Source: Polytrichum commune (taxonomy: Eukaryota > Streptophyta > Polytrichopsida > Polytrichales > Polytrichaceae). Taken from it: DNA of 64,000 nucleotides. The stretch spans positions 26,166,001-26,230,000 of the forward strand of contig OX485806.1 of NCBI GenBank assembly GCA_950295325.1, given 5' to 3'. Shown piece by piece: positions 1 to 64,000 of the stretch. Positions within the stretch are counted from its first letter, which is position 1; every line of letters starts with the position of its first letter. A program made the translations under genes and the position numbers. A model generated the notes under the pieces. It searched no databases, had not been told where the DNA came from, and was given only the letters and a program-made list of their open reading frames with translations.

Positions 1-2265
1 CGGAAAGTGGTACGGGTCACCCACTCATCCCGTTGAGTCAGATCTCCGGTCGGAATCTGGACTCCTCTGGTCACTATGGTCCCAAGAAACAATCCGGATC
101 TCTCTGCGTGACCTGCCAAGACGGATCTGATCAATCCGGATTGGTTGTGAGGGAGTTTCTGGATTCCAATCTTATCAAGGACGTCTTCACCGGAAGAAAC
201 CACCTATTCTAGAGGGTAGAAGTAAAGGGGTGGGTAAGTATTATAATGAGGACTTAGAGATACCATCCGGAAAGGCACACTCCGGAAAAAGGCTAAGAGT
301 GTCCCCAAAGACCAAAAATCCGGAAATTAGGGTTTCCGGAAATTTGGCTAAGGAAGAGGAAATAAGCAGGTACGGAGGGTTCTAGACCTCCTACACTTCA
401 CAGAATCCCTGGACGATACTAGGGTCATCCGGACAAACCCGGATTAGGCACTTAAAAATGCCAATCCGGATAAGTTGGTGTTCGCGTGTTCCCACACTAA
501 GTGTGCACTACATTAACTACAAGCATCTAACATCTAAAAACTAATGATTAATGAACTAGTGCCCACTTGACTAACTTGCCTTTGGGCTAAATCCTAAACT
601 ACATGCACTATCTAACCAAGCCTTGGCACACACTTCTACCTAAGTTCCTACACACCTCCACACTCAAGAGGGTGAAGGAGTCAACAACCTTGAAGAGAGA
701 AAAGAGAGAGGAAAAATGAAAGAGGGAAGTCTTAAGTAGCCAAGAGGGAGAGTGAGGTAAGGATAGGGTGAGGGAATTAGCACCTCCAATCACAACCCCT
801 TAATCATTTCCTCCTAAGTAGGGACTCATCCCATCCACAAGGCCTTTCCCTTCCTAAACTAACAAGGTGGATTCTAATGTGGGCATTTAACCCGCGGAGC
901 TCACCTTGCCTCACTTTGCTCCATGCTCACCTAGTCAAGGCATTCCCTCATTGAACTCAAACCTTAAAATAATTACACAACACCACCTAAAGTTAAATTC
1001 ACACCACACTTCACTCTTTTTATGTTTTGTGAATAATCATAACACATCAAAGTCAAACTAAAATTGGTTTCGAAGAGTTAATCACCACATGTGGGCACCA
1101 TTTTGGGCTCACATAATTGCGTCAAGAAGCTCATTACCTCCAGAAGACTCAACAAGCAGTGGGAGTACCACTTCAACATGAGACTTACCGTCAGATGGTC
1201 ACTTATTAAGTGGGAGAAATGATATACATCATACCCTAATTCGTGACCTAATACTCATTGAATCAATGGGAATGTTGAACATATGATTTACAAATTCAAT
1301 GAGTAGTATTGTAGTAAGCACGTGGCAATTCAGTGACAACTAGATTGACACGTCATCACACTTGTAGTTAGTAGGTTTGAATTATCAGTTTCCCGCTCTT
1401 TCTAGATCCCTTAGCAATCAATATAGATAGATGAGCTTAATCTTAGGTGTGTGTGTTTTTTGAGTTTCGAGTGAGGAGGAAAGCTATGGTGTTGTACTAA
1501 CTTGTATGTAATAAACTTATGTTGTTTTACAATGACTGATGTGTTTCTTTTTACAAAAAACACTTCGGAATGGAAAAACCTTATGCCTGTTCATGCGCCA
1601 CCTAGCGTTAGCTCGTGGATGCGGCGACATCGGCATCAACGCGTCTCAATGCGCCCCTCTTTTACAAGATTTATCACAAGATTGAATCCAACATTTGAGA
1701 TTTTAATCTTTTACCAAAGTTAGAGTCCTAGGTATTCCAAAAGGAATTTAGGAGTTTCTTAGTGTTCAGCGTTAGGGTTATGATTTGGTTATGATCTGCC
1801 AAGGTTTAAGGATTAATTATTTTTTAGAAAATGTGAGCAAATTTTATTAAATATAGACTATCCAAATTCTATAATACTATTTTAGTATTATTGGTATTAT
1901 GATATATATGACATTCTACGTGTACAAATAATGCCTACCTAAGTCCACTTCAATAGTTGAAATAAATGGGTAGTCAGGTTATATTCTTAGGTCTAACTTG
2001 CTATGTAACCACTTTTTTTAGAATCGATACTTTAGAATTTTATGTTTTCCTTCATATTGCTTAATAATTCTTATGTTAATATATAAGGACTTAAAATATT
2101 CATATAATGTGAGTTCCTAAATAACAATATGGGGTGAAATACTAAACATTGAATTATGAAATCTATCAATCTATCAAATGGATCGAAATTTAACAAGGCA
2201 TGAATAAAACATCAAAATAAATAATCGATTACGTGTCTTTTGTTCACTTATTCATAAGAAGTGTC
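1..2265. other. Intergenic, no gene seen; CCGGA-rich first 480 bases
   Basis: No reading frame here resembles a known protein. The first 480 bases are unusually rich in TCCGGA/CCGGA motifs and have a higher GC content than what follows, which would fit a decayed transposon end, but I see no terminal repeat or coding match. From about 1000 onward the DNA is AT-rich spacer. Confidence 0.5.
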
Positions 2266-2423
2266 ACATAACATTCCTCCGTGTGCAACTCTTGGTCCAT
2301 GGGCCCTCAATATATAATAGTCGGATGCTCGAAAAGTTGTGCAAAAGAGACTCAAATTCAAACTGAACTCTTAATATCTGATAAATACATTATGAGGGCC
2401 CACATCATTGAGTAATGTTATGT
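2266..2423. mobile_element. 158-bp MITE-like element, ACATAACATT termini
   Basis: The left end reads ACATAACATTCCTC and the right end is the inverted form of ACATAACATTACTC. Inside each end a second inverted match, GGGCCCTCA, follows. A second copy with the same right end lies at 58167-58313, and a terminus-like fragment is near 32387. I could not define a clear target-site duplication. It sits about 150 bp upstream of the E2F site of the POLD3 gene, so it bounds the promoter on that side. Confidence 0.6.
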
Positions 2424-2568
2424 ATCTAGAAAATTACCAAAATGACATAAAATATCATATGACACTAAACATCATATTTAATATGGTAATCATAAATGAT
2501 TACTTTTAAAATGTCATTTTACAGAGTCTGTCGTGGCAAATCCACATTCTCTTGGTGACGTGTCATTC

Positions 2569-2594
2569 CACGTGGCACCTGCTTTGGCGCCAAA
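2569..2594 (+). promoter_or_regulatory. G-box and palindromic E2F site of the POLD3 gene
   Basis: CACGTG lies at 2569-2574 and a perfect palindrome TTTGGCGCCAAA at 2583-2594, about 150 bp upstream of the start codon at 2741. TTTGGCGC-type sites are the binding sequence of E2F/DP factors, which drive S-phase genes in plants. Its presence before a DNA polymerase delta subunit makes functional sense. Binding itself is inferred. Confidence 0.75.
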
Positions 2595-2678
2595 CCTTTG
2601 TCCTCAAAAGCTCCACTTCGCACGAGAAACCGATGAAATTTTGGAGGGAACTTGGATCGTTGCCAAACCCCAAACCTC

Positions 2679-2687
2679 AAACCCTAA
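2679..2687 (+). promoter_or_regulatory. Telo-box AAACCCTAA in the POLD3 5' region
   Basis: AAACCCTAA stands 54 bp before the ATG, inside the likely leader or core promoter. Telo-boxes are common in plant genes active in dividing cells, such as those for ribosomal proteins and replication proteins. The motif is short, so chance occurrence cannot be excluded. Confidence 0.45.
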
Positions 2688-2740
2688 CATGCAAAGACGG
2701 ACAGACAGACAGCTTCCCATCACCATACTCATCGCTCGCC

Positions 2741-5700
2741 ATGGCCAAGTCGTGCAAGGGTTTAGCTCTGGAGCTCGTCAAGTGTCTCAGCGACTCCCCC
2801 TGCATCAAGGTAACGTACTCTCGCAGTCTTTCATTCTTCTGCTGTAATCAATCCTCTCTCTGCTCATTCCTCTCCCATTCGCTCTGCACTATCTTCAAAA
2901 CCCCGGCTCGCAGTAATGCTTCTTAAGTGGTGAATTAGATTCTTGTGACATTTTTAAGCAGCGTATGGGACGCTTCTTACGTAATTCGGATTAAGTGCAC
3001 CTCTTCAATTGCATCTTGGTGGATGGGAGAATGCTCTGTGTCCGAAGATGGGCAACGATGTATGAATTGTTGACTGATGCGAGATTGTTACTTGACTGTG
3101 CTTGGCATATTCATTCATTTATGCATGTAGTTAAGTGCCTTGATTCTTGGAGATGGATTCTTGAAGCTAGAATTGAAAGAGAACCTTCTTCCACATGCTT
3201 AAGAATGCTTAGTTGGATGGGATTGGTTTACAGGAAGAGAAGCGGTCGTATAAGGACTGTGCAGGAGAGAAAGGAGCTTCGGTGCCTTCAGCTTGCGTGG
3301 GGTTGCGCGAAACCTACTTCCAGTGCAAACGCGGCCAGGTTAGGTTTCGTGGTTTAAGGTTTTTTTTGTTGTTGATGTATTTATTGAATTGGGGCACAGG
3401 AATTAATCATTGGCACTTATCAAAATGACGTGTCAAATTGGTAATTTGTAGAAGAATATATTTCAATCAGCAAAGATGCTGATCGAATGTGTAGAAGTTG
3501 GAGTGCTGGAGGGTTATGCATTTCTGAATCACTCATAAACAATCTCAAAGCAGCTGAGATGAGAGGATTCCATAAATACATGACGGGTTGCTTAAATTTA
3601 GAATTCTTTAGAGCTGAACTCTGAGCCTGCTTTACAGTAGAGGGGTTGAGAGCTCGAAGAATGGATCCCCATTTCATTGGCGGAGAGGAGCCTCTTACTT
3701 ACACTTGAGCTTTCACCTTGAGAACTCAAACTTTATTACCAGCTTAGATGGCTCTTTGATAGATCGATCCCATGTGAAATGCTGACTATGATAAGCTCTT
3801 TGTCATTCCCAACAAACTCTTGGGTGAATCCTAAGCTACCTTGTGGAGACTGCATAGGAATGTTGAAGTTTTGAGTTCTCATTTTCTGGGCCCCAAGTCA
3901 ACGGGCTTAAAAGCATTAGACTTTAGCTTGTCATGAATTCTCCTTTGTGTAATACCATTGCCCCTTTGATAACATCTCACTTTGAGCACAACCATGTAAT
4001 ACTTGCTTGAAGCATTGAGAGCTTGAGGATTTGTCAACTTCTGAGTAGTTTGAGGTTTGGATGAAAGCTTCTCAAATTGAAGCAACAAACTCCCAAGAAT
4101 TGCAAGTTCGAGCTCTCAACTCGAGGTTTAAGTGCAAATGGGGCCTTATCAACATTGTGCCTCTGATGAATGTGCCAGACAAGTTTCTGACATCCATTCT
4201 TGTGGGTTGCTGTCTTTGTAATAATACAGGTGGACATGACCAAGCGCATTCGAGGGAATAAGGGTTACTGAATTTCATGGGCCACTAAATCCGGTTCATG
4301 AGTCTTCAGGTTCACGTGGCCACTTCAGGTAGAGAGTAGTACGCTAGGGTTTAGGGTTTTATGGGAGTGACCATGGGAGATGTGGCAACGGACTTGGGGA
4401 TTCTCGAGCAAGTTGAGTCCCTTGTTTGTGATACCCTCCAAGTGGTATGCTCTGTCCACCTCTTGGGTTCTGTATTTGTCCTTGCTTTCAGAATCTGTGG
4501 AGTTGTGTTTCCATGACATATTTGTAACACATTATATTTCATCAACAATTGATACCCATTTAGTGCTCTTATTGGCATTTTCAATTTTCTACATCATGCA
4601 GTTCGCTGCATTCTTCAGAGTCTTGCAGTCACTAAGTTGGAGCAATAGTCATACATAAACTTGGAAAGTTAGTACTTGGATGAAGTGATTGACAGAAAAG
4701 ATAATGACAGATATCATTGAATTTAAGATGGATTTTGCTACCCACACACTTCAAAAGTGTTCATAAATGGCAGATTGTCTTCTTGGAACTAAAAGCTTAT
4801 TTATCACGTCATAGATGTTTGGAGAGTAAGTTATTCCTGAAGAATATTAGGTCCAATACAGGAGGTTTGTTTGGAGGAGGTAGAAGGAAACTGACTACGA
4901 AGTTATGGGGAGAATTATGCAGGTTTCTTACAAGTGGTTGAGTAGGAATTTCTCAGTTTCTTCAAATGCAGCTAAGAGGTATTGCTTTTCAGCTTTTCCT
5001 GTGATTGGGACTGATTTGAGATGTCAATTGCAATATAAATGTTTGCACAGGAATACTCTCTGGATGTGAGGGTTGTATGCATGTGAAGATTCTAGTTGTG
5101 AATGCCTCTGTCTCTGTATTTAATTTTGAGAAATGATGTGTAATACATGTGGACTACATTGTTTCACCCAACCTGATGTGTGAGAACTGAGACAGTGGGG
5201 CATACAGAATAGTTTTCTCCCATGGGCATTTCTTGCATTATTCCTTATTGAATGGTAGCTCACATAGTCATGCCTTCTCTCTGATCTGCAACCAGGATTC
5301 TCCACGAATTTGCAGAACAGAATGAGGGGACAAAGGTGGAGGTGGTGTATGCTGTTTCGGGATGGTTGAAGAATGATCCCCGCACATATTCTGTACAGCT
5401 AGTTCCCAGAGCAAAGTTGCAAGGTGTTTATTATATTACTGCTTCATTGGTTTTCTTGAACCATGTGGTAGTGGCACAAAATTGGTCATATAAGCTTGCC
5501 ATAATTATCCTGAATATTTGAGGCTTGAAGCTTTTTAACCCCTACAAAAACATGGTGATATTGTCATGTAGGGGGAAACATCTTTGAATTCTGTTTTGGC
5601 TGCATTTTCTATAAAGTTACCCACTCGTGCAATATTCTTTTTTTGTGCTACTATTAAGTCATGTCATTTTACTCAAAACTGAATAAAGGATGCAGAACAA

Positions 5701-8140
5701 CTTTGACTAATCCATTGGTGTTCCCCTGCAGAGACAAAGCAAGGATTGGATGGTCCCCCCTCACACCATGTGTACAGTGTGCAGCCTTGCTTACCCAAAG
5801 ATCCTGCCCAGCTATTCAATGCAGAGCTTGTGCAAGCCCAGGAGTTGTTTCTGCAACCACCTGATGTTGACAACTGTCTTCGTGATAATCGGTATGTTCA
5901 TTTGTGTTCAATGTTATATGTATAGTTGATTTCTGTTACTACAGTAGCGATGATAGATGATGCATCGCTCCCAAATAATGTTTGGCATTACCTGATTTGT
6001 AATGGACCCTTTGAGAATTAGGGATTGCATAAAAGTAACCCTTTCAATGTGTATTCAAGGTGTGCAGACGATCTTTTTGGGATTGCCAAAGGAACTCATC
6101 ACATGTGCAATGTTACAAATCATCATTGTAATGAGATTCAATGCTTCGTTCATGTCTGCAGATTTAGTTCAATCACATGCTCTTTGGTCACAAGAAGTGT
6201 GGGAGGAAGCAAGTCTGTCATCTATCAGCAGAAAACTGCATCAATTTCTACAAGCAACTCAATGGCACTTCCTCCGGCACCTGTTAAGAGCCTCTCAGAA
6301 TCCAAACCTTCCAAAGTTGAAGCACCACCGCAACCAATGCCTCCAGTCCCAGCAGTTAAAAAAGAACCAGTTACGAAGACTGCTGTTGTCAAGGAGGAAG
6401 GTGTAGGGAAAGTTTTAACAACCACAGGAGGGCCTACAAAGAGTGTGGCAGAGAATGTCACGACTGGGAAAAAGAAGGTGGGAGCACCAGGAGGGAGTTC
6501 TTTGGCCAATTTGTGGGGTAAAGCCCCTGCCAAAATCAAGGCTGCCTCACCACAAAAAGCAGCATTGTCAGAAAAATCACTTCCTATTGCTGGTACTATT
6601 CTTGCATACATATATGAGTTTCTAAGGCTACAATATGCAAATTGTAGTATATGCTTTATTGAATTGTGAATAGTGTATTAAACAGGTTTTTAGTAAATTT
6701 ACTTGGCTGGAGGAGCTATATGTTTCATTGGGTTGATAATTCTTGAATCTGCTTGGAATGGAAGTTTGTATCTGCTTAATGTGACGGTTCAGGACTTCTG
6801 CTGAAATTTAAGTGCTGACACAACCTGCGTTCAGCATCTTCATGTTGTGGCTATTGAAATGCTTGACCCTTTTTCCGGCAACTGTTTTGGCAGGTGATGC
6901 AGAGGCAGGCATCAAAGCTATGGAAGCTGATGATGGGGAGGCAAGCAGTGAAGAGGATGTAGCTGATTTTGCTCGAATGCGGCGCTGCAAAGCAAAGAAG
7001 AGCACTAGTCGAAAAAGGCATATTGTGTTTGATGAAGATGAAGAGATGTCTGAAAATGAGGAGATTGATCCAGAGGCTGTTGTGAACTTGGCCTCACCTG
7101 AACCCTCCAAGGTGAAGACACAAGCGAGAGCACGTGCAACTGAGACAATGAAGCCTGTTCAAAAGAGTCACGTATCGGTGGCACCTACAGATATGGAGGT
7201 TGATGAAGCAATGCCTAATCCAAGAGCAGAATCCCCTGAAAATCTGAGTTGCAGACAACCGGATGTTATTGCCAGTACTCCAGAACACTCTGGATTAAAG
7301 AGGGATGGTGGGGCAAGTGAACCTGCAGCTGAGACCAGTGAAAAGGCTTCTGGGCCGAAACGGAAGAAGTTATTAAAGACAAGGATTGATGAACGTGGCA
7401 GAGAAGGTACTTGAAATGGCAGGTTTCATGGGCATGGCAAATCCTTGCCTCTCTAATACACTTTGTTTAATTTGTGGCTTCATTGATGTGTGGTTCTATT
7501 GAGACAATGGTTCTGTACACTTCTTTGGGTCATTCCTCCCTGTTTTGAAGGAGGGTTAGTATGCACAACCAAGATAGGTAGAACACAAAGACCGATTCTT
7601 ATCTACAAATGTACATGTCCAAAATTGAAGTGTGTTTCTTTAGCATCAAATTGGTATACAAAGTCCCTCTTGCTACAGATTCATGACCTATTCTCCTGGC
7701 TTTTGTAATACAGTGACAGAAGTAGTCTGGGAGACCAATGGAGTGGAGGAGAAACCTCAGGTGAAGCCTGCACTTGTTCCTGAGAAGGCTCCTGCAGCTG
7801 CTCCGGAACCAAATCCACCGGCAGAAAGGTTCATGTTTCTCTGATTCCTTGTGATATGTTGTGGATAAATCATTTTGATAGTCAGATAATCGTTTCTGTG
7901 ATCTACATGGTGGGTGGAAATATTTACATTGTGATTCCTGACTATGGTTTCATGGAGATGATCTCTTGTTATGAATATCCATTGACCCCAACCCCATGGA
8001 TTCTGGACAGGTCCAGCATGCCAGCCAAGCCTACCAGCGCACCACAAAAGCCCACCACCAAAGCGCCCAGCAAGGGTGGGGCAAAAGCAGCTGTGAAAGG
8101 GCAAGGAAACATCATGTCTTTCTTCAAGAAGAAAACATGA
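2741..8140 (+). CDS. POLD3: DNA polymerase delta subunit 3 (POLD3/Pol32/Cdc27 family)
   Basis: This is the accessory subunit of replicative DNA polymerase delta; it joins the small subunit to the complex and tethers it to PCNA in the nucleus. Eight exons join in frame: 2741-2809, 4923-4978, 5296-5423, 5732-5891, 6162-6592, 6894-7406, 7714-7828 and 8011-8140, giving 533 residues, near the usual plant length of about 500. The N-terminal fold carries VSYKWLSRNFSVSSNAAKR, then EVVYAVSGWLKNDP, and later NCLRDNR. The middle is a long, low-complexity charged and proline-rich linker. The block KTRIDERGREVTEVVWET is a conserved feature of plant homologues. The last twelve residues, QGNIMSFFKKKT, form a PIP box (Q522, I525, F528, F529). 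The start codon is chosen because the first exon reads straight into the conserved domain. Intron 1 is about 2.1 kb and contains only unrecognised ORFs. An E2F palindrome upstream suggests S-phase expression. Confidence 0.94.
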
Positions 8141-10650
8141 CATGCCAGACAGTGCTCAGATTCCCCCTCAATTGGCCTGTTAAAGCTTCTAAGCTTCTAC
8201 ATCATTTTTTTGTTTTGTTTATAAGTGAGTTATCACAAAAGCTTATATTATTTAATGTTTGCAAGAGCCAGTTTGTTGGAGTCAAGCTATGGATTCAGTG
8301 TCAAGCAACACGGTTGTGAGGCTAAAGAAGTGAGTTCTGATGTGCATGACAGGAAATTGTCTTTTTTTGCAGATAATTGAGTTTCAGTCCACATTTTCAA
8401 CGATTGTGAACAATGGTGCATGTCAAGGTTGTGTGCTAGGCACCTCTAGGCCTGCAACAATCAATTTAAGCATTTTTTTGGTTTGATTCCATGCAATTTA
8501 ATATGTCAACATTCTTGTGGATATTTTTATATATTCTATGCACATTTTAGCAAGAATGAGGGGATAAATAATACAGACGAAGCTTCATCTAGAGCTTATA
8601 CATTGTTGTTTCATACTTGGAAAGTTATCAGCTCTTTAATAACACGTATACAATGTACAATGTTTTTAATATCTCATGTTATCATGTTGTGACATGTCAC
8701 AAGTGGTTAGTAACCGGTTACCTATGTGACCCATCTATTGAACAACTGTTAAATAATCAAAACTGGGTCACAACCATATTACGAGTGTTGTTCAATATTT
8801 ATGCACTTTATTCAATGTGCATTATCACGTGCCGCGAGTTTTTGTAAACTTGGACAAATCCTTGTGAAAAGTCTTTGCATGGGCACAACCACCCTCTTAG
8901 AGTACAAGCACAAAGTTACAAAGTCTCCATAATGCCCTCAATAAAATAGATAAGATACAAGACAAATGTCATCAGAATCTTGGTTACTATCTTACTATCT
9001 TACATGGGCATCTATTTGATTGTTGTGTGGTTACATGTGGAACTAAAACGAAACCAACATGACATATGTATAAAAGAGATTGGACTATGTGCTCAAAATT
9101 TGGTTACCATTCTAGATTCAATAATTGGCAAAAATAAATTGGAGTCTTACATGTCCACATTATGGCTCCAACACTTTTGACTTTAAATTTCATAATAGAC
9201 ATAAGGGTGCTCCTCAAAATTCTTATGATTGTTGCTATAATCTCTTGTGTTTGTGTTCTAACTTATATGATACAAGTTCAGATTTGTCCCAAACATAGAA
9301 CAAAATTGGCAGTTTTAGACATGCTTACTTAATGGTGTTGAACAAAACAATATCGATTTTGAATAAGATTAACACAAAGAGGGAGGGTTGTCATCTAGAA
9401 TCTAAACAAAGTTTCTAAATTGGTTAAGTGACAACCTAATTAAACTAGGTAGGTAAGTTGCCCTAGCATGGCTTGAGAGTTTATTGGCGTGTCATGACAG
9501 CCACTTTGGTGGTTGGCCCTTAACTCTCAACCTCATTGACTTCCATTGCGTAACAAACTAGACGGTTATTTGGACCTTGAGCAAAAAGTCTACTAGTAGC
9601 CATACTATGGTGAGTATTTATTACATAATAAGTTCAAGACACATAGTTATCATTACCCTACATGCTCCACATCAAGGTTGCCTCAATCTATTACCATGAT
9701 GACTTATTGCTCGTATCTTAAGACATACTTTAGAAAATATAAATAAGCAAAGAAATTGATTTTTTTAGTGTCCTCTTCACAACTAGGCCTATAATAAAAT
9801 GTTGGTCACTTTATAAACGAAATAAGCTTGACATATCATACTTGAACAATGATTGCAAGACTCCCAAACTAAAAATAAAAACATGATAAATTTTGTGAGG
9901 TTCATAACTAGAATGGATTTGACATGCCACACCGTGGCCTTTGTGACTACATTGTCATGGTCTTTAATGTCACATACATTATTAGTGAATGGTCTAAATT
10001 AGATGCTTAGAATCTTAGTAATGCATAATCATAAATGGTATGATATTTAGTGTAGCACATTGGAGTGCTTGAAATGATAGTTTCATGTTTTAGTATCCAA
10101 AAACAATATATTGTAGAGCTTATTAATGTGTCCATATATTTGCACTTACCATCAACTTGTTTAATATCGAAGACAATATTCGCCAACATTGAGCCCTTGT
10201 TTAGTGGCCTAGCAACTTCTCGAGGTCATTGTGTACTCTAGACAATGATAGACCTTGTGAACTTTTTATTGAAGATACTATAATACCCAAACATTAGTAA
10301 GGACACTAATGCCATGTGTCATGAGGCTACCAATGCTCAAGTTGTTGGCCATTAGTGTAACCTTTGATTGACCTCATACAAGGGTAAGCAATGGTTTTTA
10401 ATCGAGCTATGTGCCGGTGATTTATAATGAGCCGGCACATGTAATATCCTATGAATATTCTATGATATTTGTGGATGAAATAGCCATAATCATCCATAAA
10501 AATCCAAAATTCTAAGTGAGATTGTCACTTTTGGCTGAATGTGTGTAATTTTGGATGAGAATAGGTGTAATCAATCATATGTGGCTTTGTTACTCCAATA
10601 GTTGTTAGCCAAAGCTCTTCTCTTGAAAACTTGAAGAAAAATCATTGAGG
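8141..10650. other. 3' flank of POLD3 and AT-rich spacer
   Basis: The first few hundred bases probably hold the POLD3 3' UTR. Beyond that I see only short, biased ORFs with no family resemblance. A stretch near 10040-10140 weakly resembles the repeat family at 35.2-36.6 kb. Confidence 0.5.
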
Positions 10651-11010
10651 GTAAATGACACTACACTTTAAACTTACCGGTATCAACCTCCTTAATGTCC
10701 ACTCCTTTTCTTATATCCTAGAACCCTAGGGAATGGATGTTTTTTTAGTTTAAATATCACTTTTTATTGTCACGTTTCCCTCCCATACATCATGGGAGTC
10801 GACATTAAAATAAACCACCAAAGAATTCAAACTACATGCTTGCATGCATCACATTATCATTGTTTTAATTACTATCATAATAGCAATGTTGACTTTGTGT
10901 TAATCCATGATATCACATGCTACACTAATTCTCTTTTATCATGCATCCACATGTTAACACTACATGACTCCTTAATATCACGTGCACTTTGGTTGCCATA
11001 AGCATCGTAT
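10651..11010. repeat. Dispersed repeat X, copy 1 (uninterrupted)
   Basis: About 360 bp that match 30766-31215 over nearly the whole length, including the segments TCACGTTTCCCTCCCATA, GACATTAAAATAAACCAC and ACGTGCACTTYGGTTGCCA. This copy lacks the 93-bp insertion present in the other, so 10691-10700 (CTTAATGTCC) shows the unoccupied target site. Copy 2 lies inside a larger TIR element; copy 1 has no recognisable element ends around it. Confidence 0.8.
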
Positions 11011-12040
11011 TGCATACAAGGGGAATGCCTTGAGAGGCTTGAGAGGGGTGCATTTTGGGATTTGAGGGCATTGCTCGAGGGTGGTGCCCTAAAATACCAA
11101 ATGCACGACTCGGAGGGCATTCCGTTGCGTAAAGAAATTCTAGATTTTTCTTTAGAAAATATGTACAAAGGGAATTATGTCGGGTGGTAGGACCACATTT
11201 TTGGCAGCGAGGGTAGTCTGCCCTGCCATAATGCCCTTCATTCAAATATGTGCACATTAAGCTACATAAGGTAGATGGTGCTAAAACCAACACCTATAAA
11301 CCAATCACCTACACTCTACTACCTTGCAGCGTTCCCCATGGTGTAGGAGTGTATGGGCCCATGGAGTGATGCTTTTAGGTGCCATTAATGGCGCCACCTC
11401 ATAGCGACCTCCACTACCTTCATGTAGGGTAAGTTACAAGCTCCATTATATCTTGGGTTGGTTCAAGGTTCAAGGTGGGTTTAGGGTGGCTTGTTGATGC
11501 CTACTCTAGCCATTCTATACACAAAGTCACGGAGGTAGGCCCACAAAGCACAAAGGGGGTTGGTACCCATGATGCAAGGTGATGGTTTTGCAAGCGAACT
11601 AGGTGGGATCATGGAGGTAGCCATGTGGCTTTGCGCACTGTAACTAGTTGGTCTTTGATTTAGCTTGGGTCTAGTACCCAACTATGTTCTGTTGGTTCTA
11701 GGCAATGAAGGTGAGGTCCTCATCATATCCAAGGTCGTCATACACATGGCCTATATATTGGTTTAAGGAAGCCAATGGTTTTGACTTTGAATATTCATCA
11801 AATATCTAATCGAAGCTATTTTTTTTTTATACCTATGTTTAGGAAAAAAGGCTAATATGATTTATTTCCTAATATCAACCATGTAGCCATATGTATGTGT
11901 AATAGCTTAAAGTGTTGGTTTAAGCACCCTCTACCTTAGTAACAAAGGGAAGAAAATCTAGAAGTGCTTTACGAAGTTTAGAGTGTACTTATTAAGCAGG
12001 TGACGCAAAATACCATAAACTATGCCTACCTATCTGGAAT
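11011..12040. other. Spacer without recognisable gene
   Basis: Mixed-composition intergenic DNA between repeat X and the snoRNA cluster. ORFs on both strands are short and do not resemble known proteins. Confidence 0.5.
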
Positions 12041-12051
12041 GGTCTCGAAGT

Positions 12052-12078
12052 TAGGGTTTACGGCTCATTTTAGGGTTT
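12052..12078 (+). promoter_or_regulatory. Paired telo-box motifs upstream of the snoRNA cluster
   Basis: TAGGGTTTA at 12052-12060 and TAGGGTTT at 12071-12078 are telo-boxes, followed by a pyrimidine-rich, CT-rich leader up to the first snoRNA at 12278. Telo-boxes are a known hallmark of plant promoters for ribosomal proteins and RNA polymerase II-transcribed snoRNA clusters. I infer that the cluster is one polycistronic precursor starting in this region; no TATA box is evident. Confidence 0.6.
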
Positions 12079-12277
12079 CCCGGGTTCCAAGTCGCCACCG
12101 CCGCTCCTTTCTGCTCTACTTATGGTTCTTTTCTCTAGAGGCTCACATCTCCATTTGTCCGCAGTCGCCTCCCTTCCTTCTCTTACCTAGCGTAGTGATG
12201 GATAAGTCCTGTTTTGTGTTCACAGTGTTTTCAGTAACATGTGCGCATGTAGGGTTTGTTTCATGTTTTCAGGAGTT

Positions 12278-12395
12278 GGCTGATGATGGTTACCTCTAGG
12301 GCGCAGTTGCAGGCGGTGCTGGGACCTTGTTTGACAAGGAGAACCTCCTCAGTATGCCCCTGCATTTCTATGACGCGAAACTGTAGACTGAGGCC
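12278..12395 (+). ncRNA. Box C/D-like RNA, type A, copy 1
   Basis: A 118-nt block with terminal stem GGCT/GGCC, a near-consensus C box (ATGATGG at 12283-12289) and a D box CTGA at 12388-12391. Inside, CCTTG...CAAGG forms a stable hairpin within a longer GCAGG...CCTGC stem. Copy 2 at 12987-13104 has exactly the same length and the same ends. The segment before the D box (CGCGAAACTGTAGA) does not match any rRNA stretch I can recall, so its target is unknown. It could be a snoRNA with a non-methylation role. Confidence 0.6.
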
Positions 12396-12430
12396 TTTAT
12401 GTTACATTAATACTTATTTGTATGGGTCTA

Positions 12431-12515
12431 AGAAGATGATGAGGAGAAATTGTCGCCCCAGTCCTATGCGAGTACTTGTGCTCCATGAGGATTGACTCTT
12501 TCGAATTCTGATTCT
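12431..12515 (+). ncRNA. Box C/D snoRNA, type B, copy 1
   Basis: C box ATGATGA at 12436-12442, D box CTGA at 12508-12511, terminal stem AGAA/TTCT. The internal segment GTCGCCCCAGTCCTAT is identical in copy 2, where it stands directly before a D' box CTGA; here the D' box reads GCGA. That segment can pair (one G-U) with the conserved large-subunit rRNA P-loop stretch GGCTGGGGCG, recalled from memory. The degenerate D' box may reduce its activity. Confidence 0.7.
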
Positions 12516-12536
12516 ACTGTCATTAATTAAGATTCG

Positions 12537-12625
12537 AGGGAAGTGATGATGCATTACGCGACGTCCGAACGTATCTATACGTGTGTGGATTTGCGAAATA
12601 TGATTTGCACGTCAGTCTGATCCCT
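12537..12625 (+). ncRNA. Box C/D snoRNA, type C (predicted 25S rRNA guide)
   Basis: Terminal stem AGGGA/TCCCT closes a C box GTGATGA (12543-12549) and D box CTGA (12617-12620). The guide ATTTGCACGTCAG at 12603-12615 is complementary to the conserved 25S rRNA stretch CTGACGTGCAAAT. The fifth nucleotide before the D box pairs with the A of CTGAC, the position methylated by snR72 in yeast (Am876). The rRNA sequence is recalled, not searched. Confidence 0.82.
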
Positions 12626-12668
12626 GTTGATTTGGATGAAATGAAGGCGTGGCTAGGGTACTCGATCT

Positions 12669-12746
12669 AAGCCGGTGATGAAGTAAATATCCGAAAACTT
12701 CTGATCTTTGTGATGTGTAATAATCACCATCTTTCGACTGAGGCTT
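12669..12746 (+). ncRNA. Box C/D snoRNA, type D, copy 1 (snR60/U80-like guide)
   Basis: A textbook C/D RNA: terminal stem AAGCC/GGCTT, C box GTGATGA (12675-12681), D' box CTGA (12701-12704), C' box TGATGTG (12711-12717) and D box CTGA (12738-12741). The guide TCACCATCTTTCG (12724-12736) is complementary to 25S rRNA CGAAAGATGGTGA. The +5 rule points to an A in GAAAG, the site of yeast snR60 and animal U80 (yeast Am817). The D' guide does not match the second snR60 target. Confidence 0.88.
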
Positions 12747-12782
12747 GATCGGTTGTAGATTTTGGGTAATATGACCGGAGGA

Positions 12783-12860
12783 GGCCGGGTGACGATAGAA
12801 AACATAGACCTGTTCTGAGAAATCAGTGAGGAACAAAACATGCACTACCAACTGACGGCC
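12783..12860 (+). ncRNA. Box C/D snoRNA, type E (two predicted 18S rRNA guides)
   Basis: Terminal stem GGCCG/CGGCC, C box GTGACGA (12789-12795), D' box CTGA (12815-12818), C' box GTGAGGA (12826-12832) and D box CTGA (12852-12855). The D' guide CATAGACCTGTT (12803-12814) pairs with 18S AACAGGTCTGTG with one G-U, pointing at the G modified by snR56/U25. The D guide CATGCACTACCA (12839-12850) pairs with the 18S stretch TGGTGGTGCATG with one G-U, pointing at the U modified by snR55/U33. Targets are recalled from memory. It has no counterpart in the second unit. Confidence 0.82.
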
Positions 12861-12986
12861 TTCTCCATACAGGGATATCCTGTTGTACTCTCTGGTATAC
12901 GAGTGTCGATTTAAGTGCAATGTGGTTATGAATCGTTCCACTTCAATGGCGGTTTAGTTTTCGGTTGGAGGTTTGTAGTTCATCTA

Positions 12987-13104
12987 GGCTAATGATGGTT
13001 ACCTCTAGGGCGCAGTTGCAGGTGGTGCTGGGACCTTGTTTGACAAGGAGAACCTCCTCAGCAGTCCCCTGCATTTCAATGACGCGAAACCGTAGACTGA
13101 AGCC
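12987..13104 (+). ncRNA. Box C/D-like RNA, type A, copy 2
   Basis: A 118-nt block nearly identical to 12278-12395. Here the terminal stem is a perfect GGCT/AGCC, so the pair shows one stem change (G-U in copy 1 to A-U here) that keeps pairing. The C box is ATGATGG and the D box CTGA is at 13097-13100. The internal CCTTG/CAAGG hairpin is kept. Target unknown. Confidence 0.6.
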
Positions 13105-13135
13105 TCTTGTTTAAAATTTTGATTTGCAACTCTAT

Positions 13136-13220
13136 GAATGTGATGAGTAGAAATTGTCGCCCCAGTCCTATCTGAGTACTTGTGCTCAATGAGGATTGAC
13201 TCTTTCCACATTCTGATTCT
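13136..13220 (+). ncRNA. Box C/D snoRNA, type B, copy 2
   Basis: C box GTGATGA (13140-13146), D' box CTGA (13172-13175), D box CTGA (13213-13216) and short terminal stem GAA/TTC. The guide GTCGCCCCAGTCCTAT (13156-13171) directly abuts an intact D' box, making this the more convincing member of the pair. It can pair with the conserved 25S segment GGCTGGGGCG, with the first G as the predicted methylation site. The segment before the D box differs from copy 1, so only the D' guide appears constrained. Confidence 0.72.
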
Positions 13221-13249
13221 TTCGGTTTTTTATTTAGAAAACAATATGT

Positions 13250-13310
13250 ACTTTACGGTGCCGGAACCGTATGAATTCTGCGTTTTGTGGTTTCACGTCA
13301 GTCGATCTCA
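13250..13310 (+). pseudogene. Degraded type C snoRNA remnant
   Basis: TTTCACGTCAGTCGATCT here aligns with TTTGCACGTCAGTCTGATCC of the type C snoRNA. The D box CTGA has lost its T, the guide carries a change, and no C box or closing stem is found upstream. It lies at the expected place between B and D in the second unit, so it is a dying copy. Confidence 0.6.
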
Positions 13311-13339
13311 TAACAGATAGTTATCGAGGCAATTCAACC

Positions 13340-13419
13340 CAAGCTGGTGATGACTTTGTAATCCGAAAATATCTGATTTACATGATGTGTATTAATCACC
13401 ATCTTTCGACTGAGGCTTG
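13340..13419 (+). ncRNA. Box C/D snoRNA, type D, copy 2 (snR60/U80-like guide)
   Basis: Same plan as 12669-12746: terminal stem CAAGCT/GGCTTG, C box GTGATGA (13347-13353), D' CTGA, C' TGATGTG and D box CTGA (13410-13413). The guide TCACCATCTTTCG (13396-13408) is unchanged although the rest has drifted, which argues that the guide is maintained by selection. Predicted target is the A of CGAAAGATGG in 25S rRNA. Confidence 0.86.
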
Positions 13420-16063
13420 GAGGATTGTCATTAGGTTAGGGCTTTACTCTACTGGACTAAATTTGCTAACTAATAACAAAGGGGGTTTTTTTTACAAAAT
13501 AAACTGTGCTGAACAGCAGACAATATTAAATGCAAAAGACAGTGCAATATGGAAGAAATTGGCGGCTTACTCGCAAGTTAAAATCACAATTAAGTACATC
13601 CTTACCGAATGAGGGGAACCACTTTCCATGGCTTTCATACGATCATATTGCTCTGGGAATATGATCGGAAAGCGAATCTCAATTTTGAAGAATTCACTCT
13701 GCGGAGAAGGCTGTTGGTAAAATGATAAGTGATGGAGAAGTTTGTCAATGCAATGGAGCAGATGAAGGAAGAAAGAATCAACTCATGGTATCACTCACCG
13801 TGAGACCGAGTCGATATGTTATGGGAGTAAGTGTTAAACACTACACCTAATATTCTAGCTCTAAATCTGAAGCTCTGAATGTCGGAGGATCGTGTTTGAA
13901 GTCCCAAGAAAACCGAACTTTTGCAAAACTTCACAAAAAAAACTGAATGTTAGCCTTCCTGTATTGAATGTGTAAATAGAATGTTGTCTCACCATACTGA
14001 AGTAGTATATGCAATAAAATGATACACTTTAAATATTTAGATTCCTTACATAATGCACTTGATCATCATCCAACTCCAAGGGCTAAGCCCTCCGGTTTTC
14101 GGTCAATCCAAGATTCAAAAATTCTAACCCAATCCATATTTTCCATTGCAAGACCGTACAATGGTACTCGCATTTACGCATCTAATGTTTCAAGTTTCAA
14201 TGGACTTCTGCAATCACTCTTCACCCAATTCTATTTGGGAAATCCACGCTCACATATACCTGTGCTTGCCAAGCCGAAGATGCAGTTAGTGTCGAGTTGA
14301 AGTTGCAAAGTCGAAATTGCAGTAGTAGTTGTTGGATTTTGGAAGAGTCTGCTCGAGTGCCAAGATTGGAGTCCAACTATATTGTTATTTGCAAATTGCA
14401 ACCATTGTATTTTGTGACATGCAGTTTTTGGAGAGACCTTCGTTGTGAAGGGTGGAAACTTTGCATGACAAGATTTTGTGAAGTGCCCAAAAAAAAAAAC
14501 TTTTTTGATGGCCAAAATGGCATTTGATAGGTGTTGAAGACTTCAATATTGAACATTGCATATACCTACATGATAGTTCTTGCATGGTATATAGATCCAA
14601 ATTCTTTGTAATGTTAAAAAAATAAAATTGAAATACTAATTTATCATTTTGAAAACATTAGAGCTATAAGAATTATAGTGATATCAATCCCACTACATGA
14701 AACATTGTGTTTGGTGTTACTTACTATTTGGAATTGCACAATGCTATAACTATTTACAACACATCTCATTTCTTTTGGTTAACAAAGGTCAAATTAGTTG
14801 TAAGGACATTATAGAATATTAACATCTTTACTTGGTAAAAAATTACATGAGCCGTAAAAAGCTAAAGCATTGTGTAACTCCAAAAATTAAGGGACATCAA
14901 GTATCATATGTAGTGTAGTGCTATATCCATAACCCCATCCTAAACCACATATGCAAGAACTATGCCCTTAATCACGTGCTATATAGATTGTTAGGGTTTG
15001 TCGTTTGAAAGTGGCTAGAATCACCCAAAACTTTGACACACCCTTTATAAAGGACATTCTTGGACATGGGTGGATAAAGTAGTTCAAAAATAGGAACTCC
15101 AACTTGACACTTAGAGTGATGCAAGGTTTGGTGCAAGGCAAGGCAAAGGGTTTATGCATTGAGAATCTTGCATTTTAATATGAATATTGAATATGTACTT
15201 TAGGCACAACTACCCATACACTCACATTTGGAATTGTGATGAGTCCAAGGCCCAAGTGGGGTGGATCTTGTGAAGACTTATGACATATATTGAAGCACAC
15301 AAAGGCATATGATCATATGTATAGAGTGTGAATAACATTTGTTAATGATATAAAAAAATTGTTAGTTGGTTCACCAAAGATAATGTTTGGTTCTAATATT
15401 TGAAACAAAACTAATAGAATTAGCATTTCATATGCGTTATTGTAGTATAGTGCCTTGAAATAAATATTGACATAATTTCAAATGTGTTTATAAATGTTTT
15501 TTGGTGTGAAAGGAGAAAAATATTCCCAACAACTCTTGCTTGGAGAAACCATTTGAGAAATTGGAAGTCAACAATTTTCATGAACATAACAAATATATTA
15601 GGAAAGTGTTCACTAGTTGAGAGGTTGGCCATGAGCTCAATAGAAGACCATAAACCTAAGTATGATGAACCCAAATCCACTTTTCAAAACACCATAATAA
15701 AGTGAACCTTGCACACTCCCCCAAAACACATTCCCTTCTCAAAATGGACCTCCAACCATGCGCTTACGGGGTAGTACCCCACACGTTGGTTTCAAATAAC
15801 ACGAGGGACTAAGGAAGATTTAGGGCCAACAAACAGGGAGAAGTTACAAATAAACTGGTTGGGTTTGAGAACAAACTGGTTGAAGTTCAAGACTTCAAGA
15901 ATATCACCCATCATTTCAAAGAAATATATGAAATATTCCTCAAATTATTGACGAAAAACTGAAAGATCACAACATGTAACCGGTTGGACTTGGAAACACT
16001 AGGATTTTGACCGATTATGGCCAAAAACCTCCCAAGACACTTGTTCAAGGGGAAGGGGGGCAC
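13420..16063. other. AT-rich spacer, no gene seen
   Basis: A T-run at about 13484-13491 follows the snoRNA cluster. The rest has only short ORFs lacking recognisable motifs. Confidence 0.5.
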
Positions 16064-18826
16064 CTAATTTAGTTTATAGTTGTCCGTGAACCTCTTGCCT
16101 CCAAGGGGCACCTTCATGAACTCCGTGATGTACTCGGCATAGGTGACCGGCCTGTAGCGAGGGGGGTTGGCGTCGCTGCAAAATTTGGGGGCGGGGCAGA
16201 TGACTGTCTCCCAATCGGGCAGGAAGAAGTTGGCAATGCTCATTCGCCCGCTGCTCGCCAATGCTCGGTGCATCACACTCTTGTATTTGTCATTGCTTAT
16301 CATCTGCCACCACATTCGTCACAATGCACCAATTTCATCAAATTCAACAAGACTTCCCTATGCAAAATTTGGTCCAATAGGATTTCTCATTTTTATCAAA
16401 TCCGGTCCTGGGGTTATATATTAAGGTTGGGTCCGAACATTCACTCATCCCATGTGGTATCCTAGGTTGTAAAATTTTGGTGTCAAATCTTTGGACGGGT
16501 TTGAAGAAACCATGATGAAGTTTTTCTTGGCTCGAACTCTCAATATGAGCTGGATTGGGCTCATGTGTTGGATAATGGACATCTCTGCCATCAGTGTATG
16601 GAAAGTTGATTCTCTTCACTCCACTTTTCCCTCAAAAACATCTGAACCTAAAATTGGACCTCATCACTTTACATGTGATAGAGTTGGACTAGACTGAGGA
16701 CTTAAAACACATGAATTGGGCCGGCCCCAAGCCATGTATAAAGTGGGCCTATAGTAGTTTGATGGAACTTTGGTCTGAATTAGGTTTCCTGCCATCCATC
16801 CATTAGGTTTTGTCCTCTTTACCATGTTTCCGTAAGTGGTAACATGCCCAAAGCTCCCTGTCAAATCGACTATGCTTCCCTTCAGACAACAAGTGATTCT
16901 TGCCCCTGTTAGTTCACACACTGGAGCGTGGGTTGAGATCAGCTCAAACTTGCAGTTTTCGGAGACTGATACTTGCGATTGACAAGCTTTCGTCCGAATA
17001 AGCTCAAACTAATGAGAGCTTGACCAATCCTCAAGTTCTAAATTCTGGTTTGAGCAAGTGCAGAGTGGGCATGCTCCAAGTGAAACATAATCAAGGGGGA
17101 ATGCTACGAAACAAAGGAGAATTTATGACAAGCTAAAGAATGCTTGAAAACCCATTACTTTGGGGTTCATAAAACGGAGGTAAATCAGGTGTTTGATCGA
17201 GAGTTCTCATTGTCGCTCTAACTGTGATCCTCACGACGCCATGATCTAAGTATTGTAACCCCCGTAAAACCTGGAATTTCTTCAAGATGAAAGCTCAACT
17301 AGTGTGAAGTAGACTTGAGCGAACAAGCGTGAGTGAGAGGCTCCTATCCACCAATGGAATGCTCATTCCTTGAATCTCTCAATCTTGGAGCTCTCTGCAA
17401 CCTCTCTATGTAGTGTAAATGGGTCCTCAGTATTCTTCACTAAGGCTAGAACTTCAAAATTATTCTTGATTAGGAAGGCGATATTAGGTATGTATGTTAC
17501 CTGTATTTGGTCGCCGATGTTGATGACCAAAGCATTTGGGACAGGTGGAACAGGAACCCACATATCGTCTTTCAAAACTTCTAGGCCTGAGACACCATCC
17601 TGTTGCACGATGGTGACTACACTGCCGTCCGCATGCGAGCTGAGACCCATCACGAGGTCGGGTTGTGGGCACGGAGGGTAGTAATTCATCCCTGTTCGGA
17701 CGCCGCCCGGCTTGGTTTCTTGCACTCTTTGGAGAATGTAATCTTCCGGAAGATTCGAGTGACGAGAAAGCACAGCGAGGATGATGTGTGATAGCTTCAG
17801 CATCTCGCCTCCGTATTCCGCCACAACATCACTGAACCCACAAATCAAAGATGACAACATTTATAAGTACTTAATTAACCCGACAGCAATGCTACTCATC
17901 AATTTTCATGTGCTTCTGGATACCCTACATCAGGATTGAAGACTACGTCGTCGTCGTCGTCGTTGTTATCTTTTTTGTTTTTCTTCATCTGGCAGTGGAA
18001 ACTCACTTGAAACCGGCAGGTTTGCTGACGTGGAGGGGATCTAGGTTCCTGTGTCGTTCGGTGGCGCTCCAGAACCCAAGCCTGTCCACCCAGTCCACCC
18101 GCACGCCCTCCTTCACTGCAAAACGGCGGCCGTACCCAATGCCCGAGCTCGTCTTCATGCAATACTGCTCCTTCTCTTCGATCGGCAAGGCAAAAAATTT
18201 GTGGCACATTTGTATCGCAGCCTGCATCAAGGTCTCTGGAATTCCGTGGTTGATCACCTGATCAAAGAAACGCCAAATCAAACAGGTCAACCCGATGAGC
18301 TGAATGCAGTTTGTTTTCTCCTCTATTAATTATCGATCATCGTTGGGCGGCGAAATCAAGCTAACCCCGTTTTACATTGGGACCCGTAGATTGTCTTCTC
18401 CTCATTTCATGAAACTGTCCGAGTAATACATCTGGAATTTGACAGAAATGAGGTTACGTGGAGATTGAAGTCCACTGTGGCAAATTCACGCACCTGAAAG
18501 AATCCCCACTCCTCGCAAGCATGGCCAATCTCTTCCACGACACGCTGGTCATCTGCTCCTCCTCGTCGTTGGCTGTTATAATTCGCCATGTCGATAACCG
18601 GGATGCGGACGTGGCTGGGGATCGTCTTCGCCTGAGTCTGCGAAGGCCGCGTCTCCAGAGGCTGCACAAAGGTGGCCGGCACTTCTCTGCACGTCCCACT
18701 CTCGACTAAAAACTGCACCATCTCCGTAGGATCCACCGAGACTCGCAGCTCCCCGCCTTTCAGCTCGGGCAGCTGCTGATTATCTGGTCTACTCATAGTT
18801 TTTACCGATGACCCTGCAGGCATCAT
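16064..18826 (-). CDS. 2-oxoglutarate/Fe(II)-dependent dioxygenase (DOXC type), copy 1
   Basis: A soluble cytosolic oxygenase of the plant 2-OG dioxygenase family that also contains anthocyanidin synthase and SRG1-like enzymes; the substrate cannot be told. Four exons on the minus strand join in frame: 18826-18494, 18257-18007, 17831-17501 and 16303-16064, giving 384 residues. The N-terminal half holds IPVIDMANYNSQ and WGFFQVINHGIP. The catalytic core has NYYPPCPQPDLVMGLSSHAD (H261, D263) and HRALASSGRMS (H317, R325, S327). These supply the iron triad HxD...H and the RxS site for 2-oxoglutarate. It ends in DNYKLN, shorter than the 394-residue partner at 37214-39815. Exons 1 to 3 have the same lengths in both genes. 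Intron 3 is about 1.2 kb. The partner is divergently transcribed 18.4 kb away, and proximal promoters are conserved. Confidence 0.94.
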
Positions 18827-18983
18827 CGTGATCGATAAATTGCTACCACGTACGCTAATTCTGAATCTGTTGATGATGACTCAAAGCCTGCTGCACAACA
18901 AGCTGAGTGCAACTTATAAATTAGTACGCAAGCTTATAGAAGTGTTGCTGCGGAGCTGGTGATAAGGAAAGATTTGAGTACTA

Positions 18984-19170
18984 GAATGCCAGTGTCATGT
19001 AACTGGAACTGATGGATGAGGTGGGATGAGGTGGCTTTATAGTCCCTGAGCGGTAGGATGAGGGAATCCAGGCGGTGAGTCCACCGGTTGACTGCCCAAG
19101 CATTCAGAAGAACGTCTCATCAACATGCAGTGAACAGAACTGTGATCCGAAACATCTACTATTAGTGGGT
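18984..19170 (-). promoter_or_regulatory. Proximal promoter of dioxygenase copy 1 with TATA box
   Basis: TATAAAG (minus strand, 19041-19035) lies 209 bp before the start codon. The surrounding segment, including CGGTGGACTCACC and CTCATCCTACCG upstream and CAGTTCCAGTTA downstream of the TATA box, is shared with the promoter of the second dioxygenase gene at 36690-36950. Weaker similarity continues further upstream. Such conservation fits either recent duplication or selection on shared regulation. Confidence 0.8.
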
Positions 19171-22100
19171 GGTTGCAAGTTGACCTGCACTAATTCCATG
19201 TAACCTTCAAGTGAGTATCCCCACCGTGACTTCATCTACAATATACCAGTATGCTACCTGCGTGAATTTTTCGGCAGATGCTACAGTTTACAACTTGTTC
19301 TAAGCTATGTTATGTTCCAGAGTAATCAGAGTAATAGTGCGTGCACCTAATGTGCATTGCGGACAGTGACCTAGCTAGAATGGGTTCTGACATATAGGTA
19401 CATATCCAGGTGTGAAATGTACACATACTAAAGAAAATCAGTACATGTCATCAATGACGTTCACTCACATCAAGAATTTACAAGATATTCACCTTGTCTC
19501 CAAGCAACTTGCAGTCGTCAAACCCCCTGTAACAGTATAATTACGCTGAATGCTCAAAGTGTCCCCAACAGGTGCATACTGCACTCAGCTTAGACAGAGT
19601 CAACTGCCACTTCGGTGTCTCACCTGAACCAGTGGATTCATCAAAACTGATTGTTCGGGACTCGGGAGCAACAATATTGGGGCTACAATGTTGCGCACAT
19701 GAGCTACAGTGCAGGAATTAATGTACACGGAGAAGCGGCTTTCTTGGCCAGAATTGGTACCGTCCTTCCTCCAATTGAAGTCCAGCTGAGCAAGTCAACG
19801 TCAACATTCTGGTCCGAACGACCTATTAATGGATAATCTGAAGCTTACAACACCAGTTTCGGCACTGATTCCAAGTGGTTCCATAAAAGCTCAAATGGGC
19901 ATCTCCACGAAAAATTTATCCCTTCACAGCTAACTTATAACCTGCGTGAACTCTTCGGCTTGGCCACTACAGTGTCTCATTATTAGCTGTAAAATTTATA
20001 TGCTCCTGAATCCTGATCAGTAGGCGGACTCGAATGCCATCTATATGTTGCGTACATGATCTACAGTAGAATGTACATCCTGTGCACATAACCTACCGTG
20101 GGATGCCGAAAGGTTCAACTGGTCTGGCCAAAGGGTCACACATCCTCGTCCTCCTCTTCTCCCACCTGTTCTTCTTCCTCATCATCTTCTTCGTCTTCAC
20201 AGAGCCCTCCACACCACTCTGCAGAAGAGAGTGAGAAAGAAGACTATGCGCATAATAGCAGTTCTTCATCTGCGAGCCCGCTCCGTGATCATCACAGTCC
20301 ACGGCAAACTGCATCCCCGAGTCCTCCTGAAATTCGAGTTTGAGCCCTCTGTCTGAAATATCAGATGACAGAATGTCTCCATGAGCCTCAGTTTGTGTAA
20401 AATTTTGAGCTATAATTTGGATTTAATATTCCAATCGCCGAATTGTCTAGTTCCATCATCCCATGGATAACAAAATATAGAAGAAATCGTAATTATAAGA
20501 AGACTGTTCCTTTCACCTTCAACATCATATATTGTTAGGCATGTGGTGCTATTGTTTGCACTTCCAATTCCGCATATAATTTGGCCGTTGGATAAGTTTT
20601 GGGAATTATGTCATCCAAGGTTAGTGATCGTAATTTGTGAATCACAAAGATTGTCATTCTGAGTTTCAAAATTGAAGTCAAAGTGAATTTTCTTTTTCTT
20701 TTCTTTAAATGAATAACCCTTTCATTTATGTTAACCTTTTGAATTTAGATTGGTATCAATGTTTTGAGACCAAGAAAAGAAAAGGAAAGAAAAAGTAACG
20801 TCTGTATTCATGTACCGGCGTGAATGTGAGCCCGTTAGCCTTATGTCGATCACGGTTATCCGTGATGCAAGCTAAGGTGTTCTGCCTCCTTTTTTGACCC
20901 CATAGACGAATCTCATCATAACACACGTTATTTTGGTGGCCATTCTTGACTACAAGCGTTGCTATAAACTGTACCACTCAAATAGAATAGACAAACACAT
21001 TTCCGCTAATGTAAGCAATTTAACATAAGTGTAGTATAGGTGTGATACTGGAATGATTTTTCACATGTCTAGAAATTGATATTACAAGGTTTAACAAAAA
21101 AAAAAACACATTTATTTCCGAGTTTTGAAGTTGCCGTAAATTTTCAAAGACAAGATTCTGTCCAACCCATATATAGAAGATAGGTTGATCTACTGCCAAA
21201 AACTGGGAGACAAACACTTGAGTACAATTAGTGTCCTTTTCAAGGAGCCTAATTCCGTGCACATTTACTTTTTTCATCACGCCGAATGTGATTCAAGACT
21301 ACATGTGTGATTCTTCATGGTTTTTCCTCCATCACATCAAAAAAGTGACGGCTACATATGTGACTCTTCACAGTTCTTTCCATCACATTGAAAAACGACG
21401 GCTACATGTGTGAAACTTCACAACTTTAGGAACTCTATGTATCAAGATTGGGGGAGTTATTGAAAATGGGTTTGTCTATTCTACAAGCACCCAATAAAGA
21501 AGATTGACCACATAAGACCCACACACTTTACCGACAAAGTGACCTACAAGTATACCTCCAAAGTATGCATGCAAACACGTATGCAAATTATGCATGAACA
21601 CCGCACGCGCTCCCGCGTTTTATTTACCTCCATGGTTGTGAGGACTGCCCAATATAATGTATAAAGAAAAACTTTAAAAAAACTTGACTTATTTATGGAA
21701 TCTTGGGCTCTTCAATCATTTGCTTATACATCTCTTACCTGAAACTCATGAGCAGTCTTCTCTTTTGAAAGAATCTAGAAATCCTGAATGGATATTCAAA
21801 CATACCCCTAAATAAATACGCTGTGTTAGAAGATGGCGGATAACACGGGAATGCGTGTGCCATTGTCGAAGGATGCGGAACCAAATAAATTATTTGTTGG
21901 GCTACTTAAGCTTCGTGGGCGTCTAAGGAAACTCATTCATTGGGAAGGTGGAAGTGTAGTATAGTATTATTTTACAACATGAATTCACTAAGTAACATTG
22001 CACCCAATCCTGCGACTGGACAAGCCATGTAAAAAACAAAGAACGCTGAAAGCATCTCAAGAAACGCGCATATTATGGTACTTTTTGATTGTTCAAAGGG

Positions 22101-24300
22101 CGAGATTTCGAATCAAAACCTCCGCTAGTTTGAATTGACAAATTTTGACATTGTGACTTCAAAAGTGGCGTCAACGACCCCATATGACTCTTGTGGGGTC
22201 TAGTTGGAATCTTGTTGCACTGAATCAACACTTAAATTATAGAGGGTTTATTTAACTACAAGCAATTCATCCACAATGGGTAATTTTTACATATACACTT
22301 ACGAACTCCAAGTCCAAGTCCACATGTTGGAATACATACATTCATACATACACGATTATTTTGCTTAATTCTAGATAACTTTAGAGAATAATCCGTTCAC
22401 ACATCTAGACAACAATCTACACCCTTTATGATATATAGTGTCACTTTCTATTTGGATTTACTATAGATCTCATTTTCTACCAACAAAGGTTAAGTTGGTT
22501 GTTTGAACACTCTATAACATTAACATCTTTACTTGGTAAGAATTTATATTAACAATATACTGTTACAGTAGACAACATACCAAGAATGGTGTAACAGTAT
22601 TAGTTTTCATGATCCTTTGCAACCAAAAATTCAACACACCTTGAACACACTTTTCCTCCTTTCAACCCATGCAGTGAAAGTTTTCTTCACATGCCCTCTT
22701 TGTTTCAAGGATCTACATGAGCAGCGTTAATTGAACAAGTTGCTAGTCCTAGTCAAACTGAGTGTGCAAAATTTACATGAAATGTGCACTTCCTTTAAGG
22801 CCCACCTTAATTATGGACACATATAGGTCTCTCAAATTTATCACTAATTGCGTAATTTTTCCTGTAAAAATAAGGTAGGATATAGGACTTAGGGTGTCTA
22901 TAGAAAGATGTACCAATAGTGTTAAAAATATGTGGAAATTTTAGTGACTTTCCAATAAATATTTACCAATTTGTAAAATGTACGCAATCTACACAATTGC
23001 TTATATACATCACTCCTAACAAAACATTGAACTACCTACTACCTGCAATTTAAATTCTATAATCTCCATTGGCGGTTCTTGAATTACAATGATGGCTAAT
23101 AGTTTATTGCAAGAAAGAAAGAAAGAAAGATTGAAAGAAAGAACATTGGTATTCTTATTGATGTGAATTTGAGCCCGTTGGTCTTGCCTTGCCTTGGTAT
23201 TATTGCAAAAACTAGTGCCCACCAAAGGAATCATGTTAATTTCCTCTACTTCATTTAATTGTGGGAGTCTTGAGCAAGCCACCAATTGATGTTGTATATG
23301 ACATCCAGGTAGTGCTTCAATTTTCTTCCATTTCAGTTGTAAAAACTCTAAGATCAGAAGGAATTGTATTGCATTTGAGATTCTTGAATCTCCATGAAAT
23401 GAAATTTGAATTATGGGCAAGAGATACAAATTCTCATCGACAACTTCATTTTGTGTGCTAGATTGATGGATTAGGTAACCACCAAGGGACGAGTAGTGCC
23501 CAAGTAGGGTTTGCAGGATGTAACCATTGAATTGGTACCTTGGCCTTTTGGGCATTTTGATCATGGAGATCGACAGTATATATTTGAGGCAGGATAAGGA
23601 AACGGTATGCTATAGGAGGGTTATTCTCTTCCTCAATGTTGAGATGACCACTTCAAGCACCAACTCGTTATGAATAGGTTCACCTTTAGCTAGGGAATGC
23701 TATTTCATGAGCCTATTGACATGAGCTTGCTATTTTGAATAATTAACACCCTGTTAGTTGATAAAATGGCACTTTGAGGTACTTTTCAAGACCCTACATG
23801 TAGTTATAATCTACACCATGAATTTATTTCATAGACTCTATTTCGTTTGTAAACTATACCATTTATCAAAATTTTGGAATTTTGACATAAATTGATGTTC
23901 ATTCACTACAAAATTACAACAATACAATATGGGAAATGCATATGAAATTGAATGGTACTTGGTTGCAACATTATCTTGAAACAATCCAACACTATCGTGG
24001 AACTTCCAAGGACCACCCCAAGCCTGCACACAAGACCAAATCATCACCGAGATCAAAAGGTTCGAGAGGTTCTAGCATCACATTGGAATAAAAATATATC
24101 TAAGTTATTATAAAATAATAAGAATGGAAATAAAAGGTTGAGGGGTCTAAACCTCATCGGTCTCCTGATGTCAGATTCGTCAGGAGGAGATTCTCCCTTG
24201 AAGCCAAATAATCGTTTACTAATCATTTGCTAGGTATTCTACATAATGTGGTCTATAAATAAATCACTCTTCAAGTATCATGTAGCCCGTGTGCTATCGT
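19171..24300. other. Spacer between the divergent dioxygenase genes, left part
   Basis: No convincing gene. At 20098-20343 both strands are open: the plus strand gives a serine-rich peptide and the minus strand a 73-residue one, with no match I know. At 23016-23564 a 182-codon minus-strand ORF is the longest uninterrupted frame in the window but shows no family motif and includes a GAAA microsatellite (about 23108-23145). Confidence 0.45.
21297..21425. repeat. Short tandem repeat, period about 55 bp
   Basis: The phrase GCTACATRTGTGA...CTTCACA recurs three times, with CCATCACATYRAAAAA between copies. The copies differ by several substitutions and small indels, so the array is not recent. Confidence 0.65.
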
Positions 24301-24451
24301 AACATTATTAAGATCCACAACAATGTTATGTGGGATTAACAATATTCCACATAATATTGCCGAATGTTTTCCACATTTGGTCTGAATGTGGGGAATGTTT
24401 TGTGGAATACTGTCAACCCCACAGAACACTGTTATGGATCTGAATAATGTT
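24301..24451. mobile_element. Foldback MITE, TA target duplication
   Basis: Left arm AACATTATTAAGATCC... and right arm ...GGATCTGAATAATGTT are inverted copies of each other over about 70 bp, separated by a loop of about 7 bases near 24381. The whole element can fold into one long imperfect hairpin. Flanking TA dinucleotides on both sides suggest a Stowaway (Tc1/mariner) origin. A transcript would also resemble a hairpin RNA precursor. Confidence 0.75.
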
Positions 24452-24814
24452 AAGATGCTTGCATAATAATGTTTCTTGTAATTCCTTTATCAATTGATAC
24501 CTATGGTTAATATGGAAGTCAAACATGTCAAATATGATATCATTGGATTCATGCTCTTGAGTTCTTTACAACAATATCGAATTCATTGAGAAGATACATA
24601 GAAAAGAATATAGCCTAGTAGACCTATTCCATCTTGGGTAGGTACAGAGAAAAGAATATAGCCACACAAAAAGATGTATATTAATTGAAGAAGGATATAC
24701 ATATTTAAGCATTGTCTAATTTATTCGATTGTACATAAGTATAATATGCACATCAACTCTAATTTTACAAATTTGTAGCCAATCTGATTGGCTCTTATGC
24801 TTGTTGGGAGCAAT

Positions 24815-26042
24815 ATCCGGAGAATTTTTTTAGCATAATTGATCAAAGCCCTAGTGCTTCCAACGTCCAACTGGCCACATGTTATATATGATCTTTTGGT
24901 TTCTCTTGGTCAATTTGAGGTATATTCCAAACTAGATTCCTCTCAATGATGGGTAACCTTCCTGAAGTATTGAACTTCAGCCAGTTATTTCTCAAACTCG
25001 ACCGGTTCATCTATCACTAAGCGGTCGGTTTCCCCAGCTCATTGGCTGGGAGATCAAGAGAGCTGATCAGAACGCAATGAATGAGCTCAAAGTGATGACC
25101 AACATCGTGTATATAATGAACACTCAGGAGCCCCAATGATGGCAGTAGGATACAATGAGAGAAAGACACTTAGTATTAGCGGCTATATCATAAAATGCAG
25201 TCAAAACTACAACTAATCAATTTTCAGAAACAGTCAATCGATATCATTTCCGAAGGCCTTTGACGTTGACCTTCATTCATGTGGAGTACAGTTAACTTAC
25301 ATGATGCTTGACTGAAATTCAGTGGTGTTACCTTCAAAGAGGCCACATTAAACACGGCCAGGTAGACACCGACCCAGCTTTTCAGGCTTGTGATGGAGCA
25401 ACTATTTGGTACGTGAGCCCTAAGAACCGGATGCTTATTTCTCACACAGTTGCCAATGGACGACCCCTCCTAGATTTGCATTCTCAAATGAACGGACACG
25501 CTACAATTTGAGAGAACATTTATTTCCAACTACACAGGTTTACAAGGAATCTGAACCTTATACAACGGACAGTTTATTTTCACAGCATTCCCGATGTACG
25601 ATTCACCTCTACTTGCATTCTAAAGTAACGAGACGTACAACTTAGAAATGTCCAAACAGCGTCTGTTTTAGGCTCATATACAGTACCAGGTAACTAGGAG
25701 CTTTGTCGTCATTGACGGCAGTGGAGGTGGTGAATCATTTTGTCTTTCCGGATCATCCCCCCCTTATTTCCTGTAATAAAATTCCCATAAATCAATCCTA
25801 CACAGCAGCAGTGCCCAGGAAGTTTTTGGGCATATATATATATATAGTCGGTCAAGATCCTAGTGATTCTAAATCCAACCGGTTACATGTTGACGACATC
25901 TTCCGGTTTTGCTTCATTCATTTGAGGTATATTCTATAGATTCCTCTAAAACGATCGCTCATTCTCCTGAAGTCTCCATCTTCAACTGGTTATTTCTCAA
26001 ACTCAACCAGTTCATCTGTAACTAACCGCCGGTTCTTCCCGG
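24815..26042. repeat. Pair of diverged direct repeats about 1 kb apart
   Basis: Segments 24815-25040 and 25826-26042 share TTTGAGGTATATTC, GATTCCTCT and TTATTTCTCAAACTC in the same order and orientation. They could be remnants of long terminal repeats or a simple segment duplication. No polyprotein-like coding sequence is visible in the 790 bp between them. Confidence 0.55.
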
Positions 26043-26433
26043 ACATAGGTACACAGTGACAGTGCACTGTTTTCCAGGTTTTGACCAGGCGGCAGGGATA
26101 TATATATATATATAAAATCCAAAAAGAACAATCTCAATAGTGTTGATCCGACCCTCTTCCTTAATTTACCCAGGCTAGAGAGGAGTTGACTTCCCTCCTT
26201 TTCAACACATTCCTCCACGTGTAAGCAGCTCCTGGCTTTCATGGCCTTTTTCCCAAATGTTCTAGCCTCCCGTGTTCGATTCAACTGTCAACAGTTCAGC
26301 TGGCATGAACCTGCAAACTTTCATTCATTGTAACAGGCCCCAAATTTCTGTACACGAGTGAAAATGCCCTTGGTGTAGACCAGATAAACCATTTCTGAAA
26401 TCATAGGTAGACCATAGAGATAGGTGTATATGT

Positions 26434-26442
<9 letters not shown>

Positions 26443-26467
<25 letters not shown>
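26443..26467. repeat. (TA)n microsatellite
   Basis: Twelve or so TA units, with a shorter TA run at 26098-26114 nearby. Uninformative beyond being a likely polymorphic marker. Confidence 0.9.
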
Positions 26468-26852
26468 GAATTGATCTGATGTTAATGCCCATGGAATGCT
26501 GGTTTCTTTAGATGGGTTTGAGAACAGTATGGATGAGTAAAACCTACAATTCTTCTTTTGAGTCCTTGGATTGATCTAAACAATAATATACGTTTACTTG
26601 TCATTGTTGTGCACAATGTCATCTTGGTCTAGGCTCTAGGCTCATGCAAATGATCGTCTATTACAACCCAATTAGGTTAGGAGAACTTTCCAACTAGGAA
26701 GTTGAGGTCCCTTTAGGGTCAAACCACCTATTCCCGATCAAGACTCCATCATGAATCTATAAGGTGCTATAATTTCAATAAAGTTGGGACTGATTTCGGT
26801 AATTTCTATTCGTGGGTGGTTAAGATAAGGGTCCACATTTCACGGTTTCTAA

Positions 26853-26976
26853 GGGTTAGTTTCCATGTAGATCGTTCTTTCATCAAATTCTAGTGGAAAT
26901 GTAGATGCGTCACCAGGTGGAATCTACATTTCCACTAGAATATGGTGGATGAAGTGGCTTACATGGAAACCAACCC
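26853..26976. mobile_element. 124-bp Tourist-like MITE, TAA target duplication
   Basis: The two halves are inverted copies over about 55 bp: GGGTTAGTTTCCATGTA at the left, TACATGGAAACCAACCC at the right, and CTAGTGGAAATGTAGAT against its inverse in the middle. TAA flanks both sides (26850-26852, 26977-26979). A three-base TWA duplication and a GGG-starting terminus are typical of PIF/Harbinger MITEs. Related termini bound the larger element at 30514-31585. Confidence 0.82.
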
Positions 26977-27392
26977 TAAGTCTCCAACTTCAGTTATGGT
27001 ACCACCAAGGAATCGATAGTGTCATGACACATGTCCCCAATTTTGAGTGCTAAAGTGAGGAGGAATTTGTCTCAAAATGAACAGTTATGGCAAGGGTCTA
27101 GACATTGGTAATGTACACATGCCAACTTTTGGCCTAAAAAGTTCACAATAATTTCAATCTAAGAAATAAAATTACCAAAAAATTTGCAGTCCTCATGATT
27201 TCTATCTTCCTACACAAGTTAAATTTACACCATTTTAAACTTCTCCAAATTTACACCAGAATCTCTAAAGTGATCGGTTATGGGCGCCTCTACTCTAGTA
27301 TATACACAATTTGAGCTCTTCCCTATATATTATACTTTTATTTCGTGCTACCTAATGGAGTGAAATGCAAAGCTTGGGACGTTGCTTGCTAA

Positions 27393-28924
27393 GAGCATCC
27401 CCACTAGCCCGGGCACCGCCCCGGGCATAATGGCCTCGGTGGCAGCCCCGGCACCGTGTGGGATGCCCGGCACATCCCCTGAGGCCCACTAGCCCCGGTA
27501 CATACCGGCTTGCAGACCGGCTCCGAGGCCGACCCCCGGCCGGGATAAGCAGGCCCCGAAGCCCTGCCCGTGATTAGATGCCCTACCCGATGCCCTGCCC
27601 GAGAATATATTTTCTGCCCGGTTTCACTGCACGAATTTTATTGCCCCGCCCGGGAATGAAATAAAACACTACACTAATACGGGATAATTAGCAAATCCAA
27701 TTCATGTGGGGGCAATAATGAACGTAATATTGTTGTTTTGTATGAACAGTCAATTCTACCCTAGATGCTGCGTCCATAAATATTTTATGGAAATAATGCC
27801 ACTCTAGGGTTTTTGTACACGGAATAACATACAAACGATCATACAACTTCTGAGTGTGTCCAGGAGTTTTACAACCTTTTGTATTTGAATCATAAACTAA
27901 CTCTAAAATCTTTATAGATTCTATGAAGTTAAGAGCAATGACTTGTGCAATTCTAGGCTTTTTTGCCTCATGTATCTCAAGCTCAACCATCTCTGCAATA
28001 AAATGAATGGTTATAGACTAATAAAATGTAAGGTAGTAGAATGTAAGGCACTAAATACTTTGGATATATTTTAATAAATAAAAAATCCTCATTATATAGT
28101 TACTTGTAAAAGCTTTTACTTTACTTTTCAATTTAAAAGTATTAAAAGTAAATGTAAAAGTGTGTATTTAAAAGTGTGACCCTAAATGTAAAAATGTCAA
28201 TTTAAAAAGTAAAAGTGTGTATTAAATTAAGTAGAATGTAAAAAACAAAGACCCCAAGTAGTGCAGCTGGGGTCCCCAGCTAGTCCAGCTGGGGTCCATA
28301 GTTCATGCTAGTAATTCAAGTTCATAGTTCATTGGTTCTCATGATGGTGATGATGATTGTTTGCATTGTTATTGATTTGTGGTGATGCTTGTTCATGCTA
28401 GTTCTCATTGCATGTCAAATGAATTTTGTAATGAACATAGGCAATCCTTAAACACAAAATAGAGTGAGCTAATTTTTTATAATGAACATAGGGTTGAAAA
28501 AAAAAATCTTATGTGAGTTATAACTATAGTAAGACATCATAATAATACACCATATTAGGGAATTATATAATTAAACGGTGTGTTCAAATCTAAGATCTAG
28601 ACATAATACCCCTACATTAAATACTTCTTCCTCCTCCGGGCAGAAGTTCCTCCCCTTCTTTGTCCTTCCACCCGTTGCAACCACATCTTCTCCCCTTGCT
28701 GACATATTAGAATAAATCCAAAGAAAGGAAATATGGGCGATGGCGTTGGCGTGGGAAGCTCGGTAACCGAGGCAAAAATACCCAGCGAACTCCTCTGAAA
28801 TGCCCGCCCCGGGACCCTTTTACCAGATAGCGGTGACTGATGGACGTTGGGACTTGGCGGCCCCGGCAGCGATATACTCGGAGTGCCGTTCACCTGCCAG
28901 GTACCCAGCCTGGTGGGGACGCTC
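27393..28924 (-). mobile_element. 1.5-kb PIF/Harbinger-like TIR element with GC-rich ends
   Basis: GAGCATCCCCACTAGCCCGG at the left pairs with the inverse of GAGCGTCCCCACCAGGCTGG at the right, flanked by TAA at 27390-27392 and 28925-28927. The subterminal 250 bp at the left is extremely GC-rich with repeated GCCCGG motifs, in contrast to its AT-rich surroundings. The minus strand carries a proline/serine-rich ORF ending in a basic tail (28893-28612) and a 100-residue ORF (27990-27688). Neither is a transposase I recognise. I regard it as a nonautonomous or internally deleted element. Confidence 0.75.
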
Positions 28925-30513
28925 TAAGTGTAAGGTTGGGACATTGCCACGAGGTTATTGCAAGCTCAATCTCTATATACTCACTCTGATTATACTTTTT
29001 ACATCCACATGTACCCCCCACGAAAGAGTGTCTCATAAGTCAGATGCCATGTAATTTATTGAGTCATTTATGATTAGTAAGAGGCTAAGACAAATATGGA
29101 CATTGTTAACTTGATCCGGGTATGTAGCTAACCCTTTTGTGGCTTAGCTTAAACAGGTCCTAAATGGATAAACCCAGGATGCCAAATTAATTCATATAAT
29201 ATAAGTTGAAATTTGAGTAAGCCATTAGCCCTTAAGTGTCCAAGAGGCCCCGATTAGCCTCTCCATGCACAAAAATATGTCTTTGAGGATCAAGGTACAT
29301 AATTTTATTTTTAGCTAATTGTATCAAAAGTGACCCTATGTAGAATGAGTGCACATGAATTTTGAATTGGTGGAACATTGATGTTTTGAGTTCAAATATG
29401 TAGCTTGCATGCCCTTGGATGCAAATACATACATTTTATTTTGATCATCGTTTTCAAATATAAGTATCTTTATTTTCTCCTTGACATAATATAGTGTTAA
29501 AAATAATGTTCCAAACCCTTAAATATATAAAATATAGCTTTTGAACTTAGTGAGGCCCATACAAATCTTGTATATGGCCGCATATTGAGACCGTGTGTCC
29601 TTTAAGGGTTTAATTATCAGCTTGAATTAGTGTGGAATTGGCCCAGTAAAAGTTGGAGGACATGAAAAAAAATGAACCAAATAACACCACACACCTTAGG
29701 AGCAAGTTTGGAAACAAACTATGCTTGCTATGGAATAGATAATGCAATCAATCGCATAAAGAAGAAAGAACACCGATCCATTGTCTCTGGTCTCCACACA
29801 ACAAGGAGCAAGTGGGGTTCCGGGTCTAAGCAATTGAAACTCAGGGCTTGGGGAGGTCACTCCCTCTTATATTAATGCATACAAGTGCGCTCAAGACCTA
29901 TTTATCCGGGGGATATTTACCTTGTAGAAAAGGTATGGTGTTTTTCAAAATTAAGGTAAATGCTTGTATTTTAGTACATCCTATCAGTAATTATATTTTT
30001 TGGGGGGAATCATTTTCAAATACCCTATTTTACTTATACTACCAAAGAAAAATGGTCTCAAGATTTTAATTCAAACGACACGCTAAAATTTTCCCTTCCG
30101 GCACGTAGGTAGAGAACATTAACTCCACATTGGATACATTGGTTCAGTAACGTTCAAGCCAACTAGCCTGTGAAGTCATCCATCCAAGTTTTTGGAACAA
30201 AGAATTACCTCTTTTCATCCACTAGCACAAACCCTACCCTAGACCCGCCATCCGTAGTAATTGTTTCCACGCTATTTTATATGTACTAACTAGATTAAAA
30301 AATGCCATTATATGTGATGGTATTTTACATGTAAACATTTTTCATTATTTAAAAAACCCCTATATTATATCTACGTTTTTTGCAAAATTTATCCACAATG
30401 AATATATTAGACCCTATTTTTTATCGCACGTTGTTTCTACAATTTTCACTAGTGACCTCCCCAAGACTCAAGGGCTCAAGGAAAGGCAGTGAATCTGACT
30501 CCCAAGCATATTA
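28925..30513. other. Spacer; partial copy of the 34350-34736 element
   Basis: No gene. At about 29645-29698 the string AAGTTGGAGGACATG followed by GAACCAAATAACACC and CACCTTAG matches the right end of the TIR element at 34350-34736; the matching left end was not found. Confidence 0.5.
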
Positions 30514-30765
30514 GGTGAGTTTCCATGTAGGACTCTTGTCCGTCCACTAGATTATAGTGAGAATAATGACAAACCCGCCCAAATGTAGATGGAAACTGGT
30601 GGGTCTAAGGTTTGTATGTGCCAACTACACTGATTATCCCAATTTAGTGTGTGTTATTATTCTGGAGCTACGTAGTGCAATAATGTCTTACACAAATAGT
30701 TCGATTTTTATTATTGAAAGTTCAATAGGTTGTTTGGACATTATAGGACATAAACGACTTTGTTG

Positions 30766-31215
30766 GGTAAAATACACTATGAACTCCGTAATATCAACCT
30801 CCTTAATGTTGATTTGGGCGAACCAACCCATACACTCGTTCCTTCTTGGATGCCTAAACCCTTGCCTCCAAGGAATCAATGTACGGGTTGGTTCACCCCA
30901 ACCCTTAATGTCAGTCCTTCTCGTATATCCCAAAACCCTAGGGAATAGATGTTCTTCGTTTAAAATGTCACCCCTTATCGTCACGTTTCCCTCCCATATA
31001 TGATGGGATTTGACATTAAAATAAACCACGAAAGAATTCAAACCACACGCTCGCATGCATCACATTGTCGTCAATGTAATCATTGACTTATTTTGCAATG
31101 TTGACTTTGTGTTATTACAAAATGTCGCATGCTACACCAATCCCCTTTTATCACGCATCCATGTTAACACTACAGAAGTCCTTAATAGCACGTGCACTTC
31201 GGTTGCCACAATCGT
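30766..31215. repeat. Dispersed repeat X, copy 2 (interrupted)
   Basis: Matches 10651-11010 at both sides of a 93-bp insertion at 30811-30903. It forms the interior of the TIR element at 30514-31585, which suggests that copy 1 may be the remains of a related element whose ends have eroded. Confidence 0.8.
30811..30903. mobile_element. 93-bp MITE, copy 1, 9-bp target duplication
   Basis: Starts GATTTGGGCGAACCAACCC and ends with the inverse of GGTTGGGGTGAACCAACCC. It is flanked by CTTAATGTT (30802-30810) and CTTAATGTC (30904-30912). The unoccupied site at 10691-10699 reads CTTAATGTC once. A 9-bp duplication fits the Mutator superfamily; an 8-bp hAT reading is possible because one terminal base differs. 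The interior also folds (TTCC...GGAA), so the whole element is one hairpin. Confidence 0.88.
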
Positions 31216-31585
31216 GATTGTACGGAGTTCAGAGCGTATAACATTCTCATTAAACAATTACAACATTCTATAATCTAAATACTTACACTCATTAAGTGGG
31301 ATAATCAGTGTAGCTACTCTCATCTTCTCAAACATGGACCCACCTACTAACCTCCTCCTCCTCCTCCGCCTAAAACCGGTCTTGAATTCTTTTGTAACCA
31401 ACACTTGTAGATTAAAAAATGCTTCAATGATCGCATGAAAATCTAACGGCATCTGTTCATGACCCTCAACATTCTAGTAAGCCACCAGAATGTGATTGGT
31501 TGGAGGTGTGTGCTTATGAGAACACCTCCAACCCACACCATCAGCTAGAATCTAGCGGGCGAGCGGCTTACATGGAAACTCATCC

Positions 31586-34349
31586 TTATTACTATGCGAG
31601 AAGAACGGTCAACTGGACAACAATGCATGTATATTAGTATTAAAATAACAAAGTAGGGTAAAGTGCCACATAACTACCTTTCCAGTCTGGGACTGTATAA
31701 ATGGCATGTCGGGAACTAGGTTTCCAAGTATATAGGACCCATCCCAAATTACAGGTGGCAAGTTGCCCTCTTTCTAGGAGCTTTGGCACCAAGCTAATAA
31801 CCAATGCATGGTGATGATCACTCATGCTAGAGTTTCTCCAATGGTTTTATTAGTAGCCTTTGGCCCCAAGGCACAGCCACAGTGCCTGCTAGGCTCCGGA
31901 AATTTGTTGGTAAAGTTGTCGTTAATCATTTTTATGTATTCCACCCACCTCCAAATTTAGAATTTGGATCAAGGAATGTGTTGGACATAACCAGTGTTCA
32001 AGATTGAAGCCCTCACATGAGTTTCATTCTGAAGGGCTCTCGAATTTTAGCTCTTCGGTTGAAGGGCTGGTTCAAATCCAAGACGTCAATCCAAGAATAC
32101 ATGATTGAAATACACAGCTCATATTAAACTTGTGCATGGATTATATGGTACATGTTTCTAGTACAATGTGAAGAATTATGAATCAACCATCTAACTCCAC
32201 TTCTTGTAGTGATAATGCCCTGCGCTTGTCGGTTCTTGTGGTGGGCACATTGATTTGAGGACTTCAAGTGATGTCTTCGTTTTCAATTTGGGGTTGCGTT
32301 TTGAAGGGCTATTTTGAGAGAGGTATATTTTGAAGGGACAAATCGCATTTGAAGGGCATGAAAGACTTTAATCTTGAACACTGGACATAACATTCCTCAG
32401 CTACTGAGTTATGTTCATGGGTCCCGCAGTAGATTTGAGGATAAAGCCTTTGAATGTCGGAATGTCAGTGCTTCACACTGAATTTAAAGGTCACGGTAGC
32501 TAAACAAAACTCGTTGGCTGAGTAATTGTTATGGAAGTTGAGAATTTCCTTGTCCCAAAATGCCCTCAGTTTGGCACCAATATGTCTTGCAGTTGCACTT
32601 GAGAAACTTGCAATCTCCACACTTGCATTTTAACATAGCCCCAAGCTATTGCTTTACTAGACATTTTGTTTGAACTGAGTTCCATCATTGATTTCCACAA
32701 AGGGATTCCCACATCATTGATCTCCACAAAATGAGCATTTTAGAAGTTTTTCTCTTCCAAAAAATAACAATGTAGTTGTAATCAACCAAACCCTCTTGGG
32801 GGTTATTTCAAGTGGCTAGAAATGTGAGTTGCATAAGATGTTGGAGATTGACCTACAATGACATTGGGTTTATCCATCTTGGAGGAAATTTAACTTGAGC
32901 TCTACCCTTCGAAATAACCAAATTGATGTCATCATATAAAACGCCCGGGGGCTGATCTAGTATATGTAGTTACAAGTGTCATTATTTCTAGAATTTTGGT
33001 TTAGAACTGCTAAACCATTTCTAGAAAGCACAATTTTGGAACTGCTTTCGCAATACAAATGTTTTGAAACTCAACCCTCTTGAAAAATCTATTAAAAAAA
33101 TAAATAGAAGTAGGATTTAATACCTATGGAGTTTGGATGACGACCCTGTGTTTTAGAAAACATACTTTTAATTGATTCTATGAATGATATTAGTAAGTGC
33201 AAACCCTTTCTAATGTAGACACAATTTTATTATATCAATGAGTTTCTCTTCATGCCCGAGTCCTTCCAACCATGTTGCGTAGACTCCTTGTGAAACAACA
33301 AACCATCAATTCATCACAATAAGAAGCATTAGAAGTGATTTAGGAACATCTGTTCTAAAGGGACCAGAGAGTTGCCACCCTAAGATGTGATGGATCCAAT
33401 TCTCTTGAGCAGTGTGCATGTTTGACAAAGTTTTTGCAAGTTTTTGACATTTGACACGCAAAAACTTGCACAAAAATAAACTGCACGTCAATTGACATGC
33501 ACAATTTAGATGTTAACATGTGGTGTGACTTGTGAAGAAAAAACCCACATGTCAATTCACACTTTAGAAATTGACATGACACGTACTACTAGGCATGTGA
33601 CACATTGAGGTGACATTTTAGAAGAAATCAGATGTAGATGTCAATTGACATTCATTTTTCGGTTTTGAAAACAGACACATTGGATTCGAAATTGAACATC
33701 AAATGAAATTTGTCAAACATACACACCGAGTCCCGAGGTTTCTGTGCTTTGAGAATGGGGAAAGAATAGCAGGTTCTTGGTCTGGAAGCCCAGTCAAAAT
33801 GGCAAATCCTAGACATACATACCCAACAACATACAGGGTCTTGAAGCCGCCACCACCCACATCTAGTAGTGTGGTAGATGAGGCAATCCACCATAGTGGT
33901 AGCATCTAGCTCTGTCCTAGATACTAGACAAGAGGTGAGCAGTGAGTTGAGTCCAGATCAGCGAAGAAGGAATTTGCACACGCACTGTGCATTCCCTGTA
34001 GCTCACATGCACGCGGGTTCCAATACCGCCCTCGAACATCGGGGCTCCCACGTCCGACACGTGGCGCACATCCGAAGTGGTCCCTGGAGAATATTCCTGG
34101 AGGCCTTGAGTCCCGGGAAGCCTGGTCATCAGTCAAGGCCACTTGTTCCTCAAGACTCTCTATGGCGTCTTCACACTCCCACACTACCGGTAATTCATTG
34201 GCGTTGGCTTGTTTGGCCTTCTGTCCCAATAATAATAATAATAATAAACATTCCCACACTAATATTTCCCTGCTTAATTAGGAGTCTGGAGAATGTATTT
34301 GGTACACTTCCGCTCAATGCACCTAACAAGAGACTTGTTTCCGGGCACT
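31586..34349. other. Spacer with a GC-richer ORF region near 33.9-34.2 kb
   Basis: Mostly AT-rich, with a fragment of the ACATAACATT MITE family near 32387. At 33878-34351 (+) a 157-codon frame and at 34259-33924 (-) a 111-codon frame overlap in a GC-richer island; the minus-strand peptide holds an acidic stretch WECEDAIESLEEQ. I recognise neither, and an (AAT)n run interrupts the island near 34230. It could be an exon of an unrecognised gene or transposon debris. Confidence 0.4.
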
Positions 34350-34736
34350 AAGGTGTGTGGGTGTTATTCGGTTGCTTTTTTTTTTAATCAGACACTGGTT
34401 ATATTTGATTGGTGTGTGGTTTGGTGAGGATCGAAGGGCGTTGAACACCCTAGCGATACACTATGGAAAGAGAATAGGCTACGTCTTCAGATTTTATTAG
34501 TTACTCCAAACTGTCAATAATTGAGGTATAATTGAGAGGACTTGTGTAATATTCAATTAAGGAATTAACAAGCATGTATTTATGATAAGCAAAACTAAAT
34601 GAGGGGACGTCGGATCCAAGTTTTTTTGTTGATGCACAACCATATACTTGCTAATGCAACACAAGTTCTGTCCCGTAAATCTAATTGGTAGAAGTTGGAG
34701 AGCATGTAAAAGAACCAAATAACACCCACTTACCTT
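34350..34736. mobile_element. 387-bp TIR element, ACT target duplication
   Basis: The left end AAGGTGTGTGGGTGTTATTC is the inverse of the right end, which reads AAGGTAAGTGGGTGTTATTT when turned around. ACT flanks both sides (34347-34349, 34737-34739). A poly-T tract follows the left terminus. A partial relative is at 29645-29698. No coding capacity; superfamily uncertain. Confidence 0.72.
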
Positions 34737-35062
34737 ACTAAGACTTGCTTTAGGCACTACACTAAGCATCTAATTTAGTGTAGCATTAAAATTGGTGTGC
34801 CATGTTAATTAGAGTGGTCTTTGAGTCCATTAGAGCAACGTAGTAGCAATTATGGCCACTTCTATTTTTACATTCCACTGTTGATCATGTGCATATGGTG
34901 TAGATCCAGATAGCCCCCCATAAATCCATTGTTTTCAGCTGACACAACCAACAAGTGGCATTTGACTCCATCTGATTAATCGATAGTTATAAGTGACACT
35001 GTAGAGTGCAGGTGACTTGGTGGAGATGCTCGGGTGAAGGTTTTATGAAACCCCTTTGTGGG

Positions 35063-35155
35063 GATTTGGGCGAACCAACCCATACACTCGTTCGTTGTTG
35101 GATGCCTAAACCCTTGCCTCCAAGGAACCAATGTATTGGTTGGTTCACCCCAGCC
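35063..35155. mobile_element. 93-bp MITE, copy 2
   Basis: Same length, termini and interior as 30811-30903, with only a few substitutions. Flanking 9-mers are CTTTGTGGG (35054-35062) and CTATGTGGG (35156-35164), one mismatch. Two elements of identical length at unrelated sites, each with a 9-bp direct repeat, fix the ends of the family firmly. Confidence 0.88.
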
Positions 35156-35176
35156 CTATGTGGGCCTATATGTATG

Positions 35177-36634
35177 TACACCGTTTATGGTATTTAGTCT
35201 CATGCACATTATTGGCGAACAACTTAAACTAGAAGCCTAAAGGTTTCAAAGTGTCATGTCTATGAATTATCAACATGATACTATTCGTTAGAATAAGTAA
35301 TTTATTGAAGTGAAAAACTATGTACATTCATGACATTTAGCATAGCACAATTTGGGATACTTGAGATGATAGTTTTGCATTTGAGTATAGAAGAGGAAGA
35401 TATTATTGAACATTCTAATGGAAAGTGTCATGTGTTTGGTACAGTTTAGTATCCAAGAGGAAGATATTCTTGAGCATACCTAAGCCATGCCAATTCTGTA
35501 TGGTCACTTTTAGTCAACTTGCAAACCATTGTGTAACATTAGGCGTAAACCTCATCACACTGTCATGCATGTGACATTGTGTCGTGTACCTAGATATCAA
35601 CTACACTGTTTATGATATTTCGTGTCACATGTGTAATAGTGTCACTTAGTACCCTATATTGAGGTGTATACTAGGTTACACTGATGATTAATAACTTCAA
35701 CATAAGTGTCACATCATGACACTTGGCATGAGTCTGTTCGTTAGTGTTATGAGGTGCAGGCCTATGTTACACAATGATCTACAAGTCGATTAGTGTACAC
35801 AAATGACACTTGCCAATAGTATGCTCAAGAATATTTTCCTCTTGCATACTTAAATTCAAACACATGACACTTGCCATTAATATGCTCAAAAATATCTTCC
35901 CCTTGCATAGTAAAACGAAAGACTATCATCTAAGGTATCCCAAAATCCATGTGCTACTCTAAATGTCATTATAATGTCATAAGTAGTTAGTATGGACACC
36001 GAAGAATATGATATAACTTAGTTGCTAAAAAATGTTAATGTTGGTAATAAAATTTAGCAACATGTAACTCCCAATGGTAACCCACACTAATTAGACAAAA
36101 CAATTAACACCAATTATGGTATTTAGTGTCATGCACACTATTTGCCAAGTGCCTAAACTAGATGCCTAAAGGTCTCAAAGTGGCATGTCCACTTATTGTC
36201 AATATGATACTATTCGTCAACATAAGCAACTTTTTTGAGTGAAATAAGCTTTGCAGTATGACATTTACTGCTGCATCTTGGCATACTTGAGACAATCATT
36301 TTGCGTTTGAGTATGCAGAGGGGAAGACATTATTGAGAATATTGATGACAAGCTCACATTCAAGTATGCAAGAGCAAGATATACTTGAGCATACTAATGC
36401 CAAGTGTCATTCTGTGTACACTTTCGTCACCTTGTAGACCATTGTGTGATGTAAGCATGCACCTCATAACACTATTGAACATGCTCATGCCAAGATATCA
36501 ATAAGCGCACTTAAACGCCAAGCATTATGAGGTGACACTAATGACGAAGGACGAAGTTCTTGACAGCATACGCCTCAAAATAGGGTCAGTGACACTATTA
36601 CACATGTGGCACTAAAGAACAGAAATGGTGTAGT
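35177..36634. mobile_element. Cluster of ACTACACC-terminated TIR elements
   Basis: An element at about 35600-36634 has long inverted ends: ACTACACTGTTTATGATATT at the left and, inverted, ACTACACCATTTCTGTTCTT at the right, both followed by CACATGTGTAATAGTGTCAC, about 90 bp in all. Blocks such as ATGGTATTTAGT, GCCTAAAGGT and ATGATACTATTCGT recur at 35177-35320 and 36110-36260 in direct orientation. Inverted copies of GACACTTGCCATTAATATG occur between. I read this as one foldback-type nonautonomous element plus a truncated relative. A cleaner copy is at 47950-48410. Confidence 0.6.
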
Positions 36635-36689
36635 CCTCTGGGAGATGGTCCCACTGGTGAAAAAGGTGGGTTTACCACCCATCCTAGAT

Positions 36690-36950
36690 GTTGGGTCGAC
36701 AGAGGGAAATGAGCTTGAGCGGTCCCCGGCTGTGTGAAACTGGCGGTGTCAACTCCCACTTCTCCAAAAATAGCAGGTCTTTCGGACCAGGCTCAGTTCG
36801 TATGTGGTTACTGTTGCTGAGTTCTTCAACAGAATGTCAGTCAATCGGTGGACTCACCCCCTGGATTCTCTCATCCTACCGGACAAAGGACTATAAAGCC
36901 ACCCCGTCCCTCAGTTCCAGTTAACATCGATCACAACACTGGCATTTTGA
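36690..36950 (+). promoter_or_regulatory. Proximal promoter of dioxygenase copy 2 with TATA box
   Basis: TATAAAG at 36892-36898 lies 322 bp before the start codon at 37214, implying a leader of roughly 290 nt. About 110 bp around the TATA box closely match the promoter of copy 1 (18984-19170), and weaker matches such as GTCTTTCGGA extend upstream. The leader is about 110 nt longer than that of copy 1. Confidence 0.8.
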
Positions 36951-37213
36951 GTCGGATCGAGCTTCTCTGATCACCAGCTCCTGTGAGCCGCAACAAATTG
37001 TATAAGCCAGTGTGCATACTAAGTTATATTACGCAGCTTGCACGTCGTGCTGCAGCTTTTGACAGATTAACGGATTTGAGTTTCTGACGGATTCACAGAT
37101 TCTAAGTCGTTGACAGGTTTGACAGATCAAGAGATTTTTTGCAGGCTTTGGGTCATAATCGACAGATCGAGGGTTAGGGTGGGACGTAGTAGCGAGCAGT
37201 TTGATCGATCACG

Positions 37214-39815
37214 ATGATGTCTGCAGGGCCATCAGCAGTAGAGACTTTGAGTAGATCGGATGATAAGCAGCTGCCTGAACTGAAAGGCGGGGAGCTGCGA
37301 GTCTCGGTGGATCCTACGGAGATGGTGCAGTTTTTAGTCGAGAGTGGCCAGTGCAAGGAAGTCCCGGCCACCTTTGTACAGCCACTGGAGAAGCGGCCTT
37401 CGCAGACTCGCGCGAAGGTGATCCCCAGCCACGTCTGCATCCCGGTTGTCGACATGGCGAATTATAACAGCCAACGTGGAGGAGCGGATGACCAGCGTGT
37501 CGTGGAAGAAATCGGGCGCGCTTGCGAAGAGTGGGGGTTCTTTCAGGTGCGTCATCATCAATCTTTCTCATGTCTCCACATTATGAACCTAGCTACAAAC
37601 CTCCCTCTTCCAGAATTTGATTACATGGAATGAGCACAAGAGGTTGACAAATTAGGCACAAATTGCATTCTGGCACTTACTAGGACCCCCTTAATTGGTA
37701 CACGAGAGATCAGGTTGAGAGCTGGAAGATTGAGAGCTTGGAGAAAGGAGATTTCCTTCACATTGGCGGAGAGCAGGAGCGTTCCTCTTATATATTACTG
37801 ATGTCAGTTCATTCAAGTCCACTTTACACTTCCTCAAACTATTGAGAGGTTGAAGATCGGCCATCCAACTCTCCATAGTTTGAGCTTTTAATGAAAGCTG
37901 ATCAAATCCAGTTATCAATCTACCGAAGCTTTGCAAGTTTGAGCTTCATATTCGTGAGGTTGACCTGTTTAATTTGGCATTTCTTTCTTATCAGGTGATC
38001 AACCATGGGATTCCAGACTCCTTGCTGCAGGCTGCAATACAGACGTGTCACGAGTATTTTGCCTTGCCGATCGAAGAGAAGGAACGGTATTGCATGAAGA
38101 CCAGCTCAGGCATTGGGTATGGCCGTCGCTTCGCGGTGAAGGAAGGCGTTCGGGTAGACTGGGTGGACCGGCTTGGCTTCTGGAGCTCCACTGAACAACA
38201 CAGGAACCGAGATCCCCTCCACGTCATCAAACCCGCCGGTTTCAAGTGAGTGAAACACTTTATTCCACTGCTAGACATCAAGAAAGAAAGAAAGAGAGAA
38301 TTTTAATATAACTATACATCATATTCCGTCATATTATCTGAAATATATTCATAATTTGCCCTTCCGGGCTGGAGAGTAGTAATTTCCTTTTGGCCTTGAT
38401 GCGGATCCTTCTTGTTTTTCTCTGTGTCCATTTGCTGAATCTTTTTGACATGAGAGAGAGTGGACCTAAGTGATACTCATGGCTCAAAGTTTTGATAGGG
38501 GATATCAAAACTAATCAGTGACAGTGCTCTTGGGTTGATTCCTTACTTTGTCACCTTTGAATTGTGGGTTCAGTGATGTTGTGGCGAAATACGGAGACGA
38601 GATTTTGAAGCTATCACATATCATCCTCGCTGCGCTTTCTCGTCACTCGAACCTTCCAGAAGATTACATTCTCCAAAGAGTGCAAGAAACCAAGCCGGGC
38701 GGCATCCGAACAGGGATGAATTACTACCCTCCGTGCCCACAACCCGACCTCGTGATGGGTCTCAGCTCGCACGCGGATGGCAGTGTGGTCACCATAGTGC
38801 AACAGGATGGTGTCTCAGGCCTAGAAGTTTTGAAGGACGAGATGTGGGTTCCTGTTCCACCTGTCCCAAATGCTTTGGTCATCAACATCGGCGACCAAAT
38901 ACAGGTAACACACATACCTCCTGTTGCATTCTTTGCGAGTATCGAACTCTTGAAAACAGCGAGTTTGAGCTCTCAACTTGAGCTCTCATGTAACCTTTAA
39001 AGGGGCTGGAGTCAGCAGTTCTTTGGAGGTTAAGAGCATAGTTGATGCACATGGAACTTTGGACATTGTACCACGTAGCGAAACTTCACGTTGTAAAGTA
39101 GACCAAACCTTGTGAACGGATGCCGAAGAAGGCGTTTAGACCATTGTTGATCTGGTATATTAGTGAATGCAATAAAAAATCAACATCAATACCAATAAAG
39201 GTAACAAAGAACCTACCCATCAGTATCAAAATTGAAATACCAGTCAAATATTGAGATATGGTGGGTATGCAAGGTGAGAGATCTTTTATACCCGATTTAT
39301 TATTTGGGTCAATATCATTCTAAACAATACTGATACCAGGTCAATTTTTCCTAGGAATGTTCTTGCATATACATAGATCCCAATGATGTCGAAAGCAAAA
39401 ACACCATCAAATGTGAAATTCTCATTATAGATACCTGAAAAATATTAAAAAAAGACACCAGACCAACACCGATTTAAACCTAAGTTCCATCGGACTATAC
39501 AGAAAGTGTTAATCTGATATTGATGGATTGCGACTGCGGTGGCAGATGATAAGCAACGAGAAATACAAGAGCGTGGTGCACCGGGCGTTGGCGAGCAACG
39601 GACGGATGAGCATCGCCAACTTCTTCTTGCCCGATTGGGAGACAGTCGTTCGCCCTGCCCCCGAATTTTGCAGCGACGCCAACCCTCCTCGCTACAGACC
39701 GGTCACGTACGCGGAGTACATCACGGAGTTCATGAAGGTTCCCCTTGGAGGCAAGAGGTTCACGGACAACTACAAATTGGTCGCCGCCCCTAAATCTTCC
39801 TTACACACTAGCTGA
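37214..39815 (+). CDS. 2-oxoglutarate/Fe(II)-dependent dioxygenase (DOXC type), copy 2
   Basis: Same family and fold as the gene at 16064-18826. Four exons join in frame: 37214-37546, 37995-38245, 38574-38904 and 39546-39815, giving 394 residues. Exons 1-3 (333, 251 and 331 bp) match the partner exactly in length; introns differ in length and sequence. The iron ligands are H261, D263 and H317, and R325/S327 bind 2-oxoglutarate, so the enzyme should be active. The last exon runs past the partner's stop: after DNYKL it continues VAAPKSSLHTS. A second in-frame ATG follows the first directly; I use the upstream one because both genes keep MM. Sequence identity to the partner is very high by eye throughout. 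The substrate is unknown; a specialised-metabolism or hormone role is only a family-level inference. Confidence 0.94.
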
Positions 39816-42800
39816 CTGTCGGATTACTTACTAGCAGTCAGGACAATCATTTTTAATCGAGAGTGAACGTCGACGAGGAGTCAAGGCGAATCGATAGCAT
39901 GGTAGTAACCGGAAGTGCACAACTCTGGATTTTGCGGCAACGACTTCTAATTCAGATTTTCTCGAGCCCAAATCTTCGATGTTCAGTAGCACGCTTGGTC
40001 AAACAGTTATCGCAAGATCCGGCTGACAAGGTTCTAAATCAATTTAAAGCTTCGGGAGCCACCAGATCTGTACATTGAAGGCAGCAAAGGCAGGGCAAAG
40101 CTGGAGATACAGGAGAGGCCTATGTGGTTCAGAACTACTTTGAGCGCCGAAACCTAATTTTCCACGTGGATTCAGATTTGAGTATTAATTACTGTATTCT
40201 GTAATTTTAGTCGTCTCAATTATTAAGAGACACCCTCTGACCTTTAAGGATCAATGGCCTCGTTTGCATGGCTTTGTAGTGCTAATGGTGATTAACATGG
40301 TCAGTGACACTGATCCATGACAAGCTTCCAAGATTTCAAGCTCTGCCTACCATGCGATCAAAGAGATTCCTACCAAGTTAGATTCCTGGTTCTTTGTATT
40401 CATTAAATTAATCAATTTCTTTCCATGTCCTTTACAATAGTGGGCATATTCTGACAACTAGGTCGTAAGATTGATCAAGCTAAAAATTTTGCTCCCAAAA
40501 GTGGAGTGGCGTTCACTTTTCATGTTGACCCCAGATTTGCAACGCAATGGACGCATATCTCCTTTACTACATCACAATAGGGTTTGTTTAACCCTCGCCA
40601 TACTCACACAGATATGCTTTCTATCCTACATGACACATCGGTGTCATTCCGCATAATCTGTCCGCGTTTCACAATACACAAACCATATCTACATGACCTC
40701 TTCCTCCTAACCTTAATGTTGCCACAAGTAAAACCTTCGCCAAAGTCATTCCACCAAGCTTGCCACCAATCTCCTTGCTGCCAGGCACCAACCCATAATC
40801 TCAACAAAATCTCCACACCAACCATCAACAAGGATCTAAATTGATTTGCATCCTCTCAAAATGTACAAAAAATCTTAAAGTTATTTAACAATACACCTCA
40901 CAATTACTACAAGGTACCTTGCCCTTAGCCACTCCTATACCTAAGCCTAATTCAATATCATATCCAAATCATCCCAGTGGTCCCACATCAAACTCCAAAA
41001 AGAAGCCCACCTCTTATAACCGCAACCTACACAAGTCAACACCAAGATCAACAACACCGGTCCATACACAACAACAAAAATCTCGCATCTTACAAAAAAA
41101 TCATAACGACCACATCAAAAAGAAGAAAAATGTCAATTAACACAAACAAAACCAACCCCACAACCCAACACACCAAACTCCTTGCTCCCACCAAAAAAAA
41201 CACATCACACCTTGCCAAGACACCATTCTTGATTACACCTACAAACCACCTCATAACATAGCAAAGTATCCCTCAAAATTGGAAAAACCAAATAAAAAAC
41301 AACAAATCATCCCAAACACAATATTCTCACAAATTAATTCCTACTTGGCACCAAAAACGCCACCTAGTTGATTCCACCTAGCTTGATACAAATTGCCACT
41401 CCTTCCACCCACACACCACCACCCTCAATAATCACATACAAACATCAACAAACCTAGCAACCAAAACACCATACCAAGCCTAGTAATCTACAACTACAAG
41501 GATCAAGATAGAGAGTACACTTGCCACTCCCCGGCCTCACCATCACCTCAAGCACTAGGGATTTCTCCACTCATTATAACCTTAACTACAACCTATTGGA
41601 CAACTTGTTGGACAACCCCCATCCCTACAGACTTGCATCAAACTACTAAAACCCTCTATGAAGGCCCTTCCCATCTGACATCAACTCCCACCAATGAAGT
41701 CTCATAACCAGTAGCAAACCGGTACTTATCCATCGGGCCCCTCACATCCATGACCTCGACATCAACCTCAACATCAACCCACCTTGCAACCATCCTCAAA
41801 TCGGTATCAACAACTCCAACATACTTCGCACTAGAAGACTTGCACATGTTACCCCATTACCAAAAGAGACCCCGTAGTGGAAAATGGCCAACATAGGCAC
41901 GATCAATAAGACTTATGAGATAAAGGTACAAAGCAATTCCACACCAAGGAGGTAGAGACCCAACAATCCGGAGCAACCATCAACAACACAACATCAAATG
42001 TGAAGAAAGAATAAGTAGGTATTGCCAGCCTGATCCCATACCAAGATAAATTATTGACATGCAATTGGAGGCAGTCACACCCCAACTCAATGGTAGCTCA
42101 CTACAACTATCCACTTCTCAAGAGTGTCCAATGGGAAATCAACTTTAAGCTGCCAACAAAGAAAGAAAAGTCATCCATTTGGTAGAAAGTCCCCCCCACC
42201 CTCTCCCACAAAAGCCCAAGAATTGGAGATACAACCATATCCAGAACGCCAAGAGGAGAAAGGCGGGAGGAGACAAAAGAACGGAAATTTCACACCCCAA
42301 AAGCAACATGGAGGGCTCACAAAGTCAGATGTGCCACAAGGTAGCAATCCCTAGCATTGAAATTGTCGCACAAATGTGGTATGGATATCCCATCTATGAA
42401 GACATGGCCATTCAACAAGGCAACTCCATCTTGAAGGAGACCCGACCGATGAGAGTTCTTCAACATGGGGACACCACTCACCGAAATGGAAGAATTTTGA
42501 ATACTCTACCGAGCATTCCCGAGGGCATGTCAATGTTTTTACCCACATGAGAGGTTGGATGCAATCCCGGGACACCACCTTCATTTCAGACAACATCCAA
42601 GAGATGAAAAGATGAAACAAGACACCATGATATCTAAGGGCTTCCACATTACTATTCGTTTGGACACCATATTAAAAAACAAGAGCAAAGGCGATGCCCA
42701 AAGTACATGTCTAGACCTTCTACACAAGTCACCAAGAATTGGATGGGGTTTCTCAAGCTCCATCGCAAGCACCTGCTCAAAGATGGACTAACACTATTTA

Positions 42801-43716
42801 GAGGAGAACGTGCATTTGTGATGGAACTTGGAGGGGGAAAGCATGTCATCGGTTAAGTTGAAAAGGGCTTTGAGTTGGTCACAAAGACGCAAAACCTTCG
42901 ACTCCTCATCAAAAGTGACATACCATCTTCAAACACACTAGTATGCGACAACTACTATGGACACCAACAACTTAAGTTCTTGACCTTGACAAAACTGGAA
43001 ATATTGAAGAGCTATGCTTTCTTACTCTAGCCACCGAGGAAGCAAGAGAATCAATTTTAGAGCACATCCTTAGTCTACAACCATGAGAAACTCAAGGTTA
43101 GTGTAACACATGATCGTGACGCCGGCAACCTGTCCAAGCTACACATTAGCACAACCTTAGTTGTTAACAACCTCCCCGAGAGGAGTCACAATCCACCATA
43201 GTGAAAACCATCAAGAAGTTATGTTGGTGAAGACAACATCGTTGGAGTGAACTTCAGACACACCCCCAAGCATGAGGATAGACAAGTCGGATCGTGCCAC
43301 ATACAATGTCTCAATGTTGCAGTCTACATCGAGTGGTTAAAACTCATAAATGAATCCCTCCAAATTCTACAACCAATACTCACTTTCTCATATAAATCAT
43401 ACCAAACCCCAAGTTCAACAATAATATTAACACCAACCAACATACAAACATATACCCAGACCCATCACATGCCTCATATGAAATTGTGGACACTTCAGCA
43501 CAAGCCTTCAAGACCTCCACCAACTCACCACCATAAATGGTATCCCATCTAAACTTCTATTCATACAGAAAACAAAAATTCCCAAAGATAAACCCACGAC
43601 ATATGAAGAGGCAATTTTCATCATATAAGATCATATACAACAACACATTGGATTCACCCACTTGGATAAGGCACCCTTATATATAATTCCCCTCAACAAG
43701 AGGTAGACTAATCACT

Positions 43717-44001
43717 ATGATACACAAATTAATCACCATCTCCAGACTAATCACCAATGTAACAACTCCTATCAAACTCATCTCTTACCTACAATTTATT
43801 ACAATAGCCAATAAACCTCTCACCCCCATAGTACTAAATCACTTATATATGCCAACATACAAAGAAGACATACACATAATCCTTGATATCCAACAAACAA
43901 CTAAACAAACCCTAACTACCCAAGCAACACATTTCCCAATCCTCATAGGGGACTTTAACCAAGACATATTCCTCATTGGATGCCATAAGCAACATTCCTA
44001 A
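43717..44001 (+). pseudogene. LINE endonuclease domain remnant (C-terminal part)
   Basis: The 94-codon frame contains LNHLYMPTYKEDIHIILDIQ and FPILIGDFNQDI. The GDFN motif is the hallmark of the APE-like endonuclease of LINEs, where D and N are catalytic. The frame stops before joining the reverse transcriptase. Confidence 0.78.
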
Positions 44002-45249
44002 ACTCAGCCAACCAATGAGGACAAAGAATGACAATTCTTTACATCGAACCTCCAACTCACACCAATCTCCAACACATGAACATTTTCAAGACAAGGGGAA
44101 CTCAACCATAATCACACTAGCCTCATAGACGGGTTCTATACCCCCAACTCAAACTCAATATACCAAGTATCCCACACCAACACGCAATTACACCCCAACT
44201 TGGACCACTTTTCAATAACCCTCCACCTCCTACTCCAATTCACAATCCATAAACCTCCTACATCACCAACCAACACAACTTCCTAGTACATGTATCCCAT
44301 ACTAAAAACTAATATCTAAGTTTCCCCTACTAAATCCAATGAACTGAACTTCATCAACATCCAACAACTTACCAAAAGTACTACAAGAAGCCACTTCCCT
44401 CACCTTTGAAAAATGGACAGAATCACCCAAAATTATATATATATTTATATATATAAAAACCTTCATAAGCTTAATAAGTGAATGTGCCAAACAAACATGT
44501 ACCGCACCTCCACATCTCTCCCTCACCCCACAAATAAGGCATCAAAGGGGCTTTCTATCTTTTAAACTAGAAAAACAATGGGAAAACTAGTCAACACCTA
44601 CCACCTTGTAAAAAAAGGCCATTACATTCTCAATATCCTCTAACTGGAACCTTAAAACAAAATTTCAAGAAAAAAAAAAACACCCACAACATAACCGTGC
44701 TACCCACCACTTACGACCCACTAGAAATACAAAATAGCAAAAAGTTCCAAGGAAAATGCCTAGAAAATAACCACTACACAAACCTCCCAAAATTGGAAAA
44801 GATCAATAAAAAAGTAAGAGCTCTACTAAATGAAAATTAATTCACAAAAAAAGAAATCAATCATCACAACTCCACACCATTCGACTGTCTCATAAATAAA
44901 GATAAAAACCTAGCCATACATCTAGACGTCATTGCAAATGTCATCTATTCCACACGAAAGAAATCATTCCAAAGACAAGTCCCCCTATGCTCACACCCGA
45001 TGGATGACCCGTCATGATACATGTGTGTCATCTACCAATACCCATGTCAAACAAAAAATGGTTTCATACTAGAAAAAAGAATCTTCTTACTCCATCCACT
45101 AGCCGCATCATTCGCTAAACTATATTTGGCACATCCCTCCAAAATCTATTCAAAGGCAAATCCCCTGGACCAAATAATACAACGATATCCTAAAAGCCCT
45201 ACCAGGCACATTTCATGACATGTTGTACCTATTCTTCTTAAAATGTTAC

Positions 45250-46070
45250 CACTAGAAAGAAATACCTAATGAATGAAAACATAATATCACCATACTTCTC
45301 CATAAAAAGGACCACCCCACAATTGTCACAAACTACATACTCATAGCCCTCATCTGCATCATCTACAAACTCTTCATGAGCACACTCACCTCCATCCTCA
45401 CCACATTCGGTTAACAACATACAATCCTTCATCACAGCCAAGAAGGCTTTAGACCCATGAGAAATATAGCTAGACAAATTCAAGCAATCATTGTCACCTT
45501 ATAAGATGCCAAATTTACAAACAAAGGTATCTACCTAGCTTACATAGACTTCAAAAACGCAATTGGCTTGATAGACCACCCTAGATTAATGGCCATAATG
45601 GAAGACCTTGGATACCCACAAGACACCATTAAACTAGTTGGCAATATCTACGCATAATCAACCACCTCCTTTTGAGGTGCACACTTTATTACAACAACAT
45701 CCATTCAAATCAATTGTGGAACCATCCAAGGAGACACCATGAGCCCATACTTATTCATCATCTTCTTAGAACCCCTACTTAGATGATTAGAGAAAGATCG
45801 TCTAGGATATCACTTTAGCATCTCACCAAATAGTATCACAACCATAGCGTACGACGACAACCTAGCCATCCTCACCAACAACATAAAACACATACAACCC
45901 CAACTCGACAAACTAAGACAATACTCTGATAGGGCAATCATAGAACTAAGCATAAATAAATGCGCAATCACAAGATGCCACAACAAATCAAAACTACAGC
46001 CCCTTACATTTACCACATACCTAAAAGCCCAAAATTGTAATTATAAACAACAACTCCCCATCCTCTCACA
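45250..46070 (+). pseudogene. LINE reverse transcriptase remnant
   Basis: Reading across in-frame stops, the plus strand encodes EGFRPMRNIARQIQ, IDFKNAIGLIDHPRLMAIMEDLGYPQD, GTIQGDTMSPYLFIIFLEPLL and then IAYDDNLAIL, which are the ordered palm motifs of a LINE reverse transcriptase. At the catalytic loop the usual AYADD reads AYDDN, apparently through loss of one codon. At least five in-frame stops occur. The enzyme is dead. Confidence 0.85.
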
Positions 46071-47949
46071 AAATGAACCATACACATACAACTATGCCCA
46101 TCCCTAAAGTGGGCCATACAAAAAGAAATCACTATAGCAAAAATGTTAAAACAAAGCACGGCCTTACTATTATCATCTACATCCTCAATACATTCATTCA
46201 CCCAAACATTGAATATGCCTTTTATGCCACCTCCTTCTGTCTTAGACATCAAGAAACTAGATAAACTCCTCATCACACTCACAAAATCCATATGTAACAT
46301 CCCCAAAGACTCCCCTAACATCCTTACTTAGCTACCTTGCAAAATGTTTGGCACTAAAGCATTCTCCCTACTCCCAAAATATGCCACTACACTTAGCAAA
46401 CAACTCATACAGACACTCAATGACTGAAGCCCATCATGCCAAATCTGCCAAAGAATAATGAAATTTATAGCCAACGAATATAGTGGAGTTGAACACCTCC
46501 CACAATTAAAATATCAAGCGTGCTCTACATCACCAACCACTAGATCCCTCTACATACTTAAAAAACACTTTAACACCCATCTAGACTCCATAGACACCAC
46601 CTTTCTTCTCAACAACTCCCCGCTATTGGAAGAATGAAAGCCCATTTTACCCCACTCTCACCCTACAACAAAGATCCAATATAGAGAAATTCCTTCAATA
46701 TTACCGCCCTACCCCAAATCCAAGATCGCACCAACACACACATACTCGGCATTAAAGAATTCCAAGGTATACACCATACCAAATCTAGAATATTGAATAA
46801 TGCACTTTTACAAGCCACTACCTTTTTCCCACCAAACACATACCACATACCATCCCCACACAACACACACCACCACCACCACCACCTCCCACAACTCCAA
46901 CCTCTACCATGCACCCAAGATATAACACAACCACGCAACCCCTAGGCACCCCCATCTCATACATCCCTAGCTTTAAATCTACACACAAAAAAGACAAATG
47001 GGGAACCAAGCAACATACACATAAATTTCATTGCATTGGCAAACCCCACACACCAACCATCATAAATGGATCACACAACACAACTCTTAAATCCATACAC
47101 TAGCCTCTACGAAACACAACCTAATATTTGTCACAAAAATTGCACAAAAATTAAAACAACAAGACATAAATTAGCAAATTATTGGACAACCTAAAACCCC
47201 AACAATCACGCGACAAACCAAATTTCCCCCCAGCCTCAACATCCCACACCTTATTCTCAATGTAATCCAGACAAAAACATCATTGCCACATCACCCACAA
47301 TACAAATTATAGAGTCATTTTTTTGAATTTTTGGTCCAGATAGAAAAATAATGTGAAAAGGATTGAATCAAAGCTAGATACTTTATTAACATGTGCAAAT
47401 TAGGGCAATAGTTTGGGAGATAGGGAAGGAGAAGATATGAGTAGACCATTGTCTGTTTAGGGAAGGTGTAACCTTCTAAATTAGCACATGATCTCTTAGA
47501 AGAAGTACATTAAGGGGAAAACTTGAGAGAGAGAAAAGAAAGGTTTTTGATGTTTTTTTTGTGATATAAAAACTCTCTATGACTATGAACTTGGACTTCA
47601 TGTAAGTTGTACTTGCTAGAAGGACAATTACTTTTTTACCTCATTGAAGGATCAGAAATTGATCCTTACAATTCTACTATATTCATTTCTAGTGGGATTG
47701 AATTGGAATGAGTTCTCACTGCTCAGTTAACAACACACTTGGGAAGCACATGGTTGTACTCCCGCCTTAAACCCTAAACCCTTAGAAGACAAGCTTTCTT
47801 GGAGGTATCGAGAATGTTTTAAGTCTTGTAAGTAGCAACAAAAACGTCCTCAAACACTTACATACATACATACAAAGGCCAAGTCAACATGGATGAGAGG
47901 TAGTACACTCATACACAATGATTTCTTTTCCCCAAATATGATGTACACT

Positions 47950-48410
47950 ACACCCATTTATGGTATTTAGTGCCATATGTGTAGGAGTGTCACTTAGCCT
48001 ACTTTGAGGCGTATCCTAGGTTACACTAATGATGAGCAACTACATTATAAGTGTCACCTCATGACACTTGGTAACATCTTTGCATGAGTATGTCTGATGG
48101 TGTTATGAGACGTATGCCTATATTACATAATGGTCTTCAAGGTGACTAAAGTGGACACTAATGACACTTGTCATTAGTATGCTCAATTATTCTTCCCCTT
48201 CCGTACTAGAAACAAAACTACCATCTCAATTATCCCAACGTGCTACACTAAATGTCATAACATAAATACTTTTACCCTTTAAAAATTTACTTTTGTTGAC
48301 AAATAGTATCATATTGGCAGGTAGCGGACATGACACTTTAAGTCCTCCAAACATCTAGTTAAGCCCTTCACAAATAATGTATGTGACACTAAATACCATA
48401 AATGGTGTAG
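47950..48410. mobile_element. 461-bp TIR element, ACTACACC termini
   Basis: The left end reads ACTACACCCATTTATGGTAT and the right end, inverted, ACTACACCATTTATGGTATT, an inverted match of about 35 bp with one insertion. The interior shares TAGTGTCAC, CTAGGTTACACT and GACACTTGTCATTAGTATG with the cluster at 35177-36634. No coding capacity. Flanks do not give a clear target duplication. Confidence 0.75.
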
Positions 48411-48988
48411 TTGGTTTTGGAAAGTTTGCAATATGGCCATGGCTTACCTCCATACCACCTCTTCCTATTCTTTTGAGATGAGCATGTACACCTTTGCTAG
48501 ATAGATCGGCACATATGTAGCTGGGTACCCTCATAGGTACAATGGTTGCAAGGACATAAACCTGACTTTCCAACAAAATATGCAATGCAATTAAAGATAG
48601 GATCCCATGTTAATGTTTCAAAGTTAAAATCATAAAAGCATTACAAATATTTATGGAGCCTATCAAAATCAGAGCATAGATGCAACATTTACAGGGAGTT
48701 TGAAGTAAAGATTCTTTCTTTTGAAATGATTGCATAAATAATGATATGATAATTAATATGCAAATATTGTGATCTGAACATAATCATCACTGCTTATTTA
48801 TAAGAGGATCCTACAACACAATTCAACATGTTGTAATTATGGACTGGGACTTGGTTCGATCTCACTCAAATATCAGTTCACAACCTCTAGGTCATTTTAA
48901 TGCCGCTGCCCCTTGTCTAATATGGAAGTTGCGTACCCAGGATGACAACATCCTCAGCCGCTCGCAGGAAAGTATTCAACTTATTTTT

Positions 48989-49516
48989 GTTACCAAGTAC
49001 CAAACAGAAGTGACATAAAATGTGAGTACATTCACTTGTTGATCAAATAGTAGGTGTGATTTCTGAAGGTCATTTTGTTACCAAGTACCAAACAGAAGTG
49101 ACATAAAATGTGAGTACATTCACTTGTTGATCAAATAGTAGGTGTGATTTCTGAAGGTCATTTTGTTACCAAGTACCAAACAGAAGTGACATAAAATGTG
49201 AGTACATTCACTTGTTGATCAAATAGTAGGTGTGATTTCTGAAGGTCATTTTGTTACCAAGTACTAAACAGAAGTGACATAAAATGTGAGTACATTCACT
49301 TGTTGATCAAATAGTAGGTGTGATTTCTGAAGGTCATTTTGTTACCAAGTACCAAACAGAAGTGACATAAAATGTGAGTACATTCACTTGTTGATCAAAT
49401 AGTAGGTGTGATTTCTGAAGGTCATTTTGTTACCAAGTACCAAACAGAAGTGACATAAAATGTGAGTACATTCACTTGTTGATCAAATAGTAGGTGTGAT
49501 TTCTGAAGGTCATTTG
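48989..49516. repeat. Six-copy 88-bp tandem array
   Basis: Units begin at 48989, 49077, 49165, 49253, 49341 and 49429, exactly 88 bp apart. By eye the copies are identical except for one C-to-T change in the fourth (49262-49264, TACTAAA for TACCAAA) and the edge of the last. The array has no spacers, so it is a minisatellite. It lies 435 bp beyond the stop of the reductase gene and may fall in its 3' UTR. Confidence 0.97.
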
Positions 49517-49950
49517 AGCTTCAGAACATTCATTCGTGTTCCATGCCATGGCAAGGCCAACATATGAGTGCAAAGAAAAAAGAGTAGGAAGTGATTGGAG
49601 TTTCAAAAGTTTCTGTCCAACTATGCACAGGTCAGGATTTCACAGAAATATGTGAGCCCTCCACCTTCAAGCTTGGAAGTGACAACCTAGAGCTTCAAAG
49701 ATTTCGCTTTTTCATCAAGAGAAGCCACTGCATACACACACAAACCACAAACAATCAGATAACTCGATGTCTCTGAATGCAGATTCCAATCCGTCTTTCA
49801 AGAGATGAAAATAGATCACTGCTATCGTAGTACCTTATCAGGTAGTTATTTACTTGAGTGAGGGTGCCACGTGTCACTCATTGGTTGATTGAGTATGTGG
49901 AAAATTTGATGTGGCATGAAAATAAATTCCATTGCTGCAAGTAGAAGTGC

Positions 49951-52900
49951 CTAAACTGATAAGGTACAGAAGCAAGCCTTGCCTTGGTCATCAGAGAGCT
50001 TGAACTTGAGAACTTCGCAATGTGCTTTTGCCTGCTGGGCATTCTTGCACCTGATTCACTCAACTATGTGAGCAGATTGAGTCTTGTAATATTTTTGTAC
50101 CAACTTCTCTCTTGCTTGCAAAAACTGAGGACATGTATTGGAGCAGGCAAAACATCAAAAAAAAAATTCTGCAGTTTCGACAAAATGCCAGAGTTGAACC
50201 ATTACTACACCATTCATTTCTGTTTTTTTTAAGATAGTCCTCTGAGTTACAAGCAGTTACCCGGCAATTGGAAGAGCGCCCTTACAAATGAGATAATTCA
50301 ATGCAACCTGCCAAGGAAACCACCATAATTACATCCAAATGATTTTATTTTTAAAAAAAAGTAGTGCCATGCATTTTCCATTGGAACCAAATCATTATGA
50401 TTCAGCCTACCTGCTTGTTTCACAGGGGCCTTGGAAGTCCATCTACCTCTGTCCCAATATCTACGAGTATGGCAGATGTGTCACTTTCACCAGGGGTACC
50501 ATCTACCCTTATCCTAGATACTCGACAAAATTGATGTACTCCAGGGCCCAGGCTTGTGGTGACATTAATGCTAATCTTCGAAGGGGGCAACTCCCTTTTA
50601 GGGAAATGAACCACGTGTGATAGAGGGAAATTTTCTAGGAAGCTATGAAGTAATGCGCATATTCATGAGAAATTGCATATATTTGATGGACACTCTTGAT
50701 ATACCTAATATATTCTCAAAACAGATTTCTTGTACCCTATATTTATGTTAACTGTTTTATAAAATTTACTCTTTTAGATTTTATTCCACCCTAAAAACTT
50801 TGGCACGTGGTTCTTAAAATCTTACAAAGAGTGACCTCCCCAGGACTAATCTAGGCCAGGATTACATGGTTGTCCAAATTTGGTCCATCAAATTCAACAT
50901 CTTGCAAAGGGAGGGTTGTAGAAATGTACCTGGGTAACAGATTTATCTCCGTGCTCTTTGCCTACTGACTTCATCAATTGTAATAAAGGTTGAACCTGAA
51001 CACAACACTCACAGAAATACTCTTTGAGAACAGCTAACAAAATCCTCCAATGACATTTCTGAGGAGAACTTGGTTTTCAGGCATATGTGATTATCTGTTC
51101 AGGACAAAGTGCACATAACATGTGTGGAAACCTTGTTTTGGGGGAATGTAATATGTTTAGAGAAATGAGTTGAATATTGTAAGAAACGCTTATTACTCTC
51201 AAGCCTCTTACAAACCACCACTCTACCTTATTCCTGTTGTTACTTTTGAAATATAAACCGTCTTCATATATATACATATATATATATATAAACAAAGTGA
51301 AAAAGAGTGCACCCATACCTTAGTGGCTTTCCCATCCGTCCGACCAAGAGCCTTATCAGTGAGTAGTCCAGATGCAAGTGGGGAGTAGGCTATCAGTTGA
51401 ATATTGCGTTCCTGAATTCCCCACAGCCCAAGCAGAAGTTTGCATTGGGACCAAAAAATTGCACTCAATGTTATTCTCGTGATTAAAAGAATACTAGACC
51501 TCATCTAGGGTCAGTTTTGTCCGGCATCCAAATCCCCGCCAATCTAAAGAGTTTTCTTTCACCCTCTTCCAGTCGAAGCTGTATCTTTGGCTTATTATAA
51601 CACTATAAAATTTGAGTTCATTGCTGTTACAACACTGTTATTGCCTTCAGAAAAAGTTGTTCACATGAGGTTGTGAATCTGCTATGCTTCAGGATGAAAA
51701 TCTGACAAAAATAAATGTATATGAGAGCTAGACTAAATAGTCCTATTACTGTGGGCCAAAGTAATTTTCTACAGCCCATGCTAAGACCGAAATAATAGAT
51801 TCTTATTATGAATCATTATGGACCACATTAATTTTCAACTTGCACTAAATCTCTAGTAGAAAATTAGCATGGGCCACATTAATTGTTTTTCTAGAAGATT
51901 AACAGGGGTGATTATTTTATTTTGTGCTACTTTTGTCCAATAAAGAATATTTAATGTCTTGGTCGGAAATCTTCATGAAGGGTTTGGGGAAGACCCAGGG
52001 TCTTGGACCCAGGTTATTTCCACCTTGACTACAAATTAGTGTGGCCCATGCTAATTCTTTCCTGCTAATTTTCCAACCACACTAATAGGACTGTTTAATG
52101 CACCATGGTTAATGGCTGTTGAATGCTCTCACCTTGCAAGACTTTAGCAGACCATTCATTTCCACATCTCGACTCGCCAAGCTGCACTCAAAAGATGTCA
52201 AAGTTACACTTCAATGTCTCTTCAGCGTTGATGTATTCCACTAGCTTTAAATCTAGTATGCGTTCTCGAAGATAAAGTAGATAATTGGAATAGGGGTTAC
52301 AATTCACGGGATTGCCTAAAAATATGATTATGTGGGTGAACCTTATTAGAAAAGTTTTACAAAAGTCCAGAATGGGCCTCTTGAGCGTTTACAGGTTAAA
52401 CCAACTCTAATGAAAAGAAGCAGAGTACTTCAACCTAGGATTATCAAGCAGTCTAGACATTACACAAATTCTTCGTCTCCTGACCCTTAGAATGGTTTCT
52501 CTTGCTAAAATGTAGGAGCCGATGACAGTGCTAGTTTCTCCTTTAACATGTCACAGTTACACTACAAGGACTTCATGACTACATTAAACATTTGATTTAG
52601 TTCCTAGCCCACACTAGTTATCATCAACCCACAGTAAATATCTTACAATCTTGGGGTGGCAATGAGAAAGGGCATCATATGACACTTGACAAGTAACGAG
52701 ATCCACTCTAATTAACATGGCACACCAATTTGAATGCCACCCTAAATCAGATCATGTAACTGTCAAATAGAGATCCATTTCTCATGTGGTTCAGCTATCT
52801 TGCAACAATGAGACCACCAATTCATTCACTTTTCTCCCAAAAAGATTGGTCCTTGAAACTATGCATTCGAGGCGTCAGGTCTACTCCTTCAGTTTTATAT

Positions 52901-55900
52901 CAACATTGTGCACTTTACTTCAGCCATGCCTTAGAATTGGTCAACGTATCCAATCTGCTGATTGGCCCTTGATACTTAGCACTTAGCCTTAGTAAGTTCC
53001 ATTCCAGTAGACTGTCTAAAACAGAATTGTCCTATTAGTTTGCGTGAAAAAAGTATGAGGAAATGATTCATGTGAGCCACACTAATTGTTCAGTCAGAGT
53101 AGAAATAACGTGGGCCCAAGACCCTGAGTCTTCCTGGAGACTTCCAACCCAGACGTATTTAAGGACAAAAGAGGCATAAAATAAAATAGTCGCCCACATC
53201 AGTTTCCTACAAAAATTATTAATGTGGCCCACACTAATTTTGAATTAGAGAATTGGCATGGGTGGAAATTTAATGTGGATACTAGAGAATTATAGTGGCC
53301 CACACTACTAATAGGACAATTTAGTGCACTTGTGATTTGTACTTGAGGAAGGCTGCTGCTAGGCATTACATGCGATAATGACCTTACTACTATAGTTGCT
53401 CATACCTTAGGACATGATCTTGGCATTCCAAAGAAGGAAAAGTGTTTCATTTGTTACCATTGACTATAATCAATAGTGAGGTACCATTCTTTTGTTTGTG
53501 TTAACATACTTCTCATTTAAATTGCCCTCGTTCAGTCCAGGAGTTAAGATACCTGTATTGCACTTGATTGGAAACCAGAGGAATGGAATACCGAGCAAGC
53601 AAGTCATCAGCCTCCTCCATCTGCAACTCAACTTTAGAGACTTTCAGAGTTCACATTTTTGTGATCTGCTTTACTTTAACAGCCATATTTGCAAATATGC
53701 AACACTGGGTACATACAAATAACCACAACATTTCAACCATTTCAAAGCTTTGACATAACGTATCAGACTCTTTTTTAGCAACGCTACATCAAAAAATTAA
53801 AGTACAGTTAATGCATCCTACCTCATTATAAATTCCTTACCTGTTCTTTTGAGTATTCCAGAGCTTGAACATTAGCTATCAAACACTTTATTTAGCCACG
53901 CATTAAAATCAAGTTACATGTTTAATGCATCCCACCTCATCTACTTTCTTACCTGCTCTTTTGAGTAATTTGATACACCCACCGCACGGGTGAGGCCCTC
54001 CTCCACAGCCTCCTTCAAACTCTCCATCAGAGCAGAATTGCTGAAGGTTGGGAATGGAAAGTGTATCTACAAACATTCAAATAGCTCTGAAAATGGGCAC
54101 TTGCTTAAAAAGCTAATTGATTAAAACCCTAAGTTTGGGGGAAAAACATTGATTACATGCTTGATATTGCAACAATCTGAGCAGTTTCAGGTTAATGGTT
54201 TAGGGTTCCCTCACTTGATAGAGGTCCACTTGCTCCTTGCCCATCCTTTTCAAGCTCTCTCGCAGGGCTGCCAATAAGGACTTACGGCCCAACCGGAATC
54301 CTCCCCCTGGACTCACAAGCTGCAGGATTATCACTTCAATATCTCGCTACTCGTGCAAAAACAAGAATGTCCAACATACTCCAAGGATTATTAGTGTCCC
54401 AGTTAGCGAATGTTGGGATCAAAATCACGCACCAGTACCTGGGTTGATGCTTATTTTTTATGGTTTGACGCTACGGAGTTTGAGAGCTCTAAAGGCCGCA
54501 ACCAGAGATCACACAAATAGATTCAAAATATTGTGGGAATTGGCTTGTATATTGGTGACCTGCAAGTACAAAGGCTTGGTTGGAAATGAAAGTTGTTGTG
54601 CAACTCAGTCATTTCATTGCTTCTAATTGTAGTATACTTATGAAACTTGAGGGTTTGTCATGCCAGGCCACAAGCTGGGACACCCACACCTAGTTAAATT
54701 AGGTTTCAAAACTTCCAGATGAAAGTGGGATTGTATTTAATTTTATGCATGTGGGTCTTCAGACAGGGACTCACCAACGAGGAAATTTGTCCAAGGAATT
54801 GTGAAGAATTTGGTTGCAATAACTGGAGGTCGAGCTTGCTGGCCGGCGTTTGATCCTTGGCTGCGCAAGAATTTCCCTAAAAGTTGCTCCGAGGATGTTC
54901 CAGACTTGATGTTCTGATACCCATATACCTGCGCCAACCTTTCAAATGGCCCACAATGAACAACTTGCAAATGGATTGCTTATGTACACACAGAAGGATA
55001 ACGCAACACATGAAAATTGGTGACCGTGAATTTGGAATACCCAAGCACAGTGTCTACTAATTTCTACGTATTAGATTATGACCATCGGGCAGACGTGGCC
55101 AAGCAGGTGGCAGCAAGTTGGATCCACCCAATGGCCATCATCTCACGTAACTCTCATCGAAAACCATTTGGGGCTAGGTGCACGCAATTGTGATCATCTC
55201 GCATAATTCTTATCAGAAAGCATTCGGGGCTAGGTCCACCCAATGGCCATCATCTCACGTAATTCTCATCACAAAGCATTCGGGGTAGGTCCACTCAACG
55301 GCTATTATCTCACGTCACTCTCATTAAATAGCATTCGGGGCTAAGTCCACCCAATGGCCATTATCTGAAACCATTCTAAGCGGAAAGAGATGTCGCACAT
55401 CATCGAAGGGCTTTGTAAACAATTTGTTGGACCATACAACATTTGCAGTATTTGTAACTTTGAGGGTGGAGGCCATAATAATTCTCCTCGCAATGCAAAT
55501 TACATAATTGCACAGGATTGAAACTTATACCTCCGCGGTATCGAAGAAATTAATGCCGCCCTCCACCAGCACGTCGAACGCACTCGTCAACTCAGGTTCA
55601 CCGAAAGTGGATCCGAATCCGCTGCCAGGATCCCCCCATTGCAAAGTGCCTACCCCTAATCTCGACACCGAGAGCTCACTTCTCCCCAACCTCATAACCT
55701 CTGCCACACCAATTGCCAACATTGCCATGAGGCTCAAAATTTAACACACTTCACCTATACCCACTCACAATCATGGGGTTGCCACACACAACTTCTCAAC
55801 CTCAACCTCAACCTCATTGCAAGTTTGGAGGGGGCAAGGGACAAGAAGAATTTGAGCTATTTTGGATGTGCCTAAGGTGATGGTGGACCTGAATTGTCTT

Positions 55901-56677
55901 TTGGAAAATGATTTCCAAGTTCAAGCCCAGCCTAAAACTTGAAAGCTTTTCAATTCCTATCACATGGGGTTGCCACACAATCCAAGCTCAAGCTCATTGC
56001 AAGTTTGATGGGGGAAAAAGAAATGCAGAATTCGAGCAATATACATGTGCCTAACATGATGGTGGAGATAAATTGTCTCGATGTCGGTCCCCGCTTTCTG
56101 GGGATTGATTTCCAAGTTCAAGGCCAACCTAGAACTTGTCGAATTTTCAAGCCCTCTCACAATTGGGTTGCCATACACAACTTGTCGAGCTCAAGCTCAT
56201 TGCGACTTTGGTGGGGGCAAAGGATAAGAAGATTTTGAGCCATTTACAGGACATGCCCAAGATGGTGATGGAGCTACATTGTCTCAAGCATGGTTCCCGT
56301 TTTTTGGGGATTGATATCCAAGGTCAAGCCCAATGACTACACATTCACAAGCTCCGGCGTGAACTTGAAACTCAATCCCAAGAACGGAGGAACCACACCA
56401 AAAAAGAGAGTCCAAATTACTCCTACCTTGGCCTTCCACCAACCTTTTGCAAGCTTGACAAGAAGTCTGCTCAGATCTCAAAACCACACAAATTTACACT
56501 GAAACTCCAGCATTGAGCAATAAGCAGCTTACCAGATGAGGTCTCCAGGCCAGTGTTGAGCTTACTAGCACTGCATACAATTACTCCAGGGACCAATCTA
56601 TTGGCCGGAGCAGGAGCCCAAACGGAGCCATGGCTAATTGAGATGCAATTCCCAGGCCTAATCACAAATGCACACAT
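49951..56677 (-). CDS. Aldo/keto reductase, likely plastid-targeted (At1g06690-like)
   Basis: An NADPH-dependent aldo/keto reductase of the group annotated in plants as uncharacterised chloroplast oxidoreductase. Eleven exons join in frame: 56677-56533, 55700-55531, 54928-54779, 54319-54215, 54066-53953, 53620-53553, 52181-52133, 51411-51319, 50995-50930, 50307-50261 and 50050-49951; 368 residues. Catalytic residues are D102 (FFDTAE), Y107 (VYGYQNIKSG), K145 (VIATKF) and H192 (DLYQIHF). VGVSNYSKEQ, LIAYSPLASGLLT and PIAGCKNAQQA are family blocks. The first 48 residues lack acidic residues until E45 and include VIVCSAS, consistent with a transit peptide. The exon 3 donor is a weak GTTGGT; GTGAGT four bases on would break the frame. 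The C-terminus after LSDDQ looks shorter than usual. The introns are full of repeats. Confidence 0.9.
50339..50620 (+). other. Unrecognised 93-codon ORF inside reductase intron 9
   Basis: The frame contains PWKSIYLCPNIYEYGRCVTF and runs antisense to the reductase between its exons 9 and 10. It is GC-richer than the surrounding intron. I cannot assign it; transposon debris is the simplest reading. Confidence 0.25.
51735..52097. mobile_element. TIR element in reductase intron 7, copy 1
   Basis: The left end AGTCCTATTACTGTGGGCC matches the inverse of the right end, AGTCCTATTAGTGTGG. The interior has several GTGGGCC/GGCCCAC motifs. It ends 35 bp from the 5' splice site of exon 7. A second copy in opposite orientation lies at 53025-53321. 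Confidence 0.7.
53025..53321. mobile_element. TIR element in reductase intron 6, copy 2 (inverted)
   Basis: Termini AATTGTCCTATTAG and its inverse; the interior carries CCAAGACCCTGAGTC, the inverse orientation of GGGTCTTGGACCC in copy 1, and GTGGCCCACACTAAT blocks. The two copies flank the 49-bp exon 7 as an inverted pair. Confidence 0.7.
53808..53975 (-). repeat. Partial duplication of reductase exon 5 end and donor site
   Basis: TTAATGCATCC, ACCTCAT and CTTACCTGYTCTTTTGAGTA occur in the same order at 53808-53860 and again at 53922-53970. The second set includes the real 3' end of exon 5 and its GTAAGA donor; the first, inside intron 5, is a decoy with its own GTAAGG. Confidence 0.8.
55118..55372. 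repeat. Tandem repeat in reductase intron 2, period about 56 bp
   Basis: The block ATCTCACGTAATTCTCATC followed by AAGCATTCGGGGCTAGGTCC recurs about four and a half times, with GGGG tracts at 55170, 55226, 55282 and 55337. Copies differ by about 10-15 percent by eye. Confidence 0.8.
55745..56340. repeat. Three-copy repeat in reductase intron 1, period about 195 bp
   Basis: Blocks GGGTTGCCACACACAACTT, CTCATTGCAAGTTTG, GATGGTGGAG and GGGGATTGATTTCCAAGTTC recur in order, with copies starting near 55775, 55966 and 56164. Copies 2 and 3 keep an open plus-strand frame (FLGIDFQVQGQP, FLGIDIQGQAQ), so the sequence may descend from a coding segment. I do not recognise it. Confidence 0.75.
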
Positions 56678-57059
56678 GATGATGATGGCAAGGGCTTTCC
56701 CTCAATAATTCCTCCCAAATACGCTTCCCAAAGAAAATCTCCAAAACTCAAACCCGACCAAACAACCTCACCAAAAAAAGCAATCAATCTCTCCTCCCCA
56801 AAAACTGCAGCCTGTGAAGACACCCTCAAAATCACCCCCCCAATACTTTACAAAAGATAGGTCGGCGAATTGAGTGAGGGTGAAGATGGTGGAACGAATT
56901 GAGCGATGGCTATGGCTATGGATGCGTCGAAGTGGAATGAATTGGTGTGGAATGTGCACAAGTGGAAGATGTGAAATTGTGAATGCAAAGTGGGAACTTT
57001 AAGCACACGTGTCTACATAGCCATGATCTTCAGAGTTGAAGTTGTGGATAAGTCAACTT
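56678..57059 (-). other. Upstream region and probable 5' UTR of the reductase gene
   Basis: Directly upstream of the ATG on the minus strand. The sequence is pyrimidine-rich in the sense direction, as plant leaders often are. No TATA box was securely placed. Confidence 0.4.
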
Positions 57060-58140
57060 TATTGGCTCTGTCTGTAGGACAGAGACTATGCATCAACTTC
57101 TTCGTTTCAAGAGCAAATTTCCTAACCACTTTGTGTTCACACTTGGACGTTTCTTGTTCTTGTTATTTTTGGTCCACTTTATGTAATGTGGATGTTATCT
57201 ATAGTTTATATTTATATTTATTGGCTCTGTCTGTAGGACAAAGACTATGCATCAACTTCTTCGTTTCAAGAGCAAATTTCCTAACCACTTTGCGTTCACA
57301 CTTGGACGTTACTTGTTCTTGTTATTTTTGGTCCACTTTATTTAATGTGGTCTCTCTCTCTATATATATATATAATTTCTCCCTAAAATACAATGAAAGA
57401 AATCTAATTAACTATAATTATTTTGGCAGTTCTTGGTTATTCATTTTAAAAATTTCGAGTGATAAATGAGTAGCTTCAATCCTTGACCCGCATTTGAGAA
57501 GAAGGTGCCCAAAATCCAAGAAAGATTTGGTATAGTGAATAACCATGGATTGGCATAAGCAAAGTGGACAACTACAATTATAGTCTTTCATAGTAAAGGA
57601 CAGAGCCTCACGGTTCTACCGTTTTCTTGTTTGTTAAAAGGCTTTGCGATGCTCCACCCAATCATTGACAACGATGTGCTCATGATTCGGCAAGCGGAAA
57701 ACCAAAAACCAAAAAATATTGTTACATTTATTGGCTTTGTCTGTAGGACAGAGACTACGGTATGCATCAACTTCTATGTTTCAAGAGCAGATTTCCTAAA
57801 CACTTTATGTTCACACTTGGACGTTACTTGTCCCTGTTATTTTTGGTCCAATTGATTTACCATGGATGATGAAAGCTTGCATACCTTGGGCAACTAACCA
57901 ATTGATTCAACTATTAGTTGCCTTTTGTAATTGTAGTTGATCGTGATTTAACTTGCCAAAAAATGTAGTTTTTCTAAAATGTAGTTAATTATAGTTATAT
58001 ATATCTAGTTAACTATAGTTGTTCCCTAAAATGTATAGGTACAGCAAATAGCCATGGATTGGCATGAGCCTAGTGTACAGCTATAATTGTATTCTTTCAT
58101 AAGAGGACAGAGCCTCACGGTTCTACTGTTTTCTTGTTTA
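57060..58140. repeat. Modular repeat block, three plus two related units
   Basis: Unit P (ATTGGCTCTGTCTGTAGGAC through TTTTTGGTCCA, about 130 bp) occurs at about 57060, 57221 and 57727. Unit Q (CCATGGATTGGCATRAGC through CACGGTTCTACYGTTTTCTT) occurs at about 57543 and 58052. The order P-P-Q-P-Q points to duplication of a P-Q module. The shared words GGACAGAG and TCAACTTCTTCGTTTC give no known family. Confidence 0.75.
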
Positions 58141-58166
58141 GAATTTATGATTTTTATTGTCAAATC

Positions 58167-58313
58167 ACAACACTACTTAGCGCTCGTTGTATGGGCTTCC
58201 GGAATATAATAGTGGGATGTTCAAAAATCTACGCAGGAAGACTCGTATTCAACTGAGCTCCCATCATCCCATTGTTATTTTTTGAGGGTCCACATCACTC
58301 AGTAATGTTATGT
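58167..58313. mobile_element. MITE of the ACATAACATT family, second copy
   Basis: The right end carries the inverse of ACATAACATTACTGAGTGAT and matches the right end of 2266-2423. The left end, ACAACACTACTTAGCGCTCG, is more diverged. Both copies share AATATAATAG inside. Confidence 0.55.
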
Positions 58314-58946
58314 ATATATACAGGGGCATTCACAATTGGGGTACCAAGAATGAGTGTCTAATGGTTAAAGGACTAAAATAGATAACTTTACATACTTGGT
58401 GTGCTTAGATTTGTATTGTGGAGCATATTTTGGATCATACCTACATTTAATATTCCATAATGAGTACACCGACAAAGTTAATTTACAAGTAACATGGTTA
58501 TCTAAGATATCATTTTGATTCCTTAAAGAACATCTATGGTTGTTGTCATAAATCTTGACCTTAGGATTAAGGAATGAAAAGGACAACAAAAATTAATTGA
58601 AATGATCCCAATATTTTTCCTCACACTTATCGTTTAATTCCATACCAATAGAACTAAAAATGTATTGCATACCAATTGTAAAGCTTTATATATGACACCA
58701 AACATGGCTAACAACACACAATAACATGGCTACATGAAAAAGGAACGTTTAAAATTAGAATTGGACATAATAAAATATATGTATTGGCACATGACACTTA
58801 CACCAAGGTACTAGGATGGAAAACAAGAAGTGATTCACCTCCGATGTACACTTTAATAATGAAATTGCCATTGATGTGGCCCAAACAAGTCCTATGATCT
58901 CTCTACAAGTCCTATGACCTATCTACTCATTTCATAAAGGAATTTC

Positions 58947-58975
58947 TTATTATTATTATTATTATTATTATTATT
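58947..58975. repeat. (TTA)n microsatellite
   Basis: About ten uninterrupted TTA units in very AT-rich spacer. Confidence 0.9.
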
Positions 58976-60560
58976 TTAATACTAAGATAATATATTTCTT
59001 GATAAATCCTATGACAAATCTACTTATTTATTTAAATTTATTTAAATAAATAATAATAAGTCATAATAAACATTGAGATCCAATGCGACATATATAGTCC
59101 TTAATTCCTTTGTCCCAAAAGTAGTATCCCAGTCGTGAATGGACCCATGTATTAATTAAATTTGAATAATAACCCTTGAATGTATGGGCCTATTTCTAAA
59201 AATTAAAAGCACTACATATGAGTAAATTTAGTTTACTTGGCGGAGCACAAATTCAAATGCAAAATCCTACATAAATAGGAAAAAGTATATTGAAGATATA
59301 ACCACAATTTCAACATGATTGGACCATATTTGGATTGGTTATGATTTATTGCATGTAATATACATAATTGAGAAAATATTGTAAGCATTAAAATTCATTA
59401 AAACATTCACTGGTGATGAAGATAGTAGGTATTCATTACTAGATAGAAAATTGCAAAGGAGGAAGTTAAAAGAGGGCACATGATCGAAGCATCCCTAGAA
59501 TTTGATTTGCATTTTAGGCACTCAATTTTTTTTTTAAATCAATGGGTGTGGAATCTACATATTAGGTTTGTTGCTCAATCCCAACAATCAAAGGATGCAA
59601 CATAACCTAACTTAAACATCTTGTAGAAAGAGTATCTCCAACAGAGGTTTGGAAATTGATGATTTGGCCTTTTGACCAGAAATTCGCCACTTTGAGGTCG
59701 CCCAACTTTTTTTAGGATTATAATTGTTTATAAGTTGTATATTTGAAATATTGACTTGTACTATTGGGGGGGTACTTCAAAGTTCACCACAAAGGGCATA
59801 AGCCATGTGCAGACGAGCAATTTCTCTCCTCCTCTGCATTTTATGTCTCCTCTTTCTAATCCTACATCCCCACTTATTCCGTCACAACTACTACAAATGT
59901 GAAGAACATGTTTAGTTCAACCCTTGTGTCAAAATCTAAATATTGAGATATATATGTATAGAACATGCCCAAAAACGATAGTTGAGCACTTCAAAGCTCA
60001 TCACAAAGGTTAGCATAAGGCATCTCTGACTTTAGGTCATCAATGAATTTGATTTCTTTATTTTCTATTTGAGTTAGTCGGTGGCCTTGTGGTGACATGG
60101 CAAGGGTCCAAGGGTTGTACATATTAGGATCCTCCCAATGGTTGCAACATGGGGATAGGCAACAAAGCCATGGCCATGGCCATGACAAGATGACAAACAT
60201 AAGGTTGTAGTTTGGCATGGCAACATGTTTTTGAGGGGCCATCGTGAGCGAGCATCAAGGAATACATAGGCGCTATGGGGTGGGAACATTGTGCCCAAAA
60301 TAGGAGGAGGAACACAATGTTTCGATCCGAAAAGATTTTGGTGTGGCAAGATGAAATTTGTATCCGGCTTTTTAAGAAAGGGGACAAAGGTAAAAACTTG
60401 TCATGTAGTTAACAAGGATTTAAGTAAATATGACACACATTAACAAGGCTAAAAAAATGTTAATACATGCATTACAACAAATCGAAGTAATGTATATGTT
60501 TTGTAAGGATTGATTGGTATGATTGGAGTGAGTACGGTAGTTGTGTTGAGTTGGGAGTGC

Positions 60561-60965
60561 TATCATGTGAGTGGTGAGCAGTAAGCGATGAACGGTAACA
60601 TATGAGCATTGAGCAAGAAAATGTCCATGATTTTGAATGTACTAATATCCTATAACGTGGTATTTTAACCTTGAAAGTGTATTTTGATACACATAAGATG
60701 ATATATTGTATGTTTTCGACCACCCCAAACCGGAGCTTATGATTCATTGAATTCATTTTTTGCCTATCATGTGAGTGGTGAGCAATGAACGATGAGCAAT
60801 AACATATGAGCATTGAGCAAGAAAAAATCCATGGTTTTACATGCACTAATATCCTATAATTGTGGTATTTTTACCTCGAACATGTATTTGGATGCACATA
60901 AGATGATATATTGTATGTTTCCTACCACCCAAAACCCGAGCTTATAATTCATTAAATTCACTTTT
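60561..60965. repeat. Two-copy tandem repeat, period 214 bp
   Basis: TATCATGTGAGTGGTGAGCA begins at 60561 and again at 60775. The copies share ACATATGAGCATTGAGCAAG, ACTAATATCCTATAA and AAGATGATATATTGTATG in order, with roughly 10 percent divergence by eye. Each contains a GAGCA-rich start. Confidence 0.85.
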
Positions 60966-63900
60966 TTCCAAGATTGTGAAACCACCACAACAATCCAAAA
61001 GGAGAAAGCTAAAATGGCAAACATTGGTGTACACCCTTGAAGATGCCATATGGTATGTGACACTCGCCATCCTCCCTGTAGCATTTGAGGAAGCATACAC
61101 ACAAATAAACATCATCAACCTATTTGAACAATGCTACATCCCTATAATGCCCATACATGTATGCTACAACAAATCCACTTAATAGCTATCCAATACCTCA
61201 CCCTACTCATGCTCAACGAATGTAAATTGGACAACCACCAACACCACATACACACACAAAATCCCCAGGAATGAGTTTTACAACATGATGCCTAAACCTA
61301 GTCAATTAGCTCAAATTAAGGGATAAAACAACCTCCCCGAAGACACCTCAAAAATCGAACCCAATTTAGGTTGCAACAAGTTAAGACACCATGCCCTCAC
61401 AACACCCACACTTGAGATGCACAACATTGCTAGAACAAAGCACATATTCCCGCTTATGGGCCTACAGTGCCCCCCGTCATTGGTTACTAATAGGGACCAC
61501 CTCCAACATGAGGCAGTAGCACTTTGTCCAAATATCCATTCTCAATAAAGCTACTCCAAATTCACATATGAGCTCGCAACTATGATCAAGGTGAAGCATC
61601 CCTCATTCACACCAACATATGCGGTTGGCGTTGTCTCTTTTCTTCTCCCTTGTCTCTATGTTTGCTATATTCACAACTTTTGTTAGGTATACAATTTCCA
61701 ATGAAGTCATTGTGTTAGAACAAATGAGCCCCATAAGATTCAACATTAACCCTTAACTTCCTAGAGCATATTGTGGTTTTATTGGATCATCTAAAAAGGT
61801 AGGCTTTCTAGAGCTCAATTTTCATTGTAACTAAAAGAAAAGTTCTTGCTAATGATTTTTAAATCACATTGATACAATAGCAATATTCAATGATTTTTCT
61901 GATTTTTTTATAATTGATTGAAAATCATTAAACTCCAGGAAAATGTGCTAAATGCATGCAATAAAATTATAATCCAAATTCAAGATTATATTAAGAATGG
62001 ATATACACTTTGAGGGAAGAAAAGATTCCATAGAGAATTGACCATTTTCAATCAAAAGAATATGAGGTTATTATACAAAGGGAAAAGTTAGTTCACTCTT
62101 TAAAATTTTCTTGTGAACAACCATATTTTCAAATTGGAATGGGATTATTGTCATTGACAAGAAAAATTCATGAGGAACACAATGATACATGTTGTGACCT
62201 TCCTAGTGCCTTTGTTTTGGATGAATTTGCCTTCAAGAGTCATTCATAAGCCCAAAACGGGCCTCTCAAGAAGTTAGGGGTTAACAATTGGAATCCCAAC
62301 ACGGTTGGAATACCGAGAGGGTGTTTTCAATAATTCTTCATACTTATTTTTTTTAAACAAATTTGGACTTTCAATGCATCTTTGTGGGCCCTTTTTTGGT
62401 CATCATAGAATCAAATGTTATGATTATCGAGAACTCGCCATCACGCCAACTTTCCTCCACATATCCTCCCAACCATCCTAAGATCCAGTTGCTAGTTGGG
62501 GTGCATGCTACCAACCTAGTCAAACCCCCTTGGCTACCTCCCAAGTACATTATCAAACCCAACAATGAGGGCGTCAAATCTGAAGATTTTTGAGAAAAAT
62601 TAATAAAACTTGAAACCAACAATAATATCTCAAAAAGATTGGAAAAGACCCCATAAAACAAGTTGAGGCTTTGAGGCCCTTGACGGTCTTTTGGACCATG
62701 TATAGTTGAAATTTGCTATTGGTTTCTCTACAAATTTAATGTATCATTGCAAGTTTTGCACAACTCTACAACTTGTAACTAGTATAGCCTCCCTTTAATT
62801 GCAATGAGATCATAATTAAAAATAATGATAGGAGGCCCAATAAGCCCAATTATATGAAAAATTGAACATAATAGGGTACATGATATTCTCCAAAACCCAA
62901 GTGATATCCCTTGGGTAAAGACCCTTTGGTTGCAAATATAATGAAAAAATACCAAAGGGTGTATCCCCAAGGCATCGCCTCCATAGAACACGTATCCTAC
63001 CCTATGACAATTGGTGACATCCCACATTGCACATGTCCGAAGTTCATCCAAAGTTTATTTGAGTTGCATGAAGCTTTGCTCAAATAAGTATGTCTTCTCA
63101 TGCTTTATAAAAAATAAAAATAAAAAACTTCAAACATATTTATTATGTGTTTAGATTTTTGTGCAAGGTGGATTATGACAATGACATGTTCATTCATGTA
63201 CCAACATACACCTACAACAAGGTCATGCAACTACTTGAACTTGCCAATGTTGTAGAATGTGAGTAATGTTTCAAGCGTTTGTATTCTGCTATATGTTTAA
63301 AATGTCAATCTGTGATATGTATTGATATAGATTGTTATAGTAAGAATTAACAATGGACAGATTTTTTTAAAAGTATATGTGATAATAAGCCCACTTCACT
63401 CTTAAAATATTTCAATTATTAAATGTGCTTACAATTCTATGTCAAGTAAATACATAAAAACAAGTCCACTATAACTTTGGATACCACCTTTGACATTGGT
63501 GTTTGTAATTACTCTCTTTATACACTTATGGTGTTCAATGCTTGCCACAATGGAATTTTTGATGCGTGTAATATAACCAATAAACATGATTGCAAAAGTT
63601 TAGTTGTCTTTGTGAAACTTATTATGAGCAAGTTGCAAGCAACTCGTCCAAAATAATGCCTGAATGCATTCATTATGACATCAACGAGGCCAAGCATAAC
63701 ACTTTGAGGTGGGTGTTATTATTATATGGTTCATTGTCTATTACTTTATATATGTTTTATGATTTTTCAATATTTATATTTTAAAAAATTATGTGTAGTT
63801 TTTTTCAATATAATCTATTCATATTCATTATCCCTATCACTTAATTTTAAATATAGCCTATCCAAATCTTTATCCAAATATGAGAACCACAACGTATTAC

Positions 63901-64000
63901 TTACAAATTGAAGCTTGATATCACAATATTAATGTAATCTAAGCTCATTTTGAGGGATGGTATGAAGACTATGGTTTAATTAATTCACAATGACATAACT
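60966..64000. other. Terminal spacer; A/C-rich patch then AT-rich DNA
   Basis: 60990-61480 is A/C-rich and G-poor on the plus strand, like the LINE at 40.6-47.3 kb, and could be a fragment of a related element, though I find no shared protein motif. From 61600 to the end the DNA is AT-rich with only short ORFs and no recognisable feature. Confidence 0.4.

Follow-up and report, generated by a model that had tools for sequence, protein, structure and literature searches.

The region at 12276–13418 (plus strand) of the window, by which we mean the whole 64,000-nucleotide stretch of Polytrichum commune DNA that was analysed, raises the question of which small RNAs are encoded in about 1.1 kb, what these RNAs act on, and how two similar series of genes came to follow each other there. 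Judged from sequence comparison, the cluster is most probably (we would put it at about 0.8) one of some 20 dispersed copies of a U31/HID2-type snoRNA cluster in this genome, with the genes B to E predicted to guide 2'-O-methylation at five rRNA sites. The snoRNA families and the type of cluster are already described. Three lines of evidence support a box C/D cluster with guides matching rRNA: Rfam matches, conservation among paralogous loci, and the pairing of guides with rDNA pieces from this genome.

Eight recognisable box C/D snoRNA genes were found, in the order A-B-C-D-E and then A'-B'-D', together with a decayed remnant, C' (Table; a prime on a gene letter marks the second unit, whereas D' box and D' guide are meant in the usual sense). 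The original prediction had described nine C/D blocks, A-B-C-D-E and A-B-(C)-D, with the C, D and D' boxes and the closing stems directly visible. The order held, and the motif scan found the boxes in the places it had given, with C and D boxes present in all eight genes; the ninth block, C', has a D box short of one base and is counted here as a remnant. It aligns locally to C with a score reached by 1 of 500 shuffles, and gave no hit with the profiles built from the blocks. The C boxes of E and of A (ATGATGG) are variants. Closing stems can be seen in the sequence itself and, for A, in the alignment of its copies as well. A host gene was also sought among the open reading frames of the window, and the three of at least 170 aa had no Pfam match.

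Table. Features of the snoRNA cluster and its upstream region; positions are those of the window, and Rfam gathering scores are given in brackets.
Feature	Position	Strand	Description or predicted target	C box	D' box	D box	Rfam match
Putative promoter	12052–12257	+	Telo-boxes (TAGGGTTT) at 12052, 12071 and 12250, by motif scan
A	12276–12398	+	snoZ278/SnoR4-like structured C/D RNA gene	12283–12289		12388–12391	RF00201 snoZ278, 12279–12394, 20.1 bits (36)
B	12432–12516	+	U31	12436–12442	12463 (CCTA)	12508–12511	RF01285 U31, 12432–12514, 55 bits (37)
B, D' guide	12451–12462	+	25S G2620
C	12535–12627	+	snoZ122/snoR72Y	12543–12549		12617–12620	RF00343 snoZ122, 12535–12627, 43.2 bits (38)
C, D guide	12600–12616	+	25S A885
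D	12669–12748	+	U51-like	12675–12681	12701–12704	12738–12741	RF00134 snoZ196, 12667–12748, 44.7 bits (55)
D, D guide	12724–12736	+	25S A816
E	12784–12865	+	U33-like, two guides	12789–12795 (GTGACGA)	12815–12818	12852–12855	RF00133 SNORD33, 12782–12861, 37.5 bits (44)
E, D' guide	12803–12814	+	18S G1434
E, D guide	12839–12850	+	18S U1273
A'	12986–13107	+	Second A copy	12992–12998		13097–13100	RF00201 snoZ278, 12988–13103, 22.9 bits (36)
B'	13136–13220	+	Second U31	13140–13146		13213–13216	RF01285 U31, 13136–13219, 51.1 bits (37)
B', D' guide	13155–13166	+	25S G2620
C'	13269–13307 (about)	+	Remnant of C, about 40 nt			One base missing
D'	13341–13418	+	Second U51-like gene	13347–13353	13373–13376	13410–13413	RF00134 snoZ196, 13339–13420, 44.5 bits (55)
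D', D guide	13396–13408	+	25S A816

In the Rfam scan, both U31 genes and C, which is of the snoR72Y type, exceeded the gathering scores of their families. The two genes of U51 type, the gene of U33 type and both copies of A matched their families over the full length, with scores under gathering. Since it carries the guide for A816, D would work like U51, although by score it falls outside the Rfam family snoZ196.

The rRNA of this genome was available as scattered rDNA pieces, which were found with reference segments as queries, and no whole rDNA unit was used; a 19.8-kb stretch of contig C5, inspected for such a unit, held a fragment only, and 5.8S was not found in the genome search. Three fragments were picked for holding the expected sites: 220 nt of 25S (L026), 521 nt of 18S (L028) and 170 nt of 25S (L030). 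The best 18S match, on the small contig C22 (L024), was dropped as plant rRNA because it looks animal-like. This contig carries an rDNA unit with an 18S start only 86% like the plant reference 18S, and is a possible assembly contaminant.

Against these fragments we compared 14 guide candidates, each consisting of the 20 nt upstream of a D or D' box, using 2000 shuffled guides as the control. Seven of them, from B, C, D, E, B' and the D' gene, pair with sites methylated in Arabidopsis, which fall at the +5 position. The D guide of C forms 17 bp, one of them G-U (0 of 2000 shuffles as good), and those of D and of the D' gene form 13 bp each (1 and 3 shuffles as good, respectively). The D and D' guides of E each form 12 bp (2 and 7 shuffles), as do the D' guides of B, with two G-U pairs, and of B' (14 and 21 shuffles); the D' box of both B and B' is CCTA. 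The original prediction had matched the guides of C, D and E to stretches of rRNA known to be methylated, and pairing with the plant's own rDNA bears this out, since the sites fit (A885, A816, 18S G1434 and U1273); the match of the B guide to 25S G2620 is an addition to that list. Complementarity to the rRNA of this plant, on which the prediction depended, was seen for the seven guides above, while the other seven (the D guides of A, A', B and B', and the D' guides of C, D and the D' gene) had no match in the fragments used, with 867 to 1735 of 2000 shuffles as good. In yeast, the guide sites of C and D belong to snR72 and snR60.

In Arabidopsis, the five sites are assigned to U51 (A816), SnoR72Y (A885), SnoR35 and U31 (G2620), U33 and SnoR34 (U1273), and SnoR19 (G1434), according to Table 1 of PMC8053127. 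The spacing of the predicted sites, 161 nt for the two in 18S and 69 nt for the two in the 25S fragment L026, equals that of the Arabidopsis numbering published in the same table. A table in PMC3511168 gives 18S U1273/G1434 as the sites of yeast snR55 and snR56. Bound by fibrillarin and its partners, the box C/D RNAs of genes B to E would, as expected from the register of the pairing, guide 2'-O-methylation at G2620, A885 and A816 in 25S rRNA and at U1273 and G1434 in 18S rRNA.

The guides are also better kept than the remainder of the genes. The first-unit window copy served as reference, and copies shorter than 75% of the window gene, as well as the C box, were omitted. Guide plus box differed at 9 of 378 positions in B (139 of 1000 in the remainder of the gene), at 9 of 242 in C (143 of 925), at 28 of 286 in D (177 of 854) and at 74 of 881 in E (273 of 1072); because the copies are related, no p-values are attached to these counts. 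In the window, D and the D' gene do not differ in guide plus box (0 of 17 positions, against 14 of 54 in the remainder), so the earlier observation that this guide remained constant while its flanks drifted is upheld. The corresponding counts for B and B' are 0 of 21 and 6 of 56, a contrast that is weak alone (p 0.18). Among the covering copies, window included, those with an identical guide plus box number 13 of 19 for B, 10 of 16 for C, 5 of 16 for D and, in E, 11 of 26 for the D' guide and 10 of 30 for the D guide, so that guides are altered in many paralogues. In block C of eight loci (L008, L009, L010, L012, L013, L014, L017 and L018), GGATGA stands in place of TGATGA in the C box, and the guide is mostly kept.

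The combination of genes resembles a known plant cluster. The two duplicated clusters that are disrupted in Arabidopsis hid2 contain SnoR4a/b, U31a/b, SnoR5a/b, U33a/b and U51a/b, with SnoR5a/b as the H/ACA members (section 17, PMC8053127). The cluster described here shares with them the U31, U51-like and U33-like genes with the same 25S and 18S targets, an orphan C/D gene, and the duplication of the cluster. By family, target or position, and not by sequence, four of the HID2 members have their counterparts in A, B, D and E, and the fifth in an H/ACA-like gene of the paralogous loci. The window cluster differs in having the additional gene C of snoR72Y type, the G1434 guide in E and a second unit of A-D-E type, and in having no H/ACA-like gene. 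Plant snoRNA clusters can be conserved, and section 6 of PMC5122169 names ten, none of them with U31; the conclusions of that paper place U31 and snoR72Y among hypothesised recent families. A 2021 review gives U31 (HID2) as the sole functionally characterised plant snoRNA (PMC8351944). Reports on the effect of U31 on methylation of G2620 conflict, as it is given as reduced in section 17 of PMC8053127 and as unchanged in PMC7464842, PMC11542601 and PMC8351944.

Gene E joins a U33-type D guide, for 18S U1273, to a D' guide for 18S G1434. In Table 1 of PMC8053127, U33 is listed for 18S U1273 and 25S G3292, and SnoR19 for G1434 and U1448; E therefore unites one site of U33/SNORD33 (RF00133) with one of SnoR19/U25, at a score under the SNORD33 gathering value. 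A gene like this was not met in the literature on plant snoRNA clusters, in searches not aimed precisely at dual-guide genes. It is quite conceivable, if somewhat short of an even chance, that the D' guide of E is idle and that G1434 is methylated by an ordinary SnoR19 encoded elsewhere, as the assignment in Arabidopsis would suggest; the guide and box are identical in fewer than half of the covering copies, as given above, and the guide is altered in the second-unit copies of E. The pairing itself argues for an active guide, since G1434 lies at the +5 position of a 12-bp duplex that few shuffles equal. The genome also offers little sign of a separate SnoR19: the exact 14-mer of a fully paired G1434 guide plus D' box occurs once, against twice for the reversed control, and at that sole place no C/D gene was seen and no Rfam match was obtained, a result that holds for this exact 14-mer form of a SnoR19-type guide. 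In our reading, E would serve both 18S sites.

Gene A aligns with snoZ278 from end to end, including the C and D boxes and the region GUUU..CAAGGAGAACCU, and the scores of A and A' fall short of gathering. In Arabidopsis, SnoR4 is likewise an orphan within the U31 cluster (section 17, PMC8053127). From its position in the cluster and the weak snoZ278 match, A appears to be a divergent, SnoR4-like relative of snoZ278. A genome search with snoZ278 gave no matches, and its controls were equally silent. A model (R1) built with A' included gave A' 149 bits, and the model of A detected just two copies in the 64 kb, A and A'. An alignment of 15 copies supports a long internal hairpin as well as a closing stem: 95.8% of cells are paired, and five pairs carry changes on both sides, where shuffles give 1.4 (0 of 500 as high). 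The folding energies of A and A' as single sequences are ordinary (z −0.31 and −1.10).

The D guides of A and A' found no target in the rDNA fragments, being equalled by 1693 and 1169 of 2000 shuffles, respectively. When the whole of A was compared with the three fragments and with a 5.8S sequence not drawn from this genome, its best pairing was at chance level (92 and 99 of 100 shuffles as good). For SnoR4, 5.8S Gm155 was once proposed as the target, a proposal given as unconfirmed in PMC8351944, where a role in ITS2 processing is suggested instead; pairing of A at Gm155 was sought with the same 5.8S sequence and not found. The yeast RNAs snR4 and snR45 are named as acetylation guides in the same review (PMC8351944), and the search against the three fragments and that 5.8S gave no support for such a function in A. 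The RNA may perhaps act in pre-rRNA processing or as a chaperone. Taken further, the U31/HID2 cluster of this lineage might be a wider rRNA-modification module that recruited snoR72Y; its U33 gene would have gained a second guide and replaced SnoR19 at G1434, with a single RNA for both 18S sites, 161 nt apart, and the orphan A, with its structured RNA, would act on pre-rRNA by some means other than methylation. As a whole, we regard this proposal as speculative and doubtful. The dual-guide gene E and the orphan A, with its internal hairpin backed by covariation, are concrete targets for functional tests.

The cluster recurs in the genome. A search with the cluster region gave at least 55 matches, and cluster blocks are carried by at least 22 further places, of which 22 were mapped (L002–L023), leaving out two weak single matches (C6 near 1.92 Mb and C4 near 37.74 Mb). 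The order A-B-C-D-E is found in four of these 22 loci (L002, L003, L004 and L005), and an A-D-E unit follows E in seven (L002, L004, L005, L009, L013, L014 and L017, partly decayed in the last). The remaining loci have shorter or reshuffled sets of blocks, and L020–L022 have E only. The copies, at about 20 places, offer a resolved case of plant snoRNA clusters multiplying and reshuffling, in which genes were gained, were lost or decayed and the guides were better kept. Two of the loci, L015 and L016 (C3 near 40.997 and 41.000 Mb), lie about 3 kb apart in opposite orientation; they are made up of the same blocks, identical in sequence, and each has a second H/ACA-like copy after E. Matches to U2 snRNA lie near the U33-like genes of L018 (1291–1409, minus strand) and at the start of L021.

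These loci also bear on the origin of the second unit, which had been taken for a tandem duplication. Within the window cluster, the direct repeats of A, B and D are 93%, 91% and 76% identical. A local duplication of A-B-C-D giving A'-B'-C'-D' would account for the repeated order A-B-(C)-D, with a spacing of 672–709 nt, and for the position of B' in the tree, near B and the B of L002. In the trees, however, A' and the D' gene fall with second-unit genes of other loci and not with the A and D of the window, at moderate support (84 for the A split, 56 and 67 for the D splits; ultrafast bootstrap), and seven other loci have the A-D-E unit behind E. Because the blocks and the two-unit plan recur elsewhere, the second unit is probably no fresh local duplication; the tandem account is too simple and probably wrong as a history, and we consider it unlikely. 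The placement of A' and the D' gene points instead to an older two-unit plan, to which a B-C pair was added and from which the last E was lost.

The genes that lead the paralogous loci extend this history. In 17 of the 22 loci (L002, L004–L006, L008–L019 and L023), the first block is a conserved H/ACA-like element of about 139 nt, of which L003 has a fragment; it is absent from the window (best match in the 64 kb, E 7.2). The element resembles an H/ACA snoRNA in layout, with an ANANNA hinge and a terminal ACA seen by eye; a 3' hairpin did not come out clearly. In the 5' hairpin, 96.5% of cells are paired, and eight cells carry changes on both sides, where shuffles give 2.5 (0 of 500 as high); counted as pairs, just two are changed on both sides (26 of 500 shuffles), and pair types are not in excess (476 of 500). 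No Rfam family matched the element at its gathering score. Judged by eye, pairing of the 5' pocket is possible near 18S position 1003 (ACGA-UC-AGAUACC; Arabidopsis numbering), the site of yeast snR31. Comparison of the copies suggests an older plan in which the H/ACA-like gene was followed by A-B-C-D-E and then A-D-E; in the window copy, the H/ACA-like gene and the final E would have disappeared, a second B-C pair would have been inserted between A' and the D' gene, and C' would have decayed.

The upstream region is consistent with this. Of the 16 telo-box motifs in the window, three lie upstream of the cluster. The first two are 19 nt apart, and L008, L009, L010 and L014 have a pair with this spacing upstream of their lead genes. 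Measured from its start, the pair is 224 nt away from A in the window and 222–229 nt away from the H/ACA-like gene in these four loci; from the matching distances, the H/ACA-like gene probably dropped out between the promoter and A. Counting the window, 19 loci were examined for telo-boxes, and in 15 of them one lies upstream of the lead gene at a distance of 420 nt or less. Promoters with a telo-box and a site II motif are described for plant snoRNA clusters in PMC4660826; no site II motif was found within 550 nt. The closely spaced genes on the same strand and the telo-boxes upstream make a polycistronic cluster plausible, and, as in plant snoRNA clusters generally, a single Pol II precursor, started at the telo-box promoter, would be processed to yield the individual box C/D RNAs.

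That the window copy is a decaying relic, the working RNAs coming from the paralogous loci, would agree with the decay of C', the loss of the H/ACA-like gene and the last E, and the repeat directly upstream of the cluster, yet it is improbable, given a guide and box constant between units in D and, with the weaker contrast, in B, scores of B and C that exceed the Rfam cut-off, and three telo-boxes retained upstream.

The segment 11950–12276, between this repeat and the first gene, has no other match in the genome. The repeat adjoining the cluster region begins before 11500, extends to about 11940 and has at least 39 other copies at 88–91% identity. Tandem repeats are found at two further places in the window, one of six 88-nt copies with 99% matches (48985–49515) and one of two 205-nt copies (60560–60967).
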